From assembly GCF_024168825.1 (NCBI RefSeq), contig NZ_JALJWH010000001.1, forward strand, positions 4,978,972-5,042,971: 64,000 nt of DNA. Reading direction: 5' to 3'. The translations under genes and the position numbers were made by a program. Below are positions 1-64,000 of the stretch, one piece after another. The number at the start of each line of letters is the position of its first letter. Positions within the stretch are counted from its first letter, which is position 1. The stretch comes from Paenarthrobacter sp. A20 (GTDB lineage: Bacteria > Actinomycetota > Actinomycetes > Actinomycetales > Micrococcaceae). Under the pieces are notes generated by a model. It worked only from the letters and a program-made list of their open reading frames with translations. It made no database searches and was not told where the DNA came from.

Positions 1-31
1 ACTGCTGAAGTGGTCATGGGGTAAATGCTAG

Positions 32-1231
32 CTAGTGGATGGGAGCATCACCGAAGTCGCGGATGGGAAGACGCTCACCGCCGCGGAGGGCGGACTCGTG
101 GGCGATGATCCCAGGGAGGGTGAACCGGGCCGCCACCCAGGCGTTGACCGGTGGCAGTGTCCGGTTGTTCACCGCGGTCACAAAGTCATCCACAAGGAAC
201 TGGTGGCTTCCTTCGTGCCCGTTGGGTGCACCGAGGAACTCCTGGGGTAGGCGGGACTGGTCATGGACGGGCGCCAGGCCCGAGATGAAGGCATCGCGCA
301 GTTCCGGTGCCACATCTGCCAAGGACGGATCATCGGCAGACATGGTCGGCTTGGTTTCCACCTGTTCGGAGACGTCCTCCACAGTGGACTTGTCCTGCCA
401 GACCGTGGTGGTGGCTAGTTGTTCAAAACTGGCGTCCGTGCCGAAGAAGCGGAAGCGGGACTCCCGGATATGCGAGGGATAGCCGACGCGGCGCATCTCG
501 TTGGTGCGCATCGCACCGCCGTCGTTCATTTCGAACAAAGCCGTGGCGTTCGAAAAGTCGTTGGCGAACATGCTGACGTTTTTGTCGAAGACGCCGTCGC
601 CGCGCTGGTCCTTCACGCCGATGCAGCTGACACTGACGGCGTGGCCCGGCACGGCGCCGAGGACACCGCCGATGGCGTGCGTCGGGTACAGCATGGGCGG
701 GTAGCTGGCGGTTTCCTTCCACCGTTCTCCACCGCTGTACTGGTAGGCCTCGTAGAATCCCAGATCCATGTCGTGGACGTAGTCGCCCTCGGTATAGAAA
801 ATCCGGCCGAACTTGCCGGCTGCATGCTGCTGCCTGGCGTAGACCGTGGCGGGGTTGTAGTAGCTGGTCTCCCCCATCGCGTAGACCAGTTTCGTCTCTC
901 GGACGGCCTCGATGATGCGAGCGATTTCCTCCTCCGAGATCGCCATCGGCACCGCCGAATAGACGTGCTTTCCGGCGCGCAGCGCACGCTCCACCAAAGG
1001 ACCGTGGGTCCACCGCTGCGTGAAGATGGCGACAGCATCGACGTCGGACTCCAACAACTCATCAAAGCTGGCTTTGACACCATCCAAGCCCCAGCGTTCC
1101 TGGGCTGCGGCGGCGCGCTCCGGGAGCTCATCCACGGCGTAGACCGCGCTGACACCGGGGTGGAGCTTGAACAAATGTGCGAACTGGCTGCCGAACTGTC
1201 CGACACCCACTACACCGATCGAAAACGTCAT
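32..1231 (-). CDS. Gfo/Idh/MocA family NAD(P)-dependent oxidoreductase
   Basis: Predicted cytosolic sugar or polyol dehydrogenase of 399 aa. A Rossmann nucleotide-binding motif GVGQFG sits at residues 9-14, followed by the usual alpha/beta substrate domain. The family normally has a catalytic EKP lysine motif; at the equivalent place (residues 93-95) this protein reads AVP, so the lysine appears to be missing, which could mean altered chemistry. An AAGGAAAGG ribosome-binding site lies just before the ATG. The gene diverges from an alpha-galactoside transport operon and shares its operator region, so a role in metabolism of the same sugar is likely. The exact substrate cannot be read from the sequence. 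Confidence 0.85.
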   Translation of the reverse strand: MTFSIGVVGVGQFGSQFAHLFKLHPGVSAVYAVDELPERAAAAQERWGLDGVKASFDELLESDVDAVAIFTQRWTHGPLVERALRAGKHVYSAVPMAISEEEIARIIEAVRETKLVYAMGETSYYNPATVYARQQHAAGKFGRIFYTEGDYVHDMDLGFYEAYQYSGGERWKETASYPPMLYPTHAIGGVLGAVPGHAVSVSCIGVKDQRGDGVFDKNVSMFANDFSNATALFEMNDGGAMRTNEMRRVGYPSHIRESRFRFFGTDASFEQLATTTVWQDKSTVEDVSEQVETKPTMSADDPSLADVAPELRDAFISGLAPVHDQSRLPQEFLGAPNGHEGSHQFLVDDFVTAVNNRTLPPVNAWVAARFTLPGIIAHESALRGGERLPIRDFGDAPIH

Positions 1232-1308
1232 TGTTTACCTTTCCTTGAAGCTGCCGCGCAGCCCATCGAAGCGTCCCCTTTTAGGTTTCACATGAGTCTT
1301 CCACCGCG

Positions 1309-1401
1309 ATCTACACGAGTCAACAGATAGAACACATTCGAACATTTCTCACCAAAAATTGCCGTCAACCCTTGTGCTGATCAAATCTACTCGTGTAGAT
1401 T
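1309..1401. promoter_or_regulatory. Shared operator region with a perfect inverted repeat
   Basis: AATCTAC-N4-GTAGATT (1384-1401) is a perfect 7-bp inverted repeat 46 bp before the first permease start. The related half-site ATCTACACGAGT (1309-1320) lies nearer the divergent oxidoreductase. The spacing fits a LacI- or GntR-type repressor controlling both directions. No regulator gene is present in the visible part of the locus; it may lie before position 1. Confidence 0.6.
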
Positions 1402-1446
1402 CCAGTCCAGGTTGTTATTCACATCACAGTCAGGAAAGGGTCGACG

Positions 1447-2409
1447 ATGACCACGCTAACCAAGCAACCGGGGAAAGCTTCGGGGCGTTCCGGAGCCAAC
1501 CACGGACGCAAGCTTCAACCCGCCAAACGGAGCATGACCAGCCGTCTCGGCGACCTCAGAATCGCCCTCTTCTTTATCTTCCCGGCGCTCATTGGCTTCG
1601 TGGCGTTCTTCCTTATCCCCACCATCCGCGGTATCTACCTCAGCTTCACCGAATACAGCATCCTGGGCGAGCCCACCTGGATCGGGATCAAGAACTACAC
1701 CGCCATCTTCGCCGACGAACTGTTCTGGAACGCCATGGGCGTCACGCTCCAGTACGTCGCACTCAACATCGGATTCCAGACCGTTATCGCCCTGGGCCTG
1801 GCCCTGCTGATGCACCGCGTCGCCAAATCCACCTTCATTCGTGGCGCGCTGCTGCTGCCATTCCTGGTGGCCAACGTGATCGTCGCCCTCCTCTGGTTCT
1901 GGATGCTCGACTATCAACTGGGCATCGTCAACGAAGTCATGAGCTGGGTGGGCCTCCCCCGCGTCGCCTTCTTCGGCAGCGAACAATGGGCTATCCCCAC
2001 CATCGCCTTCGTGAACGTCTGGCGGCACATGGGGTACACCGCGCTCCTGATTTTCGCCGGCCTGCAATCCATCCCGAACCACCTCTACGAGGTAGCAAAC
2101 CTCGACGGCGCGTCCCCGGCCCGTACGTTCCGGAGCATCACCATGCCGCTGCTCCGCCCCGTATTGGTACTGGTGCTGGTGGTCACCGTGATCGGTTCCT
2201 TCCAAGTGTTCGACACCGTGGCCGTCACCACCAACGGCGGACCCGTCAACGCCTCCCGCGTCATCCAGATGTACATCTACCAAAAAGCCTTCGGGGAATC
2301 CGACTTCGGCTACGCATCCGCCCTCTCCGTGATCCTGTTCGTCATCCTCGCCCTGGTGGCCTTCGTGCAAATGAAGTTCCTCAAAGGCAACGAATCGGAC
2401 CTGGACTAA
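1447..2409 (+). CDS. Carbohydrate ABC transporter permease (MalF-like)
   Basis: Inner-membrane permease of 320 aa for an alpha-galactoside-type sugar. The N-terminal 35-40 residues are basic and hydrophilic, then come about six membrane segments. The cytoplasmic EAA loop that contacts the ATPase is visible as EVANLDGASP near residue 218. An AGGAAAGG site precedes the ATG. It is the first gene of an operon with a second permease, a binding lipoprotein and a GH36 alpha-galactosidase. No ATPase is encoded in the operon, so it probably uses a shared MsiK-type ATPase encoded elsewhere, as is usual in actinobacteria. Confidence 0.9.
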   Translation: MTTLTKQPGKASGRSGANHGRKLQPAKRSMTSRLGDLRIALFFIFPALIGFVAFFLIPTIRGIYLSFTEYSILGEPTWIGIKNYTAIFADELFWNAMGVTLQYVALNIGFQTVIALGLALLMHRVAKSTFIRGALLLPFLVANVIVALLWFWMLDYQLGIVNEVMSWVGLPRVAFFGSEQWAIPTIAFVNVWRHMGYTALLIFAGLQSIPNHLYEVANLDGASPARTFRSITMPLLRPVLVLVLVVTVIGSFQVFDTVAVTTNGGPVNASRVIQMYIYQKAFGESDFGYASALSVILFVILALVAFVQMKFLKGNESDLD

Positions 2410-2435
2410 GCCGGATGTGGACTAAGGAAACCGCC

Positions 2436-3347
2436 ATGACTACCTCAACCCTTCCCCGCAATCGCCGCAAGAAGCCCCTCAATTGGCGCCGGATCGGCGC
2501 GTGGGTGCTTGTCGCCGTCGCCGTCGCCGTGACCGTTGCCCCGTTCCTCTGGATGCTGCGGACGGCACTGTCGAGCAACAGTGCACTGGCCTCCAACGCC
2601 GGGAACCTCCTGCCCGCCGACTTCAGCTGGGGCGCTTTCAAGCGCGTCCTGGGCCTGCAGACCACCGAAGAGGCAATCGCCGACGGCGGTTCCGGCGCGG
2701 CCATCAACTTCTGGCTCTACCTCCGGAACTCGGTCATCTTCGCCAGCATCACCACAGCCGGCCAAGTGTTCTTCAGCGCTATGGCCGCCTATGCCTTTTC
2801 ACGGTTGCGCTGGCCGGGCCGGAACAAAGTGTTCGCCGTCTTCCTGACCACCATGATGGTCCCGCCGATCTTTACGGCGCTGCCGAACTTCCTCATGATC
2901 AAGAACCTTGGGCTGTTGAACACCATGGCCGGGATGTCCCTGCCGTTCCTGTTCATGACCCCGTTCGCCATCTTCTTCCTCCGCCAGTTCTTCCTCAGCA
3001 TGTCCCGCGAGGTGGAGGAAGCGGCAATGCTCGACGGCGCCAAGCACCTGCGCATCTTCTTCCAGATTGTGCTTCCCAACGCCGCAGCCCCTATCGCCAC
3101 GCTGGTGCTGCTGACCTTTATCGGTCAGTGGAACGAGTACTTCTGGCCGCTGCTGGTGGGCCAGGACGAGAACGTCCGGGTGCTCACCGTTGGCCTCAGC
3201 GTCTTCAAGTCCCAGTCCCCCCAAGGCGCCCTGGACTGGTCCGGGCTCATGGCCGGGACCCTGGTCGCAGCGCTCCCGATCTTCCTGCTGTTCATCGCCT
3301 TCGGCAAGAAGGTAGTCAACTCCATCGGATTCTCCGGAATCAAGTAA
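2436..3347 (+). CDS. Carbohydrate ABC transporter permease (MalG-like)
   Basis: Second permease of the importer, 303 aa. The ATG at 2436 was chosen because it gives the usual short basic N-terminus (MTTSTLPRNRRKK) before the first membrane helix and follows an AAGGAAA site; the open frame extends further upstream but overlaps the previous gene. The EAA loop is EEAAMLDGAKHLRIFF, followed by the conserved LPNAAAP segment. It starts 26 bp after the first permease, so the two are co-transcribed and should form the heterodimeric channel. Confidence 0.9.
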   Translation: MTTSTLPRNRRKKPLNWRRIGAWVLVAVAVAVTVAPFLWMLRTALSSNSALASNAGNLLPADFSWGAFKRVLGLQTTEEAIADGGSGAAINFWLYLRNSVIFASITTAGQVFFSAMAAYAFSRLRWPGRNKVFAVFLTTMMVPPIFTALPNFLMIKNLGLLNTMAGMSLPFLFMTPFAIFFLRQFFLSMSREVEEAAMLDGAKHLRIFFQIVLPNAAAPIATLVLLTFIGQWNEYFWPLLVGQDENVRVLTVGLSVFKSQSPQGALDWSGLMAGTLVAALPIFLLFIAFGKKVVNSIGFSGIK

Positions 3348-3374
3348 CCCGCATCCCCTCTTGAAAGGTTCGTC

Positions 3375-4715
3375 ATGAAGAAAACCCTCGGCGTCGCCGC
3401 TGCTGCCGCCGCCATCGCCCTGACCCTGTCCGCCTGTGGCGGTTCCGCCCCCGCCTCCACCGAGGCCAAGGGTGAAATCAATTACTGGCTCTGGGACGCC
3501 AACCAACTCCCGGCGTACCAGCAATGTGCCAACGACTTCACCAAGGCCAACCCGGACATCAAGGTCAAGATCACCCAGCGCGGTTGGGACGATTATTGGA
3601 CCACCCTGACCAACGGATTCGTTGCCGGAACAGCCCCGGACGTCTTCACCAACCACCTCTCCAAGTACCCGGAATATGCCGCCAAGAAGCAGCTGCTGTC
3701 CCTGGACGAGGCCGTGGAGAAGGACGGCATCAAGCTGGACGCCTACACCAAGGGACTCCCGGAACTTTGGGTAGGCCAGGACGGCAAGCGCTACGGCCTG
3801 CCGAAGGACTGGGACACCGTGGGACTCTTCTACAACAAGGCCATGACGGACGCCGCCGGAATCTCGGCAGAGCAGATGGCTTCGCTTGATTGGAACCCGA
3901 AGGACGGCGGCAGCTACGAGAAGGCCATCGCCCACCTGACTGTGGACAAGAACGGCAAGCGCGGCGACGAATCGGGTTTCGACAAGAACAACGTAGCCAC
4001 CTACGGACTGGGCCTGACGGGCAGTGGTTCGGGACAGGGCCAGACCGAGTGGAGCTTCCTCACCGCCACCACGGGCTGGACCGCAACTGATAAGAACCCG
4101 TGGGGCACCAAGTTCAACTACGACGACCCCCGCTTCCAGGAAACCATCGCCTGGTGGGCCGGACTGGTGGACAAGGGCTACATGCCCAAGCTCGAAACCA
4201 CGGTGGGCGCAAGCATGCCGGACAGCTTCGGTGCCGGTAAGGCTGCCATCAACACCAACGGTGACTGGCTGATCGGACAATACCAAACCTACAAGGGCAT
4301 CCAAACGGCCTTCGCCCCCACTCCCAAGGGCCCTGATGGCAAGCGCGCGTCCATGTTCAACGGCCTGGCCGACTCCATCTGGGCAGGCACCAAGAACCCC
4401 GGAGCCAGCGTCAAATGGGTTGAATATCTCGGCTCCACGGCCTGCCAGGACGTGGTGGCCAGCAAGGCCGTCGTGTTCCCAGCCATCGCCAGCTCCTCCG
4501 AGATCGCAGCCAAGGCCTTCGCTGACAAGGGCACCGACGTCTCGGCCTTCACTACACACGTGAAGGATGGCACCACGTTCCTCTTCCCGATCGCTGACAA
4601 GGCTGCCAAGGTGGATGGCATCATGAAGCCAGCAATGGACGCTGTCATCTCCGGCAAGAAACCTGCTTCCTCGCTGACTGAAGCCAACGACCAGGTCAAC
4701 AACCTCTTCAAGTAA
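3375..4715 (+). CDS. ABC transporter sugar-binding lipoprotein
   Basis: Extracellular solute-binding protein family 1, 446 aa. The signal peptide ends in the lipobox LSAC with the lipidated cysteine at residue 21. The body has family features such as YWLWD after the cleavage site, GTAPDVFTNH and an aromatic-rich sugar pocket. An AAAGG site precedes the ATG. It sits 27 bp after the second permease and should deliver the sugar to it. The downstream GH36 enzyme suggests raffinose, melibiose or a related alpha-galactoside as ligand; that part is inference. Confidence 0.92.
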   Translation: MKKTLGVAAAAAAIALTLSACGGSAPASTEAKGEINYWLWDANQLPAYQQCANDFTKANPDIKVKITQRGWDDYWTTLTNGFVAGTAPDVFTNHLSKYPEYAAKKQLLSLDEAVEKDGIKLDAYTKGLPELWVGQDGKRYGLPKDWDTVGLFYNKAMTDAAGISAEQMASLDWNPKDGGSYEKAIAHLTVDKNGKRGDESGFDKNNVATYGLGLTGSGSGQGQTEWSFLTATTGWTATDKNPWGTKFNYDDPRFQETIAWWAGLVDKGYMPKLETTVGASMPDSFGAGKAAINTNGDWLIGQYQTYKGIQTAFAPTPKGPDGKRASMFNGLADSIWAGTKNPGASVKWVEYLGSTACQDVVASKAVVFPAIASSSEIAAKAFADKGTDVSAFTTHVKDGTTFLFPIADKAAKVDGIMKPAMDAVISGKKPASSLTEANDQVNNLFK

Positions 4716-4723
4716 CCCCACCC

Positions 4724-4784
4724 GTTGTGAGGCCCGCTCTGCGCGTTATTTCCTTCGCGAAGCGCGCAGAGCGGGCCCCACAAC
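4724..4784. terminator. Long hairpin between binding protein and alpha-galactosidase genes
   Basis: Arms 4724-4745 and 4763-4784 pair over 22 bp with one mismatch around a 17-nt loop. No T-tract follows. It may act as a partial terminator or as a 3' stabiliser that keeps transporter mRNA more abundant than enzyme mRNA. Confidence 0.6.
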
Positions 4785-4820
4785 TCCCCATATGACCCGA
4801 TTTGAAAGTGACTCACATCC

Positions 4821-7004
4821 ATGCAACCGCTCCATCTCCGTTCCGCAGGTACCAGCCTGGTGATCAGCACCCACCGCGGAGAGGCTGAGATAACCCACTG
4901 GGGAGCTGACCTGGGCGACGCCCTGCCTGACCTGGCGATCCTCAACGAGCCCATCCCGCCGTCCTCGATCGACGCGAATGTTCCTGCGGGACTCCTCCCG
5001 CAGGCTTCGTCGTCGTGGCAGGGCCGGCCCGGGCTTCGCGGTCACCGGATATCCGAAGGCGTACCCGGCTTCGATTTCTCAGTACGCCTTCGCATGGTGA
5101 GTGCGACGACGGACGGCACCACCGCCGTCGTGATTCAGTCGGATCCCGACGCCGGTATCACGGTGACCAGCAACCTCACCCTGCACGCGGGCGGGCTTCT
5201 CGAACTCAAGCACACGGCCAGCAACGACGGCACGTCGCCCTTCCAGCTGGACGAGTTGGCGACGATGCTCCCGGTGGCGCCGGACGCCGTCGAACTTTTG
5301 GACCTGACCGGACGCTGGTGCCGCGAACGCCACCCGCAGCGCCGGGCCATCCAGCAGGGAACGTGGGTCCGAACGGGCCGGCACGGCCGCACCGGGCACG
5401 ACTCCTCGCTCCTGCTCGCCGCGGGAACGGCCGGCTTCGGCAACAGGCACGGCAAGGTCTGGGCAACGCACCTGGCGTGGAGCGGGAACCATGAGCAATT
5501 CGCGGACAACGTTGCGGACGGGCGAACCATGGTGGGCGGTTCGGAGCTCCTGGGACCCGCCGAAGTGGTGCTCCAGCCCGGCGAAAGCTACACCACCCCT
5601 GCACTGTTCGCGGCGTACTCAGACCGCGGCCTGGATGGCATCACCGAGGCGTTCTACAGCTGGTTCCGCGCGCGGCCGCATCACGTCGGTGCGCTTTCGG
5701 GCAAGCCGCGTCCAGTGGTCCTCAACACCTGGGAAGCGGTCTACTTCGACCACAATCTGGATACCCTGGTCGAGCTGGCCGAGTCGGCTGCAGACCTGGG
5801 CGTCGAACGGTTCGTGCTCGACGACGGCTGGTTCCGCGGGCGCCGCGACGACCACGCCGGGTTGGGCGACTGGTACGTGGACCAAACTGTGTGGCCCGAC
5901 GGGCTGACACCGCTCATCGACGCCGTGACCTCGCGCGGCATGGAGTTCGGGCTGTGGGTGGAGCCGGAAATGGTCAACCTCGACTCCGACATTGCCCGGG
6001 CTCATCCCGAGTGGATCGTGGGTCCGTCCGCGGCTTCGCACAAGGACGGTGGCCGGCTGCCCCTGGAATGGCGGCAGCAGCACGTCATCGACCTGGTGAA
6101 CCCGGAGGCCTGGAGCTACGTTTTCGACCGGATCGACGCGCTCCTGCGCGGCAACAACATCAGCTACCTCAAGTGGGACCAGAACCGCGACCTCCTGGAG
6201 CACGGTCATGCCGGCCGGGCCTCGGTCCATGAGCAAACGCTGGCGGCGTACCGGCTCTTCGATGCTCTCCGCGAGGCACACCCGGAGGTTGAGATCGAGA
6301 GCTGCTCCTCCGGTGGCGGACGCGTGGATCTGGGAATCCTCGAGCGGACGGACCGGGTGTGGGCATCCGACTGCAACGACGCCCTGGAGCGGCAGACCAT
6401 CCAGCGCTGGACCGGCGTGGTGGTTCCGCCGGAGCTGGTGGGCGGGCATGTCGGGCCCACTACGTCTCACACCACCGCCCGCACGCACGATCTTTCGTTC
6501 CGGGCCATCACGGCCTTGTTCGGTCACTTCGGCATGGAGTGGGACGTCCGCTCGGTCACCGGAGCCGAGCGTGAGGAACTCAAGCGCTTCATTGCTTTGT
6601 ACAAGGAACACCGCGGGCTTATCCACAGTGGACGAATGGTGCGCGCCGATGTGCCGGACGAGTCGCTGATGGTGCACGGCGTTGTCGCGGACACGCACGA
6701 CGGCGGCACTCCCACAGGTGCCACGGCCGCACTTTTCGCTGTGGTCAAGACCCGCACAGGCTTCGCCGAGCAGGTGGGCCGGGTGGCGATTCCGGGGCTG
6801 GATCCCTCGCGTTCCTATCGTGTCGAGGCGATCTTCCCGTCTCCGGGAGACGCCGACTACGGGCACACGTTCATCGAAGCCAAGCCGGCCCCCTGGCTGG
6901 CAACCGGTGCCGAAGCATCGGGGCGTTTCCTGGGCGAAGTGGGGCTCCCTATGCCCGTCCTGCATCCGGAGCACGCCATCGTTCTGCGGCTCACAGCCCT
7001 CTGA
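4821..7004 (+). CDS. GH36 family alpha-galactosidase
   Basis: Retaining alpha-galactosidase of 727 aa that removes terminal alpha-galactose from melibiose, raffinose and similar sugars, probably in the cytosol since no signal peptide is seen. It has the N-terminal beta-supersandwich domain, a TIM barrel with FVLDDGWF and LWVEPEM, and a C-terminal beta domain. The nucleophile is Asp453 in YLKWDQNRD and the acid/base is Asp517 in WASDCND. The length is normal for bacterial GH36. It follows the ABC importer and finishes the operon. Its stop codon abuts the site where the IS110 element inserted. Confidence 0.92.
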   Translation: MQPLHLRSAGTSLVISTHRGEAEITHWGADLGDALPDLAILNEPIPPSSIDANVPAGLLPQASSSWQGRPGLRGHRISEGVPGFDFSVRLRMVSATTDGTTAVVIQSDPDAGITVTSNLTLHAGGLLELKHTASNDGTSPFQLDELATMLPVAPDAVELLDLTGRWCRERHPQRRAIQQGTWVRTGRHGRTGHDSSLLLAAGTAGFGNRHGKVWATHLAWSGNHEQFADNVADGRTMVGGSELLGPAEVVLQPGESYTTPALFAAYSDRGLDGITEAFYSWFRARPHHVGALSGKPRPVVLNTWEAVYFDHNLDTLVELAESAADLGVERFVLDDGWFRGRRDDHAGLGDWYVDQTVWPDGLTPLIDAVTSRGMEFGLWVEPEMVNLDSDIARAHPEWIVGPSAASHKDGGRLPLEWRQQHVIDLVNPEAWSYVFDRIDALLRGNNISYLKWDQNRDLLEHGHAGRASVHEQTLAAYRLFDALREAHPEVEIESCSSGGGRVDLGILERTDRVWASDCNDALERQTIQRWTGVVVPPELVGGHVGPTTSHTTARTHDLSFRAITALFGHFGMEWDVRSVTGAEREELKRFIALYKEHRGLIHSGRMVRADVPDESLMVHGVVADTHDGGTPTGATAALFAVVKTRTGFAEQVGRVAIPGLDPSRSYRVEAIFPSPGDADYGHTFIEAKPAPWLATGAEASGRFLGEVGLPMPVLHPEHAIVLRLTAL

Positions 7005-7059
7005 CGCTCGTTACCTTTTTCGTAGCCTGTTTCCTGGTGCAGGATATGGGTGTGCTGGC

Positions 7060-7200
7060 CTGCTGATCCCGGCATGATTGTGACGCTCTGTCAGTCGATG
7101 ATCTTGAGAGTGTTGTCACCGGGGTTGGTAGGTGCCGGGAGACCGCTGATAGGGGCAGGACAGTTCGGGAACGTCGTGCGTAACGTGGGTGCCGGGTCCT
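7060..7200 (+). ncRNA. Predicted IS110 bridge RNA region
   Basis: IS110 elements encode a structured bridge RNA beside the transposase whose loops pair with target and donor DNA. Four matches are seen here. TGACGCTCT (7081-7089) equals the left target plus core. TGAGAG (7105-7110) is complementary to core plus right target CTCTCA. ATAGGGGCA (7149-7157) matches the right element end ATAGGGACA (8460-8468) with one change that would be a G-T wobble. GTAACG (7180-7185) complements the left element end CGTTAC (7009-7014). The order target loop then donor loop fits known bridge RNAs. RNA boundaries are not determined. Confidence 0.6.
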
Positions 7201-7251
7201 GACACCGATGGTGGGCCAGTGGAGGTAGTTGACTACGACTGGAGGTGCCAG

Positions 7252-8451
7252 ATGATCACGAACCACGACGGTGTCGAGGTGTTTATTGGGCTGGATGTTG
7301 GCAAGGGCGTCCATCATGCCGTTGCCGTGGATCGGGCCGGCAGGAAATTACTGGACCGGGCGCTGCCCAACGATGAAGCCAAAATCCGGGAAATCATCGC
7401 CGAACTTGTGGACGCCGGACGTGTGTTGCTGGTCGTTGACCAGCCAGCGACTATCGGCGCGTTGCCGGTAGCGGTTGCCCAGGCCGCCGGGGTGCTGGTC
7501 GGCTACCTGCCGGGGCTGGCGATGCGCCGGATCGCGGATCTTCACCCCGGAGAGGCGAAGACCGATGCCCGGGACGCGTTCATCATCGCCGAGGCCGCCA
7601 GGACCATGCCGCATGCCCTGCGCTCGGTTCAGTTGGTCGATGAGCAGCTCGCTGAGCTGAGCATGCTTTGCGGGTTCGACGAGGATCTGGCCAAGCAGGC
7701 CACGGCGACTTCGAACCGGATCCGTGGGCTGCTCACCCAGATCCACCCAGCTCTGGAAAGGGTGCTGGGACCCTACATGGACCACCCGGCGGTGCATGAC
7801 CTGCTGCGGACCTGGCCTACCCCTGAAGCGCTCCGTCACGCGGGCCGGCGCCGGATCGGGACCCGGCTGAGCAAACTCGCGCCGCGGATGGGTGAACGTC
7901 TTGCCGATGACATCATCGAGGCCTTGGGCCGGCAAACAGTCACTGTCGTAGGAACGAACGCCGCGACCATCGTGCTGCCCCAGCTCGCGGCCATGCTCGC
8001 CGGGCTCCACGAAAGCCGCGCCACGGTCCTCACCCAGGTCGAAGCTCTCGTGGAGGCCCACCCTCTTCACCCGGTCCTGATGTCTCTGCCGGCCGTGGGC
8101 ATCAGGACCGCCGCACGAATCCTCACCGAAGTCGCCGGGAAAGAGTTCCCCACCGCCGGGCACCTGGCCTCTTACGCCGGGCTGGCCCCCGTCACCTGGC
8201 GATCCGGGTCCTCCATCCGCGGCGACCATTCCTCAAGAAAAGGCAACAAAGTCCTCAAACGAACCCTGTTCCTCTCCGCATTCGCTGCGCTCCACGACCC
8301 ACCGTCCCGGGCATACTACGAACGCAAACGAGCCGAAGGAAAACGCCACAACCAAGCACTCATCGCCCTCGCACGACGACGCTGCGACACCCTCTACGCC
8401 ATGCTCCGCGACGGCACCCTCTACCAACCCCCAACACCCAAAACCGCTTGA
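7252..8451 (+). CDS. IS110 family transposase
   Basis: DEDD-type recombinase of 399 aa that moves the element, guided by a bridge RNA. The N-terminal RuvC-like domain begins VFIGLDVGKGVHHAVAVD, with further acidic motifs around VVDQPA and KTDARDAF. The C-terminal Transposase_20 domain shows SLPAVGIRTAARIL and YAGLAPVTWRSG and holds the serine nucleophile region. The ATG at 7252 was chosen over an in-frame upstream start because GGAGGT ends 5 bases before it and because the upstream part overlaps the predicted guide RNA. The frame is intact, so the element could be active. Confidence 0.9.
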   Translation: MITNHDGVEVFIGLDVGKGVHHAVAVDRAGRKLLDRALPNDEAKIREIIAELVDAGRVLLVVDQPATIGALPVAVAQAAGVLVGYLPGLAMRRIADLHPGEAKTDARDAFIIAEAARTMPHALRSVQLVDEQLAELSMLCGFDEDLAKQATATSNRIRGLLTQIHPALERVLGPYMDHPAVHDLLRTWPTPEALRHAGRRRIGTRLSKLAPRMGERLADDIIEALGRQTVTVVGTNAATIVLPQLAAMLAGLHESRATVLTQVEALVEAHPLHPVLMSLPAVGIRTAARILTEVAGKEFPTAGHLASYAGLAPVTWRSGSSIRGDHSSRKGNKVLKRTLFLSAFAALHDPPSRAYYERKRAEGKRHNQALIALARRRCDTLYAMLRDGTLYQPPTPKTA

Positions 8452-8469
8452 CGAAAAACATAGGGACAC

Positions 8470-8546
8470 TCTCACCTATCGACGGTCTCCCGGGAACCTT
8501 CTCTCACCTACCGACGGTCTCCCGGGAACCTTCTCTCACCTACCGC
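8470..8546 (-). repeat. 32-bp-period repeat array with GGTGAGAG boxes (aroQ 3' side)
   Basis: On the minus strand, GGTGAGAG boxes recur exactly every 32 bp (plus-strand starts 8470, 8502, 8534), with nearly identical 32-bp units. The array begins six bases after the aroQ stop. The last box is interrupted by the IS110 element. Other arrays with the same box and period are at 9066 and 13501. Confidence 0.85.
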
Positions 8547-8551
8547 CTGCG

Positions 8552-9016
8552 TTAGACCGCGTCGGCCAGGTAATCGATGGCCAGCTTGTAGCCCAACACT
8601 CCAGCGCCGACGATGATCGCAGTACAGACACCCGACAGGTACGAGTGGTGGCGGAACTCTTCACGCTGGTGGACGTTGGTGATGTGAACTTCGACGGCGG
8701 GTAGCTGCACCGCTGCCAGGGCGTCCCGAAGAGCCACGGACGTATGGGTGTACGCCCCCGCATTGATGACAATCCCGACCGCTGTGCCACGCGCGGCATG
8801 GATGGCGTCCAGGAGATCGCCCTCGTGGTTCGACTGCACACAGTCAACGGTGAAGCCATGGGCTGCAGCCGCTGTCATGGCGAGTTGCTCGACGTCGGCC
8901 AGAGTGGACGTGCCGTACTTTTCGGGCTCGCGGGTACCCAGCAGATTCAAGTTGGGGCCGTTGATCACAAGGATGGTACCGCGACCGGCTTCGGTGGCGG
9001 GAGTGGCTTCAGTCAT
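8552..9016 (-). CDS. aroQ: Type II 3-dehydroquinate dehydratase
   Basis: Shikimate pathway enzyme that converts 3-dehydroquinate to 3-dehydroshikimate. The product is about 154 aa, the usual size for the small dodecameric type II enzyme. Signature segments are [10 protein letters not shown], the catalytic Tyr region [17 protein letters not shown], and [18 protein letters not shown] with the catalytic His. The ATG at 9016 was preferred; a TTG at 9025 is in frame but adds only three residues, and neither has a clean ribosome-binding site, so the message may be leaderless. The gene stands alone between two repeat arrays. Confidence 0.93.
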
Positions 9017-9065
9017 GGCTCCCAATCTATAGCGGCAGGCGGGCGCCGGGGAATCGTGCCCAAGA

Positions 9066-9141
9066 GGTGAGAGAGCGTTGGCTCAAAACGCTCACGATGT
9101 GAGAGGGGGCCCGCCGAAACGCCGCGGAAGGTGAGAGAGGG
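9066..9141 (+). repeat. 32-bp-period repeat array with GGTGAGAG boxes (marP 3' side)
   Basis: Boxes start at 9066, 9098 and 9130, again exactly 32 bp apart (GGTGAGAGAGCG, TGTGAGAGGGGG, GGTGAGAGAGGG). The sequence between boxes differs from the other arrays except for a CAAA or GAAA stretch near the same offset. The last box ends four bases before the marP stop codon. Confidence 0.8.
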
Positions 9142-9145
9142 ACCG

Positions 9146-10330
9146 CTACTTACGGGTGCATTGACCGGCCGAGACCGGGCTGCTGAGGCCGGGTGCCTGT
9201 GCCGCCACCGGCTCCAGGTCCGCCATGGTGAGTGCGAAGCCAAGGGCGGCATCAGTGGTGGTCTTGGCGAAGATCAGTCCGGCCACTTGTCCCTGCATGG
9301 TCAGCAGGGGGCCACCGGAATTGCCCGGCTGGACGTCGCCGGCCAGCTTATAGACCAACTCCGGCGAGGGGTTGTTGCCGTAAATGTCAGGAACCAGGAT
9401 GGTGGAAATCCCTTGCACGGTAGCCGGTTTCGACTGGAACGGACCGCCGTGCGGGTACCCGGCAAACGCCGCGGGGCTGCCATCGGGCAGGTCGGTGCCC
9501 AGCGGCAACGGACTGGACTGCAAGCCATCCACGGCCAGGACCGCGATGTCCCGCTGGGAGTCGAAGTAAACCACACGACCGGGCAACGCACCGCCGTCGG
9601 GAACTTCCACGACCGGCTGCGACACGCCCGCCACGACGTGGGCATTGGTGACGACGCGCCCGGGCGAAACGACGAATCCGGAACCGGTCTGGTTTTGGCC
9701 GCATTCGAAGGCGGTGCCTGCAATTTTGAGGACTGATTCGGCCGCTTGGTTCAAGGCCGGAGTGTCGGTTGACTCATTGGGAACGGGCACGGGAGTCACT
9801 GGTCCGATGCCCTCGATGAGCTGGGGAATTCCGCCACCAATCACCGTTGACCGCAGCTGGGCCATGGTGCTCTTGACGGGCGTCGGCGTGATGTTGTCGA
9901 TGTAGCGGATAACCCTGGACTCGGCCAACTGCTGCGAAACGAACGGCACACCCAGCGAACTGACACTGAACGCCAGCATGGACATCACCAGCGCAGCCAC
10001 CACCACGCTGACCGCACCGCCGATCAGCCTGTCCACCGCGTGCAGGGGCTTGATCCGCACAGCGTGGCGGATTTTGCGTCCGATCATGGTTCCCAGCCCA
10101 TGACCCAAGGCGATAAGCACGACGGCGGCGCCCACCGTGGCGGTCAATCTCCAGCCGCTGTCGGTCACCCAGCCGCTGACGAGTGGGACGGCGACGAAAG
10201 CCGCGATGGCTCCGACCACAAATCCTGCAATTCCACCCAGGGTGACCATAAAGCCGTTGCGCAGGCCATAGATCAGGTAGGACAGCAGCATCAAGATCAA
10301 TGCCAAATCCAATATCGTCAAGCCAAACAC
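9146..10330 (-). CDS. marP: MarP-like membrane serine protease (CvpA plus trypsin domain)
   Basis: Membrane-anchored serine protease of about 394 aa. Residues 1-130 hold four membrane segments of the CvpA/colicin V production type. After a linker comes an extracytoplasmic trypsin-like domain with His in TNAHVVAG, Asp in RDIAVLAVD and Ser in PGNSGGPLL. In Mycobacterium tuberculosis the homologue Rv3671c is needed for acid and oxidative stress resistance. The GTG at 10330 was chosen because GAGGAG lies five bases upstream; a TTG one codon earlier is too close. It diverges from crp, as part of a conserved actinobacterial neighbourhood. Confidence 0.88.
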   Translation of the reverse strand: MFGLTILDLALILMLLSYLIYGLRNGFMVTLGGIAGFVVGAIAAFVAVPLVSGWVTDSGWRLTATVGAAVVLIALGHGLGTMIGRKIRHAVRIKPLHAVDRLIGGAVSVVVAALVMSMLAFSVSSLGVPFVSQQLAESRVIRYIDNITPTPVKSTMAQLRSTVIGGGIPQLIEGIGPVTPVPVPNESTDTPALNQAAESVLKIAGTAFECGQNQTGSGFVVSPGRVVTNAHVVAGVSQPVVEVPDGGALPGRVVYFDSQRDIAVLAVDGLQSSPLPLGTDLPDGSPAAFAGYPHGGPFQSKPATVQGISTILVPDIYGNNPSPELVYKLAGDVQPGNSGGPLLTMQGQVAGLIFAKTTTDAALGFALTMADLEPVAAQAPGLSSPVSAGQCTRK

Positions 10331-10484
10331 CAATGCTCCTCATAGCCGGGTAGCGCCAATTCTAGATGTTGACCCTGACAGCCCACCGTTAGTCCGGTCA
10401 CGATCCGGAGCCGCTTATTACCCGTTTGAGGGCCGCCAACAGGCCTTGGATCGCCCCAAACCCGCGTAGTTTCAGCGTTTCACG

Positions 10485-10500
10485 TGCCAAGTACGTCACA
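10485..10500. promoter_or_regulatory. Possible Crp-type binding site upstream of crp
   Basis: TGCCAAGTACGTCACA resembles TGTGA-N6-TCACA with one good and one weak half-site. It lies 66 bp before the crp start in the 235-bp marP/crp divergent region and could be an autoregulatory site. This is weak evidence. Confidence 0.3.
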
Positions 10501-10565
10501 GAAGCCCAAAAATTCTGAAACAATGGCTGAAGCGCCACGACCGAAACTTATATTCAGGAGATTTC

Positions 10566-11243
10566 ATGGACATCGAGGTATTGCGCCGCGCACCCCTCTT
10601 CGCCACCCTTGACGACGACGCATTCCGCTTGCTGACGGACGAACTCACAGAGGTGGACCTCTCACGCGGGGCATCGGTGTTCCGCGAAGGCGATCAGGGT
10701 GACCAGCTCTACTTCATCGTTTCCGGCAAGGTGAAGCTCGGCCGCACCTCCCCCGACGGACGCGAGTCCCTGCTGGCCATCCTCGGCCCGGGCGAGCTCT
10801 TCGGCGAGATGGCCCTGTTCGACCCCAGCCCGCGTACCGCCACGGCCACCGCCGTCTCGGAGACCCGCTTGGCCGGGCTTAAGAACGAAAGCCTCAACGC
10901 GCTGCTCCGCACCCGCCCCGAGGTTTCCGCTCAGCTGCTGCAGGCCTTGGCACGCCGCCTCCGCCGCACCAACGATTCCCTGTCCGACCTCGTCTTCTCG
11001 GACGTTCCGGGCCGTGTTGCCAAGGCTCTCCTGGACCTGGCCGACCGCTTCGGCCGTCCGGCTACCGACGGCGTCCTGGTTGCCCACGAGCTCACGCAGG
11101 AAGAACTGGCGCAGCTGGTTGGCGCTTCCCGCGAAACCGTGAATAAGGCACTGGCTGAGTTCGTTCAGCGCGGATGGCTCCGCTTGGAAGCCCGCGCCGT
11201 TGTCATCCTCGACATGCAGCGCCTCCGCCAGCGTTCGCGCTAG
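10566..11243 (+). CDS. crp: Crp/Fnr family transcriptional regulator (GlxR/Crp type)
   Basis: Global cAMP-responsive regulator of 225 aa. Residues 1-115 form the cyclic-nucleotide domain with the phosphate-binding cassette GELFGEMALFDPSPRTATA. The C-terminal winged helix has TQEELAQLVGASRETVNKAL as recognition helix-turn-helix. Length and sequence type match actinobacterial Crp/GlxR. CAGGAG lies just before the ATG. The gene is monocistronic and ends in a strong intrinsic terminator. In Mycobacterium crp likewise sits near marP and ridA. Confidence 0.92.
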   Translation: MDIEVLRRAPLFATLDDDAFRLLTDELTEVDLSRGASVFREGDQGDQLYFIVSGKVKLGRTSPDGRESLLAILGPGELFGEMALFDPSPRTATATAVSETRLAGLKNESLNALLRTRPEVSAQLLQALARRLRRTNDSLSDLVFSDVPGRVAKALLDLADRFGRPATDGVLVAHELTQEELAQLVGASRETVNKALAEFVQRGWLRLEARAVVILDMQRLRQRSR

Positions 11244-11254
11244 GCGATTCAGCC

Positions 11255-11296
11255 AAGAGCCGCCCCGGTTTCGTACCGGGGCGGCTCTTTTGTTTT
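11255..11296 (+). terminator. Intrinsic terminator of crp
   Basis: Perfect 15-bp stem (11255-11269 with 11275-11289), 5-nt loop, then TTGTTTT. It begins 11 bases after the crp stop. Confidence 0.92.
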
Positions 11297-11309
11297 GGTT
11301 TGCCTTGCG

Positions 11310-12464
11310 TCACCGCTCGGCGCGAACCAGCCCGAAGAATGTTCGTATGTCTCCGGCCAGGAGCGATGGCACTTCCAATGCGGCGAAGTGCCCACCTTCC
11401 TCAAATCGACTCCAGTGCACGATGTTTGAGTTGTCCCGCTCGGCGAAGACACGGATCGTCTGAAAGTCGTCTTTGAAAACTGCCACACCGGTGGGCGCCC
11501 CGTTCACCTCTGGTTCGGCGTGGGTGCGGGCGTTGTCCAGGTAACTTCGGCTCATGCCTGCCGCAGCGTTCGCAAACCAGTTCACGGTCACTTCGGTAAG
11601 GATCTTCTCGAGCGGGACCAGTGAGGTACCGTTTCCGAACGAGTTGAACAACTCGCTGTAGGCCAGCAGCCCCACAGGCGAGTCACTCAGCCCCACAGCC
11701 ACGGTCTGCGGACGGCTCGCGTTCATTGTGTTGTAGCCCCCGACAGACTGGAACCACTCCATATGGGCGAGCCCTGCGTAGTCTTGCGGTTCGAGCTTCT
11801 CGAACTCGGCCGGGTCACCGGATGGGAACGAGAAAAGCTGCAACACGTGGAGGCCAAGGAATCCGTCCGGGTTCAAGAGACCGAGCTCCCGGGCGACCAT
11901 CGCGCCGTTGTCAGAACCGTGAATACCGTAGTGGGTGTAGCCAAGCCCGCGCATGAGAGCGTCATAGGCTCGGGCCACGCGTGCGGTGTTCCACCCGGAC
12001 TCGGCCACAGGATTGGAGAATCCGTAGCCGGGGGCATCCGGGATCACTACGTCGAAGGCGTCCTCAGCCCGGCCACCGTGCGCCACGGGATCGGTAAGTT
12101 CATCGATCATGTCGAGGTAGTCGACGGATGAGCCAGGGTAGGTGTGCGCCAGGAGCAGCGGCGTAGCTCCAGCGTGTGGTGAGCGCACATGGATGAAGTG
12201 GAAGTGCTGTCCGTCGATCTCGGTGGTGAAGTGCGGAACGGCGTTGATGCGCGCTTCCTGGGTCCGCCAGTCAAAGCTGGTGGTCCACGCGTCCACGGCC
12301 TCGCGAAGGTAGGAGTTAGGGGTCCCGGCGTCCCAGTCATCAACAGGTGCCGTCCGGGGCAGCCGGGTCCGGGCGAGGCGCTCCATCAGATCATCAAGTT
12401 CGGCCTGGGGAACGTCCAGGCGGAAGTCGCGGATATCGATACTCGCTTCTGTGATATTCATCAT
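11310..12464 (-). CDS. Epoxide hydrolase (alpha/beta hydrolase, EHN domain)
   Basis: Predicted soluble epoxide hydrolase of about 384 aa that opens epoxides by water addition. The first 110 residues are the EHN N-terminal domain (DFRLDVPQAELDDLMERL), followed by an alpha/beta hydrolase fold with LLAHTYPGS as oxyanion segment and Asp nucleophile in GIHGSDNGAM. The ATG pair at 12464/12461 was used; the longer open frame runs into the divergent regulator gene. Only 63 bp separate it from the WYL regulator, which is the obvious candidate to control it. The natural substrate is unknown. Confidence 0.82.
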   Translation of the reverse strand: MMNITEASIDIRDFRLDVPQAELDDLMERLARTRLPRTAPVDDWDAGTPNSYLREAVDAWTTSFDWRTQEARINAVPHFTTEIDGQHFHFIHVRSPHAGATPLLLAHTYPGSSVDYLDMIDELTDPVAHGGRAEDAFDVVIPDAPGYGFSNPVAESGWNTARVARAYDALMRGLGYTHYGIHGSDNGAMVARELGLLNPDGFLGLHVLQLFSFPSGDPAEFEKLEPQDYAGLAHMEWFQSVGGYNTMNASRPQTVAVGLSDSPVGLLAYSELFNSFGNGTSLVPLEKILTEVTVNWFANAAAGMSRSYLDNARTHAEPEVNGAPTGVAVFKDDFQTIRVFAERDNSNIVHWSRFEEGGHFAALEVPSLLAGDIRTFFGLVRAER

Positions 12465-12527
12465 GCTTAAGACGATACGGTCGATATAGGAACCCTTTCT
12501 TCCTAAAAGAATCAGGAATTTCCCACA

Positions 12528-13505
12528 ATGTCTTCTACAGCTGAACGCCTCCTGGCCCTGCTTTCGCTCCTGCAGTCGCGGCCCGATTGGACGGGTACGG
12601 AACTCGCTCACCGCCTCGGCATTTCAACGCGCACGGTTCGCAAGGACATCGATCGATTACGCGAACTCGGGTACCCGGTGGATGCGACCCGCGGGACGAC
12701 GGGAGGCTACCGCCTTGGTGCCGGCGGAAAGCTACCGCCGCTGCTCCTCGACGACGAGGAAGCCGTCGCCGTCGCTATTGGCCTCCGCACGGCAACCGGC
12801 ATCGCCGGCATTGCGGAGTCGAGTGCCCGCGCCCTCGCAAAACTTGAGCAGGTGCTGCCGTCGCGGCTGCGGCCAACTGTTACGGCACTGTCGAATGTCG
12901 ATCGCGCGCCCGAGAACAACGGGACAGACGCGGAAGATCCCGAAGTCAACCACGCAGTTCTCGCCGCCATTGCCGCCGCCATCCGCGACGTCGAGTGGTT
13001 CCGGTTCGATGACCGAGGTACGCCCAGGCTTGTGGAGCCTTATCGGCTGCTGAGTTGGCAACGGCGCTGGTACTTGGTGGGGCGTGACCCTGCCTCTGAT
13101 GAATGGGGCGTCTTCCGCGCAGACTGGATTGAACCGCGGCTGCGTACCCGACGTCGGTTCTCCCCGTTACCCCTGCCGGGCGGTGACTACACCGCGTTCG
13201 CGATGCAATCGATCGCCGCCAGCGGTTGGAAAGTGCATGCCCGCCTTCGCGTAGCTGCTCCTGCAGAGGCGGTCCTGGCTCGAATCAACCACGCTGTGGG
13301 GGTGGTGGAGTCGATCTCCGATACCGAGTCCGTCTTGGTTACTGGCGCCGACAGCCTCGAAACCATCGCCGCCTACATCGGCATGCTTGGCATGGATTTC
13401 ACAGTCGAGTCGCCAGCTGCCCTGGTACCCCACTTGAGGCATCTCGCAGACGTCTACCTTCGAGCGATAAACGACGAACCGGCTACGGCTACCGACAGAA
13501 AGTGA
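12528..13505 (+). CDS. DeoR/YafY-type transcriptional regulator with WYL domain
   Basis: Cytosolic regulator of 325 aa. The N-terminal HTH_11 winged helix is visible as RLLALLSLLQSRPDWTGTELA and GISTRTVRKDIDRLRELGYPV. The middle and C-terminal parts form a WYL ligand-sensing domain (YRLLSWQRRWYLVGRD, then a WCX-like extension). It diverges from the epoxide hydrolase gene, so a local one-target role is likely; the ligand is unknown. The pair sits between crp and the NUDIX gene of the conserved core block and looks like a later insertion there. The stop codon lies inside the first box of a 32-bp repeat array. Confidence 0.85.
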   Translation: MSSTAERLLALLSLLQSRPDWTGTELAHRLGISTRTVRKDIDRLRELGYPVDATRGTTGGYRLGAGGKLPPLLLDDEEAVAVAIGLRTATGIAGIAESSARALAKLEQVLPSRLRPTVTALSNVDRAPENNGTDAEDPEVNHAVLAAIAAAIRDVEWFRFDDRGTPRLVEPYRLLSWQRRWYLVGRDPASDEWGVFRADWIEPRLRTRRRFSPLPLPGGDYTAFAMQSIAASGWKVHARLRVAAPAEAVLARINHAVGVVESISDTESVLVTGADSLETIAAYIGMLGMDFTVESPAALVPHLRHLADVYLRAINDEPATATDRK

Positions 13506-13576
13506 GCGAGCGTTCGCCCAAACCCAACGGGAGGTGAGAGAGCGACCCACTCAAACAGGCGATCGGTGAGAGAGCG
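13501..13576 (+). repeat. 32-bp-period repeat array with GGTGAGAG boxes (13.5 kb)
   Basis: Boxes AGTGAGCGAGCG, GGTGAGAGAGCG and GGTGAGAGAGCG start at 13501, 13533 and 13565. The period is 32 bp, as in the arrays at 8470 and 9066. The first box contains the TGA stop of the WYL regulator. The array fills the gap between two convergent genes. Confidence 0.85.
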
Positions 13577-13589
13577 TCGGAATGGGGCT

Positions 13590-14501
13590 TTAACGCTCCC
13601 GCTGGGGCTCTCCAGCGATGGTCCGGGCTGCTTCGACCTCAAGCATCAGGATTCCGCCCTCGTCTACGAGTTTCGCCTGGTACACATGGGCTTTGCGCTT
13701 GTAGCTCAGGTAGGCGATGCAGCCGTTGGAGGCAGCCATCTTCTCGAGCATGATCTCGGAGCCGGGTACCAGGAGCTGGCCGAGGGTGAGGCCAACGGTG
13801 TTTTGCTGGCCTACTTCGTCTCCGAGCGCCGGGGTCTCGCGGAGGGCAACCGCTTCGGCCGCGGTGACCCAGCGCCCCCACACGCCCTTGCTGCCAAGGA
13901 TGCTGGGCTGTTGGTTCACGGGGACGGTCGCGGCGAAGTAGCGCGTATTGAAACGGGTGTGGGCAAAGTCCGGGCTGAGCCAGTTCACCAAGGGCTTCAG
14001 AAGGTCAGTGCGAAGGGAGAGTCCACGTTTGGAGAGCATCTCCGTGAAGGACTTCTCCTGGGCTGCCACGGCTTCGCGGGCGCGCATCCAGTCCACAGTG
14101 GAGTTGGCCTCAACGGTGGATGATGCGTCGGGTCCCGCGAGCAGGACGCCGGTCTCTTCGAAGAGTTCGCGGATGGCGCCCACCACGTGGCGGCGGGCGA
14201 GTCCGACGTCGTCCGTTCCCATGTGCTCAGCCCACTGCTGGGGTGAGGGGCCAACCCACCCTACGGGGTCGTCGTCGGACGGATCCAAAGATCCACCCGG
14301 GAACGCGACAACGCCCAACGGCGAGGAGCCTGGCCTGTAACCAAGCCAGGTTTCCAAGCCGGTGGGCGAGTCGCGCAAAAGCACAACGGACGATGCAAAG
14401 CGGGCGGCCCTGGGGGTCCGCTCGCCGAGCTCAAGCCAGTTCCGTGCTGCCCCTTCGAGTTCGGGAGGCAGTACAAACAGGCGGCGGGCAAGCTGCGGCA
14501 A
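13590..14501 (-). CDS. NUDIX hydrolase (NUDT19/CoA-diphosphatase-like)
   Basis: Predicted nucleoside-diphosphate-X hydrolase of 303 aa. The Nudix box is split by an insertion: GGSLDP, about 40 residues, then REL-F-EETGVLL. This layout is typical of NUDT19-like and acyl-CoA diphosphatase relatives rather than MutT. It ends close to the repeat array and starts 18 bp from the ridA-like gene on the same strand. A NUDIX gene at this place is also found next to marP in mycobacteria. The substrate cannot be told. Confidence 0.82.
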   Translation of the reverse strand: MPQLARRLFVLPPELEGAARNWLELGERTPRAARFASSVVLLRDSPTGLETWLGYRPGSSPLGVVAFPGGSLDPSDDDPVGWVGPSPQQWAEHMGTDDVGLARRHVVGAIRELFEETGVLLAGPDASSTVEANSTVDWMRAREAVAAQEKSFTEMLSKRGLSLRTDLLKPLVNWLSPDFAHTRFNTRYFAATVPVNQQPSILGSKGVWGRWVTAAEAVALRETPALGDEVGQQNTVGLTLGQLLVPGSEIMLEKMAASNGCIAYLSYKRKAHVYQAKLVDEGGILMLEVEAARTIAGEPQRER

Positions 14502-14518
14502 TTGGGTGAACCGGTTCC

Positions 14519-15055
14519 TTAGCTGAATTCAGCAATGAGCTCGACTTCAACAGGAGAGTCGAGCGGCAGGACAGAAACGCCGACGGCGGAGCGTGCGTGC
14601 TTGCCGGCGTCGCCAAAGACCTGGCCGAGGAGTTCGGACGCACCGTTGATGACGCCGGGCTGGCCGGTGAAGGTTGGTTCCGAAGAGACGAAACCGACAA
14701 CCTTGACGATGCGGGTGATGCGGTCGAGGTCGCCGATGACGCTCTTGACTGCTGCCAGGGCGTTAATGGCGCAGACGGCGGCGTAGCGCTTGGCGTCGTC
14801 GGGATCAACGGTGGGCTCGTCGGAGGTGCCCAACTCACCGAGGGAGACCTTGCCCTTAGCTTCGAGTTTGCCGTTAATAAAGGGCAGCTGTCCGGAGGTG
14901 TAAACGTAGTTGCCGGAGACGATGGCCGGCACGTAGTCGGCAACAGGGGCGGCGACCTCGGGGAGGGTCAATCCGAGCTCGGCCAGTCGCTGCTCAACAG
15001 CGGACGTGGGGGCGCCGGATTCCGCGGGAGACGTGGTTTCTGCGGGGGTGGTCAT
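14519..15055 (-). CDS. RidA family protein (enamine/imine deaminase-like)
   Basis: RidA/YjgF family protein of 178 aa. Family members hydrolyse reactive enamine/imine intermediates. The core is seen in NYVYTSGQLPFINGKL and the C-terminal part SVLPLDSPVEVELIAEF. About 25 N-terminal residues rich in Pro, Ala and Thr are extra; the true start may be an internal codon. It lies two bases after the DUF4177 gene, so the two are co-translated. The same pair is found beside crp in mycobacteria (Rv3678c region). Confidence 0.85.
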   Translation of the reverse strand: MTTPAETTSPAESGAPTSAVEQRLAELGLTLPEVAAPVADYVPAIVSGNYVYTSGQLPFINGKLEAKGKVSLGELGTSDEPTVDPDDAKRYAAVCAINALAAVKSVIGDLDRITRIVKVVGFVSSEPTFTGQPGVINGASELLGQVFGDAGKHARSAVGVSVLPLDSPVEVELIAEFS

Positions 15056-15057
15056 GG

Positions 15058-15213
15058 TTACTGCTTCTCCCTCTTCAGGTATGCAACAAGGCCTTTGCCA
15101 TCGGGGCCACCGACGACCTGGACAAGCTCCCAGCCGTCTTCGCCCCACTGGTCCAGGATCTGCTTCGTGGCGTGAATAATGAGCGGAATCGTGGCGTACT
15201 CCCATTTGGTCAT
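15058..15213 (-). CDS. DUF4177 small protein
   Basis: 51-aa protein beginning MTKWEYATIPLI and ending LVAYLKREKQ, a typical DUF4177 with the central WGEDGWELVQV motif. Function unknown. The ATG at 15213 is only 37 bp from the divergent penicillin-binding protein start, so the two promoters must overlap. It forms an operon with the RidA-like gene. Confidence 0.82.
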   Translation of the reverse strand: MTKWEYATIPLIIHATKQILDQWGEDGWELVQVVGGPDGKGLVAYLKREKQ

Positions 15214-15250
15214 GACAGAAAGCCTAGCCCTTGCCGGTAAAGTGGAAAAC

Positions 15251-17545
15251 ATGGTGACTCGCAAGAACCCACTATTCGACACTGCCACCACCCTCGGAAA
15301 GATTCTAGGCTTCCTTGGTGTGAGCGCGATTTGTGGCGTCCTCGTGGCGGGCCTCTTGGTCCCCGCAGCCGCCGTTTCGGGCAGTGCCGCCAGTGGTTCA
15401 ATCCAGTTCTTTGACACTCTGCCGGCGGAACTCCAGGTGGATCCGCCCAGCCAGAACACAACGATCCTGGCGAAGGACGGTTCGCCGATCGCCTCGATCT
15501 ATGCGGAGAACCGGACCAAGGTCCCGCTGGACTCGATGAGCCCGTATATCAAGGACGCTGTCATCGCCATCGAGGACAGCCGTTTCTATGAGCACGGCGG
15601 TATCGACACCACCGGCATCATGCGAGCCATCGTCAGCACCGCCCGCGGCAACAAGCAGGGCGCGTCCACCATCACGCAGCAGTACGTGAACAACGTCATC
15701 AACGAGTCCCTGGTGGCGTCCGACCGCGAAGAAGACGTCAAGCTCAATGGTGGCGGCAAAGGCGTGGGCGACAAGCTCCGCGAAATGAAGCTCGCCATCG
15801 CCCTGGAGAAGAAGTTCTCCAAGGAGCAGATCCTTGAGGGCTACCTCAACATCGTGTTCTTCAACCGTGACGCCTACGGAATCGAAGCTGCCTCCAAGTT
15901 CTTCTTCAGCACCACCGCCAAGGACCTGACACTTCCGCAGGCGGCCCTCCTGGCCGGCCTCGTGAACAGCCCCTCAGCCTTCGATCCCATCGCGAACCCG
16001 GACAACGCGCAGAAGCGCCGCGACCTCGTGCTCGCTGCCATGGTGAACCAAGGCAAGATCACGCAGGCCGAGTATGACGAAGCCGTAGCCACCCCGGTCA
16101 CCACCAAGGTCACCCCGGCCCGTCAGGGTTGCGCGTACGCCACCATGGCGCCGTACTTCTGTGACTACGTCCTTCACCTGCTCTTCAACAACCCCGCCTA
16201 TGGCGACACCACGGAAGAGCGCATCAAGCGCGTCCAGCGCGGCGGTCTTACCATCCAGACCACCCTCGATCCGACCGCCCAGACGGTCGCCCAGCAACAG
16301 GTCGATGCCACGGCTGGCGCCAACCCGGACAAGTGGGGCGCGTCCATCACCTCTGTTCAGCCGGGAACGGGCCAAATTGTCAGCATGGCCCAGAACACCG
16401 TCTGGCTCCCTCAAGAGGGCAAGTTCGATCAAACCCAGAACTTCAACGTCGACGTCCTGGATTCCAATGGAAATGACCTCAACGGCATTGGTGGCTTCCA
16501 GCCCGGCTCGACGATGAAACCCTTCACGTTCGCCCAGTGGCTGAACGAGGGCAAGTCGATGAACACGAACATCAACGCAAGCGTCCGAAGGTACAAGCAG
16601 AACTTCCCGTGGAGGAACACCTGTCCTGCACCGACAGTGGGCTGGTACGACGCCACCAACGGTACCTTCGATCTTCAGAACTCAGACGAGGGTTATTACC
16701 GGAACATGACCGTCCTTTACGGCCTCATGAACTCCATCAACACCGCGACGTTTGCCTCTGCATCCCAGGTGGACCTCTGTGGCATTCAGGGCATCGTGGA
16801 TGCCACCGGAATCCACGGCGGACTCCCCACCCGTGATGAAACCGGCAAGGTCACTGATCCGAACCCCCAGGTCCCGATGACCACACTGTCGAACCTGATT
16901 GGTGCAACCCAGACTGCGCCCCTGACCATGGCAGCCGCATTTGCAACCTTCGCTGCCGACGGCAAGTACTGCGAGCCGATCGCCATTACGTCGGTCAAGG
17001 ACCAGTCCGGCGCGGAGCTGCCGGCCCAGTCCTCCAACTGCAAGGACGCCGTCAAGCCCGAGGTTGCCCGCGGCGTTGCCTACGCCATGCAGGAAGTGCT
17101 CAACGCGGGTTCGGGTTCCTTGATCCGCCCGGCGCTTTCCACGCGGAACAACTTCCCGGTAGCAGCCAAGACTGGTACCAACGACTCCAACGGCTCCACG
17201 TGGGTTGTTGGTTACACCACCGGGCTGGCAACGGCTTCCTGGTTCGGCGACCCGCTGGGTGACCAGCTCCGCCCGGGCCGAAACCTGACCGTCAACGGCA
17301 AGTTCTACCCCTCCATTGACGGTTACATGATTGCCGGTCCGCAGTTCACCAACTACATGTTGTCGGTGGCTCCCGCGTACGGAACCAACCCGTTCCAGGC
17401 TCCGCCTTCCAACTTGCTCGGCACGGCTGCCCCGCAGCGCAACACAACGCCGACACCAACAACGCCGAACCCCGCACCGTCCTCAGGAAACAGCGGCAAC
17501 GGGAACAATGGCAATAACGGCAACGGCAACAACGACAAGGACTAA
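15251..17545 (+). CDS. Bifunctional class A penicillin-binding protein (PonA2-like)
   Basis: Peptidoglycan synthase of 764 aa with one N-terminal membrane anchor. The glycosyltransferase domain shows IEDSRFYEHGGID with the catalytic Glu and GASTITQQYVNN. The transpeptidase domain has GSTMKPF (Ser-x-x-Lys), MNSIN (SxN) and AKTGTN (KTG). The C-terminus ends in an extracellular Pro/Thr then Asn/Gly-rich tail. The ATG at 15251 gives a short basic N-terminus; upstream in-frame starts overlap the divergent gene. It is followed after two bases by the metallophosphoesterase gene, as with ponA2 and Rv3683 in Mycobacterium. A whiB gene often found beside it is not seen here. Confidence 0.9.
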   Translation: MVTRKNPLFDTATTLGKILGFLGVSAICGVLVAGLLVPAAAVSGSAASGSIQFFDTLPAELQVDPPSQNTTILAKDGSPIASIYAENRTKVPLDSMSPYIKDAVIAIEDSRFYEHGGIDTTGIMRAIVSTARGNKQGASTITQQYVNNVINESLVASDREEDVKLNGGGKGVGDKLREMKLAIALEKKFSKEQILEGYLNIVFFNRDAYGIEAASKFFFSTTAKDLTLPQAALLAGLVNSPSAFDPIANPDNAQKRRDLVLAAMVNQGKITQAEYDEAVATPVTTKVTPARQGCAYATMAPYFCDYVLHLLFNNPAYGDTTEERIKRVQRGGLTIQTTLDPTAQTVAQQQVDATAGANPDKWGASITSVQPGTGQIVSMAQNTVWLPQEGKFDQTQNFNVDVLDSNGNDLNGIGGFQPGSTMKPFTFAQWLNEGKSMNTNINASVRRYKQNFPWRNTCPAPTVGWYDATNGTFDLQNSDEGYYRNMTVLYGLMNSINTATFASASQVDLCGIQGIVDATGIHGGLPTRDETGKVTDPNPQVPMTTLSNLIGATQTAPLTMAAAFATFAADGKYCEPIAITSVKDQSGAELPAQSSNCKDAVKPEVARGVAYAMQEVLNAGSGSLIRPALSTRNNFPVAAKTGTNDSNGSTWVVGYTTGLATASWFGDPLGDQLRPGRNLTVNGKFYPSIDGYMIAGPQFTNYMLSVAPAYGTNPFQAPPSNLLGTAAPQRNTTPTPTTPNPAPSSGNSGNGNNGNNGNGNNDKD

Positions 17546-17547
17546 GC

Positions 17548-18495
17548 GTGTCCTTCCGTGATTCACTGGCAAACCGCGTCCGCACCGTCGGGCGCGGTTT
17601 CGCCGTCACTACAGCCCTTGGTACAACAGCCGGAGCGGCAGCAGCTGCCTATGGTTGGTGGGAGAAGGACCAGTTCGAGGTCCGCCAGGAAACACTTCCG
17701 GTCCTCCCCGAGGGTTCAGCGCCGTTCCGGGTCCTCCACCTGAGCGACATTCACTTCGTCCCGGGCCAGGACAAGAAGGCCCAGTGGCTCCAGTCGCTGG
17801 CCGATCTGAAACCCGATCTTGTGGTCAACACGGGCGATAACCTGAGCCACACCAAGGCCGTCGATCCCTTGATCCAGGCACTTCGCCCGCTGCTGGAGTT
17901 CCCGGGCGTTTTCGTGCCGGGGTCCAATGACTACTACGCGCCAAGAATCAAAAACCCGGCCGGATACTTCCGCGGGCCCTCAAAGCTCAAGACTGAACCC
18001 ATCAAGCTCGACTGGCCCAAGCTCCGGTCAGCCTTCGGCATGGGCGGTTGGATCGATCTCACCAACCGCGCCCAGTCAGTGGTCCTCAACGGACTCCGCT
18101 TCGATTTCTCCGGAGTCGACGACCCCCACCTCAAGCGCGAGCGGTACGCCGGCTGGCCCCGCGGAACCGTGAACCAGGACGCCCGCCCGCACCTCAAGGT
18201 CGGTGTCATCCATGCTCCGTACCAGCGCGTGCTGGACCACTTCACCGAAGCTGGAGCGGACGTAATCTTTGCCGGGCACACCCACGGCGGCCAGATCTGC
18301 ATCCCTGGCTATGGCGCCCTGGTCTCCAACTGCGACCTCCCCACGTGGCGCGCAAAGGGACTCCACGACTGGGAAAGCAAGGAATTCACGACGCCGGTAA
18401 ACGTCTCAGGCGGTATCGGCACCTCACGCTTCGCGCCGGTCCGGATCGCCTGCCGCCCGGAAGCAGTGCTGCTGACGCTCACGGCACGCAGCTAA
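17548..18495 (+). CDS. Metallophosphoesterase
   Basis: Calcineurin-like phosphoesterase of 315 aa, starting with GTG two bases after the PBP stop. The N-terminal 35 residues include a hydrophobic Ala-rich stretch that probably tethers it to the membrane. Metal ligands are seen in LSDIHF, NTGDN, GSNDYY, VIHAP and GHTHGGQ. This YkuE-like class acts outside the cytoplasm in some bacteria. Coupling with the PBP suggests a role in envelope metabolism; the substrate is unknown. Confidence 0.87.
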   Translation: MSFRDSLANRVRTVGRGFAVTTALGTTAGAAAAAYGWWEKDQFEVRQETLPVLPEGSAPFRVLHLSDIHFVPGQDKKAQWLQSLADLKPDLVVNTGDNLSHTKAVDPLIQALRPLLEFPGVFVPGSNDYYAPRIKNPAGYFRGPSKLKTEPIKLDWPKLRSAFGMGGWIDLTNRAQSVVLNGLRFDFSGVDDPHLKRERYAGWPRGTVNQDARPHLKVGVIHAPYQRVLDHFTEAGADVIFAGHTHGGQICIPGYGALVSNCDLPTWRAKGLHDWESKEFTTPVNVSGGIGTSRFAPVRIACRPEAVLLTLTARS

Positions 18496-18647
18496 ACACC
18501 GAGGGATCATTGCGATCCTCAATAACTGGGTCAAACATTTCACCTACGTTGCGTAGTCCTGTGAAACGAATCACGCCATGGCATAGGGTAGTTGCTACGG
18601 GAAACTACCTCCGCACCATCTGAAGATCCAGCTGTTGAGAAGCGGGC

Positions 18648-20447
18648 ATGTCCAAGCAAACGTCATTTTTCACCTCCGTCGGCCGGCTGTACCCTCATGT
18701 GCGGCCAATCCTCCCCCGCCTGTTCATGGGCCTGATATGCGCCCTGCTGGCAAGCATCGTGGCGCTGACGATTCCGCAGGTACTGCGGGTCCTCGTCAAC
18801 AACTCCTTGCAACCCGGCGGTTCCACGGACGCAGTCTGGATTGCCGCCGTCGTGATCCTTGCGTTGGGTATTGCTGAAGCGGGGCTGGTGGCGTTGCGCC
18901 GGCAGTTCGTCATCAACCCCGCCACCACCGTTGAGACCCGGATGCGCGTAACGCTTTACGGGCACCTGCAACAGCTCACCGTGGCGTTCCACGACCGCTG
19001 GGGTTCGGGCCAATTGCTCTCCCGCGCCATGACGGACCTGAGCTTCCTGCGGCGCTGGATGGCCTTCGGCGCGATCATGCTGGTGGTCACGACGTTGACG
19101 GTGATCATCGGCGTCGGCGTGATGTTCTCCATGAGCTGGCAGCTCGCCCTGATCTTCCTGGGCGCGGCGGTACCGATCATGATCAACTCCTTCCGCTTCC
19201 GCCGCCGGTTCAGCCTGGTCACCCGGCTCAGCCAGGACCAGGCCGGCGACCTCGCCACCACCGTGGAGGAATCCGTCCACGGCATACGCGTCCTGAAGGC
19301 CTTTGGGCGCAGCCGCGAAGCGTTGGAGAACTTCAACGGCCAGGCCGAGGAGCTTCGGCAGACCGAGATCGCGAAGGCCAAGCAGCAAGCCGGCTTCACC
19401 TTGGTTGTTACTTTGCTGCCGGAACTTGCGCTGGGCGTCGGGCTGGTGGTGGGCATTATGCTTGCGGCCAGCGGCCAGCTGAGCATTGGCTCGCTGGTTG
19501 CCTTCTTCGCAACCGCCGCCGTGGTGGCCACTCCGGTGGAATTCTCGGGCATGCTGCTGGCGATGGCCCTGACCGCGAAGACCGCGTTGGACCGCCACTT
19601 CGAGGTCATGGACACGGAAAACACCATTACTTCCCCGGATCACGCCACGGTGCCGGAGACCGTGAAGGGCGTCTTGCGCTTTGAGCACGCGGGTTTCGGG
19701 TTCGACGACGGCGGGTCGCTCCTGCACGATCTCACCCTTGATATCCGTCCTGGCGAAACGATGGCCCTGGTGGGCATCACCGGCAGCGGCAAGAGCGCCA
19801 TGCTCCAACTCGTCCCCCGCCTCTACGACGTCACCGAGGGTGCTGTGACCATCGACGGGGTGAATGTCCGCGACTACGACATCGACGAGCTCCGGAGGAT
19901 CGTGGCCGTTGCCTTCGAGGACACCACCTTGTTCTCCAGTTCAGTGCGCGACAACGTCCTCCTGGGCGCTCCGGATCCCAGCGATGCAGCCCTGGATGAA
20001 GCCTTGGACGTGGCGCAGGCCCAGTTCGCCTACTCATTGCCCGACGGCGTGGACACGCTCATCGGTGAGGAAGGGCTGAGCCTGTCCGGCGGCCAACGCC
20101 AGCGCATCGCCCTGGCCCGGGCCATCGCGGCCAAACCGAAGGTCCTGGTCCTGGACGATCCCCTGTCCGCCCTGGATGTGAACACCGAGGAACGAGTGGA
20201 GGCCCGCTTGCGCGAGGTCCTCCGCGAGACCACCACACTGATCGTTGCGCACCGGCCATCCACTGTGGCTTTGGCGGACCGGGTGGCGTTGCTCGAAAAC
20301 GGCACCATCACCGCCGTCGGAACCCATACGGAACTGTTGGCCGACAACGATCACTACCACTACGTCATCGCCAGCCTGGATACCGGTCCGAAGGACCTGG
20401 ACACCGAACTGGACGAACTCGAAGAAGCTGAGGAGGCCCGCCGGTGA
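18648..20447 (+). CDS. ABC exporter half-transporter, degenerate-site subunit
   Basis: First subunit (599 aa) of a heterodimeric ABC exporter. Residues 1-320 hold six membrane helices, then the nucleotide-binding domain. Walker A is GITGSGKSA, the signature [10 protein letters not shown] is intact, and Walker B is [12 protein letters not shown]. The catalytic Glu after Walker B is replaced by Asp, which marks the non-catalytic site typical of heterodimers. It overlaps the next gene by four bases. Substrate unknown; drugs or lipids are usual. Confidence 0.88.
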
Positions 20448-22276
20448 GTGCCACAACTTTTGGAACCGCCAACGAGGACAACACGCTCCTCACCAAGGCA
20501 GACAGCAAAGCCGTACGACGCCGGTCGCTCACCTTGCTTGCCTCGCTCATCCGCCCCGTGCGGTTGCGTTTCTGGCTGACGATCGCGATGGTGGTGGTCT
20601 CGCAGCTCACGCGGGTTGCCGGGCCGGCGCTGATCGCCTTTGGGATCGACAACGCCCTTCCCGCGCTGCAGGCAGGCGACAACGGCCCCTTGGTGCTGGC
20701 GGGTGCCCTGTATCTGGCAGCTGCCATCGCCACGGCCGGAATGACAGCACTGTATGTGACGTCCACGGCCCGCCTGAGCCAGGCCATGCTCCTGGATCTC
20801 CGGCTGCGCGTTTTCCGGCACACCCAACGGCTGAGCCTGGAATTCCACGAGAAATACACCTCCGGGCGCATCATTGCCCGGCAGACGTCGGACCTTGAAG
20901 CGCTCCGCGAACTCCTGGACTCCGGCGTCAGCTCCTTGGCGTCCGGCATGCTGTTCATGCTCTTCACGGCCATCACGGTGTTCGCGCTGGATTGGCGCAG
21001 CGGTCTGATCATGCTGGCTGCCGGAGTGCCCATGTTCTTCCTTGCCCGCTGGTACCAGAAGCACTCGCAGATCGCCTTCCGTGAATCCCGTGTGGTTTCA
21101 GCCCGGTTGATCGTGCACTTCGTGGAGACCATGACAGGCATCCGCGCAGTGAAGGCTTTCCGCAAGGAACCCGAGAATGCATCGCAGTATGGCGAGTTGG
21201 CCGAGGATTACCGTAAGAACACTGTCCGCTCCATCAACCTGAACGGCATCTTCCAGCCGGGCCTGGTGCTGATCGGGAATGTCTGCGTTGCCGTGGTCCT
21301 GCTGTTTGGTGGCTTCCGTGTGCTCAGCGGCGACCTCGCCGTCGGCGTCCTGCTGGCCCTGATCCTGTCGACCAAGCGCTTCTTCCAGCCCGTGGACCAG
21401 ATGGCGATGTTCTACAACTCGTTCCAGAGCGCGCAGGCAGCATTGGAAAAGGTGTCGGGCCTCCTTGAGGAAGTTCCCACGGTCCGTCCGCCGAAGGCCC
21501 CGGTGCCGCTGAAGAGTTCGCGGGGCGAGATCGATTTCCAGTCTGTGGAGTTCGGGTACGGCGACGGCCAGGTAGTGGTTCCCACGATGGACCTGCATAT
21601 CCCGGCCGGGCAAACCGTTGCGTTGGTGGGCCAAACCGGCGCCGGCAAATCGACGCTGGCCAAGCTCGTGGCACGCTTCTATGACGTCACGTCCGGGGCG
21701 ATCACCCTGGACGGCATCGACCTCAGGGACTTGTCCACCACAGACCTGCGCCGCGCCGTGGTGATGGTGACCCAGGAAGCGTTCCTCTTCAGCGGATCAG
21801 TAGCTGACAACATCGCGCTGGGCCGGCCCGAAGCATCCCGGGCGGAAATCGAGGCCGCCGCGGTTGCTGTCGGGGCTCACGAGTTCATCACCAGCCTGCC
21901 CGAAGGCTACGACACTGACGTCAACAAGCGCGGTGGCCGGGTGTCCTCGGGCCAGCGCCAACTCATTGGTTTCGCCCGGGCCTTCCTGGCCGCACCGGCC
22001 GTGCTGATCCTCGACGAAGCAACGTCCTCCCTGGACATTCCGTCCGAGCGGATGGTCCAGCAGGGACTTGCGCAGCTCCTGGAAGGCGTGGCGGGTGGGA
22101 ACTCTGTCCGGACGGCAATCATCATCGCCCACCGCCTCTCCACCGTGGAGACAGCCGACAGGGTCCTCGTGGTCCATGACGGCCGCATCGTGGAGGACGG
22201 GACGCCGGCCGAATTGATCAACGGAGGCGGACGGTTCGCCCAGTTGCACGGGGCCTGGCGGGACTCGCTGGTGTAG
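20444..22276 (+). CDS. ABC exporter half-transporter, catalytic subunit
   Basis: Second subunit (610 aa), starting with a GTG that overlaps the previous stop, so translation is coupled. It has an N-terminal six-helix domain, Walker [10 protein letters not shown], and Walker [12 protein letters not shown] with the normal catalytic Glu. The signature is changed to RVSSGQRQ. One consensus and one degenerate ATP site thus form across the dimer, as in BmrCD or TM287/288. Confidence 0.88.
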
Positions 22277-22375
22277 CTTTCCTGTGGGTCCAGGCAGTGA
22301 CGAGGGACACTCCCTCCTCGATTTCGCATCACGGGACGTTTCGGCTATTCTTGAACAGTTGCTTTCGCAGCGGAT

Positions 22376-22452
<77 letters not shown>

Positions 22453-22458
22453 AACACG

Positions 22459-22493
22459 AAAATGGCGTCGAGAAATCGGCGCCATTTTTGTTT
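22459..22493 (+). terminator. Intrinsic terminator after tRNA-Pro
   Basis: AAAATGGCG pairs with CGCCATTTT around a 12-nt loop, followed by T and TTT. It starts seven bases after the tRNA. Confidence 0.85.
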
Positions 22494-22565
22494 GCCGGGA
22501 CCTGTCCTGACCCCTTCATGCGGCCGCCGGCGAATAGTCCAGGCCACGCATACCCTTAGGGCAAA

Positions 22566-22604
22566 GAAAACCCCGGGGCGTCGCTCGTAACGCCCCGGGG
22601 TTTC
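22566..22604 (-). terminator. Intrinsic terminator of the peptide precursor gene
   Basis: 13-bp GC-rich stem (22568-22580 with 22591-22603) and 10-nt loop, followed on the minus strand by TTTTC. It lies 15 bases after the stop of the secreted peptide gene. Confidence 0.82.
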
Positions 22605-22619
22605 TTCACTGCAGTTGAT

Positions 22620-22847
22620 TTACATAGGATCCGGCCAGTTGCCGATGGACAACGTCGTGTACGTCGGCGGCGTGGATGTTGTGGACTTCGTCGGCGCAGC
22701 GATGCGCATGGGATCAGGCCAGTTGCCAATGGCACTGATGGTGCTGCTGGAGTCCACTGCCGGAGCAGCAGACACGACTGCGGGAGCCGCAACCGCTATT
22801 GTCAGTGCGCCCGCCACGGCCACTGAAGCGATGATTTTCTTGAACAT
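22620..22847 (-). CDS. Secreted precursor with duplicated octapeptide IGNWPDPM (candidate signal)
   Basis: 75-aa protein. Residues 1-27 are a clear Sec signal peptide (basic MFKK, long Ala/Val core, cleavage near VSA-AP). The remaining 48 residues contain IGNWPDPM twice, at 40-47 and at the very C-terminus 68-75, joined by a Thr/Ser/Pro-rich spacer. The two DNA copies differ at three positions, all silent. GGGGA precedes the ATG and a strong terminator follows the stop. The gene diverges from an Xre/TPR regulator 126 bp away. In Firmicutes, RRNPP receptors are encoded beside secreted precursors that are cut to short C-terminal peptides; this layout is the same. Receptor binding is inferred. 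Alternative: a small secreted protein of unrelated role. Confidence 0.75.
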   Translation of the reverse strand: MFKKIIASVAVAGALTIAVAAPAVVSAAPAVDSSSTISAIGNWPDPMRIAAPTKSTTSTPPTYTTLSIGNWPDPM

Positions 22848-22905
22848 GGTATTTCCCCAATGCGAGTCGGATTCGTTATGGAAATTGCGCGGTCCCTGTT
22901 GACAT

Positions 22906-22938
22906 ACATTGTAAAATGTTTTCCACAGAGACTGTCAA
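22906..22938. promoter_or_regulatory. Divergent promoter with palindrome between peptide and regulator genes
   Basis: ACATT-GTAA-AATGT (22906-22919) is an inverted repeat in the middle of the 126-bp intergenic region. On the minus strand TTGACA (22933-22938) and TACAAT (22908-22913), 19 bp apart, make a plausible promoter for the peptide gene with the palindrome over its -10. TAAAAT (22912-22917) could be a -10 for the regulator. The Xre protein is the natural candidate to bind here. Confidence 0.45.
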
Positions 22939-22973
22939 GGTTTAGGTCAAAAGACACCTGTAGGAGGGGACCC

Positions 22974-24239
22974 GTGGGAAACGGATTCGGCGAGAAGCTA
23001 CGTGCCGAACGGCTCGAACGTGGGTTAACGCAGGCCGAGCTCGGCAAAAACCTGTATTCGCCCAGCTACATTTCGCTCCTTGAGACCGGCCGGCGTGAGC
23101 CCACAGCCGAGGTCATCGAAGAGCTGGCCCGCCGGTTGGAACTGGCGCCGAAGGCCTTGGAAGCGTGGAGCCAACCCGTTTCCGTAAGCGACGCCGAATA
23201 CGTCCTCGCTGGACTCTATGCCCGGCAAGCCTGGGACCTTCGCGACTACCAACTCGCCGCCAGCCACGCTGCCACCGCCGCTCAGATCGCCCTTGAGGCC
23301 AAGAACAACAGCGCCTGGTGGAACATGACGTACATGCAGGCCGAGTGCGTGATGAAGCAGGGCCACCTCAAAGAATGCCAACAGATCGTTGAACATCTGC
23401 TGGAACATCCCATGGCCACCGAATCCGCAGGCCTCGGAGTGCGTGCGTGGCAGATGCTTGCCGCAGTGTGTCACGGACAAGGTCAGCTGGCCACCGCCGT
23501 CGAACATGCAAAGCAGGCAGTGAAGCTGTGCGAGCAGCTGCCCAAGGGATCCACCCTCATCATCGGAGCTCACCGCGCCCTGATCGGTGCCCTTGCCGAG
23601 AGCGGCAAGCTGGACGAAGCATGGACGTACTGCCTGGCCATGATCGATCACATGGACGAGCACTCCATGTCGCAGCTGGCCGGGGAAGTTGCCTGGGTGG
23701 TGGGCAACGTTGCCTTCATGCGCCACGACTACGTCGAAGGCATCAAGCACCACGAGCGTGCAGCCAAGCTGCTCTCCCCAGCCAACGACATCGAGCTGTG
23801 GGCCCGGTTCAACAAGGCCTCCGCAGCGGTCCGCTTGTCCTCGGGCATCGTGGAGCCGGAAACACTGTCCGCCATTGAGCGCGCCGAACTGGCGCTGTCC
23901 ATCGTGGGCGGAAACAAGACGGACCAGCTGGAGGTCGCCTTCATTCGCGCCCGCTGGCTGTACCTGACCGGCGACATTCCTGCCGCCGTCGAGAAGCTCC
24001 GCGAAATCCATGCCGACCGAAAGGTCCTGGCCCGACACACCGCCGGCGAGGTTTCGCTGCTGCTGGGCAAGTCCCTGAAAGCAGCTGGGGAAGCCTCTGA
24101 GGCGCTGCAGTTCCTGGAAGAGGCCCAGCACGACTTCAGCGCTGCCGGGGCCTCTGACAGGGTCCAGCAGGCCATGGATGCCGTCCTCGAGATCCGCCTC
24201 GCCGAGCGCCGCGCCGCGAAGGAACACTCCGGAGCCTGA
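22974..24239 (+). CDS. Xre-family HTH regulator with TPR domain (RRNPP-like receptor candidate)
   Basis: Cytosolic regulator of 421 aa. Residues about 5-60 form a Cro/C1-type helix-turn-helix (LRAERLERGLTQAELGKNL, SPSYISLLETGRREPT). The rest is helical with repeated TPR-like units, for example LYARQAWDLRDYQLAASHA, GQGQLATAVEHAKQAV and GEASEALQFLEEAQHDF. This two-part build is that of the RRNPP peptide receptors (PlcR, PrgX, Rgg). The GTG at 22974 was chosen because GGAGGGG lies five bases upstream. It is divergent from the secreted octapeptide precursor. Members of the family import their peptide through an oligopeptide permease, which is not in this window. Target genes beyond its own promoter are unknown. 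Confidence 0.82.
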   Translation: MGNGFGEKLRAERLERGLTQAELGKNLYSPSYISLLETGRREPTAEVIEELARRLELAPKALEAWSQPVSVSDAEYVLAGLYARQAWDLRDYQLAASHAATAAQIALEAKNNSAWWNMTYMQAECVMKQGHLKECQQIVEHLLEHPMATESAGLGVRAWQMLAAVCHGQGQLATAVEHAKQAVKLCEQLPKGSTLIIGAHRALIGALAESGKLDEAWTYCLAMIDHMDEHSMSQLAGEVAWVVGNVAFMRHDYVEGIKHHERAAKLLSPANDIELWARFNKASAAVRLSSGIVEPETLSAIERAELALSIVGGNKTDQLEVAFIRARWLYLTGDIPAAVEKLREIHADRKVLARHTAGEVSLLLGKSLKAAGEASEALQFLEEAQHDFSAAGASDRVQQAMDAVLEIRLAERRAAKEHSGA

Positions 24240-24251
24240 ATTAACCCAATA

Positions 24252-24301
24252 AGTCGCAGTTAAGTACGTTTTGACCGCTCAAAACGTACTTAACTGCGAC
24301 T
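24252..24301. repeat. Hairpin family B, copy 1
   Basis: Perfect 23-bp stem (24252-24274 with 24279-24301), loop CCGC. The outer part AGTCGCAG and inner CGTTTTGA recur at 38923 and 61355. It sits between convergent genes and could end transcription in both directions. Confidence 0.85.
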
Positions 24302-24313
24302 CAGTTTGGTGCC

Positions 24314-25252
24314 TTAGGCGAAGGTGCGGCCTGTGAGCTTCTCGTAAGCCTCCACGTAGCGGGCACGGGTGCGCTCTACTACCTCGGCGGGCAAGGCCGG
24401 CGGGGGTGTGTCGGAGGACTTGTCCCAGCCGGACTCGGCGGACGTCAGCCAGTCACGGACATACTGCTTGTCGTATGAGGGCTGCGATTTGCCCGGCGCG
24501 TACGTGGACGCATCCCAGAACCGCGAAGAGTCCGGGGTGAGGACCTCGTCGCCAAGAGTGATGATGCCCGTGGCAGCGTCAATGCCGAACTCCACCTTGG
24601 TGTCGGCCAGGATGATGCCGCGTTCGCGGGCGATCTCCTCGGCGCGGGTATAGATCTTCAAGGTCAGCTCGCTGAGGCGGGCTGCGATGTCGTCACCCAC
24701 CATTGCCACGACGTCGTCATACGTGATGTTGACGTCGTGCTCGCCTACCTCGGCCTTGGCCGAGGGAGTGAACAACGCCTTGTCCAGACGGGAACCGTCC
24801 ACGAGGCCTTCGGGCAACGGGATCTCGCACACCGTGCCGGATTCCTTGTACTCAACCAGGCCCGAGCCAGTGAGGTAGCCGCGGGCGATGCACTCCACCG
24901 GGAACATGTCCAGCTTCTTGCAGATCATGGCCCGGCCCTCGACAGCGGCAGGAACGCCACCCTCAACTGTGGAGGCAAGCACGTGGTGTTCAACGTCCAG
25001 CTGGTCGAACCACCAGAGGCTCAACTGGGTGAGGACGCGACCCTTGTCCGGGATCTCGCTGCTGAGCACATGGTCGTAGGCGCTGATGCGATCGCTGGCA
25101 ACCACCAGGACGCACTCCTGGCCGATCTTTTCCGTGATGGCTTCATCGGCAGGGACGTAAAGATCGCGGACCTTGCCGGAGTACACGTGCGTCCAACCCG
25201 GCAGGTCCAACGTTTCAGTTTCGAAGCCGCCCGTGGGTATTCCTTCAGTCAT
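24314..25252 (-). CDS. purC: Phosphoribosylaminoimidazole-succinocarboxamide synthase
   Basis: SAICAR synthetase of purine biosynthesis, 312 aa; joins CAIR and aspartate with ATP. Diagnostic segments are YSGKVRDLYV near the N-terminus, SDRISAYD, CIARGYLTGSG and DTKVEFGID. The longer, roughly 310-residue form is normal for actinobacteria. The ATG at 25252 was used; a GTG two codons earlier overlaps the purD stop. It follows purD in an operon with translational overlap. Confidence 0.95.
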   Translation of the reverse strand: MTEGIPTGGFETETLDLPGWTHVYSGKVRDLYVPADEAITEKIGQECVLVVASDRISAYDHVLSSEIPDKGRVLTQLSLWWFDQLDVEHHVLASTVEGGVPAAVEGRAMICKKLDMFPVECIARGYLTGSGLVEYKESGTVCEIPLPEGLVDGSRLDKALFTPSAKAEVGEHDVNITYDDVVAMVGDDIAARLSELTLKIYTRAEEIARERGIILADTKVEFGIDAATGIITLGDEVLTPDSSRFWDASTYAPGKSQPSYDKQYVRDWLTSAESGWDKSSDTPPPALPAEVVERTRARYVEAYEKLTGRTFA

Positions 25253-25254
25253 GC

Positions 25255-26565
25255 TCACGCCTGCACTTTCGGGATGGTGCCGGTGGCGGTGTACGGCACG
25301 CGGATTTCGCCGCGTGCGGCCTTGCCTCCGATGTCCGTACGGAACTGCGAGCCTTCAAGCTGGACCAGCTCGACGCCGTCGTACGCCTTTTCGCGGGCCT
25401 CCACCAGATCCGAACCCAGCGCAACAACTGCAAGGACGCGGCCGCCTGCGGAAACGACCTTGCCTTCGTCGTCCAGCTTGGTGCCGGCGTGGACAACGTG
25501 CACGCCGTCCAACTCGTCAACCTTCTTCAGGCCGCGGATTCGGTCACCCGTGCGGGGCGCGTCCGGGTAGTTTTCGGCGGCAACGACGACGGCGACTGCC
25601 GTGTCCTTGGACCAGCGCAGCTCTTCCGCCGTGTCCAGTTCGCCCTTGGCAGCTGCCAGCAGCAGCGCACCGAGCGGGGTCTTGAGGCGGGCAAGGACAG
25701 CCTGCGTCTCGGGATCGCCGAAGCGGACGTTGAACTCGATGACGCGGGTGCCGCGCGAGGTCAGGGCCAAGCCACAGTAGAGCACGCCGACGAAGGGGGT
25801 TCCGCGGCGGGCCATCTCGTCCACGGTGGGCTGGGCCACGCGGTCGATGACTTCCTGGACCAGGCCCTCGGGAGCCCACTCGAGCGGGGTGTACGCACCC
25901 ATGCCACCAGTATTGGGGCCTTCGTCGTTGTCGAAGATGCGCTTGAAGTCCTGGGCCGGTGAGAGCGGCACGGTGGTGCGGCCGTCGCACAGGACAAACA
26001 AGGAGACCTCGGGACCGTCGAGGAATTCCTCGATGACCACGGTTCCACCGGCGTCGAAGCATGCCTGGGCGTGTGCCAGGGCTTCCGTGCGGTCCTTGGT
26101 AACGACGACGCCCTTGCCGGCGGCCAGGCCATCGTCCTTAACTACGTGGGGCGCACCGAAGGTATCCAGCGCATCGGCAGCTTCCTCGGCATTGGTGGCA
26201 ACGCGGGCCATGGCCGTGGGGACGCTGGCTTCGGCCATGATCTGCTTGGCGAACGCCTTGGAAGCTTCCAACTGGGCTGCTTCCTTGCTGGGACCGAAGA
26301 CCGGAATGCCGGCCTCACGGACAGCGTCGGAAACTCCGGCAGCCAGCGGCGCCTCGGGGCCGACGACAACCAGGTCCACGCCCAGCTTGGTGGCGAGGGC
26401 GGACACGGCTTCCGGGCTGTTCCCGTCGATCGCGTGGGTGGGAACGAGTTTGCTGATGCCCGCGTTGCCCGGGGCCGCGTGGACCTCGGAGACGTTGGGG
26501 TCTTCAAGCAGAGAGCGGACAATGGCGTGTTCGCGGCCACCTGGGCCAATGACGAGTACCTTCAC
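25255..26565 (-). CDS. purD: Phosphoribosylamine-glycine ligase
   Basis: GAR synthetase of purine biosynthesis, 436 aa. It begins VKVLVIGPGGREHAI, the hallmark N-terminal phosphate loop, followed by the ATP-grasp domain with GLAAGKGVVV, EEFLDGPEVSLFVLCDG and NTGGMGAYTP, and the C-terminal domain with YPDAPRTGDRI. The GTG at 26565 is chosen because it aligns with this conserved start; the open frame extends 16 codons further. It is the first visible gene of a purD-purC operon. Confidence 0.95.
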   Translation of the reverse strand: MKVLVIGPGGREHAIVRSLLEDPNVSEVHAAPGNAGISKLVPTHAIDGNSPEAVSALATKLGVDLVVVGPEAPLAAGVSDAVREAGIPVFGPSKEAAQLEASKAFAKQIMAEASVPTAMARVATNAEEAADALDTFGAPHVVKDDGLAAGKGVVVTKDRTEALAHAQACFDAGGTVVIEEFLDGPEVSLFVLCDGRTTVPLSPAQDFKRIFDNDEGPNTGGMGAYTPLEWAPEGLVQEVIDRVAQPTVDEMARRGTPFVGVLYCGLALTSRGTRVIEFNVRFGDPETQAVLARLKTPLGALLLAAAKGELDTAEELRWSKDTAVAVVVAAENYPDAPRTGDRIRGLKKVDELDGVHVVHAGTKLDDEGKVVSAGGRVLAVVALGSDLVEAREKAYDGVELVQLEGSQFRTDIGGKAARGEIRVPYTATGTIPKVQA

Positions 26566-26650
26566 AGTCTTCAAGGGTACTTTGTGAAGGGCGCGGGGCC
26601 TAAGCTGTGTCATTCCCCGGACCCGGCAGCTTTGACCCGGTTACCCTGCA

Positions 26651-26716
26651 GCGCGCGGGTGCGCGGTTGAGAGCGCGCGGGCGCGCGGTTGAGAGCGCGC
26701 GGGCGCGCGGTTGAGC
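26651..26716. repeat. Three tandem 22-bp GC-rich repeats
   Basis: Three units of 22 bp at 26651, 26673 and 26695, each reading GCGCGCGGG, T or C, GCGCGGTTGAG and a final A or C. Only one base differs within the first 21 positions. It lies in the purD/asparaginase divergent region, 35 bp before the asparaginase start. Confidence 0.9.
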
Positions 26717-26750
26717 CGGGAACCGCCCCACTGCGCCCTAGACTTGGCTT

Positions 26751-27767
26751 ATGCCCATGAGTTCGCATGAAACGTTCAACGTTGAGTCTGCGGTGGAACT
26801 GGCAGTGATCGAACGAAGTGGCTTTATTGAGTCCCGGCACATCGGCGCGGCCGTCGTTCTTGCCGGTGACGGCTCTGTGGTCACCCGTCTTGGTGACATC
26901 GACGCCCCCATCCTCGCCCGCTCCACCCTCAAACCCTTCCAGGCACTGGCCTCCATGCAATCCGGTGTGCCCCTGCGCGGGGCGCAAGTTGCTGTCGCCT
27001 GCGGGAGCCACACCGGGTCCTTGGACCACATGGACGTGGTGGAGGGAATGCTCAAGGCAGCCGGCGTCAAGGAAGAAAACCTGCAGTGCCCCACGGCCTG
27101 GCCGCAGGACGAGACGGCCCGCAACTGGCTGGTCCGGTCCGAACGCGGACAGTCCAAGCTCGCCTTCAACTGCTCGGGCAAGCACGCCGCCTTCTTGTGG
27201 GCCTGTACTGAAAACGGCTGGGACCTCCGCAGCTACCTTGAGCCCAACCATCCCCTCCAGCAGCGCGTACGGTCCGTGATCGAGGAGTACAGCGGCGAAA
27301 CGATTTCACATCTGGGCATCGACGGCTGCGGAGCCCCCGTGGCAGCCATCTCGCTAACGGGCCTTGCCCGCGCCTACTCCCGGCTGGCCAAGTCGCCCGG
27401 GGACTCGTCGTCCAACGCACGCGCGGCCACCATCGCCACCTCCATGCTGGACTACCCCTGGGCCGTCCAAGGCAAGGGCGAGTCCAACACGGTGGTCATG
27501 GAAGAGCTTGAGGTCCTTGCCAAGATTGGCGCCGAGGGCATCCTGGTCCTGGCCACGCCAACCGGCGCGACGGTGGCCGTGAAAATGCTCGACGGCAACC
27601 TCCGCGCCACGTCCCTGGTGGGACTGACCCTCCTGGCTGTCAGCGGCGCCGTGGACATCCCGGCCGTTTCCAGCGTCCTGGAACGAGTGGTTGAGCCCGT
27701 CCTCGGCGGCGGTCGCCCAGTGGGTAAGATCCGGTTGGGCCACGCCGTCTCGGCCCTGCTCGACTAG
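26751..27767 (+). CDS. L-asparaginase II family protein
   Basis: Asparaginase of the PF06089 (thermolabile/rhizobial) class, 338 aa, hydrolysing asparagine to aspartate and ammonia. Typical segments are RSTLKPFQALA, CGSHTGSLDHMDVVEGML, FNCSGKHAAFL with the conserved Ser and Lys, and IDGCGAPV. It has no signal peptide, so the enzyme is cytosolic. ATGs at 26751 and 26757 are both possible. It is followed by a sterol-carrier-like gene, an arrangement common in Micrococcaceae. Confidence 0.88.
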   Translation: MPMSSHETFNVESAVELAVIERSGFIESRHIGAAVVLAGDGSVVTRLGDIDAPILARSTLKPFQALASMQSGVPLRGAQVAVACGSHTGSLDHMDVVEGMLKAAGVKEENLQCPTAWPQDETARNWLVRSERGQSKLAFNCSGKHAAFLWACTENGWDLRSYLEPNHPLQQRVRSVIEEYSGETISHLGIDGCGAPVAAISLTGLARAYSRLAKSPGDSSSNARAATIATSMLDYPWAVQGKGESNTVVMEELEVLAKIGAEGILVLATPTGATVAVKMLDGNLRATSLVGLTLLAVSGAVDIPAVSSVLERVVEPVLGGGRPVGKIRLGHAVSALLD

Positions 27768-27788
27768 CACTTCTGAGGAGAGACACCC

Positions 27789-28199
27789 ATGGCTGTTGCA
27801 CGACGCCGCGTCAATATTGAGGAAGGCCGCGCCGCCCTGGCAGCTTGGCAGGCCGCCGTCGAACCTTCCGGCGGCGAAACCGCCGGTGAGCCGGGCCGCG
27901 ATGCCGGGAACCCGCCGTCGCGCTCTCTCATTGCGACGGCGGTCCGCTACTCCCTTGAGGAAGTCACCGCACGCGCACCCGGCAACTCGGTGGAGGTCCG
28001 GGTGCCGCCGTTCGGCGTCACCCAATGCGTAGAAGGCCCCCGCCACACGCGCGGCACTCCCCCCAATGTGATCGAGTGCGACGCCGCCACCTGGCTGTCG
28101 TTGGTGACCGGCCGGATTTCATGGGCAGACGCGGTGTCAACCCACCGGGTGGCTGCCTCCGGCCTGCGTGCCGATCTTTCAGAGTTGCTCCCCCTCTAA
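27789..28199 (+). CDS. Sterol carrier family protein
   Basis: 136-aa cytosolic protein. The C-terminal half (VPPFGVTQCVEGPRHTRGTP, then VIECDAATWLSLVTG) matches the actinobacterial SCP-like family usually found beside purine or asparaginase genes. No lipid binding has been shown that I know of. GAGGAGAG precedes the ATG and the gene starts 21 bp after the asparaginase stop, so it is in the same operon. A family A hairpin begins two bases after its stop. Confidence 0.78.
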   Translation: MAVARRRVNIEEGRAALAAWQAAVEPSGGETAGEPGRDAGNPPSRSLIATAVRYSLEEVTARAPGNSVEVRVPPFGVTQCVEGPRHTRGTPPNVIECDAATWLSLVTGRISWADAVSTHRVAASGLRADLSELLPL

Positions 28200-28201
28200 G
28201 G

Positions 28202-28262
28202 AGTTTTTGTACAGCTAATGCCCCTAAGACGGCGTCTTAAGGGCATTAGCTGTACAAGAACT
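28202..28262. repeat. Hairpin family A, copy 1
   Basis: Arms 28202-28230 and 28234-28262 pair over 29 bp with two mismatches. The outer arm GAGTTTTTGTACAGCTAATG is shared with the hairpins at 29879 and 31012. It lies between convergent genes and has T-rich ends on both strands, so it is a likely two-way terminator. Confidence 0.88.
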
Positions 28263-28268
28263 ATCCGG

Positions 28269-29756
28269 TCAGTCCGGGCAAACCGGGGTTGTTGATTGCC
28301 CCTTCTTGCTCATCTCGAACTGCGGGATGTCGTCGGCTGCGGGTCCACCGCGGAACTTCGGGGAAGGGTTCTGGCCGCTGCTGATGCGCTCCAGTTCCTG
28401 CTGGGCATAGACGTCTTCCTTGCCGAGCATGATGGCTGTGTCCTCGTTGGTGATCTCACCGTTGAAGGCGCGGACCATGACGCTGCGGTCGAACTGGCCT
28501 TCCCACTTGGCCACCACGAACGTTGCCACACAGTTGCCGAGCAGGTTGACGACCACGCGCATGGAGTCCATGAGGCGGTCGGCTCCGAGAAGAAGCGCGA
28601 CGCCGGCAACCGGGAAGATGCCGAGGGCTGCAGCGGTAGCGGACAGTGCCAGGAAGGACGACCCCGGTACGCCCGCCATGCCCTTGGAGGTCAGGAGCAG
28701 CACGCCAAGGGCTGCCAACTGCTGGCCGAGATCAAGGTTGTGGCCGAAGGCCTGGGCCAGGAACAGCAGCGAGATCGAAAGGTAGATCGCGGCGCCGTCG
28801 AGGTTGAAGGAGTAGCCGGTGGGAACCACCAGGCCGGTGGTGGCACGGGAGCAACCGGCGTTGGTCAGCTTGGTCATGATGCGGGGCATCACAGCTTCCG
28901 TGGAAGCAGTACCCAGTGCCAGCAGGAATTCTTCGCGGGTGTACTTGAGGAACTGCCACAACGGAACGCGGGCGAAGCCCCAAGCCACCACGAACAGCAA
29001 GCCGATGAAGATGATGGCCGCGCCGTAGCAGGCAGCTATCAGGAGGGCATAGGTACTGAGCGTGCCGATGCCGTACTGGCCGATGATGAAGGCCATGGCA
29101 CCGAAGGCGCCGATGGGGGCCACCTTCATGATCCAGGACATGATCTTGAAGATCAGCTCGAGGACGGTTTCCATGAGGCTGATGACCGGAAGGCAACGCT
29201 CGCGGCCGATGACCACAATGGCGGCGCCGAAAAAGACTGAGAAGAACAGCACCTGAAGCAGGCTGTTGTTGGCAAACGCACCGATCACGCTGACGGGGAT
29301 GACATCCAGGATGAACGCCGCGGCGTCCTTGGGCGGAGCGTTGCCGGTCTTGGCGTTAAGGGCATCCTGGGACAGCGTGGAGGGATCGATGTTCAGGCCG
29401 GCACCTGGCTGAACGATGTTTCCCACGATGAGCCCGAAGACCAGGGCAAAGAGGGTGGCGCCGGTGAAGTACAGGAGCGCTTTGACCCCGACCCTTCCGA
29501 CCGCCTTGACGTCGCCCACTGCCGAGATGCCCGTGACGATCACGAGGAAAATCAGCGGGGCGATGATCATCTTGATGAGTTGAATGAATCCATCACCCAG
29601 TGGCCGGAGGGCGGACCCAATGGTCGGCCAAAAATGACCGATGAGCACACCTGCGACGACGGCGATCAGGATTTGAAAAAAGAGCGACTGGTACAGCCGC
29701 TTTTTCTTCTGCGGGGCCGAACTCGCCTTCAGCGCCGCGGGGTCTGGGATCTTCAT
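28269..29756 (-). CDS. Dicarboxylate:cation symporter (DctA/SDF family)
   Basis: Membrane transporter of 495 aa for C4-dicarboxylates such as malate, fumarate or succinate with H+ or Na+. The N-terminal cytosolic segment is followed by eight membrane helices and the two re-entrant loops; conserved parts include LGTASTEAVMPRI, GYSFNLDGAAIYLS and SKGMAGVPGSSFL. The ATG at 29756 was chosen; a TTG 18 codons earlier lacks support. Its promoter carries the TTYCRYATTGYGRAA palindrome shared with the purine-catabolic genes, suggesting joint control with malate-producing glyoxylate metabolism. Confidence 0.9.
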   Translation of the reverse strand: MKIPDPAALKASSAPQKKKRLYQSLFFQILIAVVAGVLIGHFWPTIGSALRPLGDGFIQLIKMIIAPLIFLVIVTGISAVGDVKAVGRVGVKALLYFTGATLFALVFGLIVGNIVQPGAGLNIDPSTLSQDALNAKTGNAPPKDAAAFILDVIPVSVIGAFANNSLLQVLFFSVFFGAAIVVIGRERCLPVISLMETVLELIFKIMSWIMKVAPIGAFGAMAFIIGQYGIGTLSTYALLIAACYGAAIIFIGLLFVVAWGFARVPLWQFLKYTREEFLLALGTASTEAVMPRIMTKLTNAGCSRATTGLVVPTGYSFNLDGAAIYLSISLLFLAQAFGHNLDLGQQLAALGVLLLTSKGMAGVPGSSFLALSATAAALGIFPVAGVALLLGADRLMDSMRVVVNLLGNCVATFVVAKWEGQFDRSVMVRAFNGEITNEDTAIMLGKEDVYAQQELERISSGQNPSPKFRGGPAADDIPQFEMSKKGQSTTPVCPD

Positions 29757-29830
29757 TGATCTGAACCAATCAGTTTGGGAACAGCCCCACATTTTGAGGG
29801 GGTTTTTCAAATGTAATCCCGCTCACACCA

Positions 29831-29877
29831 TTCCGCAAGGGGAAAATGTTATTCCATATTGTGGAAGTCACATTTGG
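29831..29877. promoter_or_regulatory. Operator region of the dicarboxylate symporter
   Basis: TTCCATATTGTGGAA (29852-29866) fits the regulon palindrome TTYCRYATTGYGRAA. A second, shorter copy TTCCGCAAGGGGAA is at 29831-29844. Directly next to it GTCACATTTGG (29867-29877), read on the gene strand as CCAAATGTGAC, is a second motif found 111-150 bp before four starts in this region. Confidence 0.6.
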
Positions 29878-29878
29878 T

Positions 29879-29935
29879 TTTTTGTACAGCTACTGCCCTG
29901 ATGGGCGGCTCATAAGGGCAGTACCTGTACAAAAA
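29879..29935. repeat. Hairpin family A, copy 2
   Basis: Arms 29879-29899 and 29915-29935 pair over 21 bp with one mismatch. The right arm ends one base before the stop codon of the DUF559 gene. T-tracts flank both arms. Confidence 0.88.
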
Positions 29936-29936
29936 C

Positions 29937-30962
29937 TCAGCCCGTCCACCCCTGTTTGCGGAGCCCCTGGGATACCCGGGCCACTACCCACTTCCTCCCG
30001 TGCTTCATGTCGATCTTGTTGATCTTGACCTGACGCCAGCCGGCCTCTGAGACGCGCTGATCCCGGTAAGCATCCAGCGCCTGCTGCTCTGGACAAAGGT
30101 GATGGAGACCCTCGTATTCAAGGCAGATCCGATACTCCGGGCACCCCAAGTCAGTCCACACCGGCTTGCCAAGCGCATCGTCTACCCGGCAGTTTGGAAC
30201 GAATGCAGGAAGCCCGGCCTCTTCAAGCAAGAGCCGGAGCTTGGTTTCCGGCGGAGAATCAACACCCACGCGAATCGCATCCAACGCGATACGGGCCTTG
30301 CGGACACCATGGATACCGTTGGCCTTTTCAACGAAGAGTTGCAGCTTCGGCAACGAAACCAGGGGGACCCGCGGTGGACCGAACGAGCGTTCGTGTTCGC
30401 TGACAATGGCATCTCCCACGACCACCAGATCTTCCATGGGCAACATCGTGGCCAGATCCACCCACGTCCGCGCAACAGACGTGAGGACAGCGACCTCCAG
30501 GTCTGTGAGATCACCGTCCCTCAAAGTCAGGCGATGGCCGGCCACTCCCCTACGCCGAGGCAGCGATCCGTTCCTTGGCCGGGATAGATGGATGAATCGC
30601 CCCGGCTCCCGAAAGTGGGGCCCGCTTTTTGGCCCCCAGGGAATAGGTTCGACGACGGCGGTCACCGGGCCGCCGTCGTCGGGCTTGAATTGCGCCCAAG
30701 CAGGCAGCGGCAGGCCCAGAACCTCCGCGGCACTGATATGGCTAAGGAAATCGCCCCGGTGGAGGTCAAGATGTGGCCGGGCAACCTCCAGCAACGTTTG
30801 CACTCGCAGTGGCAGCCGGAGTCCCCTGCTGGGCACCAGTAGGTCCGACGCCCGCAGCCTCTTCGGGGCAACGCCGAATTCATCAGCCTCAGCCAGAGTA
30901 AAGGCTTGGTCAGAGAGCGCGGGAGGAAGTGAAGACAACGGACGCATGCCCCATTCAGTCAT
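29937..30962 (-). CDS. DUF559/AbiEi-like endonuclease-domain protein 1
   Basis: 341-aa protein of unknown role. The N-terminal part resembles the AbiEi-type winged-helix region (ALSDQAFTLAEADEFGVAPKRL, SRGLRL), then a middle helical domain (TSVARTWVDLATML). The last 100 residues resemble the DUF559/Vsr-like PD-(D/E)xK fold: ETKLRLLLEEAGLP, then LGCPEYRICLEYEGLHH with likely metal ligands, and DQRVSEAGWRQVKI. The second copy of this architecture is at 50377. It is an orphan with no antitoxin-like partner, and is bracketed on both sides by family A hairpins. The start is uncertain; an ATG at 30947 is also possible. Confidence 0.72.
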   Translation of the reverse strand: MTEWGMRPLSSLPPALSDQAFTLAEADEFGVAPKRLRASDLLVPSRGLRLPLRVQTLLEVARPHLDLHRGDFLSHISAAEVLGLPLPAWAQFKPDDGGPVTAVVEPIPWGPKSGPHFREPGRFIHLSRPRNGSLPRRRGVAGHRLTLRDGDLTDLEVAVLTSVARTWVDLATMLPMEDLVVVGDAIVSEHERSFGPPRVPLVSLPKLQLFVEKANGIHGVRKARIALDAIRVGVDSPPETKLRLLLEEAGLPAFVPNCRVDDALGKPVWTDLGCPEYRICLEYEGLHHLCPEQQALDAYRDQRVSEAGWRQVKINKIDMKHGRKWVVARVSQGLRKQGWTG

Positions 30963-31011
30963 AACGACCGAGGCGACCGAGAGTTATCCACAGATCATTC
31001 GCGTCAGACCT

Positions 31012-31074
31012 GAGTTTTTGTACAGCTAATGCCCGGAAAGGGCGGATTTGAGGGCGTTATGTGTACAAAAACTC
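31012..31074. repeat. Hairpin family A, copy 3
   Basis: Arms 31012-31034 and 31052-31074 pair over 23 bp with three mismatches. It lies two bases from the SDR gene stop codon on one side and about 50 bp from the DUF559 gene start on the other. Confidence 0.87.
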
Positions 31075-31075
31075 G

Positions 31076-31843
31076 CTAGCCGCGGCCCACGAATGGCATG
31101 CCTGCGGCGGTGACCACCAGGGATCCCACACTGGCCGACGCCGGCATATTGGCCATCATCAGCACAGCACGGGCGGCGTCGTCCACGGGGAACATCGGCT
31201 CCACCTTGCGGCTGCCGTCGGCCTGGAGGGCGCCGGAGCCCACGCCGATGGTGTCCATGATTTCCGTGCGGGTATTACCGATGTCGATCTGCCCGCACGT
31301 GATGCCGAACGCCCGGCCGTCGAGCTCGATGCTCTTGGTCAGGCCGGTCATCGCGTGCTTGGTGACGGTGTAGGCCACGGATCTGGGCCTCGGTGAGTGC
31401 GCCGAGATGGAGCCGTTGTTGATGATGCGGCCACCTTGCGGTTCCTGGGCTTTCATGGCCCTCACGGCCTCGGCAGCGCACAACATTGAACCCGTGACAT
31501 TGACGCGCAGGGTTGCTTCCCACTCGTCCACGCCGATCTCGCCCACGTCCCCGGCCGGACCAAAAATACCCGCATTATTGAACAGCACATCAACCCGGCC
31601 CCAGCGCTGGCGGACCTCGGCGAAAAGGCGCGCGACGTCGTCGGGCGCTGTGACATCGCAGGGGACCGCAAGCGTGTCCGGATGGTCGCCTGCCGTCTCC
31701 AGCAGTTGCGCCGCGCGGCGCCCGGCCAGTGCCACCCGGTAGCCATCGGCGAGCATCAGCCGGGCAACCGCCCGCCCAATGCCCGAACCAGCCCCGGTCA
31801 CGACGGCGACCTTCGGGTCTGCGGGCAGGCTTGAGTCAGTCAT
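31076..31843 (-). CDS. Short-chain dehydrogenase/reductase
   Basis: Classical SDR oxidoreductase of 255 aa. The nucleotide-binding motif TGAGSGIG is at residues 16-23, followed by NNAG, the catalytic Ser in NGSISAHS and the YTVTK active-site motif. It is the third gene of a minus-strand operon after an NCS1 transporter and an allantoin/hydantoin racemase, so a role with an intermediate of that pathway is likely. Substrate and cofactor choice are not evident. Confidence 0.87.
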
Positions 31844-31879
31844 GTGGTTGCCTTTCGGGTGGCGCGTTCAGCGCATGGA

Positions 31880-32641
31880 TCAGTGTGCGGCTTCGGCCGG
31901 CTGGTGTGCGACGGGCTGGGCTGCAGTTATCGGCCAGCCTATGACAGTCTTCGGGCGCGGAGTGGCGTAGGTTCGGACCTTGGACGTGGACAGGCCCAGA
32001 CGGACCAGGGATTCGGCAATGGTGACAGCCGCGGCCACGCCATCAACCACCGGAACACCCGTTCGCTGGCGGATTTGGTCGTCGAGTCCCGCCATCCCAC
32101 CGCAGCCCAGGACGATGACCTCGGCCTTGTCTGCGTTCACTGCTTCCTCGGCCTGGCCCACAATCGCCTCAACGGCACGTTCCGGGTATTCCTCGAGCTC
32201 CAGCACGGCCATGCCACTGGCCCGGACGGAGGCGCAGCGTGTGTCCAGGCCTGCAAGCTTGAGCCGGTCCTCGATAAGGGGCACCGCGCGGTCAAGCGTG
32301 GTGACCACCGAGTACTTGTGGCCCAGGAACATCGCGGTGCTTGCTGCGGCCTCGGTGATGTCGACCACCGGGACGTCCAGGAGCTCCTGGAGCCCCTCGC
32401 GGCCGTGCTCGCCGTAGCCTGCCTGGATGACGGCGTCGAACGGTTCCGGGTAGTTGACCACGGCGTCCATGACGGCGATCGCGGCGAGGTAGCTTTCGAA
32501 GTTACCCTCGCAGGAATCGGCGCCGAACCGCGGAGTGATGCCGATAATCTCCGTGCCGGGCGCTGCTGCCGCGCGGGCCTGGGCGGCGATGGAGTCGGTC
32601 ATGGACTGGGTGGTGTTCACGTTTGCGACAAGGATGCGCAT
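31880..32641 (-). CDS. Hydantoin/allantoin racemase (Asp/Glu racemase superfamily)
   Basis: 253-aa racemase that probably interconverts (R)- and (S)-allantoin or hydantoins. It starts MRILVANVNTTQSMTD, typical of HyuE-like enzymes, and has the two catalytic Cys regions: the first around GADSCEGNFESY-like DAVIQAGYGE and the second at VIVLGCGGMAGL. The ATG at 32641 follows GAGAGGAAA and matches the family start. It lies between the NCS1 transporter and SDR genes. In purine catabolism such a racemase makes both allantoin enantiomers usable. Confidence 0.82.
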   Translation of the reverse strand: MRILVANVNTTQSMTDSIAAQARAAAAPGTEIIGITPRFGADSCEGNFESYLAAIAVMDAVVNYPEPFDAVIQAGYGEHGREGLQELLDVPVVDITEAAASTAMFLGHKYSVVTTLDRAVPLIEDRLKLAGLDTRCASVRASGMAVLELEEYPERAVEAIVGQAEEAVNADKAEVIVLGCGGMAGLDDQIRQRTGVPVVDGVAAAVTIAESLVRLGLSTSKVRTYATPRPKTVIGWPITAAQPVAHQPAEAAH

Positions 32642-32735
32642 GGGTTTCCTCTCAACGGCAATGCCCGTCCTCCGCTGGATCCGGTTGCTGGGATCTGCTT
32701 GGCGGGAGGACGGGCGACGCCTTGATAATGGTGTG

Positions 32736-34301
32736 TCAGTGAGTGCTGGCGACCGCGATCGGCTCGCCGGAGACGTCCTCATGGAGCTGCTTCTTGTCAG
32801 CCACCGCGAAGAACGTGAGCGCAGCTACGCCTGCTCCGATAAACCAAGCGAACGGTGCTGCGGGTGCCAGTGCCGGAATGAAGGCGATGGCGATGGCGAT
32901 CGCTGCCGCCGGGATCATTGCGATGATCGCCTTTGGGTTCACGCCCCGCTTATAGAAGTACGCACCCTTCGGGTCCTCGGTGTAGAGCTCGGGCACGTTG
33001 ACCTTGCCCCGACGGACCAGCCAGTAGTCGGCCATGATCACGCCGAACAGCGGTCCAAGCAACGCACCGAGCCCGCCCAGGAAGTACACAATCACGATCG
33101 GGTTGTTGTAGAGGTTCCACGGCAGGATCACCAAGCCAATGGTGCCGCTGACCCAGGCTGCCTTGCGGAAGTTCAAGTGCCGCGGGAAGAGGTTGGTCAG
33201 CGCGTACACCGGAGCGACGAAGTTGGCCATCAGGTTCACGGCCACTGTCAGGATCAGCAGGGCGAGGCACGCCAGGACCAGCAGCAAGGTGTTCGGGATG
33301 CTCTGGACAATGTCCGAGGGGCTCTCGATGACGGTGCCATTGATTTTGTACTGTCCGCCAGCCATGACGACGACGATGGCGCCAAAGACCAGCATGTTGA
33401 TGGGGATGCCCCAGAAGTTGCCCTTGACGATGGACTTCTTGGACGTGGAGGACCGCGTGAAGTCGCAGAAGTTCAGCACGAAGGTTCCGTAGATGGACAC
33501 CCACAGCGCACCTCCGGCGAAGATGGTGAGCCACATTTCCCCACCTTCAAGGCCCTTGATGCCGGACCACTGAATGGCGCCACCGGCTTCGATGAACACC
33601 CACACGGCAATCGCTGCCATTGTCACCAGGATGACCGGGCCTGCGAAAGCCTCGTACTTACGGATCATCTCCATGCCGAAGCTGACGATGACCAACTGCA
33701 CGATCCAGAGAGCCACGAAGGAGAACCAGCCCAGGGTGGACAGGCCAAGAATGGAGTTGCTGTCCAGGTCCTTGAGGCCAGGTGCCATGGCAACCAGCAT
33801 CACCCGGAGGACCACCGAGGCCAGGTATGTCTGGATGCCGAACCATGCCACGGCAACGGCGCCGCGGACGAGGCTGGCGATCTGCGCACCCCTGATACCA
33901 AAGCTGATGCGGCTCATGACCGGGAACGGGACGCCGGTCTTCTGGCCCATGAACCCCGAGAAATTCAGGAGGGCAAAGAGCAGGATGGCACCGATTCCCA
34001 GCGCCACCAGAATCTGCCAGCCGCCCAAGCCAAGGGAGAACAGGCCGATGGCAAAGGCGTAGTTGCCCAGGCTGTGGACGTCGTTGGCCCAGAGGGTAAA
34101 GATGCTGTAGCTGGTCCACTTGCGGCCCTTGGCCTTAGTGGGAGCGAGGTCGATGTTGTAAAGACTGGGGCTGATGGTACGGCCTGATGCTTCGGAAGCA
34201 ATAGCGCAGAGGTCCGTGTTGCCCACGGCCGGGTGGTTGGGGCCACCTGCTGGTGCGTCTCCCGGAGTACCAGTGACGCCGACTGATGAAGTCGTCTGCA
34301 T
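32736..34301 (-). CDS. NCS1 family nucleobase/hydantoin/allantoin permease
   Basis: Membrane symporter of 521 aa with about 12 helices, of the PucI/Mhp1/CodB family. Family features include YSIFTLWANDVHSLGNY in helix 1, FPVMSRISFGIRGA in helix 3 and DYWLVRRGKVNVPELY near the C-terminus. The ATG at 34301 follows GGAG and gives the usual N-terminus; the open frame runs 84 codons further through the operator. With the downstream racemase it most likely imports allantoin or a hydantoin. Confidence 0.88.
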   Translation of the reverse strand: MQTTSSVGVTGTPGDAPAGGPNHPAVGNTDLCAIASEASGRTISPSLYNIDLAPTKAKGRKWTSYSIFTLWANDVHSLGNYAFAIGLFSLGLGGWQILVALGIGAILLFALLNFSGFMGQKTGVPFPVMSRISFGIRGAQIASLVRGAVAVAWFGIQTYLASVVLRVMLVAMAPGLKDLDSNSILGLSTLGWFSFVALWIVQLVIVSFGMEMIRKYEAFAGPVILVTMAAIAVWVFIEAGGAIQWSGIKGLEGGEMWLTIFAGGALWVSIYGTFVLNFCDFTRSSTSKKSIVKGNFWGIPINMLVFGAIVVVMAGGQYKINGTVIESPSDIVQSIPNTLLLVLACLALLILTVAVNLMANFVAPVYALTNLFPRHLNFRKAAWVSGTIGLVILPWNLYNNPIVIVYFLGGLGALLGPLFGVIMADYWLVRRGKVNVPELYTEDPKGAYFYKRGVNPKAIIAMIPAAAIAIAIAFIPALAPAAPFAWFIGAGVAALTFFAVADKKQLHEDVSGEPIAVASTH

Positions 34302-34321
34302 CGTGGATCTCCACTTCGTAC

Positions 34322-34342
34322 TGATTCCACATTGCGGAATCA
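34322..34342. promoter_or_regulatory. Operator of the NCS1 transporter operon
   Basis: TGATTCC-ACATTGC-GGAATCA is a perfect 7-bp inverted repeat, 21 bp before the start codon. Its core TTCCACATTGCGGAA fits the regulon consensus exactly. The position over or after the promoter suggests repression. Confidence 0.7.
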
Positions 34343-34412
34343 AGTTATTGAATAGTGAAAACACTCTATGACGCAGGTCACTCGCCGTCAAGGTGTCACG
34401 AATGTAGGCAGG

Positions 34413-34423
34413 GTCACATTCGG
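34413..34423 (-). promoter_or_regulatory. CCRAATGTGAC motif upstream of NCS1 operon
   Basis: CCGAATGTGAC on the gene strand, 112 bp before the transporter start, nearly the same distance (111 bp) as the copy before the dicarboxylate symporter. Possibly an activator site. Confidence 0.4.
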
Positions 34424-34499
34424 TTGCTTGGCCGACGGTTTCCCAGTTGACTGTTTCGGTTACGCAATCCGTGTTGACGCTGCCGATCCGCAGACGTAA

Positions 34500-34535
34500 T
34501 CTCGAATTGCAGAATTTTATTCTCACAATACGAAA
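34500..34535. promoter_or_regulatory. Tandem operator-like sites upstream of aceE
   Basis: The minus-strand reading of 34521-34535, TTTCGTATTGTGAGA, differs from the regulon consensus at one or two end positions. TCTCGAATTGCAGAA at 34500-34514 is a weaker copy. They are 58-93 bp before the aceE start and too far from the divergent transporter to be its main operator. Confidence 0.5.
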
Positions 34536-34592
34536 TTCCTTGAGCGCCCCCACAGAGCAAGCGCCCAGACATTCAATGAAGAGAGGTTGGAC

Positions 34593-37367
34593 GTGGCTGC
34601 AGGAGAAGAGACCTCACACATCCTCAGCGGGTTGACTGCCCAGCTGCCTGATCGTGATCCGGAAGAGACCGCGGAGTGGATTGAGTCCCTTGATGCGTTG
34701 ATCGCGGAGCAGGGTACCGAGCGTGCCCAGTACATTATGCGTTCGTTGTTGCAGCGTGCTGGTGCCCGGTCGGTGGGTGTGCCGATGGTGACGACCACTG
34801 ATTATGTGAACACGATCCCGGTGGACCAGGAAGCGCCGTTCCCGGGGAACGAGGAGTTCGAGCGCCGGTATCGTGCGTACATGCGGTGGAACGCTGCGGT
34901 GATGGTGCATCGTGCGCAGCGTTCCGATATTGGGGTGGGCGGGCATATTTCCACGTATGCCGGTGCCGCGACCCTGTACGAGGTGGGCTTCAACCACTTC
35001 TTCCGCGGTAAGGACCACCCCTCCGGTGGAGACCAGGTGTTCTTCCAGGGCCATGCGTCCCCGGGTATGTACGCCCGCGCGTTCATGGAAGGCCGCCTGA
35101 CCGAGGAGGATTTGGACGGGTTCCGTCAGGAGAAGTCCAAAGAGGGCCACGCCCTGTCCTCGTACCCGCACCCGCGCCTGATGCCGGACTTCTGGGAATT
35201 CCCGACCGTGTCGATGGGTATCGGCCCGATGAACGCGATCTACCAGGCCCAGTCCAACCGATACCTGCAGAACCGTGGCATCAAGGACACCTCCGACCAG
35301 CAGGTCTGGGCGTTCCTGGGTGACGGGGAAATGGACGAGCCCGAGTCCCGTGGCCTGCTCCAACTCGCCGCGAACGAGAACCTGGACAACCTGAACTTCG
35401 TGATCAACTGCAACCTCCAGCGCCTGGACGGACCGGTCCGCGGCAACGGCAAGATCATGCAGGAACTCGAGGCGTTCTTCCGCGGTGCGGGCTGGAACGT
35501 GATCAAGGTCGTCTGGGGCCGGGAATGGGACACCCTCCTGGAGAACGACGCCGACGGGGCGTTGGTGAAGATCATGAACGAAACCCCCGATGGTGACTAC
35601 CAGACCTACAAGGCCGAGTCCGGCGGGTTCGTCCGTGAACACTTCTTCGGTAAGTCCCCGCAGACCAAGGACATGGTCGCGGATTTGGACGACGAGCAGA
35701 TCTGGGGCCTCAAACGCGGCGGGCACGACTACCGCAAGGTCTACGCCGCGTACAAGGCCGCGACCGAATTCAAGGGCAAACCCACGGTCATCCTGGCCAA
35801 AACGGTCAAGGGCTACGGCCTGGGCCCGCACTTCGAGGGCCGCAACGCGACCCACCAGATGAAGAAACTGACCATGGAAGACCTCAAAGCCTTCCGTGAC
35901 CACCTGCGCATCCCCATCAGCGATGACCAACTCGACGCGGACCTCTACCGGCCCCCGTACTACCACCCCGGCATGGACGCCCCGGAAATCAAATACCTCA
36001 TGGACCGCCGGGCAGAACTGGGCGGGTTCGTCCCCGAACGCCGCCGCAAACACACCGACGTGGTCCTCCCGGACGCGAAGTCCTACGACGTCGCCAAACG
36101 CGGGTCCGGGAAACAACAAGCCGCGACCACCATGGCCTTCGTCCGTTTGTTGAAGGACCTCATGCGGGACAAAAACTTCGGCGCCCGCTTCGTGCCCGTC
36201 GTCCCGGACGAATCCCGCACCTTCGGCATGGACGCGTTCTTCCCGACCGCGAAAATCTACAACCCCAAAGGCCAGAACTACCTCTCCGTGGACCGCGACC
36301 TCGTCCTGGCCTACAAAGAATCACCCGCAGGCCAACTGATCCACCCCGGCATCAACGAAGCCGGCGCCGTCGCAGCGTTCACCGCCGCCGGCACCGCCTA
36401 CGCCACCCACGGCGAACCCCTGGTCCCGATCTACGTGTTCTACTCCATGTTCGGCTTCCAACGCACCGGGGACTCCTTCTGGGCCGCCGCGGACCAAATG
36501 ACCCGCGGCTTCATCATCGGCGCCACCGCAGGACGGACCACCCTCACCGGCGAAGGACTCCAACACGCCGACGGACACTCCCCCATCCTGGCCTCCACCA
36601 ACCCCGCCGTGAAAACCTACGACCCCGCCTACGGCTACGAAATCGGCCACATCATCCGCCACGGCCTCGAACAAATGTACGGACCCGACGCTGACGCGCA
36701 AGGAACCAGAACTGCGTCAGATAAAAACGTGATGTACTACCTCACCGTCTACAACGAACCCATCACCCAACCCGCCGAACCCGAAACCCTGGACATCAAC
36801 GGACTCCTCAAAGGCATCTACCGCCTCGCCGAAGCCCCCACAGGAGACCCGAACCGCCCGAAAGCGAACATCCTCGCCTCCGGCGTGTCCGTCCCCTGGG
36901 CCCTCGAAGCCGCCCGGATCCTCAACGACGACTGGAACGTCGCCGCCGACATCTGGTCCGTGACCTCCTGGAACGAACTCCGACGCGACGGACTCGCCGC
37001 CGAAGAACACGCCTTCCTCAACCCAGGCCAACCCGCCCGCACCCCGTTCATCACCGAACAACTCGCAGGCACCACCGGACCCGTCATCGCCGTGTCCGAC
37101 TACATGAAAGCCGTCCCCGACCAAATCCGCCAATTCATCCCCAACGACTTCGCCTCCCTCGGAGCAGACGGCTTCGGCTTCTCCGACACCCGCCAAGCCG
37201 CCCGCCGCTACTTCAAAAACGACACCCACTCCATCGTCGCCAAAACCCTGCAGTTGCTGGCGGCGAGGGGCGAGGTAGAGGAGGGCGCGCCGTCGTACGC
37301 CATTGACCGCTACAAGCTGCTCGACGTGAACGCCGGCACCACAGGCGGCGCAGGCGGCGACGCCTAA
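34593..37367 (+). CDS. aceE: Pyruvate dehydrogenase E1 component, homodimeric
   Basis: Thiamine-diphosphate enzyme of 924 aa that decarboxylates pyruvate for acetyl-CoA formation. Family marks are [42 protein letters not shown] in the ThDP-binding region, and [11 protein letters not shown]. The GTG at 34593 was chosen because GAGAGG lies six bases upstream; an in-frame TTG two codons earlier has no such site. E2 and E3 genes are not adjacent, as usual in actinobacteria. The position inside the purine region and the operator-like promoter suggest it also serves glyoxylate oxidation. Confidence 0.95.
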
Positions 37368-37382
37368 AAACCCGCACAAACA

Positions 37383-37425
37383 ACAGTTGGCGGCAGTGTT
37401 CGTGATGAACACTGCCGCCAACTGT
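37383..37425. repeat. Hairpin family C, copy 1 (aceE terminator)
   Basis: Perfect 19-bp stem (37383-37401 with 37407-37425), 5-nt loop, followed by CATTTT. The core GGCGGCAGTGTT is identical to the hairpin at 54665. It is 15 bp after aceE and also serves the convergent DUF1508 gene. Confidence 0.88.
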
Positions 37426-37444
37426 CATTTTGCTGGGTTTCGTA

Positions 37445-37681
37445 CTAGGTGCCCAGGTTCCGCCTGTCGACGACAAAGCCTGTTGCCGCGTTCTCGCGGA
37501 CTGCGTTGATACCGGCCACAACGGCCTTCAAATTCGGAAACTGTGGCGACACTGCCACAACCGTTCCGTCCTCGGCTGTGAGCCGGAATCGGAATGAGTT
37601 GGTACCTGCTTTGAGAATCTCGAAACTACCGGCCATTTTCCCCTGTCCCTCGCGCGTCGCTGCGTATCGAGCTGACTTCAT
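37445..37681 (-). CDS. DUF1508 (YegP-like) small protein
   Basis: 78-aa protein with one DUF1508 domain: GSFEILKAGTNSFRFRLTAEDGTVVAVS-type core, then KAVVAGINAVRENA. Function unknown; YegP-like proteins are found in stress or host-related contexts. The ATG at 37681 has a very strong GGGGGGAGAG site; the ATG at 37636 (63 aa) would start exactly at the domain and is the main alternative. Confidence 0.78.
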   Translation of the reverse strand: MKSARYAATREGQGKMAGSFEILKAGTNSFRFRLTAEDGTVVAVSPQFPNLKAVVAGINAVRENAATGFVVDRRNLGT

Positions 37682-37795
37682 AACTCTCCCCCCGACCCTA
37701 ACGGCCATTTCAGACCATCAAAAGCCCTACTGATCGGTAATTTACAACCGATATCGGTAGATCTCTTTGAAAGCATTCGAGGAGCTACAGACCGC

Positions 37796-38434
37796 ATGGA
37801 ACCCCGCGCGTATCGTGAGGATATGACTGACTCCGGCATGGCCCCTGTGACGGGCGTGCTGCTCGCTGCGGGCGCCGGCACGCGCCTGGGCCGTGGCCCC
37901 AAGGCATTGCTCCCCTTCCGTGGGCGCACGCTGGTGGAAGTGTTGGCCGACACCTTGTTCGACGGCGGCTGCCGCGAGGTTGTGGTGGTTCTCGGAGCTG
38001 AAGCCGACCACATTCGAAGCGTCACGGATCTGGGCACACATGTGGTGGTCGAAAACGAAAAGTGGGCCAAGGGCATGGCAGGATCGTTCCGTGCGGGCAT
38101 CGAAGCCGCCGCCCCCGGCAACAGCATCATGGTTGCACTGGTGGACCAACCCGGTTTGACCCCGACGGCGGTGAGCAGGCTGCTGGGCAGCCACCGTCCC
38201 GGTCGGGTCACCGCAGCCGCCTACCCTGACGAGTCAGGCCACCTGAAACGCAGGCACCCGGTGATTTTCGACGTCGGGCTTCGCGAACAAGCCGCGGAAG
38301 CGGCCAATGGCGACACGGGCGCGCGGGCGTTCCTCAAGGCGCATCCGGGCCTGGTGGACCTGGTGGATTGCAGCGACCTCTGCTCGGGCGCGGACCTGGA
38401 CACGAAGGATCAGCTGCATCTTCTGGACGGGTAG
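37796..38434 (+). CDS. MocA-like nucleotidyltransferase (molybdenum cofactor cytidylyltransferase)
   Basis: Predicted MobA/MocA-type NTP transferase of 212 aa that links a nucleotide to molybdopterin. The N-terminal LLAAGAGTRLGRGPKALLPFRG is the NTP-binding loop; ALVDQPGLTP is the catalytic metal-binding region. MocA makes the MCD form of the cofactor needed by xanthine dehydrogenase, whose operon lies 500 bp downstream on the other strand. The start may instead be the ATG at 37823. ACCGATATCGGT (37747-37758) upstream is a perfect 12-bp palindrome and a possible operator. Confidence 0.83.
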   Translation: MEPRAYREDMTDSGMAPVTGVLLAAGAGTRLGRGPKALLPFRGRTLVEVLADTLFDGGCREVVVVLGAEADHIRSVTDLGTHVVVENEKWAKGMAGSFRAGIEAAAPGNSIMVALVDQPGLTPTAVSRLLGSHRPGRVTAAAYPDESGHLKRRHPVIFDVGLREQAAEAANGDTGARAFLKAHPGLVDLVDCSDLCSGADLDTKDQLHLLDG

Positions 38435-38455
38435 CAGCGCGGTAAATTAGGGTCC

Positions 38456-38923
38456 ATGATCCGCATCGCACTCGACGATCCCGCACGCCCCGATGTCCAC
38501 CAGCTCCTCAGCGAACACTTGGCCGACATGTTCGCCACCTCGCCCGCGGAAAGCGTGCATGCCTTGGACCACTCGGCGTTGTCGCACGAGTCGATCACGT
38601 TTTGGACAGCCCGCGAGGACGGGGTTTTGTTGGGATGCGGTGCGTTGAAGACGCTCTCCAGCGGGCATGCAGAGATCAAGTCCATGCGCACCACGGCCAA
38701 CGCCCGTGGACGCGGCGTGGCAACCCTGCTGCTTGAGCACATCGTGGCCGAAGCCCGGAGTCGGAGCTTGGAACGCCTCAGCCTGGAAACGGGGACCGAG
38801 GATTACTTCGCACCCGCCCGCCGACTGTATGCGCGGCACGGCTTCACCGAGTGCCCGCCGTTTGCCGACTACGCCCTGGACCCGAACAGCGTGTTCATGG
38901 AGCTCCCCGTCTCACCCAAGTAG
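38456..38923 (+). CDS. GNAT family N-acetyltransferase
   Basis: 155-aa acetyltransferase with the GNAT acetyl-CoA loop at TTANARGRGVATLLLEH (Q/RxxGxG/A) and a C-terminal EDYFAPARRLYARHGFTE segment. It resembles PhnO/YjgM-like small-molecule acetylases. It is 22 bp after the MocA-like gene and probably co-transcribed with it; the substrate is unknown. Its stop codon overlaps the start of a family B hairpin. Confidence 0.85.
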   Translation: MIRIALDDPARPDVHQLLSEHLADMFATSPAESVHALDHSALSHESITFWTAREDGVLLGCGALKTLSSGHAEIKSMRTTANARGRGVATLLLEHIVAEARSRSLERLSLETGTEDYFAPARRLYARHGFTECPPFADYALDPNSVFMELPVSPK

Positions 38924-38972
38924 GTAGCAGATCAGGCCGTAATGAGGGCTCAAAACGGCCTGATCTGCGACT
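38923..38972. repeat. Hairpin family B, copy 2
   Basis: The central 14 bp (38927-38940 with 38955-38968) pair perfectly, extended by TGAG/CTCA and a few outer pairs. The right arm runs into the xanthine dehydrogenase stop codon: ACTGAGTCGCAG, where TGA is the stop. Confidence 0.82.
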
Positions 38973-41794
38973 CAGTTGGGGATCAGGGTGCGGTCGCGGA
39001 GGGCCAGGTAGATCTTGTCCCGCGCGATGGGCAGCTCTCCGAAACGGATGCCGGTTGCGTTGCGGATCGCGTTGGCCAACGCAGGGGCGACGGGGTTGAA
39101 GGGGCTCTCGCTCATGGACTTGGCGCCCAGTGGGCCAGTGGAGTCGTTGGTCTTGGCGAAATACACCTCGCTGCGGGGCACGTCCGCGAACGACGGAATA
39201 TGGTACTGACGCAGGATGTCCGTGGTGACCCGTCCGGCGTCGTCCACTTTCACTTCCTCGTACAGCACCGCCCCGAGCGCCTGCGCAATGCCACCCTCAA
39301 TCTGTCCACGGCACTGTCGCGGGTTCACCACCACACCGGCGTCCGCCGCCTGCACACTCTGCAGGATCCGCAGCTCACCGGTACCCGTATTGACGGCAAC
39401 GCGGAAGCCATGCACGTTGAATGCCACGGAACGCGGCGTTCCTCCCCAGTTGCCATCGGTGGCGAGCCGGACGCCTTGCAGCCTGGCGGCGTCGACAATT
39501 TCGGTCAGCGTCACCCTGCGGTCTCCGCACTCAACGGCTCCGTCCACCAAACGGCAATCCGCCAAGCCCGCTCCCGTCAGCGACGAGGCGACGGTTTGGA
39601 TCCGGGTGGCGAGTTCCAGCGCTGCTCCGAGTGTCGCCTTGCCGGCCACCACGGTTCCAGCCGAGCCGAACGCGCCGGTGTCGTGCTCCAAGAGGTCGGT
39701 ATCGGACTGGCGAACGGTCACCTTGGAAGCTGCTGTCGCCAGCGCAGTGGCAGCCAACTGCGCATGCACAGTGGTGGTGCCGTTCCCGAATTCCGCAGTA
39801 CCGACGTCGACGGCGAACCTTCCGTCCGCTTCCAGGCTCACCCGGGTGTGGGCGAAGTGGCCGCGGGGTGGGACGGTGTCGATCATGGAGAGCGCGGAAC
39901 CTTCGCCAACGACCCATTCGGGGCCAAGGTCATCGAGCCCGGCAGCACGGTAGCGTTCCTTGCCACGCTCCAGGGCATCGCGCACCAAGGCCACGCATTG
40001 GTCCAGTCCGTAGCTTCCGTAGTGAACGTCTTCCTCGGGCTCCGGCGTAGTGGACAGCATGTGGTCACCGGGCCGGACCATGTTCTTGAGCCGGAACTCC
40101 AAGGGATCCATGCCAATGCCAACGGCAAGCTCATCAATGGCCGACTCGATCGCGAAGATCATCTGGCTCAGCCCATAGCCGCGGAAGGCGCCGGCGGGAA
40201 CGGTGTTGGTGTAGACGGCGTGGGCGTCCACCTTCTTGTTCACGCATTTGTAGACAGCCAGGGACTCGCCGCAGCCATGGAACATGACGCCGGGAGCATG
40301 GTTTCCGTAGGCGCCGGTGTTGGTGAGGACGTCCAGCTGCAGCGCAGTGAGGTAGCCGTCCCTGCTGGCACCCGCCTTGAGCTTGATAGTGAACGGGTGA
40401 CGGGTCGTTGTGGCGGTGAACTGCTCGGTACGGGTGAACTCGAGCTGCACTGGCCGGCGGAGTTTCAGCGCGGCCAAGGCCACCAGGTCCTCGGTGAGGA
40501 CTTCCTGCTTCCCACCAAAACCACCGCCAACCCTCCCGGCCACGACGCGGACGGTCTCCGGCGGCAGATTGAACAACCGGCTCAACGTCCGCTTCACCAA
40601 GAACGGAACCTGGGTGGACGAACGGACAATCAGCCTGCCGTCCTCATCCAACCAAGCGATGGACGCGTGAGTTTCCATGGCCACGTGCTGCACCCGCTGA
40701 GTCTGGTAGGTGTGCTCGTGGATGAAGTCGGCGGCCGCGAAGCCATCTGCAACACTGCCCAGCTCGGCATGCACTTCCGCCACCACGTTGTGATGCGGCC
40801 TGGAGATCCGGGACGCTTCACCGTCCTTCTCACCGTGGATCGCGGGAGCGCCGGGAAGGATGGCTTCCTGGGGAGTGAACACCGGCGCCAGGAGTTCGTA
40901 CTGAACAGCCAGCGCACGGGCACCGGCCTCGGCCGCACCCACCGAATCGGCCACGACGGCCGCAACCCGCTGCCCGATGAAACGGACCACGTTGTCCAGC
41001 ACGCGGGTGTCGTCGGGGTCATCGGTGAAGTTCTCGTGCTGGGCTGTGGAGAACAACTGCTGTGGTGCGTCCTCGTGCGTGAACACAGCGACGACACCCG
41101 GCACGGCCAGTGCCGGAGCCTTGTCGATGGACACAATCCGGGCGTGCGCATGCGGCGAACGCAGGAGCTTCAAATGCAACAAACCAGGGAGCTGCTCCGC
41201 TGGAACATCCAAGGCGTACCTGGCAGTTCCGGTCACCACGGCGTTGCTGGCGAGGGCGGGGACGTTGTCGCCGAGCTGGCCGGGAGTGGCTTCCACGGCG
41301 GGGGTTCCCGCAGCGCCAGGTGACTGAGCCCCGGAGACATCGGCTCCGGCGTCGTGCTCGTGATCGCTTCCATGACCACAAACCGCATCCGCGATGGAGC
41401 GGTAACCCGTGCAGCGGCAGAGATTGCCCTTGAGGTTTCGGGGCAGGTTGGCACGTTGCTCGTCGTCGAACGTGGCGGCCGTCATCATCATTCCGGCGGT
41501 GCAGAATCCGCACTGGAAGCCCTGTCCTTCGCTGAACTGTTCCTGCACAGGGTGGAGTTGCCCGTCCTTGGACAGGCCTTCGATGGTGGTGACGGCTTTG
41601 CCCTCGGCACGGACGGCCGGGTAGATGCAGCTGTGCACGGGCGTGCCGTCAACGTGGACGGTGCAGGCTCCACAGTCGCCGCCGTCGCAGCCTTTCTTGA
41701 CGCCGAAGTTGCCCTCTTCGCGGAGGAACGTGCGGAGGCATTGGCCGGGGCGGGGTGTGGCCTGCGAGGCAGTTCCGTTGATCTCAATTGCCAT
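38972..41794 (-). CDS. Xanthine dehydrogenase, fused iron-sulfur and molybdopterin subunit
   Basis: 940-aa protein that oxidises hypoxanthine/xanthine to urate. Residues 1-160 carry two [2Fe-2S] clusters (Cys in KKGCDGGDCGAC and QCGFCTAG, CRCTGY). A linker follows, then the molybdopterin domains with GRVGGGFGGKQEVL, AGAFRGYGLSQ and the catalytic Glu region VGTAEFGNGTTTVHAQ. Separate small and large genes are more common; the fusion is seen in several actinobacteria. It is the last gene of the xdhC / FAD-subunit / catalytic-subunit operon and overlaps the FAD subunit gene by 11 bases. Confidence 0.92.
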   Translation of the reverse strand: MAIEINGTASQATPRPGQCLRTFLREEGNFGVKKGCDGGDCGACTVHVDGTPVHSCIYPAVRAEGKAVTTIEGLSKDGQLHPVQEQFSEGQGFQCGFCTAGMMMTAATFDDEQRANLPRNLKGNLCRCTGYRSIADAVCGHGSDHEHDAGADVSGAQSPGAAGTPAVEATPGQLGDNVPALASNAVVTGTARYALDVPAEQLPGLLHLKLLRSPHAHARIVSIDKAPALAVPGVVAVFTHEDAPQQLFSTAQHENFTDDPDDTRVLDNVVRFIGQRVAAVVADSVGAAEAGARALAVQYELLAPVFTPQEAILPGAPAIHGEKDGEASRISRPHHNVVAEVHAELGSVADGFAAADFIHEHTYQTQRVQHVAMETHASIAWLDEDGRLIVRSSTQVPFLVKRTLSRLFNLPPETVRVVAGRVGGGFGGKQEVLTEDLVALAALKLRRPVQLEFTRTEQFTATTTRHPFTIKLKAGASRDGYLTALQLDVLTNTGAYGNHAPGVMFHGCGESLAVYKCVNKKVDAHAVYTNTVPAGAFRGYGLSQMIFAIESAIDELAVGIGMDPLEFRLKNMVRPGDHMLSTTPEPEEDVHYGSYGLDQCVALVRDALERGKERYRAAGLDDLGPEWVVGEGSALSMIDTVPPRGHFAHTRVSLEADGRFAVDVGTAEFGNGTTTVHAQLAATALATAASKVTVRQSDTDLLEHDTGAFGSAGTVVAGKATLGAALELATRIQTVASSLTGAGLADCRLVDGAVECGDRRVTLTEIVDAARLQGVRLATDGNWGGTPRSVAFNVHGFRVAVNTGTGELRILQSVQAADAGVVVNPRQCRGQIEGGIAQALGAVLYEEVKVDDAGRVTTDILRQYHIPSFADVPRSEVYFAKTNDSTGPLGAKSMSESPFNPVAPALANAIRNATGIRFGELPIARDKIYLALRDRTLIPN

Positions 41795-42722
41795 TCGGGG
41801 CCTCCTTCTGCTGGGTGTTGGATGGTGCGGGCTGCGTGGATGGCTGGGGCGAGGTGTTGTGTGGCGGCCAGAAATCGCCGGACACGGTCATTGACTCGCC
41901 CAGCAGCTCTGCCCGGATCTCCTCGGCCAGCTTGAACGTCATGTCACGGCGCCATGCCGGCAGGCCATGGATGTCGTCGTGGTACAGAGGCCACGGAATG
42001 GAATCGCCGACGGCGTCAGCCAACGTCCCGGCGTCGGGAACCTGCCCGGCGGGGAACCGCAGCTGCACTGGCCTTTTGGTGGAGGCGGTCACGGTGATGA
42101 CCAAGCTGCCGTCGGGGTCGAGCCGGCCGATCAGCAGAACGCCGGAGCGGCCGAGGTTGCTCAGCGACAGCCGCCGGAAGGCGACGCGGGCTGAAAGCGC
42201 GTGTGCCGGCAGGTGGATGCTGCGCAGCAACTCCCCCGGCGCCAGGACGGTCTGCATATCTCCCGTCACAAAGTCGCTCACTGGGACGGTGCGGCTGGTG
42301 CCGTCCGGGCTGAGGATGGTCCCCACTCCGTCGAGTCCGGCGCACAACGATGTCATGGGCCCGGCCGGCAGGCCGGTGCATAGGTTGCCACCCACGGTGG
42401 ACATGTTCCAGACCTTGAAGGATGCCACGAAGGAGTCACAACAAGGGCGGATCAGTGCAAGGCCAGGCCATTCGCGGCTTGCTGCCTCGGCGGTCTGCGG
42501 CAGGGCGTAGAGCTCGGCCACAGTACACGTAGCTGCAAGCTCGATGCCCGCGTCTGTCACGGTGATTGCGGGCCAGTTGGCTTCTCCGAGATCCAGGAGG
42601 CGCTTGAGAACCGTGCTTCCGTAGGAGAAGAGGACGGTACCTCCCGCCAACCAGGCATCGCCGTCCCGCCAAAGTGCCGGATCCGTGGTGGGCACCACGG
42701 CTTCGATGGTGTTCATGTCCAT
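41784..42722 (-). CDS. Xanthine dehydrogenase FAD-binding subunit
   Basis: 312-aa medium subunit that passes electrons from the iron-sulfur clusters through FAD to the acceptor. Visible features are AGGTVLFSYG near the FAD pyrophosphate loop, STVGGNLCTGLPAGPMTSLC and FVTGDMQTVLAPGELL. AGGAGG lies four bases before the ATG at 42722. Start and stop overlap the neighbouring genes, so the three proteins are translationally coupled. Confidence 0.92.
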   Translation of the reverse strand: MDMNTIEAVVPTTDPALWRDGDAWLAGGTVLFSYGSTVLKRLLDLGEANWPAITVTDAGIELAATCTVAELYALPQTAEAASREWPGLALIRPCCDSFVASFKVWNMSTVGGNLCTGLPAGPMTSLCAGLDGVGTILSPDGTSRTVPVSDFVTGDMQTVLAPGELLRSIHLPAHALSARVAFRRLSLSNLGRSGVLLIGRLDPDGSLVITVTASTKRPVQLRFPAGQVPDAGTLADAVGDSIPWPLYHDDIHGLPAWRRDMTFKLAEEIRAELLGESMTVSGDFWPPHNTSPQPSTQPAPSNTQQKEAPNGN

Positions 42723-44017
42723 GGGTCCTCCTGAGTGAGGGATTGGGGTACTGGGTGAATCGGCGCCGGATGAATGGGGCCCGTGCTGTCCTTGAGGGAG
42801 GGGAACCCGCTGGACTTATCGCCGCCGCCGGCTGGGACGGCCGTTACGCGCTCCGCAATGATCTCCGCCGTGATGGAGACCGCTACTTCCGCGGGAGTCA
42901 CAGCGCCGAGGTTCAACCCGATCGGTGAGTGCAGGCGTTCAAGTGCCTCCGGAGTTGTCCCGGCTTCAAGCAGCGCATCAACTCGTTGACGATGGCTGCG
43001 ACGGGATCCCATCGCACCGACGTACGCCAGGTTGAAGCGCAAGGCCGTTTCCAGCAGCGGGATGTCGAACTTGGGGTCGTGGGTCAGGACGCACACCACT
43101 GTCCGGTTGTCGATGCGGCGTGCTGCTGCCTCGGTTTCCAGGTAGCGATGCGGCCAGTCGGTGACCACCTGATCGGCTCCGGCGAAGCGGCCCTGCTGCG
43201 CGAAGGCGGGCCGGGCATCGCAGAGGGTGACGTTGTAGCCGAGAAGTTGTCCGGCGGGGAGCAACGCTGCGCCGAAGTCGTTGGCACCAAAGATGAGCAT
43301 CCGTGCGGCAGGCAAGCGGCTTTCGACGAACAAGGTGATGGGCTCTGGCTGGGTATCTTCTTCCTGGCTCTCGGCAGCCCACCTGTCGGTAGTGACCCAG
43401 CCATCGATGCAGCCCTCCGGCGGCGCGAGCCGGACCAACCCGGCACGTCCACCCTGGAGCAGCGGCTCCACTTGGGCGGCCGCTGCAAAGAGAGTGGCAG
43501 GGTGGTCGCCCACCAGCTTGGCCAGCTCCTCAGATTCCATGGCGCGGAACCGCACAGGATCGTTGACGACAACTACTCCTCCACCGGCACCGAGCCTGCG
43601 GATAAGTGCCATGGAGGCTGGGGCTTCCGCGTTGTGTGCTGTGGAGGATCGGCCTTGGAAGGATGAAAGCCCAGTAAAAACAGAAAGCTCCGCAGAGCCG
43701 GCTCCCAGTGGCTGGATGTGGACTTCCAGCTCTCCCCCGCAGGTGAGTCCGACGGCGAACGCGTCCTCGGCACTGTAGCCGAACGACTCCAGGCGCGGGC
43801 CGCCGTCGCGCATTGCTTCCAGCGCCGCCTCCACGACGGCGCCTTCGACGCAACCTCCGGACAAGCTACCCAGGATTTCGCCGTGTTCGGAAACCATCAT
43901 GGAGGTCCCCATGGGCCGTGGCACGGAGCCACCAGTCCCTACGATCGTGGCCACGGCACACAGTTGGCCAGAGACCGCAGGCCGCCAGCTGCCCAAAGAA
44001 GGCATCAGATCCAGCAT
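42713..44017 (-). CDS. xdhC: XdhC/CoxI family molybdenum cofactor insertion protein
   Basis: 434-aa cytosolic chaperone that binds and sulfurates the molybdenum cofactor and inserts it into xanthine dehydrogenase. The N-terminal XdhC/CoxI domain has ATIVGTGGSVPRPMGTSMMV and GSLSGGCVEGAVVEAAL; the C-terminal Rossmann domain has RMLIFGANDFGAAL, VLTHDPKFDIPLLETAL and GAMGSRRSHRQRVDALL. It leads the operon. No copy of the regulon palindrome was found in its promoter. Confidence 0.92.
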   Translation of the reverse strand: MLDLMPSLGSWRPAVSGQLCAVATIVGTGGSVPRPMGTSMMVSEHGEILGSLSGGCVEGAVVEAALEAMRDGGPRLESFGYSAEDAFAVGLTCGGELEVHIQPLGAGSAELSVFTGLSSFQGRSSTAHNAEAPASMALIRRLGAGGGVVVVNDPVRFRAMESEELAKLVGDHPATLFAAAAQVEPLLQGGRAGLVRLAPPEGCIDGWVTTDRWAAESQEEDTQPEPITLFVESRLPAARMLIFGANDFGAALLPAGQLLGYNVTLCDARPAFAQQGRFAGADQVVTDWPHRYLETEAAARRIDNRTVVCVLTHDPKFDIPLLETALRFNLAYVGAMGSRRSHRQRVDALLEAGTTPEALERLHSPIGLNLGAVTPAEVAVSITAEIIAERVTAVPAGGGDKSSGFPSLKDSTGPIHPAPIHPVPQSLTQEDPWT

Positions 44018-44362
44018 GGCAACACATCCTTATTCCAGGTGTCCCAACCGGGTGGCCCGGCCGGAGCAGTGCGCGATCTTGCCTCATATTCTCATTTCCA
44101 GAGGTTGTTGAGGGGAAGTCGCGGCTAAGTCAGTAAGAGTTCAATGGGTAAGAGTTCATAGGAACGGGGGCAAGGGCTTCATCTCCCTGCCCCCGTTCCC
44201 TGACGGAGCGTCGGTGCCCGTCCCTGAATCATCAGGGCCGCCGCCCGCCGTCGTGCCTGTTTGAAAGGGACGACGACGGCGGACGCCTATTCGTGCGGTG
44301 GGTTCCGACGGACCGTCGATCGGAGTGCCGGATGACCCGCCGGCACGGGGTGGGGCTCCGGG
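44018..44362. terminator. 345-bp gap with two hairpins
   Basis: No gene is seen. GGAACGGGGGCA (44161-44172) pairs with 44188-44199, extended inward by GGG/CCC. A second hairpin pairs CCGCCGTCGT (44245-44254) with 44273-44282 around an 18-nt loop. The second lies 80 bp after the permease stop and may terminate it. The part next to xdhC should hold the operon promoter. Confidence 0.55.
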
Positions 44363-45919
44363 TCAGACACCCATCAGGGCGTTGATTGGGCCGCGGGCGA
44401 AGTAGATGATGAAGCCTGCCGTGACCACCCACATGAGCGGGTGGACCTTCCTGGCCTTGCCCGAGGCCGCGCTGATCACCGCGAAGGAGATGAAGCCGAC
44501 GCCGATGCCGTTGGCGATGGAGTAGGTCAACGGCATGGTCACGATGGTCAGGAACGCAGGGAGTGCGATGGAGAACTTGGTGAACTTGATCTCCCGGATC
44601 TGGGCCATCATCATTGCGCCCACCACCACCAGTGCTGCAGCAGCTACTTCCAGCGGCACCACCGAGGTGAGCGGGGTGAAGAACATCGAGCCCAGGAACA
44701 GGAGGCCGGTGACCACGGAGGCCAGGCCGGTGCGTGCGCCCTCACCGATGCCGGCTGCGGAGTCGATGTACACCGTGTTGGACGAACCGGAGGTTGCGCC
44801 ACCCACCACTGCGCCCATGCCTTCAACGATGAAGGCCGACTTCAGCTTGGGGAACGTGCCGTCCTTGTGTGCCACGCCTGCGCTCTTGGCCAGGCCCGTC
44901 ATGGTGCCCATGGCGTCGAAGAAGTTGGTGAACACCAGGGTGAAGACCAGCATCGTCGCGGCCAATCCGCCGATCCGGGCGAACGAACCGAAGAGATCGA
45001 ACTGGCCCACCAGGCTCAGGTCCGGGACCGAAACGAGTTGGCTCGACAGGATGGGGACGTTGAGGTGCCAGCCGCCGGGGTTGTCGGCGCTGCCGGGACC
45101 GATGTGGAACACTGCCTCGACAACTGCGGCGAGCACGGTGGTGGCGACGATGCCGATCAGCAGGCCGCCCTGGATCTTGCGTGCCACGAGGATGCCCATG
45201 GTCAGCAGTCCGACGATAAAGACGAGGGTGGGGATGGAGGTGATGGAGCCGTTGTCTCCGAGCTGGACCGGCGGGCCGCCCGTGGTGGCGCGAACAAAAC
45301 CTGAGTCGACGAAGCCGATGAAGGCAATGAACAAGCCGATGCCCACGGTGATGGCAGCCTTAAGTTCCTTGGGGACTGCCTTGAAGATCGCCGTTCTGGC
45401 ACCGGTGGCGCCGAAGAGGACAATCAGGATGCCGTTGATGACCACCAGGCCCATGGCTTCTGGCCACGTGACTTCCTGGATCACCGCGACGGCGAGGAAG
45501 GAGTTGATGCCCAGGCCGGCAGCGAGGCCGAAAGGCAGGTTGGCCACGAGGCCGAAAACGATGGTCATGACGCCGGCAGTGAGGCCCGTAACGGCACCCA
45601 CCTGCGCTGCGGAAAGCCAGCCGCCCGCGACATCAACCGGAGCGTTGTCCGCCGAGAAACCACCCAGGATGAGCGGGTTCAGGATGACGATGTACGCCAT
45701 GGTGAAGAAGGTGACCAGGCCGCCGCGGAATTCACGGGCCAACGTGGAGCCACGCTTGGAGATCTGGAAGAACTTGTCCAGGAAGGAATTCGACACCGGG
45801 GGCTTCTTGTTGCCATCTACCAGGCCGGTTGCCGTGTGCTTTGCCGCTGTGGGCTCTGCGCCGTCTCCTTGGGGAAAGAGCGCAGCCTGCTTCTCAGCGG
45901 AATTATCCAGGATTGTCAT
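44363..45919 (-). CDS. AzgA-type purine permease (NCS2/AzgA family)
   Basis: Membrane transporter of 518 aa with 12-14 helices for adenine, guanine or hypoxanthine uptake. The AzgA signatures are FFTMAYIVILNPLIL near the N-terminus, AGLGINSFLAV, TNFFDAMGTMTGLAK and SNTVYIDSAAGIGEGARTGL. A hydrophilic N-terminal tail of about 60 residues precedes the first helix. The ATG at 45919 was preferred to a GTG three codons earlier. It lies 15 bp after the deaminase gene, so imported guanine can be deaminated at once. Confidence 0.88.
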   Translation of the reverse strand: MTILDNSAEKQAALFPQGDGAEPTAAKHTATGLVDGNKKPPVSNSFLDKFFQISKRGSTLAREFRGGLVTFFTMAYIVILNPLILGGFSADNAPVDVAGGWLSAAQVGAVTGLTAGVMTIVFGLVANLPFGLAAGLGINSFLAVAVIQEVTWPEAMGLVVINGILIVLFGATGARTAIFKAVPKELKAAITVGIGLFIAFIGFVDSGFVRATTGGPPVQLGDNGSITSIPTLVFIVGLLTMGILVARKIQGGLLIGIVATTVLAAVVEAVFHIGPGSADNPGGWHLNVPILSSQLVSVPDLSLVGQFDLFGSFARIGGLAATMLVFTLVFTNFFDAMGTMTGLAKSAGVAHKDGTFPKLKSAFIVEGMGAVVGGATSGSSNTVYIDSAAGIGEGARTGLASVVTGLLFLGSMFFTPLTSVVPLEVAAAALVVVGAMMMAQIREIKFTKFSIALPAFLTIVTMPLTYSIANGIGVGFISFAVISAASGKARKVHPLMWVVTAGFIIYFARGPINALMGV

Positions 45920-45934
45920 GTCAGCCACCGGGCC

Positions 45935-46429
45935 CTAGTAGTCAATCCTGGAATCAAGCGTGTTCCATGTGTTGAACGGCTGGAGGGCCGCCGGAGCCTG
46001 GGGGTCGCCCAGTTCCAGCTTGGCTACCGGCATCAGCGCGTCCCGGTTGTCGTTCTCGAAGTACTCGTAGAAGACGGCGTCGTCGAAGCCGACGGATGCG
46101 GCGTCGTGACGGTCTGCGGCAAAGAACACGCGGTCAACGCGTGCCCAGAGTGCGGAGGCCAGGCACATGGGGCATGGCTCGCAGCTGGTGTAGAGGGTTG
46201 CACCGCTCAGATCGAAGGTTCCCAGTTCGCGGCAGGCGTTACGGATGGCCGTGACTTCTGCATGTGCGGTGGGATCGTTCGTGGCGGTAACGCGGTTGAC
46301 GCCTTCGAAGGCTCGTCCGTCCGCGGTGACAATGACGGCGCCGAAGGGGCCACCACTGTTGAGGACATTGGCTGTTGCCAGCTCAATGGATGTGGCCAGG
46401 AATTGCTCGGCCGTGACGGTTGTACTCAT
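45935..46429 (-). CDS. Nucleoside deaminase family protein, probably guanine deaminase
   Basis: 164-aa zinc deaminase of the CDA superfamily, related to the Bacillus GuaD type. Zinc ligands are in HAEVTAIRNAC (His plus catalytic Glu) and SCEPCPMCLAS (two Cys). It should convert guanine to xanthine for the xanthine dehydrogenase. The operon with an AzgA permease supports guanine as substrate; cytosine or adenine cannot be ruled out. Confidence 0.85.
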   Translation of the reverse strand: MSTTVTAEQFLATSIELATANVLNSGGPFGAVIVTADGRAFEGVNRVTATNDPTAHAEVTAIRNACRELGTFDLSGATLYTSCEPCPMCLASALWARVDRVFFAADRHDAASVGFDDAVFYEYFENDNRDALMPVAKLELGDPQAPAALQPFNTWNTLDSRIDY

Positions 46430-46841
46430 GTTGCGACTTCCTTAGTGCTGAGGAAGCCAGGTGACCTGTTTGGGGGCGCTACAGAGAAGAGCTCCAGTTA
46501 GCTTGGTTACCAGGCTTCAGCATGTGCGATGAAGGTTAAGTTGCGCCTGGTAGATAGCTTCCCGAGGTCCGGGTGCCCGCCTTTGGCAGTTAGAGCGTAG
46601 CACCGGGTTTGTGAGCCGCGCCATAGTTTTTTGAAAATTTAATTTCGTAATGCGAAATTACATTTACCTGCTGGATGCTGGCCGAATGTGACTGTGGGCG
46701 CCCGGCGGGCGTTGACTGCCGCCGTCGAGCATTCTACGCTTTTCGGACTGGGCCGCGTTCTGACGGCCCGGCAACCTGGATCAGCAGACAGGGCCTAACT
46801 GAGCTGGAACGCGTACACGCCGACCAGACAAGGAACCTGTT
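46430..46841. promoter_or_regulatory. 412-bp divergent regulatory region with operator
   Basis: No gene is seen. TAATTTCG-TAATG-CGAAATTA (46640-46660) is a perfect 8-bp inverted repeat containing TTTCGTAATGCGAAA, one base from the regulon consensus. CCGAATGTGAC (46682-46692) lies 150 bp before the 8-oxoguanine deaminase start. The region must drive both the deaminase/permease operon and the divergent 8-oxoguanine deaminase gene. Confidence 0.65.
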
Positions 46842-48188
46842 ATGACCCGTCTTTGGATCAAGAATCCGCTGGGAATTTTCACCGCAAACGACCTCGACGC
46901 CGGTGGCGGCCTGGTGGTTTCCGACTCCGGCACCATCATTGAGCTGGTGCCTTCGGGCGGGCAGCCCTCTTCTCCCGCCACCGTTTTTGACGCATCCGGG
47001 CACGTGGTTCTCCCCGGGCTCATCAATACGCACCACCACTTCTACCAAACCCTCACCCGCGCCTGGGGACCCGTGGCCAACGCTCCCCTGTTCCCCTGGC
47101 TGCAGAACCTGTACCCCGTGTGGGCACGGTTGACGCCCCGCAGCCTCGAGCTTGCCGTGCAGGTTGCGCTGGCCGAATTGCTGCTTTCCGGCTGCACCAC
47201 CGCTGCCGACCACCACTACCTCTTCCCCGACGGCATGGAAGACGCCATCGATATCGAGGTGGCGGCCGTGCGCTCCATAGGAATGCGGGCCACCTTGACC
47301 CGCGGGTCCATGACGTTGGGAGAGGACGACGGCGGGCTGCCGCCCAGGACCACGGTCCAGTCGCCTGAGGCAATTCTGGCGGACAGCGAACGGCTCATCC
47401 GCAAGTACCACGAAACCGGTGATGGGGCCGTTGTTCAGATCGCGCTTGCCCCGTGCTCACCCTTCTCGGTGACCAAGGAAATCATGGCCGAGAGCGCCGC
47501 CATGGCCGAACGCTTCGACGTCCGGCTGCACACCCACCTTGCCGAAACCATCGACGAGGAAGACTTCTGCAAATCCATGTTCGGGCTGCGGACCGTGGAC
47601 TACCTGGAGTCCGTGGGCTGGTTGGGAAACCGTACCTGGCTGGGTCACGGGATCCACTTCAACGACGAGGAGATCGCCAGGCTCGGAGCCGCGGGCACCG
47701 CCGTCGCGCATTGCCCCACCTCCAACATGCGCCTGGCCTCCGGGACCGCCCGCGTCCTGGAACTTGAAGCAGCGGGAGTTCCCGTGGGGCTGGGAGTGGA
47801 CGGATCGGCGTCGAACGATGCTTCGAACATGATCCTCGAGGCACGGCAGGCACTGTATCTGCAGCGACTCCGCTACGGCGCTTCCGTTCCCGTGGAGCGT
47901 GCCCTGAGCTGGGCAACGCGTGGGTCGGCTGCGGTTTTGGGTCGCTCCGACATCGGGCAGCTGGCACTCGGGCTCCAGGCGGACCTGGCCCTGTTCAAGC
48001 CTGACGAGCTGCGCTTCTCCGGCAGCCACGACCCCGTCGCTGCGTTGTTGCTGTGCGGTGCGGACCGTGCCGACCGTGTCATGGTGGGCGGGCAGTGGCG
48101 CGTGGTTGACGGTGCGATTCCGGGCTTGGACGTGGCCGGACTCATCGCTGAGCACTCGGCGGCGGCGCGGAAGTTGGTAGCGGGGTAG
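46842..48188 (+). CDS. 8-oxoguanine deaminase (amidohydrolase superfamily)
   Basis: 448-aa metal-dependent hydrolase predicted to convert 8-oxoguanine to urate. Metal-binding and family motifs are GLINTHHHFYQTLTRAWG, HTHLAE, HGIHF, HCPTSNMRL and GVDGSASNDASN. The HHHFYQTLTRA segment is typical of characterised 8-oxoguanine deaminases and related triazine hydrolases. An alternative is an s-triazine or isoguanine deaminase; the purine context supports the first. It is single in its direction and ends before a family D hairpin. Confidence 0.85.
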   Translation: MTRLWIKNPLGIFTANDLDAGGGLVVSDSGTIIELVPSGGQPSSPATVFDASGHVVLPGLINTHHHFYQTLTRAWGPVANAPLFPWLQNLYPVWARLTPRSLELAVQVALAELLLSGCTTAADHHYLFPDGMEDAIDIEVAAVRSIGMRATLTRGSMTLGEDDGGLPPRTTVQSPEAILADSERLIRKYHETGDGAVVQIALAPCSPFSVTKEIMAESAAMAERFDVRLHTHLAETIDEEDFCKSMFGLRTVDYLESVGWLGNRTWLGHGIHFNDEEIARLGAAGTAVAHCPTSNMRLASGTARVLELEAAGVPVGLGVDGSASNDASNMILEARQALYLQRLRYGASVPVERALSWATRGSAAVLGRSDIGQLALGLQADLALFKPDELRFSGSHDPVAALLLCGADRADRVMVGGQWRVVDGAIPGLDVAGLIAEHSAAARKLVAG

Positions 48189-48208
48189 CGTCCGCTTGCT
48201 CTGCGCGC

Positions 48209-48256
48209 GAAATCGCCGGAACGCTTCCATTCCTCAGGGAACGTTCCGGCGATTTC
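48209..48256. repeat. Hairpin family D, copy 1
   Basis: GAAATCGCCGGAACG (48209-48223) pairs perfectly with 48242-48256. The same core occurs at 60970. It lies between convergent genes. Confidence 0.82.
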
Positions 48257-48298
48257 ACGGCTTTCCAGCGACTTCGTTGCCGGCGGCCGAGACGCTTC

Positions 48299-49930
48299 CT
48301 AGATCATGATCTTGTAAATGTGATGCGTGTACTCGTTGGCGAACGAGTCCGTGAACTTTCCGTTTTGGACCGGGATACTGCGGTTCTCGCCCACCACTTC
48401 CACCTGCGAGCCAGTGATCCCGGCAGGAAGGGTGAACGTCTTCGCACCGGTCGCGCCGTTCACACCGATGCCGGCAAAGAGGTAGGCGCTGCCGTCCTTG
48501 GCTTTGAGCATCGTGTCCGTACCCGTGGCGCCCGCGTTCCACACATAGCTTTGCGTATTGAGGACAGGAGCGAGGGCTTGGATACCAGCGAGTGCGGCCT
48601 TGATCTTCGCCTTGCGATCAGCCGGCGCCTGGACCAGTGAATACGTCCCGAACCCTGTCTGGCCGTTGTTGTTGTGCTGGAAAATGCTGATCCCGCGCGC
48701 CTCGTGGATGATGCCGGACCACATAGCTCCCTCCATCTGTTCGGGCGTGATGGTGCGGTCATTGGAGGCATTCAGGAACGGTTTAGCCGACTCAACGAAA
48801 ATCCAGTTCGGATGGATGCCAGGTGCCGACTGGAACTTCCGCATCTGGTCAATCTGCCAACCATAGGCCGCCGATGTCGCCGTCTTTGCGCCCTGCGGCC
48901 ACGCCGGAGTCCGGTTCAACTCGTCCTGCAGATCCGCCCGCGTGTACATGTAGTTATCCACGGATGCCGCGTCGACGGCGGCCATGAAGTCGTCCATCAG
49001 CCCCGGTGCCCAATAAGTGCCCAGGATGCCCTTGGAGTAGTTCGCGAAAGCAAACCTGCCGTCGTTGAATCCCCGGATCTGGGCCACTTTGTTCTGCATC
49101 TGTTGAAGGTTCTGCGCGTAGGTTGAGCCGTTGCAGCCCAGCCCGAGCATGTCGCACTCGTCGTACGTGTCCCAACCGACCACACCAGGGTTACTGCCCA
49201 CTTCGGTGCGGGACCATTCCGTGCCGGCGATGACCAGCATTCCCGTATTCGTAATGGACGCCATCGTGGAGCCATCATGTTCGGCGTTCTGATAAACGTT
49301 GACCCCAATGTCCTTCAACTGAGTGGCGTGCTCAGGTTTGCCGTAATACACGCTGACCGGGAACAGGTTGGGGTTGTTGAGCTTCGCTGCGCCAGGGAAC
49401 TTTGCCCAGTAAGCAGGGCCTCCATCCCACGGAACCCGAGCCAGGTTGGCGAGGCTCCCCGTGCCCGGGGTGGGGGTTGGGGTTGCCGTGGGGGTGGGGG
49501 TTGGGGTTGCCGTGGGGGTGGGGGTTGGGGTTGCCGTGGGGGTGGGGGTTGGGGTTGCCGTGGTCGCACTCGGCGTCGGCGTCGCAGTACGGGTAGGCGT
49601 CGGGGTGGGCGTCGCCGTCGCAGTTGCAGTACGGGTAGACGTCGGCGTCGGGGTAGACGTCGGCGTCGGGGTTGGCGGCGCCGTCGCAGTTGCAGTACGG
49701 GTAGACGTCGGCGTCGGGGTTGGCGTCGCCGTCGCAGTTGCAGTGCGGGTAGACGTCGGCGTCGGGGTTGCAGTGCGAGTAGAAGTGGGAGTCGCCGTCG
49801 GGGTTGCAGTGGTAGCAGTAGGCGACGACGTGGGTGCCGTGGCGGTTGTCGTCGGTGTCGGCGTCGGCGTCGTGCACCCAGCGAGAGCCAACGCGATCAC
49901 CGCCCCAAGCATTGAGACCTTGAGTTTCAT
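48299..49930 (-). CDS. Lipoprotein with long Pro/Thr linker and glycosidase-like domain
   Basis: 543-aa surface protein. The signal peptide ends in the lipobox LALAGC with Cys19. Residues 20-157 are a low-complexity linker of Pro-Thr and Ala-Thr units with some Ser and Arg. The C-terminal 385 residues look like a secreted TIM-barrel glycoside-hydrolase-like domain (WDTYDECDMLG, NYMYTRADLQDEL, PNWIFVESAKPF, then a beta-rich end), but I cannot assign a family. AAAGGAA precedes the ATG at 49930. The mRNA leader can fold into a pseudoknot close to that site. A role outside the cell, perhaps in polysaccharide binding, is inference. Confidence 0.7.
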   Translation of the reverse strand: MKLKVSMLGAVIALALAGCTTPTPTPTTTATAPTSSPTATTATPTATPTSTRTATPTPTSTRTATATATPTPTPTSTRTATATAPPTPTPTSTPTPTSTRTATATATPTPTPTRTATPTPSATTATPTPTPTATPTPTPTATPTPTPTATPTPTPGTGSLANLARVPWDGGPAYWAKFPGAAKLNNPNLFPVSVYYGKPEHATQLKDIGVNVYQNAEHDGSTMASITNTGMLVIAGTEWSRTEVGSNPGVVGWDTYDECDMLGLGCNGSTYAQNLQQMQNKVAQIRGFNDGRFAFANYSKGILGTYWAPGLMDDFMAAVDAASVDNYMYTRADLQDELNRTPAWPQGAKTATSAAYGWQIDQMRKFQSAPGIHPNWIFVESAKPFLNASNDRTITPEQMEGAMWSGIIHEARGISIFQHNNNGQTGFGTYSLVQAPADRKAKIKAALAGIQALAPVLNTQSYVWNAGATGTDTMLKAKDGSAYLFAGIGVNGATGAKTFTLPAGITGSQVEVVGENRSIPVQNGKFTDSFANEYTHHIYKIMI

Positions 49931-49943
49931 GACATGTTCCTTT

Positions 49944-49994
49944 GGGGTAGCAGCCACACATCGGCTGCTGCGGCGCCGGATCCCCACTCCCGGC
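49944..49994 (-). promoter_or_regulatory. Possible pseudoknotted mRNA leader
   Basis: On the minus strand a hairpin GCCGG-N10-CCGGC (49975-49994) has UGGGG in its loop. A second hairpin AGCAGCC/GGCUGCU follows (49949-49969), then CCCCA, which can pair with the UGGGG loop. The ribosome-binding site comes directly after. The rest of the 446-bp gap from 49931 to 50376 shows no gene, only a family E palindrome at 50251. Confidence 0.4.
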
Positions 49995-50250
49995 TCTTTT
50001 GTCACCCGCCGAGGCAGGGATTTTAGCCAGGGTGAACGTCCTGGCATGGCTCGATGACGAGCGTCAGTTTTTACTCGACATGCTGCAGTGCGACGCGTGC
50101 GGGCCATATGTCCGGCGCCATCGAGCGAGCAAGCGCAACCCGTCAGTCAGGGCTGCAACGACCTTGAAGACCCAAAAGGGTGGCCGTCAGCCCAGCTTAC
50201 GTGAAGCGCTCAGCACCCTACCGATTGTTACGCAGATCACATTTTGCGAT

Positions 50251-50316
50251 TTCGATGCTTCGCTGCCAACCACGCCGTTCGCACGGCACAGCTTGCAGCG
50301 AGCCATCGAATCGGGC
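50251..50316. repeat. Palindrome family E, left copy
   Basis: 66-bp imperfect palindrome with TTCGATG-N2-TCGCTGC near the left end and GCAGCGA-N2-CATCGAA near the right. It aligns base for base with the copy at 51331 (50 of 66 identical). It lies 60 bp before the DUF559 gene 2 start. Confidence 0.78.
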
Positions 50317-50376
50317 TTTTCCACATAGGGCAGCATGCTCCTGTTCGTGCCGCCACGTTCCTTCAAAGCTTGTTCC

Positions 50377-51312
50377 ATGGCGAACAACAACAAAACAGGG
50401 CTCCCCCCAATGATGGATTTGTGGCGGACCAGCGAGCTCCATGAACTGGGGTTCAACGACAGAAGGATTGCAGCACTGGTGCAAGTCGGCGATCTGGTAC
50501 GACTACGCCGGGGTTGCTACATCCGCGGCAGTACATGGGCCGCTCAAAAACCTTGGGTACGCAGCCGGCAGTTGATCGCCGCGCACGCTCACGGAACACT
50601 TACGACGTCGACTGGCGGCTTGGTCTACAGCCACACCTCGGCAGCACGCCTGCACGGACTGTTTCTCTGGGACGTGGATGACCGCGTGCACATCACAACC
50701 GATTCAAGCGCATCGCGATCGTCCCACGGCCACGACGCTGTTGCCCATGGTCGGGCCCTTGAAACCAACGAAATAATGCTTATCAACGGCATGCCTTGCA
50801 CCTCCTTGGAACGAACCGTTGCTGACTGCGGCCTCTTACTGAACTACAAGCAATCCTTAGTGCTGATGGACCACGCCCTTCGAAAAGGTGCTGACGCCCA
50901 CAAGCTGCAACTGATGTGCGAGTCCCTGGCCGGGCGCAACGGAGTCCTCGCCCTACGCCGGGCATTGGAGAGTGCGGACGCACGCTCCGAGTCACCAGGT
51001 GAAACCCTGACCCGCGAGTTGCTCCAGCGCTTACGGATCGATCTTCCTGAATTGCAAGTGGAGGTGTCATCACCTGAGGGTTCTCATCGACTGGATTTTG
51101 CTTGGCGGGACAAGAAGGTTGCCCTGGAGTTCGATGGGAAGGTGAAGTACTTCGACTACGCACCAACCTCCGAGGTCATCTTCAAGGAACGCCAGCGCGA
51201 AAAGGCCCTCATGGCACAGGGCTGGACGTTCATTCGGATCAAGTGGCAGCACTTGTTTCGGGAGCAGGAGTTCAAATCAACCGTGCTTGGGATCCTACGC
51301 AGCACCACCTAG
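50377..51312 (+). CDS. DUF559/AbiEi-like endonuclease-domain protein 2
   Basis: Protein of about 311 aa built like the one at 29937. The N-terminus is AbiEi-like (RTSELHELGFNDRRIAALVQ, VRLRRGCYI, RSRQLIAAHA), the middle is helical (CTSLERTVADCGLLL), and the C-terminal 90 residues are a DUF559/Vsr-like nuclease domain: ETLTRELLQRL, HRLDFAWRDKKVALEFDGKVKY with likely Asp/Glu-x-Lys ligands, and RQREKALMAQGWTFIRI. No partner gene is present. It is bracketed by two family E palindromes. The start is unclear: ATGs at 50335, 50377 and 50410 are in frame and none has a good ribosome-binding site. Confidence 0.72.
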   Translation: MANNNKTGLPPMMDLWRTSELHELGFNDRRIAALVQVGDLVRLRRGCYIRGSTWAAQKPWVRSRQLIAAHAHGTLTTSTGGLVYSHTSAARLHGLFLWDVDDRVHITTDSSASRSSHGHDAVAHGRALETNEIMLINGMPCTSLERTVADCGLLLNYKQSLVLMDHALRKGADAHKLQLMCESLAGRNGVLALRRALESADARSESPGETLTRELLQRLRIDLPELQVEVSSPEGSHRLDFAWRDKKVALEFDGKVKYFDYAPTSEVIFKERQREKALMAQGWTFIRIKWQHLFREQEFKSTVLGILRSTT

Positions 51313-51330
51313 GCAGTACCGAGGCCCCGT

Positions 51331-51396
51331 TTCGGGGGTTCGCTGCGTAGGACGCCGGGCGCACGGCACGTTCTGCAGCGAAGCATCGAAACGGGC
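51331..51396. repeat. Palindrome family E, right copy
   Basis: 66-bp copy of the palindrome at 50251, placed 19 bp after the DUF559 gene 2 stop. The right arm GCAGCGAAGCATCGAAACGG is better conserved than the left. Confidence 0.78.
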
Positions 51397-51422
51397 AGCA
51401 CACAGCGGGCCAGAAGGCACGC

Positions 51423-51457
51423 AAAAAGCGGGCGATACCTCCCCAGGTATCGCCCGC
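51423..51457 (-). terminator. Intrinsic terminator of the 58-aa protein gene
   Basis: Perfect 13-bp stem (51428-51440 with 51445-51457) and a 4-base loop, followed on the minus strand by TTTTTG. It may also stop transcripts from the DUF559 gene. Confidence 0.88.
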
Positions 51458-51497
51458 CTCGTTGGCTCTGTTGCGCAGAGTCCGCGCCCCCAAGTGC

Positions 51498-51674
51498 CTA
51501 GGGGCGCTGCCGGCCGAACACCGGGAGCGCGCGCAGCCAACGGGAGAACCCGCCGGCTTTGCGGTCACAGTCGGCCGGAATGTAGAAGTCGGGATCTGTT
51601 GCACCAAAGGGCAGGTACAGCTCCTGACCGGGCGCCGGGAATTCCACGACGTTGTTCGTATCCTTCGAGTCCAT
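51498..51674 (-). CDS. Small hypothetical protein, 58 aa
   Basis: Unrecognised 58-aa protein, acidic at the N-terminus (MDSKDTNNVVEFPAPGQ) and basic at the C-terminus (FSRWLRALPVFGRQRP), with FGATDPDFYIPADCDRK between. No signal peptide or membrane helix. It is a real gene by context: AGGAGG lies five bases before the ATG and a strong terminator follows. The CCRAATGTGAC motif 127 bp upstream, shared with transporter and deaminase genes of the purine region, suggests co-regulation with them. Confidence 0.68.
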   Translation of the reverse strand: MDSKDTNNVVEFPAPGQELYLPFGATDPDFYIPADCDRKAGGFSRWLRALPVFGRQRP

Positions 51675-51800
51675 CTGTTCCTCCTCTTTCTCATGCACAC
51701 AGTTTCCGCTCTTCGGAAAACTTTTATTGTTATGTGGAAAGTGTAGGCAGCTGCTAAACAACGCGTCAAGACCCCCTCCGGAGCAAAGTGAGTTGCCGCG

Positions 51801-51957
51801 GTCACATTTGGATGGTTCATAACGATCCTCGGGAACCCATGTACATCTGCCGAAATCATGCGCTACTCTCGAATGAGTTCGTGGCGTAGGTCACGTAACC
51901 TGAGAGCAGCAGGCAGGGTCGTAATGAGCTGGCATCCATGGATGCTGGCTCTTTTTT
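51801..51957. promoter_or_regulatory. Regulatory stretch with motif and terminator-like hairpin before uricase
   Basis: GTCACATTTGG (51801-51811) is the CCAAATGTGAC motif for the minus-strand small gene. On the plus strand a 12-bp hairpin (51926-51937 with 51940-51951, two G-T pairs) is followed by TTTTTT (51952-51957), a typical intrinsic terminator. No gene ends before it, so it may be an attenuator or the end of a small RNA about 100 nt long. The 370-bp gap 51675-52044 has no other gene. Confidence 0.45.
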
Positions 51958-52001
51958 GTTGGGTCGGCTCCACCAGAAACGCAGTGGAAACACGCGCTTA
52001 A

Positions 52002-52036
52002 TTTCATTGATGGAACGTAGGTTCCACCTCACAGAA
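52002..52036. promoter_or_regulatory. Operator-like palindromes before uricase
   Basis: TGGAAC-GTAG-GTTCCA (52011-52026) is a perfect 6-bp inverted repeat. It joins two weak versions of the regulon palindrome, TTTCATTGATGGAA (52002-52015) and TTCCACCTCACAGAA (52022-52036). Uricase starts nine bases later, so binding here would block translation or transcription start. Confidence 0.45.
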
Positions 52037-52044
52037 GTTGGGAT

Positions 52045-52959
52045 ATGACCATGAGCAACAACATCGTCCTCGGCGAAAACCAGTACGGCAAAGCAGAAGT
52101 CCGCGTCGTCAAGGTCACTCGGGATACGGACCGCCACCACATCGAAGACCTGAACGTCACCTCGCAGCTGCGCGGCGATTTCCAGGCCGCACATCTCGAA
52201 GGCGACAACGGCCACGTCGTTGCCACCGACACCCAGAAGAACACGGTCTACGCGTTCGCTCGTGAAGGCATCAACTCCCCCGAGTCCTTCCTCTTGCGCC
52301 TCGCAGACCACTTCACCGGCGGTTTCGACTGGGTCACCGGCGGCCGCTGGGAAGCCGAAGCCTACAGCTGGGATCGCATCCAGGCCCACGGCGAGGGACA
52401 CGACCACAGCTTCGTCCGCAACGGGCAAGAGGTGCGTACCGCCGTCGTCGTCCGTGATGGCGCAACCACCCACCTTATTTCCGGCCTCAAGGACCTGACC
52501 GTCCTTAAGACCACGCAGTCCGGCTTCGTCGGCTACCCGCGCGACAAGTACACCACCCTGCCGGAGACCACGGACCGCATCCTGGCCACCGACGTATCCG
52601 CCCGCTGGCGCTACAACACCAACCTGGATTTCGCCGGCACGGACTTCAACAAGAGCTACGAGGACATCAAGGCACTCCTGCTTGAAGGCTTCACCGAGAA
52701 CTACTCCCACGCCCTGCAGCAGACGCTGTTCGACATGGGCAAGAAGGTCCTGGAAGCACACAGCGAAGTGGACGAGATCAAGTTCTCCATGCCCAACAAG
52801 CACCACTTCCTGGTTGACCTGAGCCCGTTCGGCCTGGACAACCCCAACGAGGTCTTCTTCGCGGCCGACCGCCCGTACGGCCTCATCGAAGCCACGGTCC
52901 AGCGCGAGAACATCCCCGCTGCACCGGTTGCCTGGAGCGGCATCGCCGGCTTCTGCTAA
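52045..52959 (+). CDS. Urate oxidase (cofactor-independent uricase)
   Basis: 304-aa enzyme that oxidises urate to 5-hydroxyisourate. It has the tandem T-fold repeats of uricase; conserved parts are YGKAEVRVVKV with the catalytic Lys, ATDTQKNTVYAFA with the catalytic Thr, SGLKDLTVLKTTQSGFVGYPRDKYTTL, and KHHFLVDLSPFGLDNPNEVFF. The size is normal. The HIU hydrolase and OHCU decarboxylase genes that complete conversion to allantoin are not next to it. The start may also be the ATG at 52051. Confidence 0.93.
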   Translation: MTMSNNIVLGENQYGKAEVRVVKVTRDTDRHHIEDLNVTSQLRGDFQAAHLEGDNGHVVATDTQKNTVYAFAREGINSPESFLLRLADHFTGGFDWVTGGRWEAEAYSWDRIQAHGEGHDHSFVRNGQEVRTAVVVRDGATTHLISGLKDLTVLKTTQSGFVGYPRDKYTTLPETTDRILATDVSARWRYNTNLDFAGTDFNKSYEDIKALLLEGFTENYSHALQQTLFDMGKKVLEAHSEVDEIKFSMPNKHHFLVDLSPFGLDNPNEVFFAADRPYGLIEATVQRENIPAAPVAWSGIAGFC

Positions 52960-52995
52960 GCCCACACCGAAACCGCACTAAACCGCACCACCAAC

Positions 52996-53056
52996 GGGTT
53001 TGTGTGCAGGTCCCGAACAACGGCGCCCCGTCAACGCTGGATCTGCACACAAACCC
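52996..53056 (+). terminator. Hairpin after uricase
   Basis: GGGTTTGTGTGCAG (52996-53009) pairs perfectly with CTGCACACAAACCC (53043-53056) around a 33-nt loop. It lies 36 bp after the uricase stop and partly separates it from the NCS2 permease gene. No T-tract. Confidence 0.65.
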
Positions 53057-53110
53057 GACCCCAAAAACCTAAAGATTTTGTTAGCCAGACACAGTTAGCC
53101 AGACGAAGAC

Positions 53111-53141
53111 GTCTGCCATGAACCCAGAAAGTCTGCCATGA
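53111..53141 (+). other. Duplicated start region with 7-codon mini-ORF
   Basis: GTCTGCCATGAAC occurs twice, 20 bp apart (53111 and 53131), giving two ATGs. The first opens a seven-codon reading frame (MNPESLP) whose TGA overlaps the ATG of the permease gene. The mini-ORF could couple translation. It may simply be a local 20-bp duplication. Confidence 0.4.
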
Positions 53142-54646
53142 ACATCAAAAAGAAGTCCCGCCCTGCGAATACCACCTCTTCGCAGAAGCATCAGCCGGAA
53201 CGCCCCGAGGACAAGCGCCTCTCCATCGGAAGCACGTTCGCCTACGGCTTCCAGCACGTCCTCACCATGTACGGCGGAATCATTGCCCCGCCCCTGATCA
53301 TCGGCGCAGCGGCCGGTATGAACTCCCAGGACATCGGCCTCCTCATCGCCGCCTGTTTGTTTGTTGGCGGGCTCGCTACCATCCTTCAGACGGTGGGCAT
53401 CCCGTGGTTCGGCTCGCAGCTGCCGCTGGTCCAGGGCGTTTCCTTCGCCGGTGTTTCCACCATGGTGGCGATCGTCCAGGGCGGCGGTGGAATCCAGGCG
53501 GTGTTCGGCTCCGTCATTGTGGCCTCGCTGATTGGCCTGGCTATCACTCCACTGTTCTCCAAGATCATCAAGTTCTTCCCGCCGGTTGTTACCGGAACCG
53601 TGATCACCACCATCGGCCTGACACTGATGCCGGTCGCTGCTAACTGGGCCATGGGCGGCAACGCCAAGGCCGACAACTACGGCAGCATGGCCAACATCGG
53701 ACTCGCAGCTGCAACCATGGGCGTCGTCCTGCTCCTGAGCAAGGTGGGCAACGCAGCCATCTCCCGGCTCTCGATCCTGCTGGCCATGGTCATCGGCACC
53801 ATCATCGCGTTGGTGGCCGGCATGGCCGACTTCTCCAAGGTTGGCCAGGGCGACATCGTCGCTTTCCCCACACCCTTCGCCTTCGGCGCTCCCACCTTCG
53901 AAATCGCAGCGATCATCTCCATGCTCATCGTCATCCTGGTGACCCTGACGGAGACCTCGGCGGACATCATCGCAGTGGGCGAAATCGTGGACACCAAGGT
54001 TGACTCCCGCCGCATCGGCGACGGCCTCCGCGCAGACATGCTCTCCAGCGCCATCTCCCCGCTGTTCAACTCCTTCACGCAGAGCGCCTTCGCCCAGAAC
54101 GTGGGACTCGTGGCCATCACGGGCATCAAGAGCCGCTTCGTGGTCAGCGCCGGCGGTCTCATCCTGGTCATCCTCGGCCTCCTGCCGATCCTGGGCCGGG
54201 TTGTCGCAGCGGTTCCGACGCCCGTCCTGGGCGGCGCCGGCGTCGTGCTGTTCGGTACGGTTGCCGCCAGTGGTATCCGCACCCTGGCCAAGGTTGAGTA
54301 CAAGAACAACATGAACCTGATCATCGTGGCTGCTTCGATCGGCTTCGGCATGATCCCCATCGCCGCCCCGAAGTTCTACGACCAGTTCCCGTCCTGGTTC
54401 GCCACGATCTTCCACTCAGGCATCAGCTCGGCAGCCGTCATGGCGATCCTGCTGAACATCCTCTTCAACCACTTCAAGGCCGGCAACTCGGACAACCAGT
54501 CCGTATTCGTGGCCGGTACTGACCGCATCGTCAGCGAAGAGGACATCAAGTGCCTGAGCGAAGGCGACCGCTTCGAGAACGGCAAGCTGATCGACGCCGA
54601 CGGCAAGGAAGTTCCGCTCAAGACCTCCAGCGCGTCGGAGCACTAG
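53138..54646 (+). CDS. NCS2 family urate/xanthine permease
   Basis: Membrane symporter of 502 aa with 14 predicted helices, of the UacT/PucJ/XanP type. Conserved parts are FQHVLTMYGGIIAPPLI in helix 1, GSQLPLVQGVSFAGVSTM, TETSADIIAVGEI and FTQSAFAQNVGLVAITGIKSR, the NCS2 signature with the conserved Gln-Asn. A 70-residue hydrophilic tail ends the protein. Its place after uricase suggests urate or xanthine as substrate. Confidence 0.9.
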   Translation: MNIKKKSRPANTTSSQKHQPERPEDKRLSIGSTFAYGFQHVLTMYGGIIAPPLIIGAAAGMNSQDIGLLIAACLFVGGLATILQTVGIPWFGSQLPLVQGVSFAGVSTMVAIVQGGGGIQAVFGSVIVASLIGLAITPLFSKIIKFFPPVVTGTVITTIGLTLMPVAANWAMGGNAKADNYGSMANIGLAAATMGVVLLLSKVGNAAISRLSILLAMVIGTIIALVAGMADFSKVGQGDIVAFPTPFAFGAPTFEIAAIISMLIVILVTLTETSADIIAVGEIVDTKVDSRRIGDGLRADMLSSAISPLFNSFTQSAFAQNVGLVAITGIKSRFVVSAGGLILVILGLLPILGRVVAAVPTPVLGGAGVVLFGTVAASGIRTLAKVEYKNNMNLIIVAASIGFGMIPIAAPKFYDQFPSWFATIFHSGISSAAVMAILLNILFNHFKAGNSDNQSVFVAGTDRIVSEEDIKCLSEGDRFENGKLIDADGKEVPLKTSSASEH

Positions 54647-54664
54647 CACCCTTCCGCAGATAAC

Positions 54665-54706
54665 AGGCGGCAGTGTTTTCCTTGGGGGACACTGCCGCCT
54701 TTTGTC
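54665..54706 (+). terminator. Hairpin family C, copy 2 (permease terminator)
   Basis: AGGCGGCAGTGT (54665-54676) pairs perfectly with 54689-54700, followed by TTTTGT. It lies 18 bp after the permease stop. Confidence 0.88.
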
Positions 54707-54802
54707 GCGTCGCGTGGTAGCCGCCCCGCACGGAATGTACGACGGCGGCACTCGGCTTTGAGGGCAGCCCACCTTGCGCAGGCCCACACTTGGTCTCCCC
54801 AG

Positions 54803-54842
54803 ATGACAAAAGATGGCAATGTTCTTGGGAAACATTGCCATC
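54803..54842 (-). terminator. Hairpin family C, copy 3 (IclR gene terminator)
   Basis: GATGGCAATGTT (54812-54823) pairs perfectly with 54831-54842 around a 7-nt loop. On the minus strand TTTTGTC follows. It is 21 bp after the IclR gene stop. Confidence 0.85.
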
Positions 54843-54863
54843 AAATGCCAACTCGGCGGGAAG

Positions 54864-55619
54864 TTAGTTCTGGTTAAGCTCCGCGGAGATCGCCCTGGCT
54901 GCTTCACGCAGCATGGGCACGGCGCGGTCGGCGAAGCTCTGGTCCACGCGGGTGATCGGCCCGGAGACAGAGATCGCGGTGGGCGTGGGAGCGTTGGGCA
55001 CAGCCATGGCGAAGCAGCGGACGCCGAGCTCCTGCTCTTCCTCGTCGATGGAGTAGCCGCGTTCGCGGATGAGCTTGAGGTCCGCGAGCAAGGAGTCGAT
55101 GTCGCCGATGCTCTTGGCCGTGGGGGTCGGCATGCCGGTGCGGGCCACGATGCCGCGGACAACCTCGTCGTCCAGCTGGGCGAGGATGGCTTTGCCCACG
55201 CCGGTATCGTGCGTGTGGGCCCGGCGGCCCACCTCGGTGAACATGCGCATGGAGTGCATGGACGGGACCTGGGCGACATAGATGACCATGTCGGAGTCAA
55301 GGACGGCCATGTTGGAGGTCTCGCCGAGGCGTTCCACCAAGGTCTTCAACTGCGGACGGGCCACGGCACCGAGCTGCTTGCTGGCGCCTTCGCCGAGCCG
55401 GATCAGCCGGGGGCCCAGCGCGTAGCGGCGGTTGGGCAGCTGACGGATGTAGCCCAGCGATACCAACGTGCGGAGCAAGCGATGGATGGTGGGCAAGGGG
55501 AGGTCAGTGGACGACGAGAGCTCACTCAAAGTGACGTCGCCGCCTGCGTCCGTAATCAGTTCCAGCAGTTCAAAGACGCGCTCAACGGACTGCACGCCTC
55601 CGGAGGCTTTTTCAGCCAT
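54864..55619 (-). CDS. IclR family transcriptional regulator (AllR-like candidate)
   Basis: 251-aa regulator. The N-terminal winged helix covers about residues 8-70 (GVQSVERVFELLELI, LPLPTIHRLLRTLVSLGYI), and the C-terminal IclR effector domain follows (LGETSNMAVLDSDMVIYVAQV, HTHDTGVGKAILA). Sequence and place, divergent from the malic enzyme / malate synthase / ureidoglycine aminohydrolase operon, match AllR-type repressors, which in E. coli and Streptomyces control allantoin and glyoxylate genes and respond to pathway intermediates. It is the best candidate to bind the TTYCRYATTGYGRAA palindromes; this link is inferred. Confidence 0.85.
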   Translation of the reverse strand: MAEKASGGVQSVERVFELLELITDAGGDVTLSELSSSTDLPLPTIHRLLRTLVSLGYIRQLPNRRYALGPRLIRLGEGASKQLGAVARPQLKTLVERLGETSNMAVLDSDMVIYVAQVPSMHSMRMFTEVGRRAHTHDTGVGKAILAQLDDEVVRGIVARTGMPTPTAKSIGDIDSLLADLKLIRERGYSIDEEEQELGVRCFAMAVPNAPTPTAISVSGPITRVDQSFADRAVPMLREAARAISAELNQN

Positions 55620-55752
55620 TCCCTTGTCTCCAATGACTCAGATTCCGACAACTCTTATCCGCATCGTGAAAAGAATTGCTTAGAACACCCAACATACAGC
55701 ACGCCGGCAAGCTGCGCGATGACACCGAAGATGACCGGGCAGGGGGTTGTGT

Positions 55753-55788
55753 TTCCACTTTGTAGATAATAATATCCATAATACGAAA
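55753..55788. promoter_or_regulatory. Tandem operator sites of the IclR / malic enzyme divergent promoter
   Basis: The minus-strand reading of 55774-55788 is TTTCGTATTATGGAT, one or two bases from the regulon consensus. TTCCACTTTGTAGAT (55753-55767) is a second, weaker site 21 bp away, two helical turns. They lie in the 221-bp gap between the regulator and the operon it probably controls. Confidence 0.6.
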
Positions 55789-55840
55789 ACATTCAGTTTG
55801 GAACGGCGGCCCGGGAACGGGCCTAACAGGAGGAATTTCA

Positions 55841-57241
55841 ATGGCGAATCCGAGCCCCGGAAACTCGATCACCCTGCGCGTCGCCGCACCGTCGAGCTTC
55901 ACCGCTACCAGCGAACTGGCAGCAGCCGTCGGCGCAGCCGGTGCAGCAATCACCGCGCTGGACGTCACGGAATCCCACCACGAGACGATCGTTGTTGACG
56001 TCACCTGCAACACCACCGACGACGACCACGCCGCCCGCGTCAAGGACGCCCTGAACGCCCTCGACGGCGTCACCGTCCAGCACGTCTCGGACCGTACCTT
56101 CCTCATGCACCTCGGCGGCAAGCTCGAGGTCGTCCCCAAGGTAGCCCTGCGCAACCGCGACGACCTCTCGCGTGCCTACACTCCCGGCGTCGCGCGTGTT
56201 TGCATGGCCATCGCAGAAGACCCGGCCGCTGCCCGCAACCTGACGGTCAAGCGCAACACCATCGCCGTCCTCACTGACGGTTCGGCCGTCCTGGGCCTGG
56301 GCAACATCGGCCCCGCCGCGGCACTGCCCGTCATGGAAGGCAAGGCTGCGCTGTTCAAGCAGTTCGCTAACGTTGACGCCTGGCCGGTCTGCCTGGACAC
56401 CCAGGACACCGAAGAAATCATCATGATCGCCAAGGCCATGGCCCCCGTCTACGGCGGCATCAACCTCGAAGACATCGCTGCACCGCGCTGCTTCGAAATC
56501 GAGAACCGCCTCCGCGAAGAGCTCGACATCCCCGTCTTCCACGATGACCAGCACGGCACGGCAATCGTCACGCTCGCTGCCCTGGTCAACGCCCTCCGCG
56601 TTGTGGACAAGAAGCTCTCCGAGGTCAAGATCGTGGTTTCGGGCGTCGGCGCTGCCGGCTCCGCCATCATCCAGCTCCTCAAGGCCCAGGGCGCGCAGCA
56701 CATCATCGCCGCCGGCCGCTCCGGCGCCATCCACTCCGGTGAGGAATACGGCGACGAGCACCGCAGCTGGATCGCCGCGAACACCAACGAAGAAGGCTTC
56801 TCCGGCACTCTGAACGACGCCCTCAAGGGAGCGGACGTCTTCATCGGTGTCTCCGCCCCGCACGTGATCGGCGAGGAGCAGGTCGCTTCGATGGCCGAGG
56901 ACGCAATCGTGTTCGCCATGGCCAACCCGACACCGGAAATCGACCCGGTCATCGCTTCCAAGCACGCAGCCGTGGTTGCCACCGGACGCAGCGACTTCCC
57001 GAACCAGATCAACAATGTGCTGGCCTTCCCCGGCTTCTTCCGGGGCCTGCTGGACGCCGGAGCATCGGACATTACGCCGAACATGCTGGTGGCCGCCGCC
57101 GAGGCAATTGCCAACCGGGTGGCTGACGATGAGCTCAACGCGAGTTACATTATCCCCAGCGTCTTCGATCCCCATGTTGCCGCCGATGTAGCGACCGCCG
57201 TAGCCAATGCTGCGCACGCCAACGCCGCCAGCGCACTCTAG
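55841..57241 (+). CDS. NAD(P)-dependent malic enzyme with N-terminal ACT domain
   Basis: 466-aa enzyme that oxidatively decarboxylates malate to pyruvate. Residues about 9-90 form an ACT-type regulatory domain ([28 protein letters not shown]). The catalytic part has [12 protein letters not shown] with the catalytic Tyr, [12 protein letters not shown] for metal binding and [12 protein letters not shown] for dinucleotide binding. AGGAGG precedes the ATG. It is the first gene of a four-gene operon with malate synthase; together they turn glyoxylate into pyruvate. Confidence 0.9.
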
Positions 57242-57257
57242 AAAAGGACACCGCCAC

Positions 57258-58856
57258 ATGGCTATCACAGTCACTGATCCCCGGCCGATCGATCGCGCCG
57301 AGGAAATCCTCACCCCCAAGGCACTGGCCTTCATCGAGGAACTGCACAAGCGCTTCGCCGGCACCCGCAACGAGCTGCTCGAGGCACGCGGCATCAAACG
57401 CCAGAAGGTTGCCGACACCAGCCGCCTGGACTTCCTCCCCGAGACCCAGGACATCCGCGACGGCGACTGGAAAGTCGCCGAGGCACCGGCAGCTTTGCAG
57501 GACCGCCGCGTCGAAATGACCGGCCCTGCCACCCCGGCCAAAATGGCGATCAACGCGCTGAACTCCGGCGCCAAGGTGTGGCTCGCGGACCTCGAAGACG
57601 CCAGCACGCCCACGTGGCCGAACGTCATCGACGCCATCCTCAACCTCCGCGACGCCGCCCAGGGCACCCTGAGCTACACCTCCCCTGAGGGCAAGGAATA
57701 CCGCCTCCGCACCGACGCTCCCCTGGCTGTCGTCGTGGCCCGCCCGCGTGGCTGGCACATGGAAGAACGGCACCTGCTGATCGACGGCGAACCCACCGTA
57801 GGTGCACTGGTGGACTTCGGCCTGCACTTCTTCCACATCGCCAAGCAGCTCCTCCTCAACGGTCACGGCCCGTACTACTACCTGCCCAAGATGGAGAGCC
57901 ACCTCGAGGCACGCCTCTGGAACGACGTCTTCGTCTTCGCCCAGGACTTCCTCGGCATCCCGCAGGGCAGCGTCCGCGCCACCGTGCTCATCGAGACCAT
58001 CCCGGCAGCATTCGAGATGGACGAGATCCTCTACGAACTGCGCGATCACGCCTCGGGCCTGAACGCCGGCCGTTGGGACTACCTCTTCAGCATCATCAAG
58101 TACTTCCGTGATGCCGGCGAAGAGTTCGTCCTCCCGGACCGCGCCACCGTTGCCATGACTGCACCGTTTATGCGCGCCTACACCGAACTCCTGGTCAAGA
58201 CCTGCCACCACCGCGGCGCCTTCGCCATGGGTGGCATGGCCGCCGTCATCCCCAACCGCAAGCAGCCCGACGTCACCGCCGCAGCCTTCGACAAGGTCCG
58301 CGCCGACAAGACCCGCGAAGCGAACGATGGCTTTGACGGCTCCTGGGTGGCACACCCGGACCTGGTTTCCACCTGCCGCGAAGTCTTCGACTCCGTCCTC
58401 GGCGACCGTCCCAACCAGCTGGACAAGCAGCGCCCCGAGGTGAGCGTCACCGCTGAGCAGCTCATCGACGTCGCCTCCGCCGAAGGCCACGTCACCGAGG
58501 CAGGCCTGCGCCTGAACCTGTACGTCGCCGTCGCCTACACCGGCGTCTGGATCTCCGGCAGCGGCGCGGTTGCCATCCACAACCTCATGGAAGACGCCGC
58601 AACTGCGGAGATCTCCCGCTCGCAGGTCTGGCAGCAAATCCGCAACAAGTCCGTCCTCGCGGACACGGGCAACACCGTGACCCGCGAACTCGTCACCCGC
58701 ATCCTCGGAGAAGAAACCGAGCGCCTGCGCATCGAATTCGGCGACGAGAACTTCAAGGCCTACTACGAGCCCGCATCCAAGCTGATCGAGGACATCTGTT
58801 TGTCCGACGACTACACGGACTTCCTCACCACTCCCGCGTACGAGCTGGTGGGCTGA
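57258..58856 (+). CDS. aceB: Malate synthase A
   Basis: 532-aa enzyme condensing glyoxylate and acetyl-CoA to malate. Family marks are KVWLADLEDASTPTWPNV with catalytic Asp/Glu, VARPRGWHMEERHLL, TVLIETIPAAFEMDEIL, GLNAGRWDYLFS and FAMGGMAAVIP. The ATG at 57258 follows AAGGA and is 16 bp after the malic enzyme stop. In this operon its glyoxylate comes from ureidoglycolate, not from isocitrate; no isocitrate lyase gene is in the window. Confidence 0.95.
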   Translation: MAITVTDPRPIDRAEEILTPKALAFIEELHKRFAGTRNELLEARGIKRQKVADTSRLDFLPETQDIRDGDWKVAEAPAALQDRRVEMTGPATPAKMAINALNSGAKVWLADLEDASTPTWPNVIDAILNLRDAAQGTLSYTSPEGKEYRLRTDAPLAVVVARPRGWHMEERHLLIDGEPTVGALVDFGLHFFHIAKQLLLNGHGPYYYLPKMESHLEARLWNDVFVFAQDFLGIPQGSVRATVLIETIPAAFEMDEILYELRDHASGLNAGRWDYLFSIIKYFRDAGEEFVLPDRATVAMTAPFMRAYTELLVKTCHHRGAFAMGGMAAVIPNRKQPDVTAAAFDKVRADKTREANDGFDGSWVAHPDLVSTCREVFDSVLGDRPNQLDKQRPEVSVTAEQLIDVASAEGHVTEAGLRLNLYVAVAYTGVWISGSGAVAIHNLMEDAATAEISRSQVWQQIRNKSVLADTGNTVTRELVTRILGEETERLRIEFGDENFKAYYEPASKLIEDICLSDDYTDFLTTPAYELVG

Positions 58857-58857
58857 G

Positions 58858-60120
58858 ATGGGCTCATTCTCTTCCTCTGATCTGGCCCACATCGAGTCGC
58901 AGCTTGAGGCGACGGACCAGCTGCTGGACCGCAACTACCCCGGTGACGACGGCTCACGCCAGCCCATCCACACCGTCTACATCCCGGCCGACCGCTTCAC
59001 GCCTTCCCTTGCGGCAGAGTGGGGCGCCCAGGCACTCGCGACGGCGGACGCTCACGGCGGCCTGGAGAAGCTGGGACAGTTGCTGGGCCAGGAGTCTCAC
59101 CTGGCTGCCGCTGTCGCAGAGCGTGTGGCGGCGAAGCTTTCTGCTGAGCCGATCGAAGACCTCCGTCTGGACTTCGAAGACGGCTACGGCGACCGCGGCG
59201 ACGAGGCAGAAGACGCCGACGCCGTTGCTGCCGCCAACGCTGTTGCTGCTGCCGTTGCGGCCGGGACAGCTCCGCCGTTCATCGGCATCCGCTTCAAGTG
59301 CTTCGAAGCCCCCACCCGGGCCCGCGGCCTGAAGACCCTGGACCTGTTCGTCTCCACGTTGGCCGCCGCCGGCGAACTCCCGGACGGGCTGATCCTCACC
59401 CTGCCCAAGGTCACCACGGTGGCCCAGGTCCAGGCCATGGACTTCGCGGTATCCCGGCTGGAGGAAGTCCACGGGCTTCCCGCGGGCCGGCTTCGCTTCG
59501 AGGTGCAGGTGGAAACTCCGCAGCTCATCATCGGCGCGGACGGAACCTCCCCTGTAGCCCAGCTCCCCCACGTCGTTCCGGGCCGTATCAGTGCCCTGCA
59601 CTACGGGACGTACGACTACAGCGCCTCGCTGGGGATCTCCGCCGAATACCAGTCCATGGAGCACCCGGTGGCCGACTTCGCCAAGGAAGTCATGCAGCTC
59701 GCCGTCGCCGGCACGGGCATCCGCCTCTCTGACGGTTCCACCAACATCATCCCCGTCGGCGACGGCGTTGAGGATGCTTGGAAGCTGCACGGCCGCCTGG
59801 TCCGACGTTCCCTGGAAAACGGCTACTACCAGGGCTGGGATCTCCACGCCGCCCAGCTCCCCAGCCGCTTCTCGGCGTCGTACGCTTTCTACCGCGAAGG
59901 CCTGCCCGCAGCGGCCCTGCGCCTCCGCAACTATGTTGAGCGCACCGAAGGCGGCGTCATGGATGAGCCCGCCACGGCCCGCGCCCTTGCCGGCTTCGTC
60001 CTCCGCGGCGTCCAGTGCGGCGCAGTGGGGACCGACGAGGTCAAGGCGCTTGCCGGCGTCGAACTTTCACAGCTGACCGCACTGGCGCACCCGCGGCTCG
60101 CACAACCAACTTCGCACTGA
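58858..60120 (+). CDS. DUF6986-like protein, HpcH/citrate lyase-type aldolase fold
   Basis: 420-aa cytosolic protein starting one base after the malate synthase stop. The barrel-like body resembles HpcH/HpaI and malyl-CoA lyase enzymes: EDLRLDFEDGYGDRGDEAED looks like a Mg-binding Asp/Glu segment, LRFEVQVETPQLI recalls the conserved Glu strand, and ISALHYGTYDYSASLGI the next motif. No CoA-binding motif is evident. The tight place between aceB and the ureidoglycine aminohydrolase gene points to a step in ureidoglycolate or glyoxylate use, but the reaction is unknown. Confidence 0.72.
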   Translation: MGSFSSSDLAHIESQLEATDQLLDRNYPGDDGSRQPIHTVYIPADRFTPSLAAEWGAQALATADAHGGLEKLGQLLGQESHLAAAVAERVAAKLSAEPIEDLRLDFEDGYGDRGDEAEDADAVAAANAVAAAVAAGTAPPFIGIRFKCFEAPTRARGLKTLDLFVSTLAAAGELPDGLILTLPKVTTVAQVQAMDFAVSRLEEVHGLPAGRLRFEVQVETPQLIIGADGTSPVAQLPHVVPGRISALHYGTYDYSASLGISAEYQSMEHPVADFAKEVMQLAVAGTGIRLSDGSTNIIPVGDGVEDAWKLHGRLVRRSLENGYYQGWDLHAAQLPSRFSASYAFYREGLPAAALRLRNYVERTEGGVMDEPATARALAGFVLRGVQCGAVGTDEVKALAGVELSQLTALAHPRLAQPTSH

Positions 60121-60134
60121 TAGGAGCATCTCGC

Positions 60135-60947
60135 ATGGGCAAGTACTACTACCCGCAGGGCGGCCTGCCGCCGCAGACACAGCTGACCACCGAGCGGGCC
60201 ATCGTCACCGAGGCTTACACGGTGATCCCCAAGGGCGTCATGACGGACATCGTCACCAGCAACCTTCCGGGCTTCTCCAACACGCGCTCGTGGATCATCG
60301 CGCGGCCGATCTCCGGCTTCGCCACCACGTTCTCCCAGCTGATCGTGGAGATCGCACCGGGCGGCGGGGCTCCGAAGGCCGAGTTCGAGGCCGGCGTCGA
60401 AGGCGTCATCTTCGTTACCAAGGGCCAGGTCAACCTGACCCTCGACGGCGAACTGCACCACCTCGAAGAGGGCGGCTACGCCTACCTTGCTGCAGGTTCG
60501 GAATGGGGCCTGGAGAACGTCTCCGACGACATCGTTTCCTTCCACTGGATCCGCAAGGCCTACGAGCGCCTGGAAGGTTTCGAGGCCAAGTCCTTCGTGA
60601 CCAACGAGAAGGACGTGGAACCCACCTCCATGCCGGATACGGACGACGTCTGGAAGACCACGCGCTTCACGGACTCCAGCGACCTCGCCCACGACATGCA
60701 GGTCAACATCGTCACTTTCCAGCCCGGCGGCGTGATCCCCTTCCCGGAAACCCACGTCATGGAGCACGGCCTGTACGTCCTGGAAGGCAAGGCCATGTAC
60801 TTGCTCAACAACGACTGGGTTGAGGTGGAGGCCGGCGACTTCATGTGGCTGCGCGCGTTCTGCCCGCAGGCTTGCTACGCCGGCGGTCCGGGCGAGTTCC
60901 GTTACCTGCTGTACAAGGACATGAACCGCCAGGTGAAGCTCACCTAG
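60135..60947 (+). CDS. allE: (S)-ureidoglycine aminohydrolase (bicupin)
   Basis: 270-aa enzyme releasing ammonia from ureidoglycine to give ureidoglycolate. It has two cupin domains: the first around VEGVIFVTKGQVNLTLDGE, the second with the metal-binding HVMEHGLYVLEGKAMYLLNND and GDFMWLRAFCPQACYAGG. Length and the N-terminal YYYPQGGLPPQ match the AllE/UGHY family. TAGGAG precedes the ATG. It is the last gene of the malic enzyme / malate synthase operon, which makes sense because its product yields the glyoxylate that malate synthase uses. Confidence 0.9.
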   Translation: MGKYYYPQGGLPPQTQLTTERAIVTEAYTVIPKGVMTDIVTSNLPGFSNTRSWIIARPISGFATTFSQLIVEIAPGGGAPKAEFEAGVEGVIFVTKGQVNLTLDGELHHLEEGGYAYLAAGSEWGLENVSDDIVSFHWIRKAYERLEGFEAKSFVTNEKDVEPTSMPDTDDVWKTTRFTDSSDLAHDMQVNIVTFQPGGVIPFPETHVMEHGLYVLEGKAMYLLNNDWVEVEAGDFMWLRAFCPQACYAGGPGEFRYLLYKDMNRQVKLT

Positions 60948-60969
60948 TCCGTTCCTCGCTTGCGGAGAG

Positions 60970-61011
60970 ATCGCCGGAAAGCTGCCAGTTCGTCTGGAGT
61001 TTTCCGGCGAT
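60970..61011. repeat. Hairpin family D, copy 2
   Basis: ATCGCCGGAAA (60970-60980) pairs perfectly with 61001-61011; CCAG/CTGG extend it inside. The right arm continues GATTTCGCG as at 48251. It lies between the convergent allE and the small membrane protein gene. Confidence 0.8.
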
Positions 61012-61031
61012 TTCGCGTTTCTCCGGCGAAC

Positions 61032-61328
61032 TCAGCGGCGGCGGCCCATGGCGAGCCCGGCCCAGAACGCGAGAAGAAGCAGGCCAATGCCCGCGATGCC
61101 CAGTCCGAGCTGCGTTTCCTTGCTGATGAATGAGCCGTTGTCTCCCACGAACACCTCATTGCTCAGCGGCGCATAGGCAAACCAGCCGACGTTCGTCTCC
61201 ATGCCGTTCCATGCCACGACCACGCCCACGATCACGACGATCAAGCCCAGCAACGGCACGACGACGGCGGCCGGTTTGCGGGCTGGCTGCGGTGTCCTCT
61301 GTTCCCCATGTGTGTTGTGTTCCCCCAT
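61032..61328 (-). CDS. Small membrane protein, 98 aa
   Basis: Unrecognised protein with two membrane helices at about residues 21-41 and 73-93, a hydrophilic N-terminus (MGEHNTHGEQRTPQPARK) and an outer loop of about 30 residues containing NVGWFAYAPLSNEVF. The C-terminus is basic (MGRRR). It is probably an actinobacterial membrane protein of unknown function. The ORF is intact and has a good coding look; no operon partner is evident. Confidence 0.68.
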   Translation of the reverse strand: MGEHNTHGEQRTPQPARKPAAVVVPLLGLIVVIVGVVVAWNGMETNVGWFAYAPLSNEVFVGDNGSFISKETQLGLGIAGIGLLLLAFWAGLAMGRRR

Positions 61329-61354
61329 GCGGGCGAGTCTAGCCCGCGCGCCCG

Positions 61355-61420
61355 CCCAACTGAGTCGCAGTTAAGGCCGTTTTGAGGGCTCAGAACGGCC
61401 TTAACTGCGACTCAGTTGGG
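61355..61420. repeat. Hairpin family B, copy 3
   Basis: 32-bp stem (61355-61386 with 61389-61420) with a single mismatch, the longest of the family. The right arm contains the stop codon of the MmcQ-like gene (ACTGAGTCGCAG, TGA being the stop). Confidence 0.88.
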
Positions 61421-61726
61421 TTGGCCGGGGCCGCCGGCGATTCGGTACGACTCCTGCAGCAGTTCATCGAGCTCTTCCACGTCGATCTTTTCGAGCCGGA
61501 TCAACATGAGCTGCGGGGATTGGTCGTGATGCGGGGTCCAGAAGAACGTATCGGGTTCCATGGCTGCGAGCGCTTCGCGTTCGTCGGTTTTCACTGTGCC
61601 CACGCCCTCTTCCCAGATACGTGCCATGAGGCTCTTGGCGAACCATGCGGGCTGCCCCCAGCTTGGACGCTCACTCACACCGGGCATGCCCAGGCAGATG
61701 CGCCTGACATCGTCTTCTGTGGCCAT
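61412..61726 (-). CDS. MmcQ/YjbR family DNA-binding-fold protein
   Basis: 104-aa protein of the YjbR/CyaY-like fold. Family features are VRRICLGMPGVSERPSWGQPAWFAK-type N-terminus, the middle DTFFWTPHHD and the C-terminal LDELLQESYRIAGGP. Function is unknown; the fold is sometimes called DNA-binding from structural likeness. It is monocistronic. Confidence 0.83.
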   Translation of the reverse strand: MATEDDVRRICLGMPGVSERPSWGQPAWFAKSLMARIWEEGVGTVKTDEREALAAMEPDTFFWTPHHDQSPQLMLIRLEKIDVEELDELLQESYRIAGGPGQPN

Positions 61727-61789
61727 GGTTCACTGTGGCACTTGCGCTCCGCCAAGGACAAGAGCCCGCGGTAGCACCACCGTCGGGCG

Positions 61790-62698
61790 CTACTTGCCCA
61801 TCCCGAGTGTCAGTCCCTCCGTCAGACGCCGGCCCAGCCATACGTAGATGATGAGCATCGGCAGGACCACGATCACCAGCCCGGCGAACAGTCCGCCCCA
61901 GTCAGCTCCCGAATACGTTTGTTGCTGCACGAAGGAAATCAGGGCGACGGGCAGCGTGTACTTCTCGGTGGATTGCAGGAGGGTCAGGGCCAGGAGGGTT
62001 TCGTTCCAGTGGGAGATGACCTGAAGGATGAAGGCGGTCAGGATGCCTCCCTTGGCCAAGGGCAACGTGATGCGCCAGAACGTGCCGAATGCCGTGGTGC
62101 CGTCCAGTGCCGCTGCCTCTTCCATTTCCAAGGGGAGGGATCGGAAGAATGCGGTCAGCAGGAAGACCGTGAAGGGCATGGAGACGCCGATGTACACGAG
62201 GTTCAGCCCGATGATGCTGTCCGTTAGATAGACCTTGTTCAGCATCACGAACAGCGGAATCAGGATGACCTGCGCGGGAATACCCAGGCCCAGGATGAAA
62301 TACAGGCTCAGGCCACGGGTCAGCCTGTTGTCCACGCGGCTCAGGTAGTACGCGCAGGGTGCGGCAATGGCTACGGTCAGGACCGAGGACACCACCGTGG
62401 TCAGCAGGCTGTTCCAGGTAGCCACCGCGAAGTCTCCCACGGTCCAGGCGCGGACGAAGTTGCCGAAGTCCAGGGACGATGGCACGCCCCAAGGGTCATC
62501 AAGAATGGCACGGGTATCCCGGAATGCCTGGGCAACCATCCACACCAGGGCTGCGATGCTGATCGCGACAACCAGCCACAGCAGCGCAACCCCGATCCCC
62601 CGGACGACGCTGCGCTCACCACGCAGTGCCGGGCTGACGCCGCGCCTTCCGCGTCTGCGTGGGGCGGTGATGGATCCCTGCAGTTTGTATTCGCTCAT
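61790..62698 (-). CDS. Carbohydrate ABC transporter permease (MalG-like)
   Basis: 302-aa permease with six helices. The EAA loop is EEAAALDGTTAFGTFWRI with LPLAKGG after it. AAAGGAAA lies six bases before the ATG at 62698. It is the third gene of a second sugar importer whose binding protein and other permease lie upstream on the minus strand. The sugar is not known. Confidence 0.9.
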   Translation of the reverse strand: MSEYKLQGSITAPRRRGRRGVSPALRGERSVVRGIGVALLWLVVAISIAALVWMVAQAFRDTRAILDDPWGVPSSLDFGNFVRAWTVGDFAVATWNSLLTTVVSSVLTVAIAAPCAYYLSRVDNRLTRGLSLYFILGLGIPAQVILIPLFVMLNKVYLTDSIIGLNLVYIGVSMPFTVFLLTAFFRSLPLEMEEAAALDGTTAFGTFWRITLPLAKGGILTAFILQVISHWNETLLALTLLQSTEKYTLPVALISFVQQQTYSGADWGGLFAGLVIVVLPMLIIYVWLGRRLTEGLTLGMGK

Positions 62699-62708
62699 GA
62701 CATTTCCT

Positions 62709-63707
62709 TTAGAACTCGACGGCGTCGCGACGCATGGCGCGGCGCAGCAGGACAACCAGGACGGAGATCAGGGCCAGGGACAACACAGCGGACGCTGTCG
62801 CGGCCCCATAGGCGGGCGTTGACTGTCCGGAGAAGGCGTTGACGTAGGTGTACACGGCAGCGGTCCAGCTCTGCGTTGGCGGCACGCCGGCCCCTGAGCT
62901 GCCACCGAAGACCCAGACGATCTCGAAGATTTTCACCGACGAGATGGTCCACAACACGGCGCAGGTCCCGAAAACATCCCACGTCAGCGGCAGGATCACG
63001 TACCGCAGGCGCTGGAAGGCAGACGCGCCGGCCAAGGCGCAGTCTTCGTAGTAATAGGGCGGAATACGGTCGACGCCGGCCATCAGGATGGTGGTGAAGT
63101 AACCAGTGGTGGTGCAAACAAGCGTGACCATGATGAGCGGGAAAATGTTGTCCTGAGCCAGCCACTTGGGCGGGTCGGTCACTCCGAGGGGCGCCAGGAG
63201 GCTGTTGACCATTCCTCCGGGGTTGAAGATGAAGCCGGCGAGGACACCGAATACCAGCGCATTGATGAGGTGCGGGAAGAAGATGACGTTGCGGGCAATC
63301 TTCTTCCCGGCCATATCCCTGAGCACCAGCGTCAACGCGAATGCCAGGACGAAGATCGCGGTCCCCACCACGAAGAGCAGAAGCAGGGTATTGCCGAATG
63401 AGGAAAGGAAGAGTTGGTCCCGGAAGATCCTGCCGTAGTTGTCCAGCCCAACGAACTTCATGGGGCCCGAGCCCGCCCATTTGTGCAGGCTGATCCATAC
63501 GGCTCCCAGTGCAGGAACGATGAAGAGGACCGTGTACAGAACGAAAGCCGGACCGACGAACGGAATCAGCAGCTTCTTGCGCTGCACGTCAATGGAGCTC
63601 CCCCCGGGACGGCTGCCGCGCCGCGGCTTACGGGGCGCCGGCTTCCGGGACTCCGGTCTTTGGGCGGGCGCACCGCCTGTCCTTGGCTCCGTCAGGTGGA
63701 GGGTCAT
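62709..63707 (-). CDS. Carbohydrate ABC transporter permease (MalF-like)
   Basis: 332-aa permease. A Pro/Arg-rich cytosolic N-terminus of about 45 residues (with RKPAPRKPRRGSRPG) precedes the helices. The EAA-type loop reads GASAFQRLRYVILPLTW. Its ATG overlaps the stop of the binding protein gene (TGATG), and it is 10 bp before the next permease, so all three are one operon. An ATPase gene is not visible. Confidence 0.9.
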   Translation of the reverse strand: MTLHLTEPRTGGAPAQRPESRKPAPRKPRRGSRPGGSSIDVQRKKLLIPFVGPAFVLYTVLFIVPALGAVWISLHKWAGSGPMKFVGLDNYGRIFRDQLFLSSFGNTLLLLFVVGTAIFVLAFALTLVLRDMAGKKIARNVIFFPHLINALVFGVLAGFIFNPGGMVNSLLAPLGVTDPPKWLAQDNIFPLIMVTLVCTTTGYFTTILMAGVDRIPPYYYEDCALAGASAFQRLRYVILPLTWDVFGTCAVLWTISSVKIFEIVWVFGGSSGAGVPPTQSWTAAVYTYVNAFSGQSTPAYGAATASAVLSLALISVLVVLLRRAMRRDAVEF

Positions 63708-64000
63708 CAGCTGTTGTCCTTCCAGTACTGGATCTGGGCGGCCTTCATTTTCGCGATGAAGTCATCGGCGGAGGTCTTCCCGAGGAACAGCTCGTCATCC
63801 TTGGGGAAGAAGACCTTCTCCATGAAGCCGGGGAAAGTCACGCCGTCGTTTTGCAGGTGCGTCGCCGGAGCCGCGTCAATGGCGGCTTTGACGCTTGCGA
63901 CGGCGGGGTCCACGGGAGCGTCCGACCTCACCGGAAGCACTTTGGCTTCCGTTCCTAGGGCGTTCTGGTACTTGGCGCCCAGCATGAATGCTGCGAGGCG
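63707..64000 (-). CDS. ABC transporter sugar-binding protein, C-terminal part
   Basis: The reading frame stays open to the window edge, so only the last 97 residues are seen; the N-terminus lies beyond 64000. The visible end has GFMEKVFFPKDDELFLGKTSADDFIAKMKAAQIQYWKD, split here only by the family-typical C-terminal helix pattern of solute-binding proteins. Position before two permease genes supports the call. Confidence 0.8.
   Translation of the reverse strand, partial: RLAAFMLGAKYQNALGTEAKVLPVRSDAPVDPAVASVKAAIDAAPATHLQNDGVTFPGFMEKVFFPKDDELFLGKTSADDFIAKMKAAQIQYWKDNS

What the first reader, a model, noticed from the sequence alone, without database searches (positions are those of the whole stretch)
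22620..24239. Candidate peptide quorum-sensing pair: secreted IGNWPDPM precursor divergent from an Xre/TPR receptor
Seen: a 75-aa precursor with a Sec signal peptide, two copies of IGNWPDPM (one exactly at the C-terminus), its own ribosome-binding site and terminator, divergent from a regulator with an N-terminal Xre helix-turn-helix and a long TPR-like helical part. Known: RRNPP systems of Firmicutes (PlcR, Rap, PrgX, Rgg) pair such receptors with secreted precursors cut to short peptides that re-enter by an oligopeptide permease. Inferred: this is an RRNPP-like circuit in an actinobacterium, with IGNWPDPM or a slightly longer form as signal. I know of no described system with this peptide.
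Basis: partly seen in the sequence, partly recalled or inferred. Interest (0 to 1): 0.95.

Follow-up and report, generated by a model that had tools for sequence, protein, structure and literature searches.

The report
WP-peptide quorum sensing in Actinobacteria
In this soil actinobacterium a small gene, whose product is predicted to be exported and carries two copies of the motif IGNWPDPM, lies back to back with a gene for a protein with predicted DNA-binding and TPR domains, and the same pairing recurs in its relatives; it is likely a cell-to-cell peptide signalling system of a kind that the papers found here describe only from Firmicutes and their viruses.

Summary
In detail: a 75-aa precursor (22620-22847, -) with two IGNWPDPM copies lies divergent from an Xre/TPR regulator (22974-24239, +). 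The pair was present in 37 of 37 same-genus loci and 34 of 34 named loci of this receptor type (the sets overlap). In other Micrococcaceae genera the motif diverges around Trp-Pro (GNWPDPS, VGIWPNS, VGDWPHA, VGEWPH), with 1-8 copies. A second receptor class without the HTH, present in this genome too, has its own WP peptide (here SIGWWPN) in 46 of 48 cases and lies near GGDEF/EAL (cyclic-di-GMP) genes in 35 of 48, against 0 of 94 HTH receptors. Two inverted 6-bp boxes 28 bp apart separate the genes in 50 of 54 HTH-receptor/exported-peptide pairs, and in 0 of 32 HTH receptors without a peptide, 0 of 8 with a leaderless one and 0 of 46 HTH-less pairs. The receptor model resembles Rap, NprR and AimR, but generic TPR proteins score higher. 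Elsewhere in Actinomycetota, 10 of 26 distant Xre/TPR genes have a divergent exported mini-ORF with a WP tail (controls 0 of 1164). Best reading: an RRNPP-like peptide-receptor system. Against: 32 of 94 HTH receptors lack a partner. Processing, import, binding and output are untested.

The parts
22620..22847 (-). 75-aa precursor peptide gene (stop included)
   Evidence: ORF and translation; 86 database proteins listed incl. itself; divergent orthologue in 37 of 37 same-genus loci
22764..22847 (-). predicted Sec signal peptide, about residues 1-28 (cleavage site by eye, no SignalP run)
   Evidence: sequence MFKKIIASVAVAGALTIAVAAPAVVSAA
22707..22730 (-). repeat 1, IGNWPDPM (residues 40-47)
   Evidence: codon variation with little residue change
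22623..22646 (-). repeat 2, IGNWPDPM at the C-terminus (residues 68-75)
   Evidence: 82 of 86 database proteins end WPDPM/V
22853..22858 (-). RBS of the peptide gene (GGGGAA)
   Evidence: GGGG or GAGG at the same place in relatives
22561..22609 (-). hairpin with T-rich 3' arm after the peptide gene, likely terminator
   Evidence: -36.5 kcal/mol, z -6.1
22899..22938 (.). predicted operator: inverted boxes TTGACA (22899-22904) and TGTCAA (22933-22938), 28 bp apart; the right box read on - is a -35-like TTGACA of the peptide gene
   Evidence: TTRACA-N28-YGTCA in 50 of 54 HTH receptor/exported-peptide pairs, 0 of 32 HTH without peptide, 0 of 8 leaderless, 0 of 46 HTH-less with peptide
22906..22919 (.). 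conserved element ACATTGTAAAATGT between the boxes (contains TACAAT on -, -10-like, 19 bp from the -35-like box)
   Evidence: consensus of 34 aligned same-genus intergenic regions
22962..22967 (+). RBS of the receptor gene (AGGAGG)
22974..24239 (+). Xre-HTH/TPR receptor, 421 aa, GTG start
   Evidence: match in the 73 same-genus genomes listed (in G053 in two pieces); model pLDDT 93.4
22986..23165 (+). HTH domain (residues 5-64)
   Evidence: HTH_31 E 7.5e-12, HTH_3 E 5.1e-11
23184..24236 (+). TPR superhelix (residues 71-421); W241, G244, N245, W276, N280, W328 invariant in a 34-row alignment

Best explanation
The 75-residue precursor is predicted to be exported by Sec and likely cut to a short peptide built around GNWPDPM, which would re-enter the cell and bind the TPR groove of the divergently encoded Xre/TPR protein, which in turn likely controls their shared intergenic promoter through two inverted 6-bp boxes 28 bp apart. 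Shown: the gene pair, its conservation, the amino-acid-level constraint on the repeat, and the boxes with their association with HTH receptor plus exported peptide. Predicted by model: the TPR fold. Inferred: export, proteolytic release, import by one of the oligopeptide permeases, binding, that the invariant residues line the groove, and the direction of control. Because the right-hand box is also the -35-like hexamer of the peptide gene, I expect the peptide-free receptor to repress the peptide gene and the peptide to relieve this (positive feedback). A sister branch has the TPR receptor and a WP peptide without the HTH and the boxes and often sits near GGDEF/EAL genes; it likely acts Rap-like, by protein contact, on cyclic-di-GMP turnover.
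Confidence: 0.82

Rival explanations
1. The exported WP peptide is sensed by the receptor but reports on the cell itself (secretion, wall passage, protease or permease activity) rather than on population density.
For: IGNWPDPM is nearly invariant over many species, so it carries little identity; the receptor is present in the 73 same-genus genomes listed; multi-copy precursors fit a dose-type readout.
Against: The HTH-less branch shows strong divergence of the residues around WP, as expected of signals under diversifying use; receptors without a peptide resemble the eavesdroppers described for RRNPPA (PMC9765709, passages).
Confidence: 0.1
2. The small protein is a secreted effector (antimicrobial or surface-binding repeat peptide) whose gene is merely regulated by the neighbouring Xre/TPR protein, which senses something else.
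For: Divergent regulator-target arrangement is common; repeated tryptophan-rich motifs occur in antimicrobial peptides (both recalled). 32 of 94 HTH receptors exist without a peptide.
Against: The HTH-less receptor class has no DNA-binding domain that Pfam sees (for this genome's copy), lacks the boxes (0 of 46), and still has an adjacent WP peptide in 46 of 48; probable leaderless 16-32 aa versions keep the WP tail. Both are hard to explain unless peptide and TPR domain interact.
Confidence: 0.06
3. Chance ORF or annotation artefact.
For: Short ORFs are common; the peptide has no Pfam family above cut-off.
Against: Mostly synonymous repeat variation, RBS, co-occurrence, and low control rates.
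Confidence: 0.01

Closest known systems
PlcR/PapR of the Bacillus cereus group (RRNPPA, HTH plus TPR)
   Same: Xre-type HTH plus TPR receptor with a peptide partner; PlcR is the highest natural regulator in the sequence-profile search (E 2.9e-8; four designed PPR rows score higher) and a Foldseek match.
   Different: Other phylum, longer TPR part (eight helical hairpins in the model), WP-core peptide in tandem copies; operator not compared.
AimR/AimP arbitrium of Bacillus phages
   Same: HTH plus long TPR receptor; operator of two inverted 6-mers separated by a long spacer (25 bp in AimR, PMC6458997, passages; 28 bp here).
   Different: Core gene of the genus; no match to P0002 in 50,697 phage records.
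Rap/Phr of Bacillus
   Different: GGDEF/EAL genes nearby rather than a Spo0F-type target; gene order is divergent rather than receptor followed by peptide (Phr order and Spo0F recalled).
Leaderless communication peptides (LCP)/RopB of Firmicutes
   Same: Probable leaderless WP mini-peptides beside HTH/TPR receptors in two genera recall LCPs (PMC10518010, title, start of abstract and passages).
   Different: 16-32 aa with a WP tail; export route unknown; relation in sequence not tested.

Membership tests
RRNPP(A) receptors | Receptor of 5-9 TPR motifs forming a superhelix, with or without N-terminal HTH | tested here: met
   Pfam TPR/HTH; model with eight helical hairpins after the HTH, pLDDT 93.4; HTH-less class pLDDT 94.4; definition from PMC9765709 passages
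RRNPP(A) receptors | Adjacent gene for a short propeptide with export signal | tested here: met
   export signal judged by hydrophobicity, not by SignalP; not met by 32 of 94 HTH receptors in other genera
RRNPP(A) receptors | Mature signal is a short C-terminal (or repeated) piece of the propeptide | tested here: inconclusive
   82 of 86 end WPDPM/V; no mass spectrometry
RRNPP(A) receptors | Conserved Asn contacting the peptide backbone in the TPR groove | tested here: inconclusive
   N245 and N280 sit in first helices of consecutive TPRs and are invariant in the 34-row alignment; five of the 32 peptide-less HTH receptors, and the distant ones, deviate; contact not modelled. The Asn rule is from PMC6458997 passages
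RRNPP(A) receptors | Re-import by an oligopeptide permease | not testable with these tools
   13 SBP_bac_5 proteins present, not specific
RRNPP(A) receptors | Peptide binding changes receptor activity | not testable with these tools
   needs biochemistry
RRNPP(A) receptors | Common descent with the Bacillota subfamilies | tested here: inconclusive
   PlcR E 2.9e-8 in a profile search, but designed PPR proteins score higher there and generic TPRs rank as high by structure
AimR-type receptors | Operator of two inverted 6-mers with a long (25 bp) spacer | tested here: inconclusive
   TTGACA-N28-TGTCAA has this plan, but the spacer is 28 and binding is untested

The most novel reading that the evidence does not exclude
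Trp-Pro peptides and Xre/TPR receptors form an ancient peptide-signalling superfamily of Actinomycetota, parallel to RRNPP in Firmicutes, with two output branches: HTH receptors that switch promoters through long-spaced inverted boxes, and Rap-like HTH-less receptors through which a quorum peptide directly tunes cyclic-di-GMP enzymes.
Probability: 0.5. Interest if true: 0.95.

Novelty: new variant of a known kind. Interest (0 to 1): 0.88.

Why it matters
The RRNPP surveys found here searched Firmicutes and their viruses or elements (PMC10075063, PMC9765709, PMC12700828; passages), and one of them states that signals in Actinobacteria typically are small molecules. A conserved, easily synthesised peptide with a candidate receptor, operator and genomic output in a soil family would make intracellular peptide signalling in Actinomycetota testable in one laboratory, would offer a peptide handle on cyclic-di-GMP in Gram-positive bacteria, and could supply the outgroup that a structural phylogeny of RRNPPA asks for (PMC12700828, passage).

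Tried and rejected
Looked for more IGNWPDPM loci in the genome: no further exact pattern, and only weak protein matches at E 0.002 and 0.125. A looser pattern gave 163 matches against 121 for the reversed control and was not used. Looked for a regulon: apart from the locus itself the ACATTGTAAAATGT element has three other places with two mismatches and the long-spaced boxes one other place, with 3 matches of the reversed control, so the receptor's other targets, if any, stay unknown. A second regex for boxes plus GTAAA core had wrong spacer numbers and matched nothing; ignored. In-frame TAG or TAA reported in some receptor matches was not followed.

Plasmids: 25 records with distant Xre/TPR genes, 22 of them Streptomyces. 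I inspected five: none has a convincing exported WP peptide; one (L312) has a doubtful arginine-rich TTG ORF ending WPK. Phages: no match.

My signal-peptide test is a hydrophobicity rule; it missed L254, L136 and the leaderless peptides, which were found by eye. The leaderless test fired at 10 of 43 loci; I kept eight and dropped two that look like chance (L138, L148). It fires in 88 of 2000 draws of random 500-bp pieces of the window (draws on the locus itself were skipped), so the eight rest on shared position, RBS and relatives, not on the test. L155, a close relative of L066, has only a truncated version.

The sample of 142 receptor ORFs was chosen by me to span genera and paralogues (one, L080, is not Micrococcaceae), so its fractions are not population frequencies. 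In one search the control rate for HTH-less loci is 38 of 2431, perhaps because some loci hold tandem pairs, and for HTH loci 8 of 4965. The aromatic-Pro pattern was chosen after I had seen the distant tails; the WP pattern was not. One of the 15 aromatic-Pro cases (L278) is a doubtful TTG ORF. RiPP readings were not pursued: no modifying enzyme gene was recognised by eye next to the pair, but no search was made.

Ten literature searches showed in their listings no such system in Actinomycetota, and no paper holds any of four motif strings; preprints and most subscription journals are not held.

Full report
WHAT IS THERE. The window holds a 75-aa ORF at 22620-22847 (-), MFKKIIASVAVAGALTIAVAAPAVVSAAPAVDSSSTISAIGNWPDPMRIAAPTKSTTSTPPTYTTLSIGNWPDPM, and, divergent from it across 126 bp, a 421-aa protein from GTG 22974 to 24239 (+) with an Xre-type HTH and TPR repeats. 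The peptide gene is followed by a very stable hairpin. The exact GNWPDP DNA pattern is found nowhere else in the 5.4 Mb genome. A tRNA-Pro lies upstream; by reading of the ORFs, without a family search, the flanks hold two ABC exporter genes and purC/purD.

CONSERVATION OF THE PAIR. The receptor has a match in the 73 same-genus genomes listed (in G053 in two pieces). I read 37 loci of the genus (30 delivered, 7; the window's own is one): all 37 have the divergent precursor (22; the 15 on the other strand). In a named set of 80 loci (25 of the 80 receptors are identical to one of the unnamed loci) the 34 HTH-type receptors all have a WP precursor (33 by script, L254 by eye); in 31 it ends WPDPM or WPDPV, while in L222, L230 and L246 the ORF ends in the linker after one copy. 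Of the 46 HTH-less ones, 43 have a WP peptide (L193, L196 and L197 lack it; the last two have only 216 and 82 nt upstream). The protein database gives 86 proteins for the precursor, itself included; 82 end in WPDPM or WPDPV, and the copy number of GNWPDP is 2 in 57, 4 in 16, 3 in 8 and 1 in 5. From 34 distinct same-genus loci, 85 repeat copies (collected as [IVT]GNWPDP[MV]) use 54 different DNA sequences for three amino-acid sequences.

DIVERGENCE AROUND TRP-PRO. In other Micrococcaceae genera the partner peptides read GNWPDPS, VGIWPNS, FVGNWPDAVAP, ATGNWPNV, PGIWPDS, VWIWPDS, VGDWPHA (eight WP copies), VGEWPH and VGNWPDRFYS. At eight loci of two genera no export signal was found but a 16-32 aa ORF with an RBS ends in VGDWPD, VGNWPD, RVNWPF or GIGDWPHA/D at a similar place; the test used fired at 10 of 43 loci, two of them dropped, and has a background of 88 in 2000 draws, so these eight are supported by position and recurrence only. 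A close relative of one has a truncated version (L155).

TWO RECEPTOR CLASSES. A second class lacks the HTH (about 340-360 aa) but shares W241, G244, N245, W276, N280 and W328 (P0002 numbering; invariant in the 34 rows; wider set). This genome has one (G000:C1:4838838-4843812, locus L078) with a divergent 56-aa precursor ending SIGWWPN. In the 142 distinct receptor ORFs that I assembled, 46 of 48 HTH-less receptors have a WP precursor, and of 94 HTH receptors 54 have an exported one, 8 a probable leaderless one and 32 none (L136 counted as exported by eye, L138 as none). HTH-less peptides vary more: GWWPN, GWWPH, NWWPD, GNWPY, GYWPF, NNWPG, DDWPH, GLWPY, GIWPNPR and others, and 33 of 46 end one residue after WP.

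OPERATOR. In the genus the intergenic core around TGTTGACATACATTGTAAAATGTTTTCCACAGAGACTGTCAAG is highly conserved (34 sequences). TTRACA-N28-YGTCA is found in 34 of 34 same-genus pairs and 16 of 20 other HTH pairs with an exported peptide, in 0 of 32 HTH receptors without a peptide, 0 of 8 leaderless, 0 of 46 HTH-less pairs and 0 of 2 HTH-less without a peptide. In the genome it occurs at this locus and at one other place. AimR is reported to bind two inverted 6-mers 25 bp apart (PMC6458997, passages); the plan is alike. The right-hand box doubles as a -35-like hexamer of the peptide gene, from which I infer repression by the peptide-free receptor; the promoter scan itself listed no promoter.

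OUTPUT OF THE HTH-LESS BRANCH. GGDEF or EAL signatures lie within the fetched flanks of 35 of 48 HTH-less receptors (30 downstream on the same strand, 5 upstream), and of 0 of 94 HTH receptors; in the named set 35 of 46 and 0 of 34 (flanks mostly 1.5-2 kb; the two sets overlap and species are related, so the counts are not independent). For this genome's copy Pfam confirms EAL (E 1.1e-70) and GGDEF (E 1.4e-41), with a GAF/HisKA/HATPase kinase upstream of the peptide. A link to cyclic-di-GMP is inferred from neighbourhood alone.

BEYOND THE FAMILY. In an order-wide search (297 genomes, 21 with a match, 15 of them Micrococcaceae) two genomes of another family have VGGSWPTSQDP (three WP copies) and a precursor ending SDTWPA, a third of that family has none (L178), and three genomes of a further family have precursors ending in GPGPxCCxx with receptors that lack the conserved residues. 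In a phylum-wide search (396 genomes, 35 with a match) I could place 26 receptors outside the order: 16 have a divergent exported mini-ORF (controls from the same loci 50 of 1110); 10 of 26 have WP in the last 12 residues (controls 0 of 1164); 15 of 26 have Trp, Phe or Tyr before Pro there (controls 2 of 1151; this wider pattern was chosen after seeing the tails, and one of the 15, L278, is a doubtful TTG ORF). In one deep order (27 genomes, 15 with a match; 13 loci tried, 12 readable), 10 of 12 have such tails: ANWPKH, ANWPHVP, ANWPHH, AGWPKH, AGWPRH, GYPWPK twice, GFPWPK, SFPWGGT, SFPGP (nine of these 12 loci were already among the 26). These distant receptors do not keep the Micrococcaceae residues in my alignment, so common descent of the peptide partner is plausible but not shown.

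WHAT SPEAKS AGAINST. No binding, processing or import data. 32 of 94 HTH receptors in my sample have no partner, though 27 of the 32 keep the residues; they may be orphans or listeners. IGNWPDPM is nearly uniform over a genus. The fold evidence is shared with generic TPR proteins.

LITERATURE. Ten full-text searches listed no actinobacterial RRNPP-like system (calls under Tried and rejected). A review of actinobacterial quorum sensing lists for Arthrobacter only AAA, LuxR_C_Like and REC (PMC4748050, passages). Surveys of RRNPP were limited to Firmicutes and their viruses or elements (PMC10075063, PMC9765709, PMC12700828; passages). Tandem pheromone copies and receptors without peptides are known there (PMC9765709 passages; PMC11343458 abstract), as are leaderless peptides (PMC10518010 title, start of abstract and passages).

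VERDICT.

Noticed in passing
L208 (WNZI01000017.1, titled Vibrio cholerae strain 35D): The contig carries an Arthrobacter-type HTH-less receptor and WP peptide; most likely a mislabelled or contaminated assembly. It is one of the 46 named HTH-less loci counted.
   Followed up: no
L179, L180, L181 (a further family of the order): Distant Xre/TPR receptors with divergent exported peptides ending in GPGPxCCxx: a different peptide type with changed receptor residues.
   Followed up: partly
L078, L092, L094, upstream of the HTH-less receptor: Shared palindrome GTGACTTgaataAAGTCAC between HTH-less receptor and its peptide gene; binder unknown.
   Followed up: no
window 24252-24301: Perfect inverted repeat of two 23-nt arms between the receptor and the next gene (purC by reading), probably a two-way terminator.
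   Followed up: no
L314 2793-2930, L315 2766-2999 (Streptomyces plasmids): Distant Xre/TPR genes overlap by four bases with a small downstream ORF of 45 or 77 aa; no WP motif.
   Followed up: partly
L312 and L278: Divergent TTG ORFs share the start SRCQ-GVIVVR and end in WPK or contain FP near the end; arginine-rich, doubtful as exported peptides.
   Followed up: no
L217 2850-3254: Small DUF7793 protein (E 1.8e-12) between the HTH-less receptor and the GGDEF/EAL gene.
   Followed up: no
L290, L294: Distant Xre/TPR genes followed on the same strand by 33-34 aa exported mini-ORFs ending TWSDGH and SWSDGHL.
   Followed up: no
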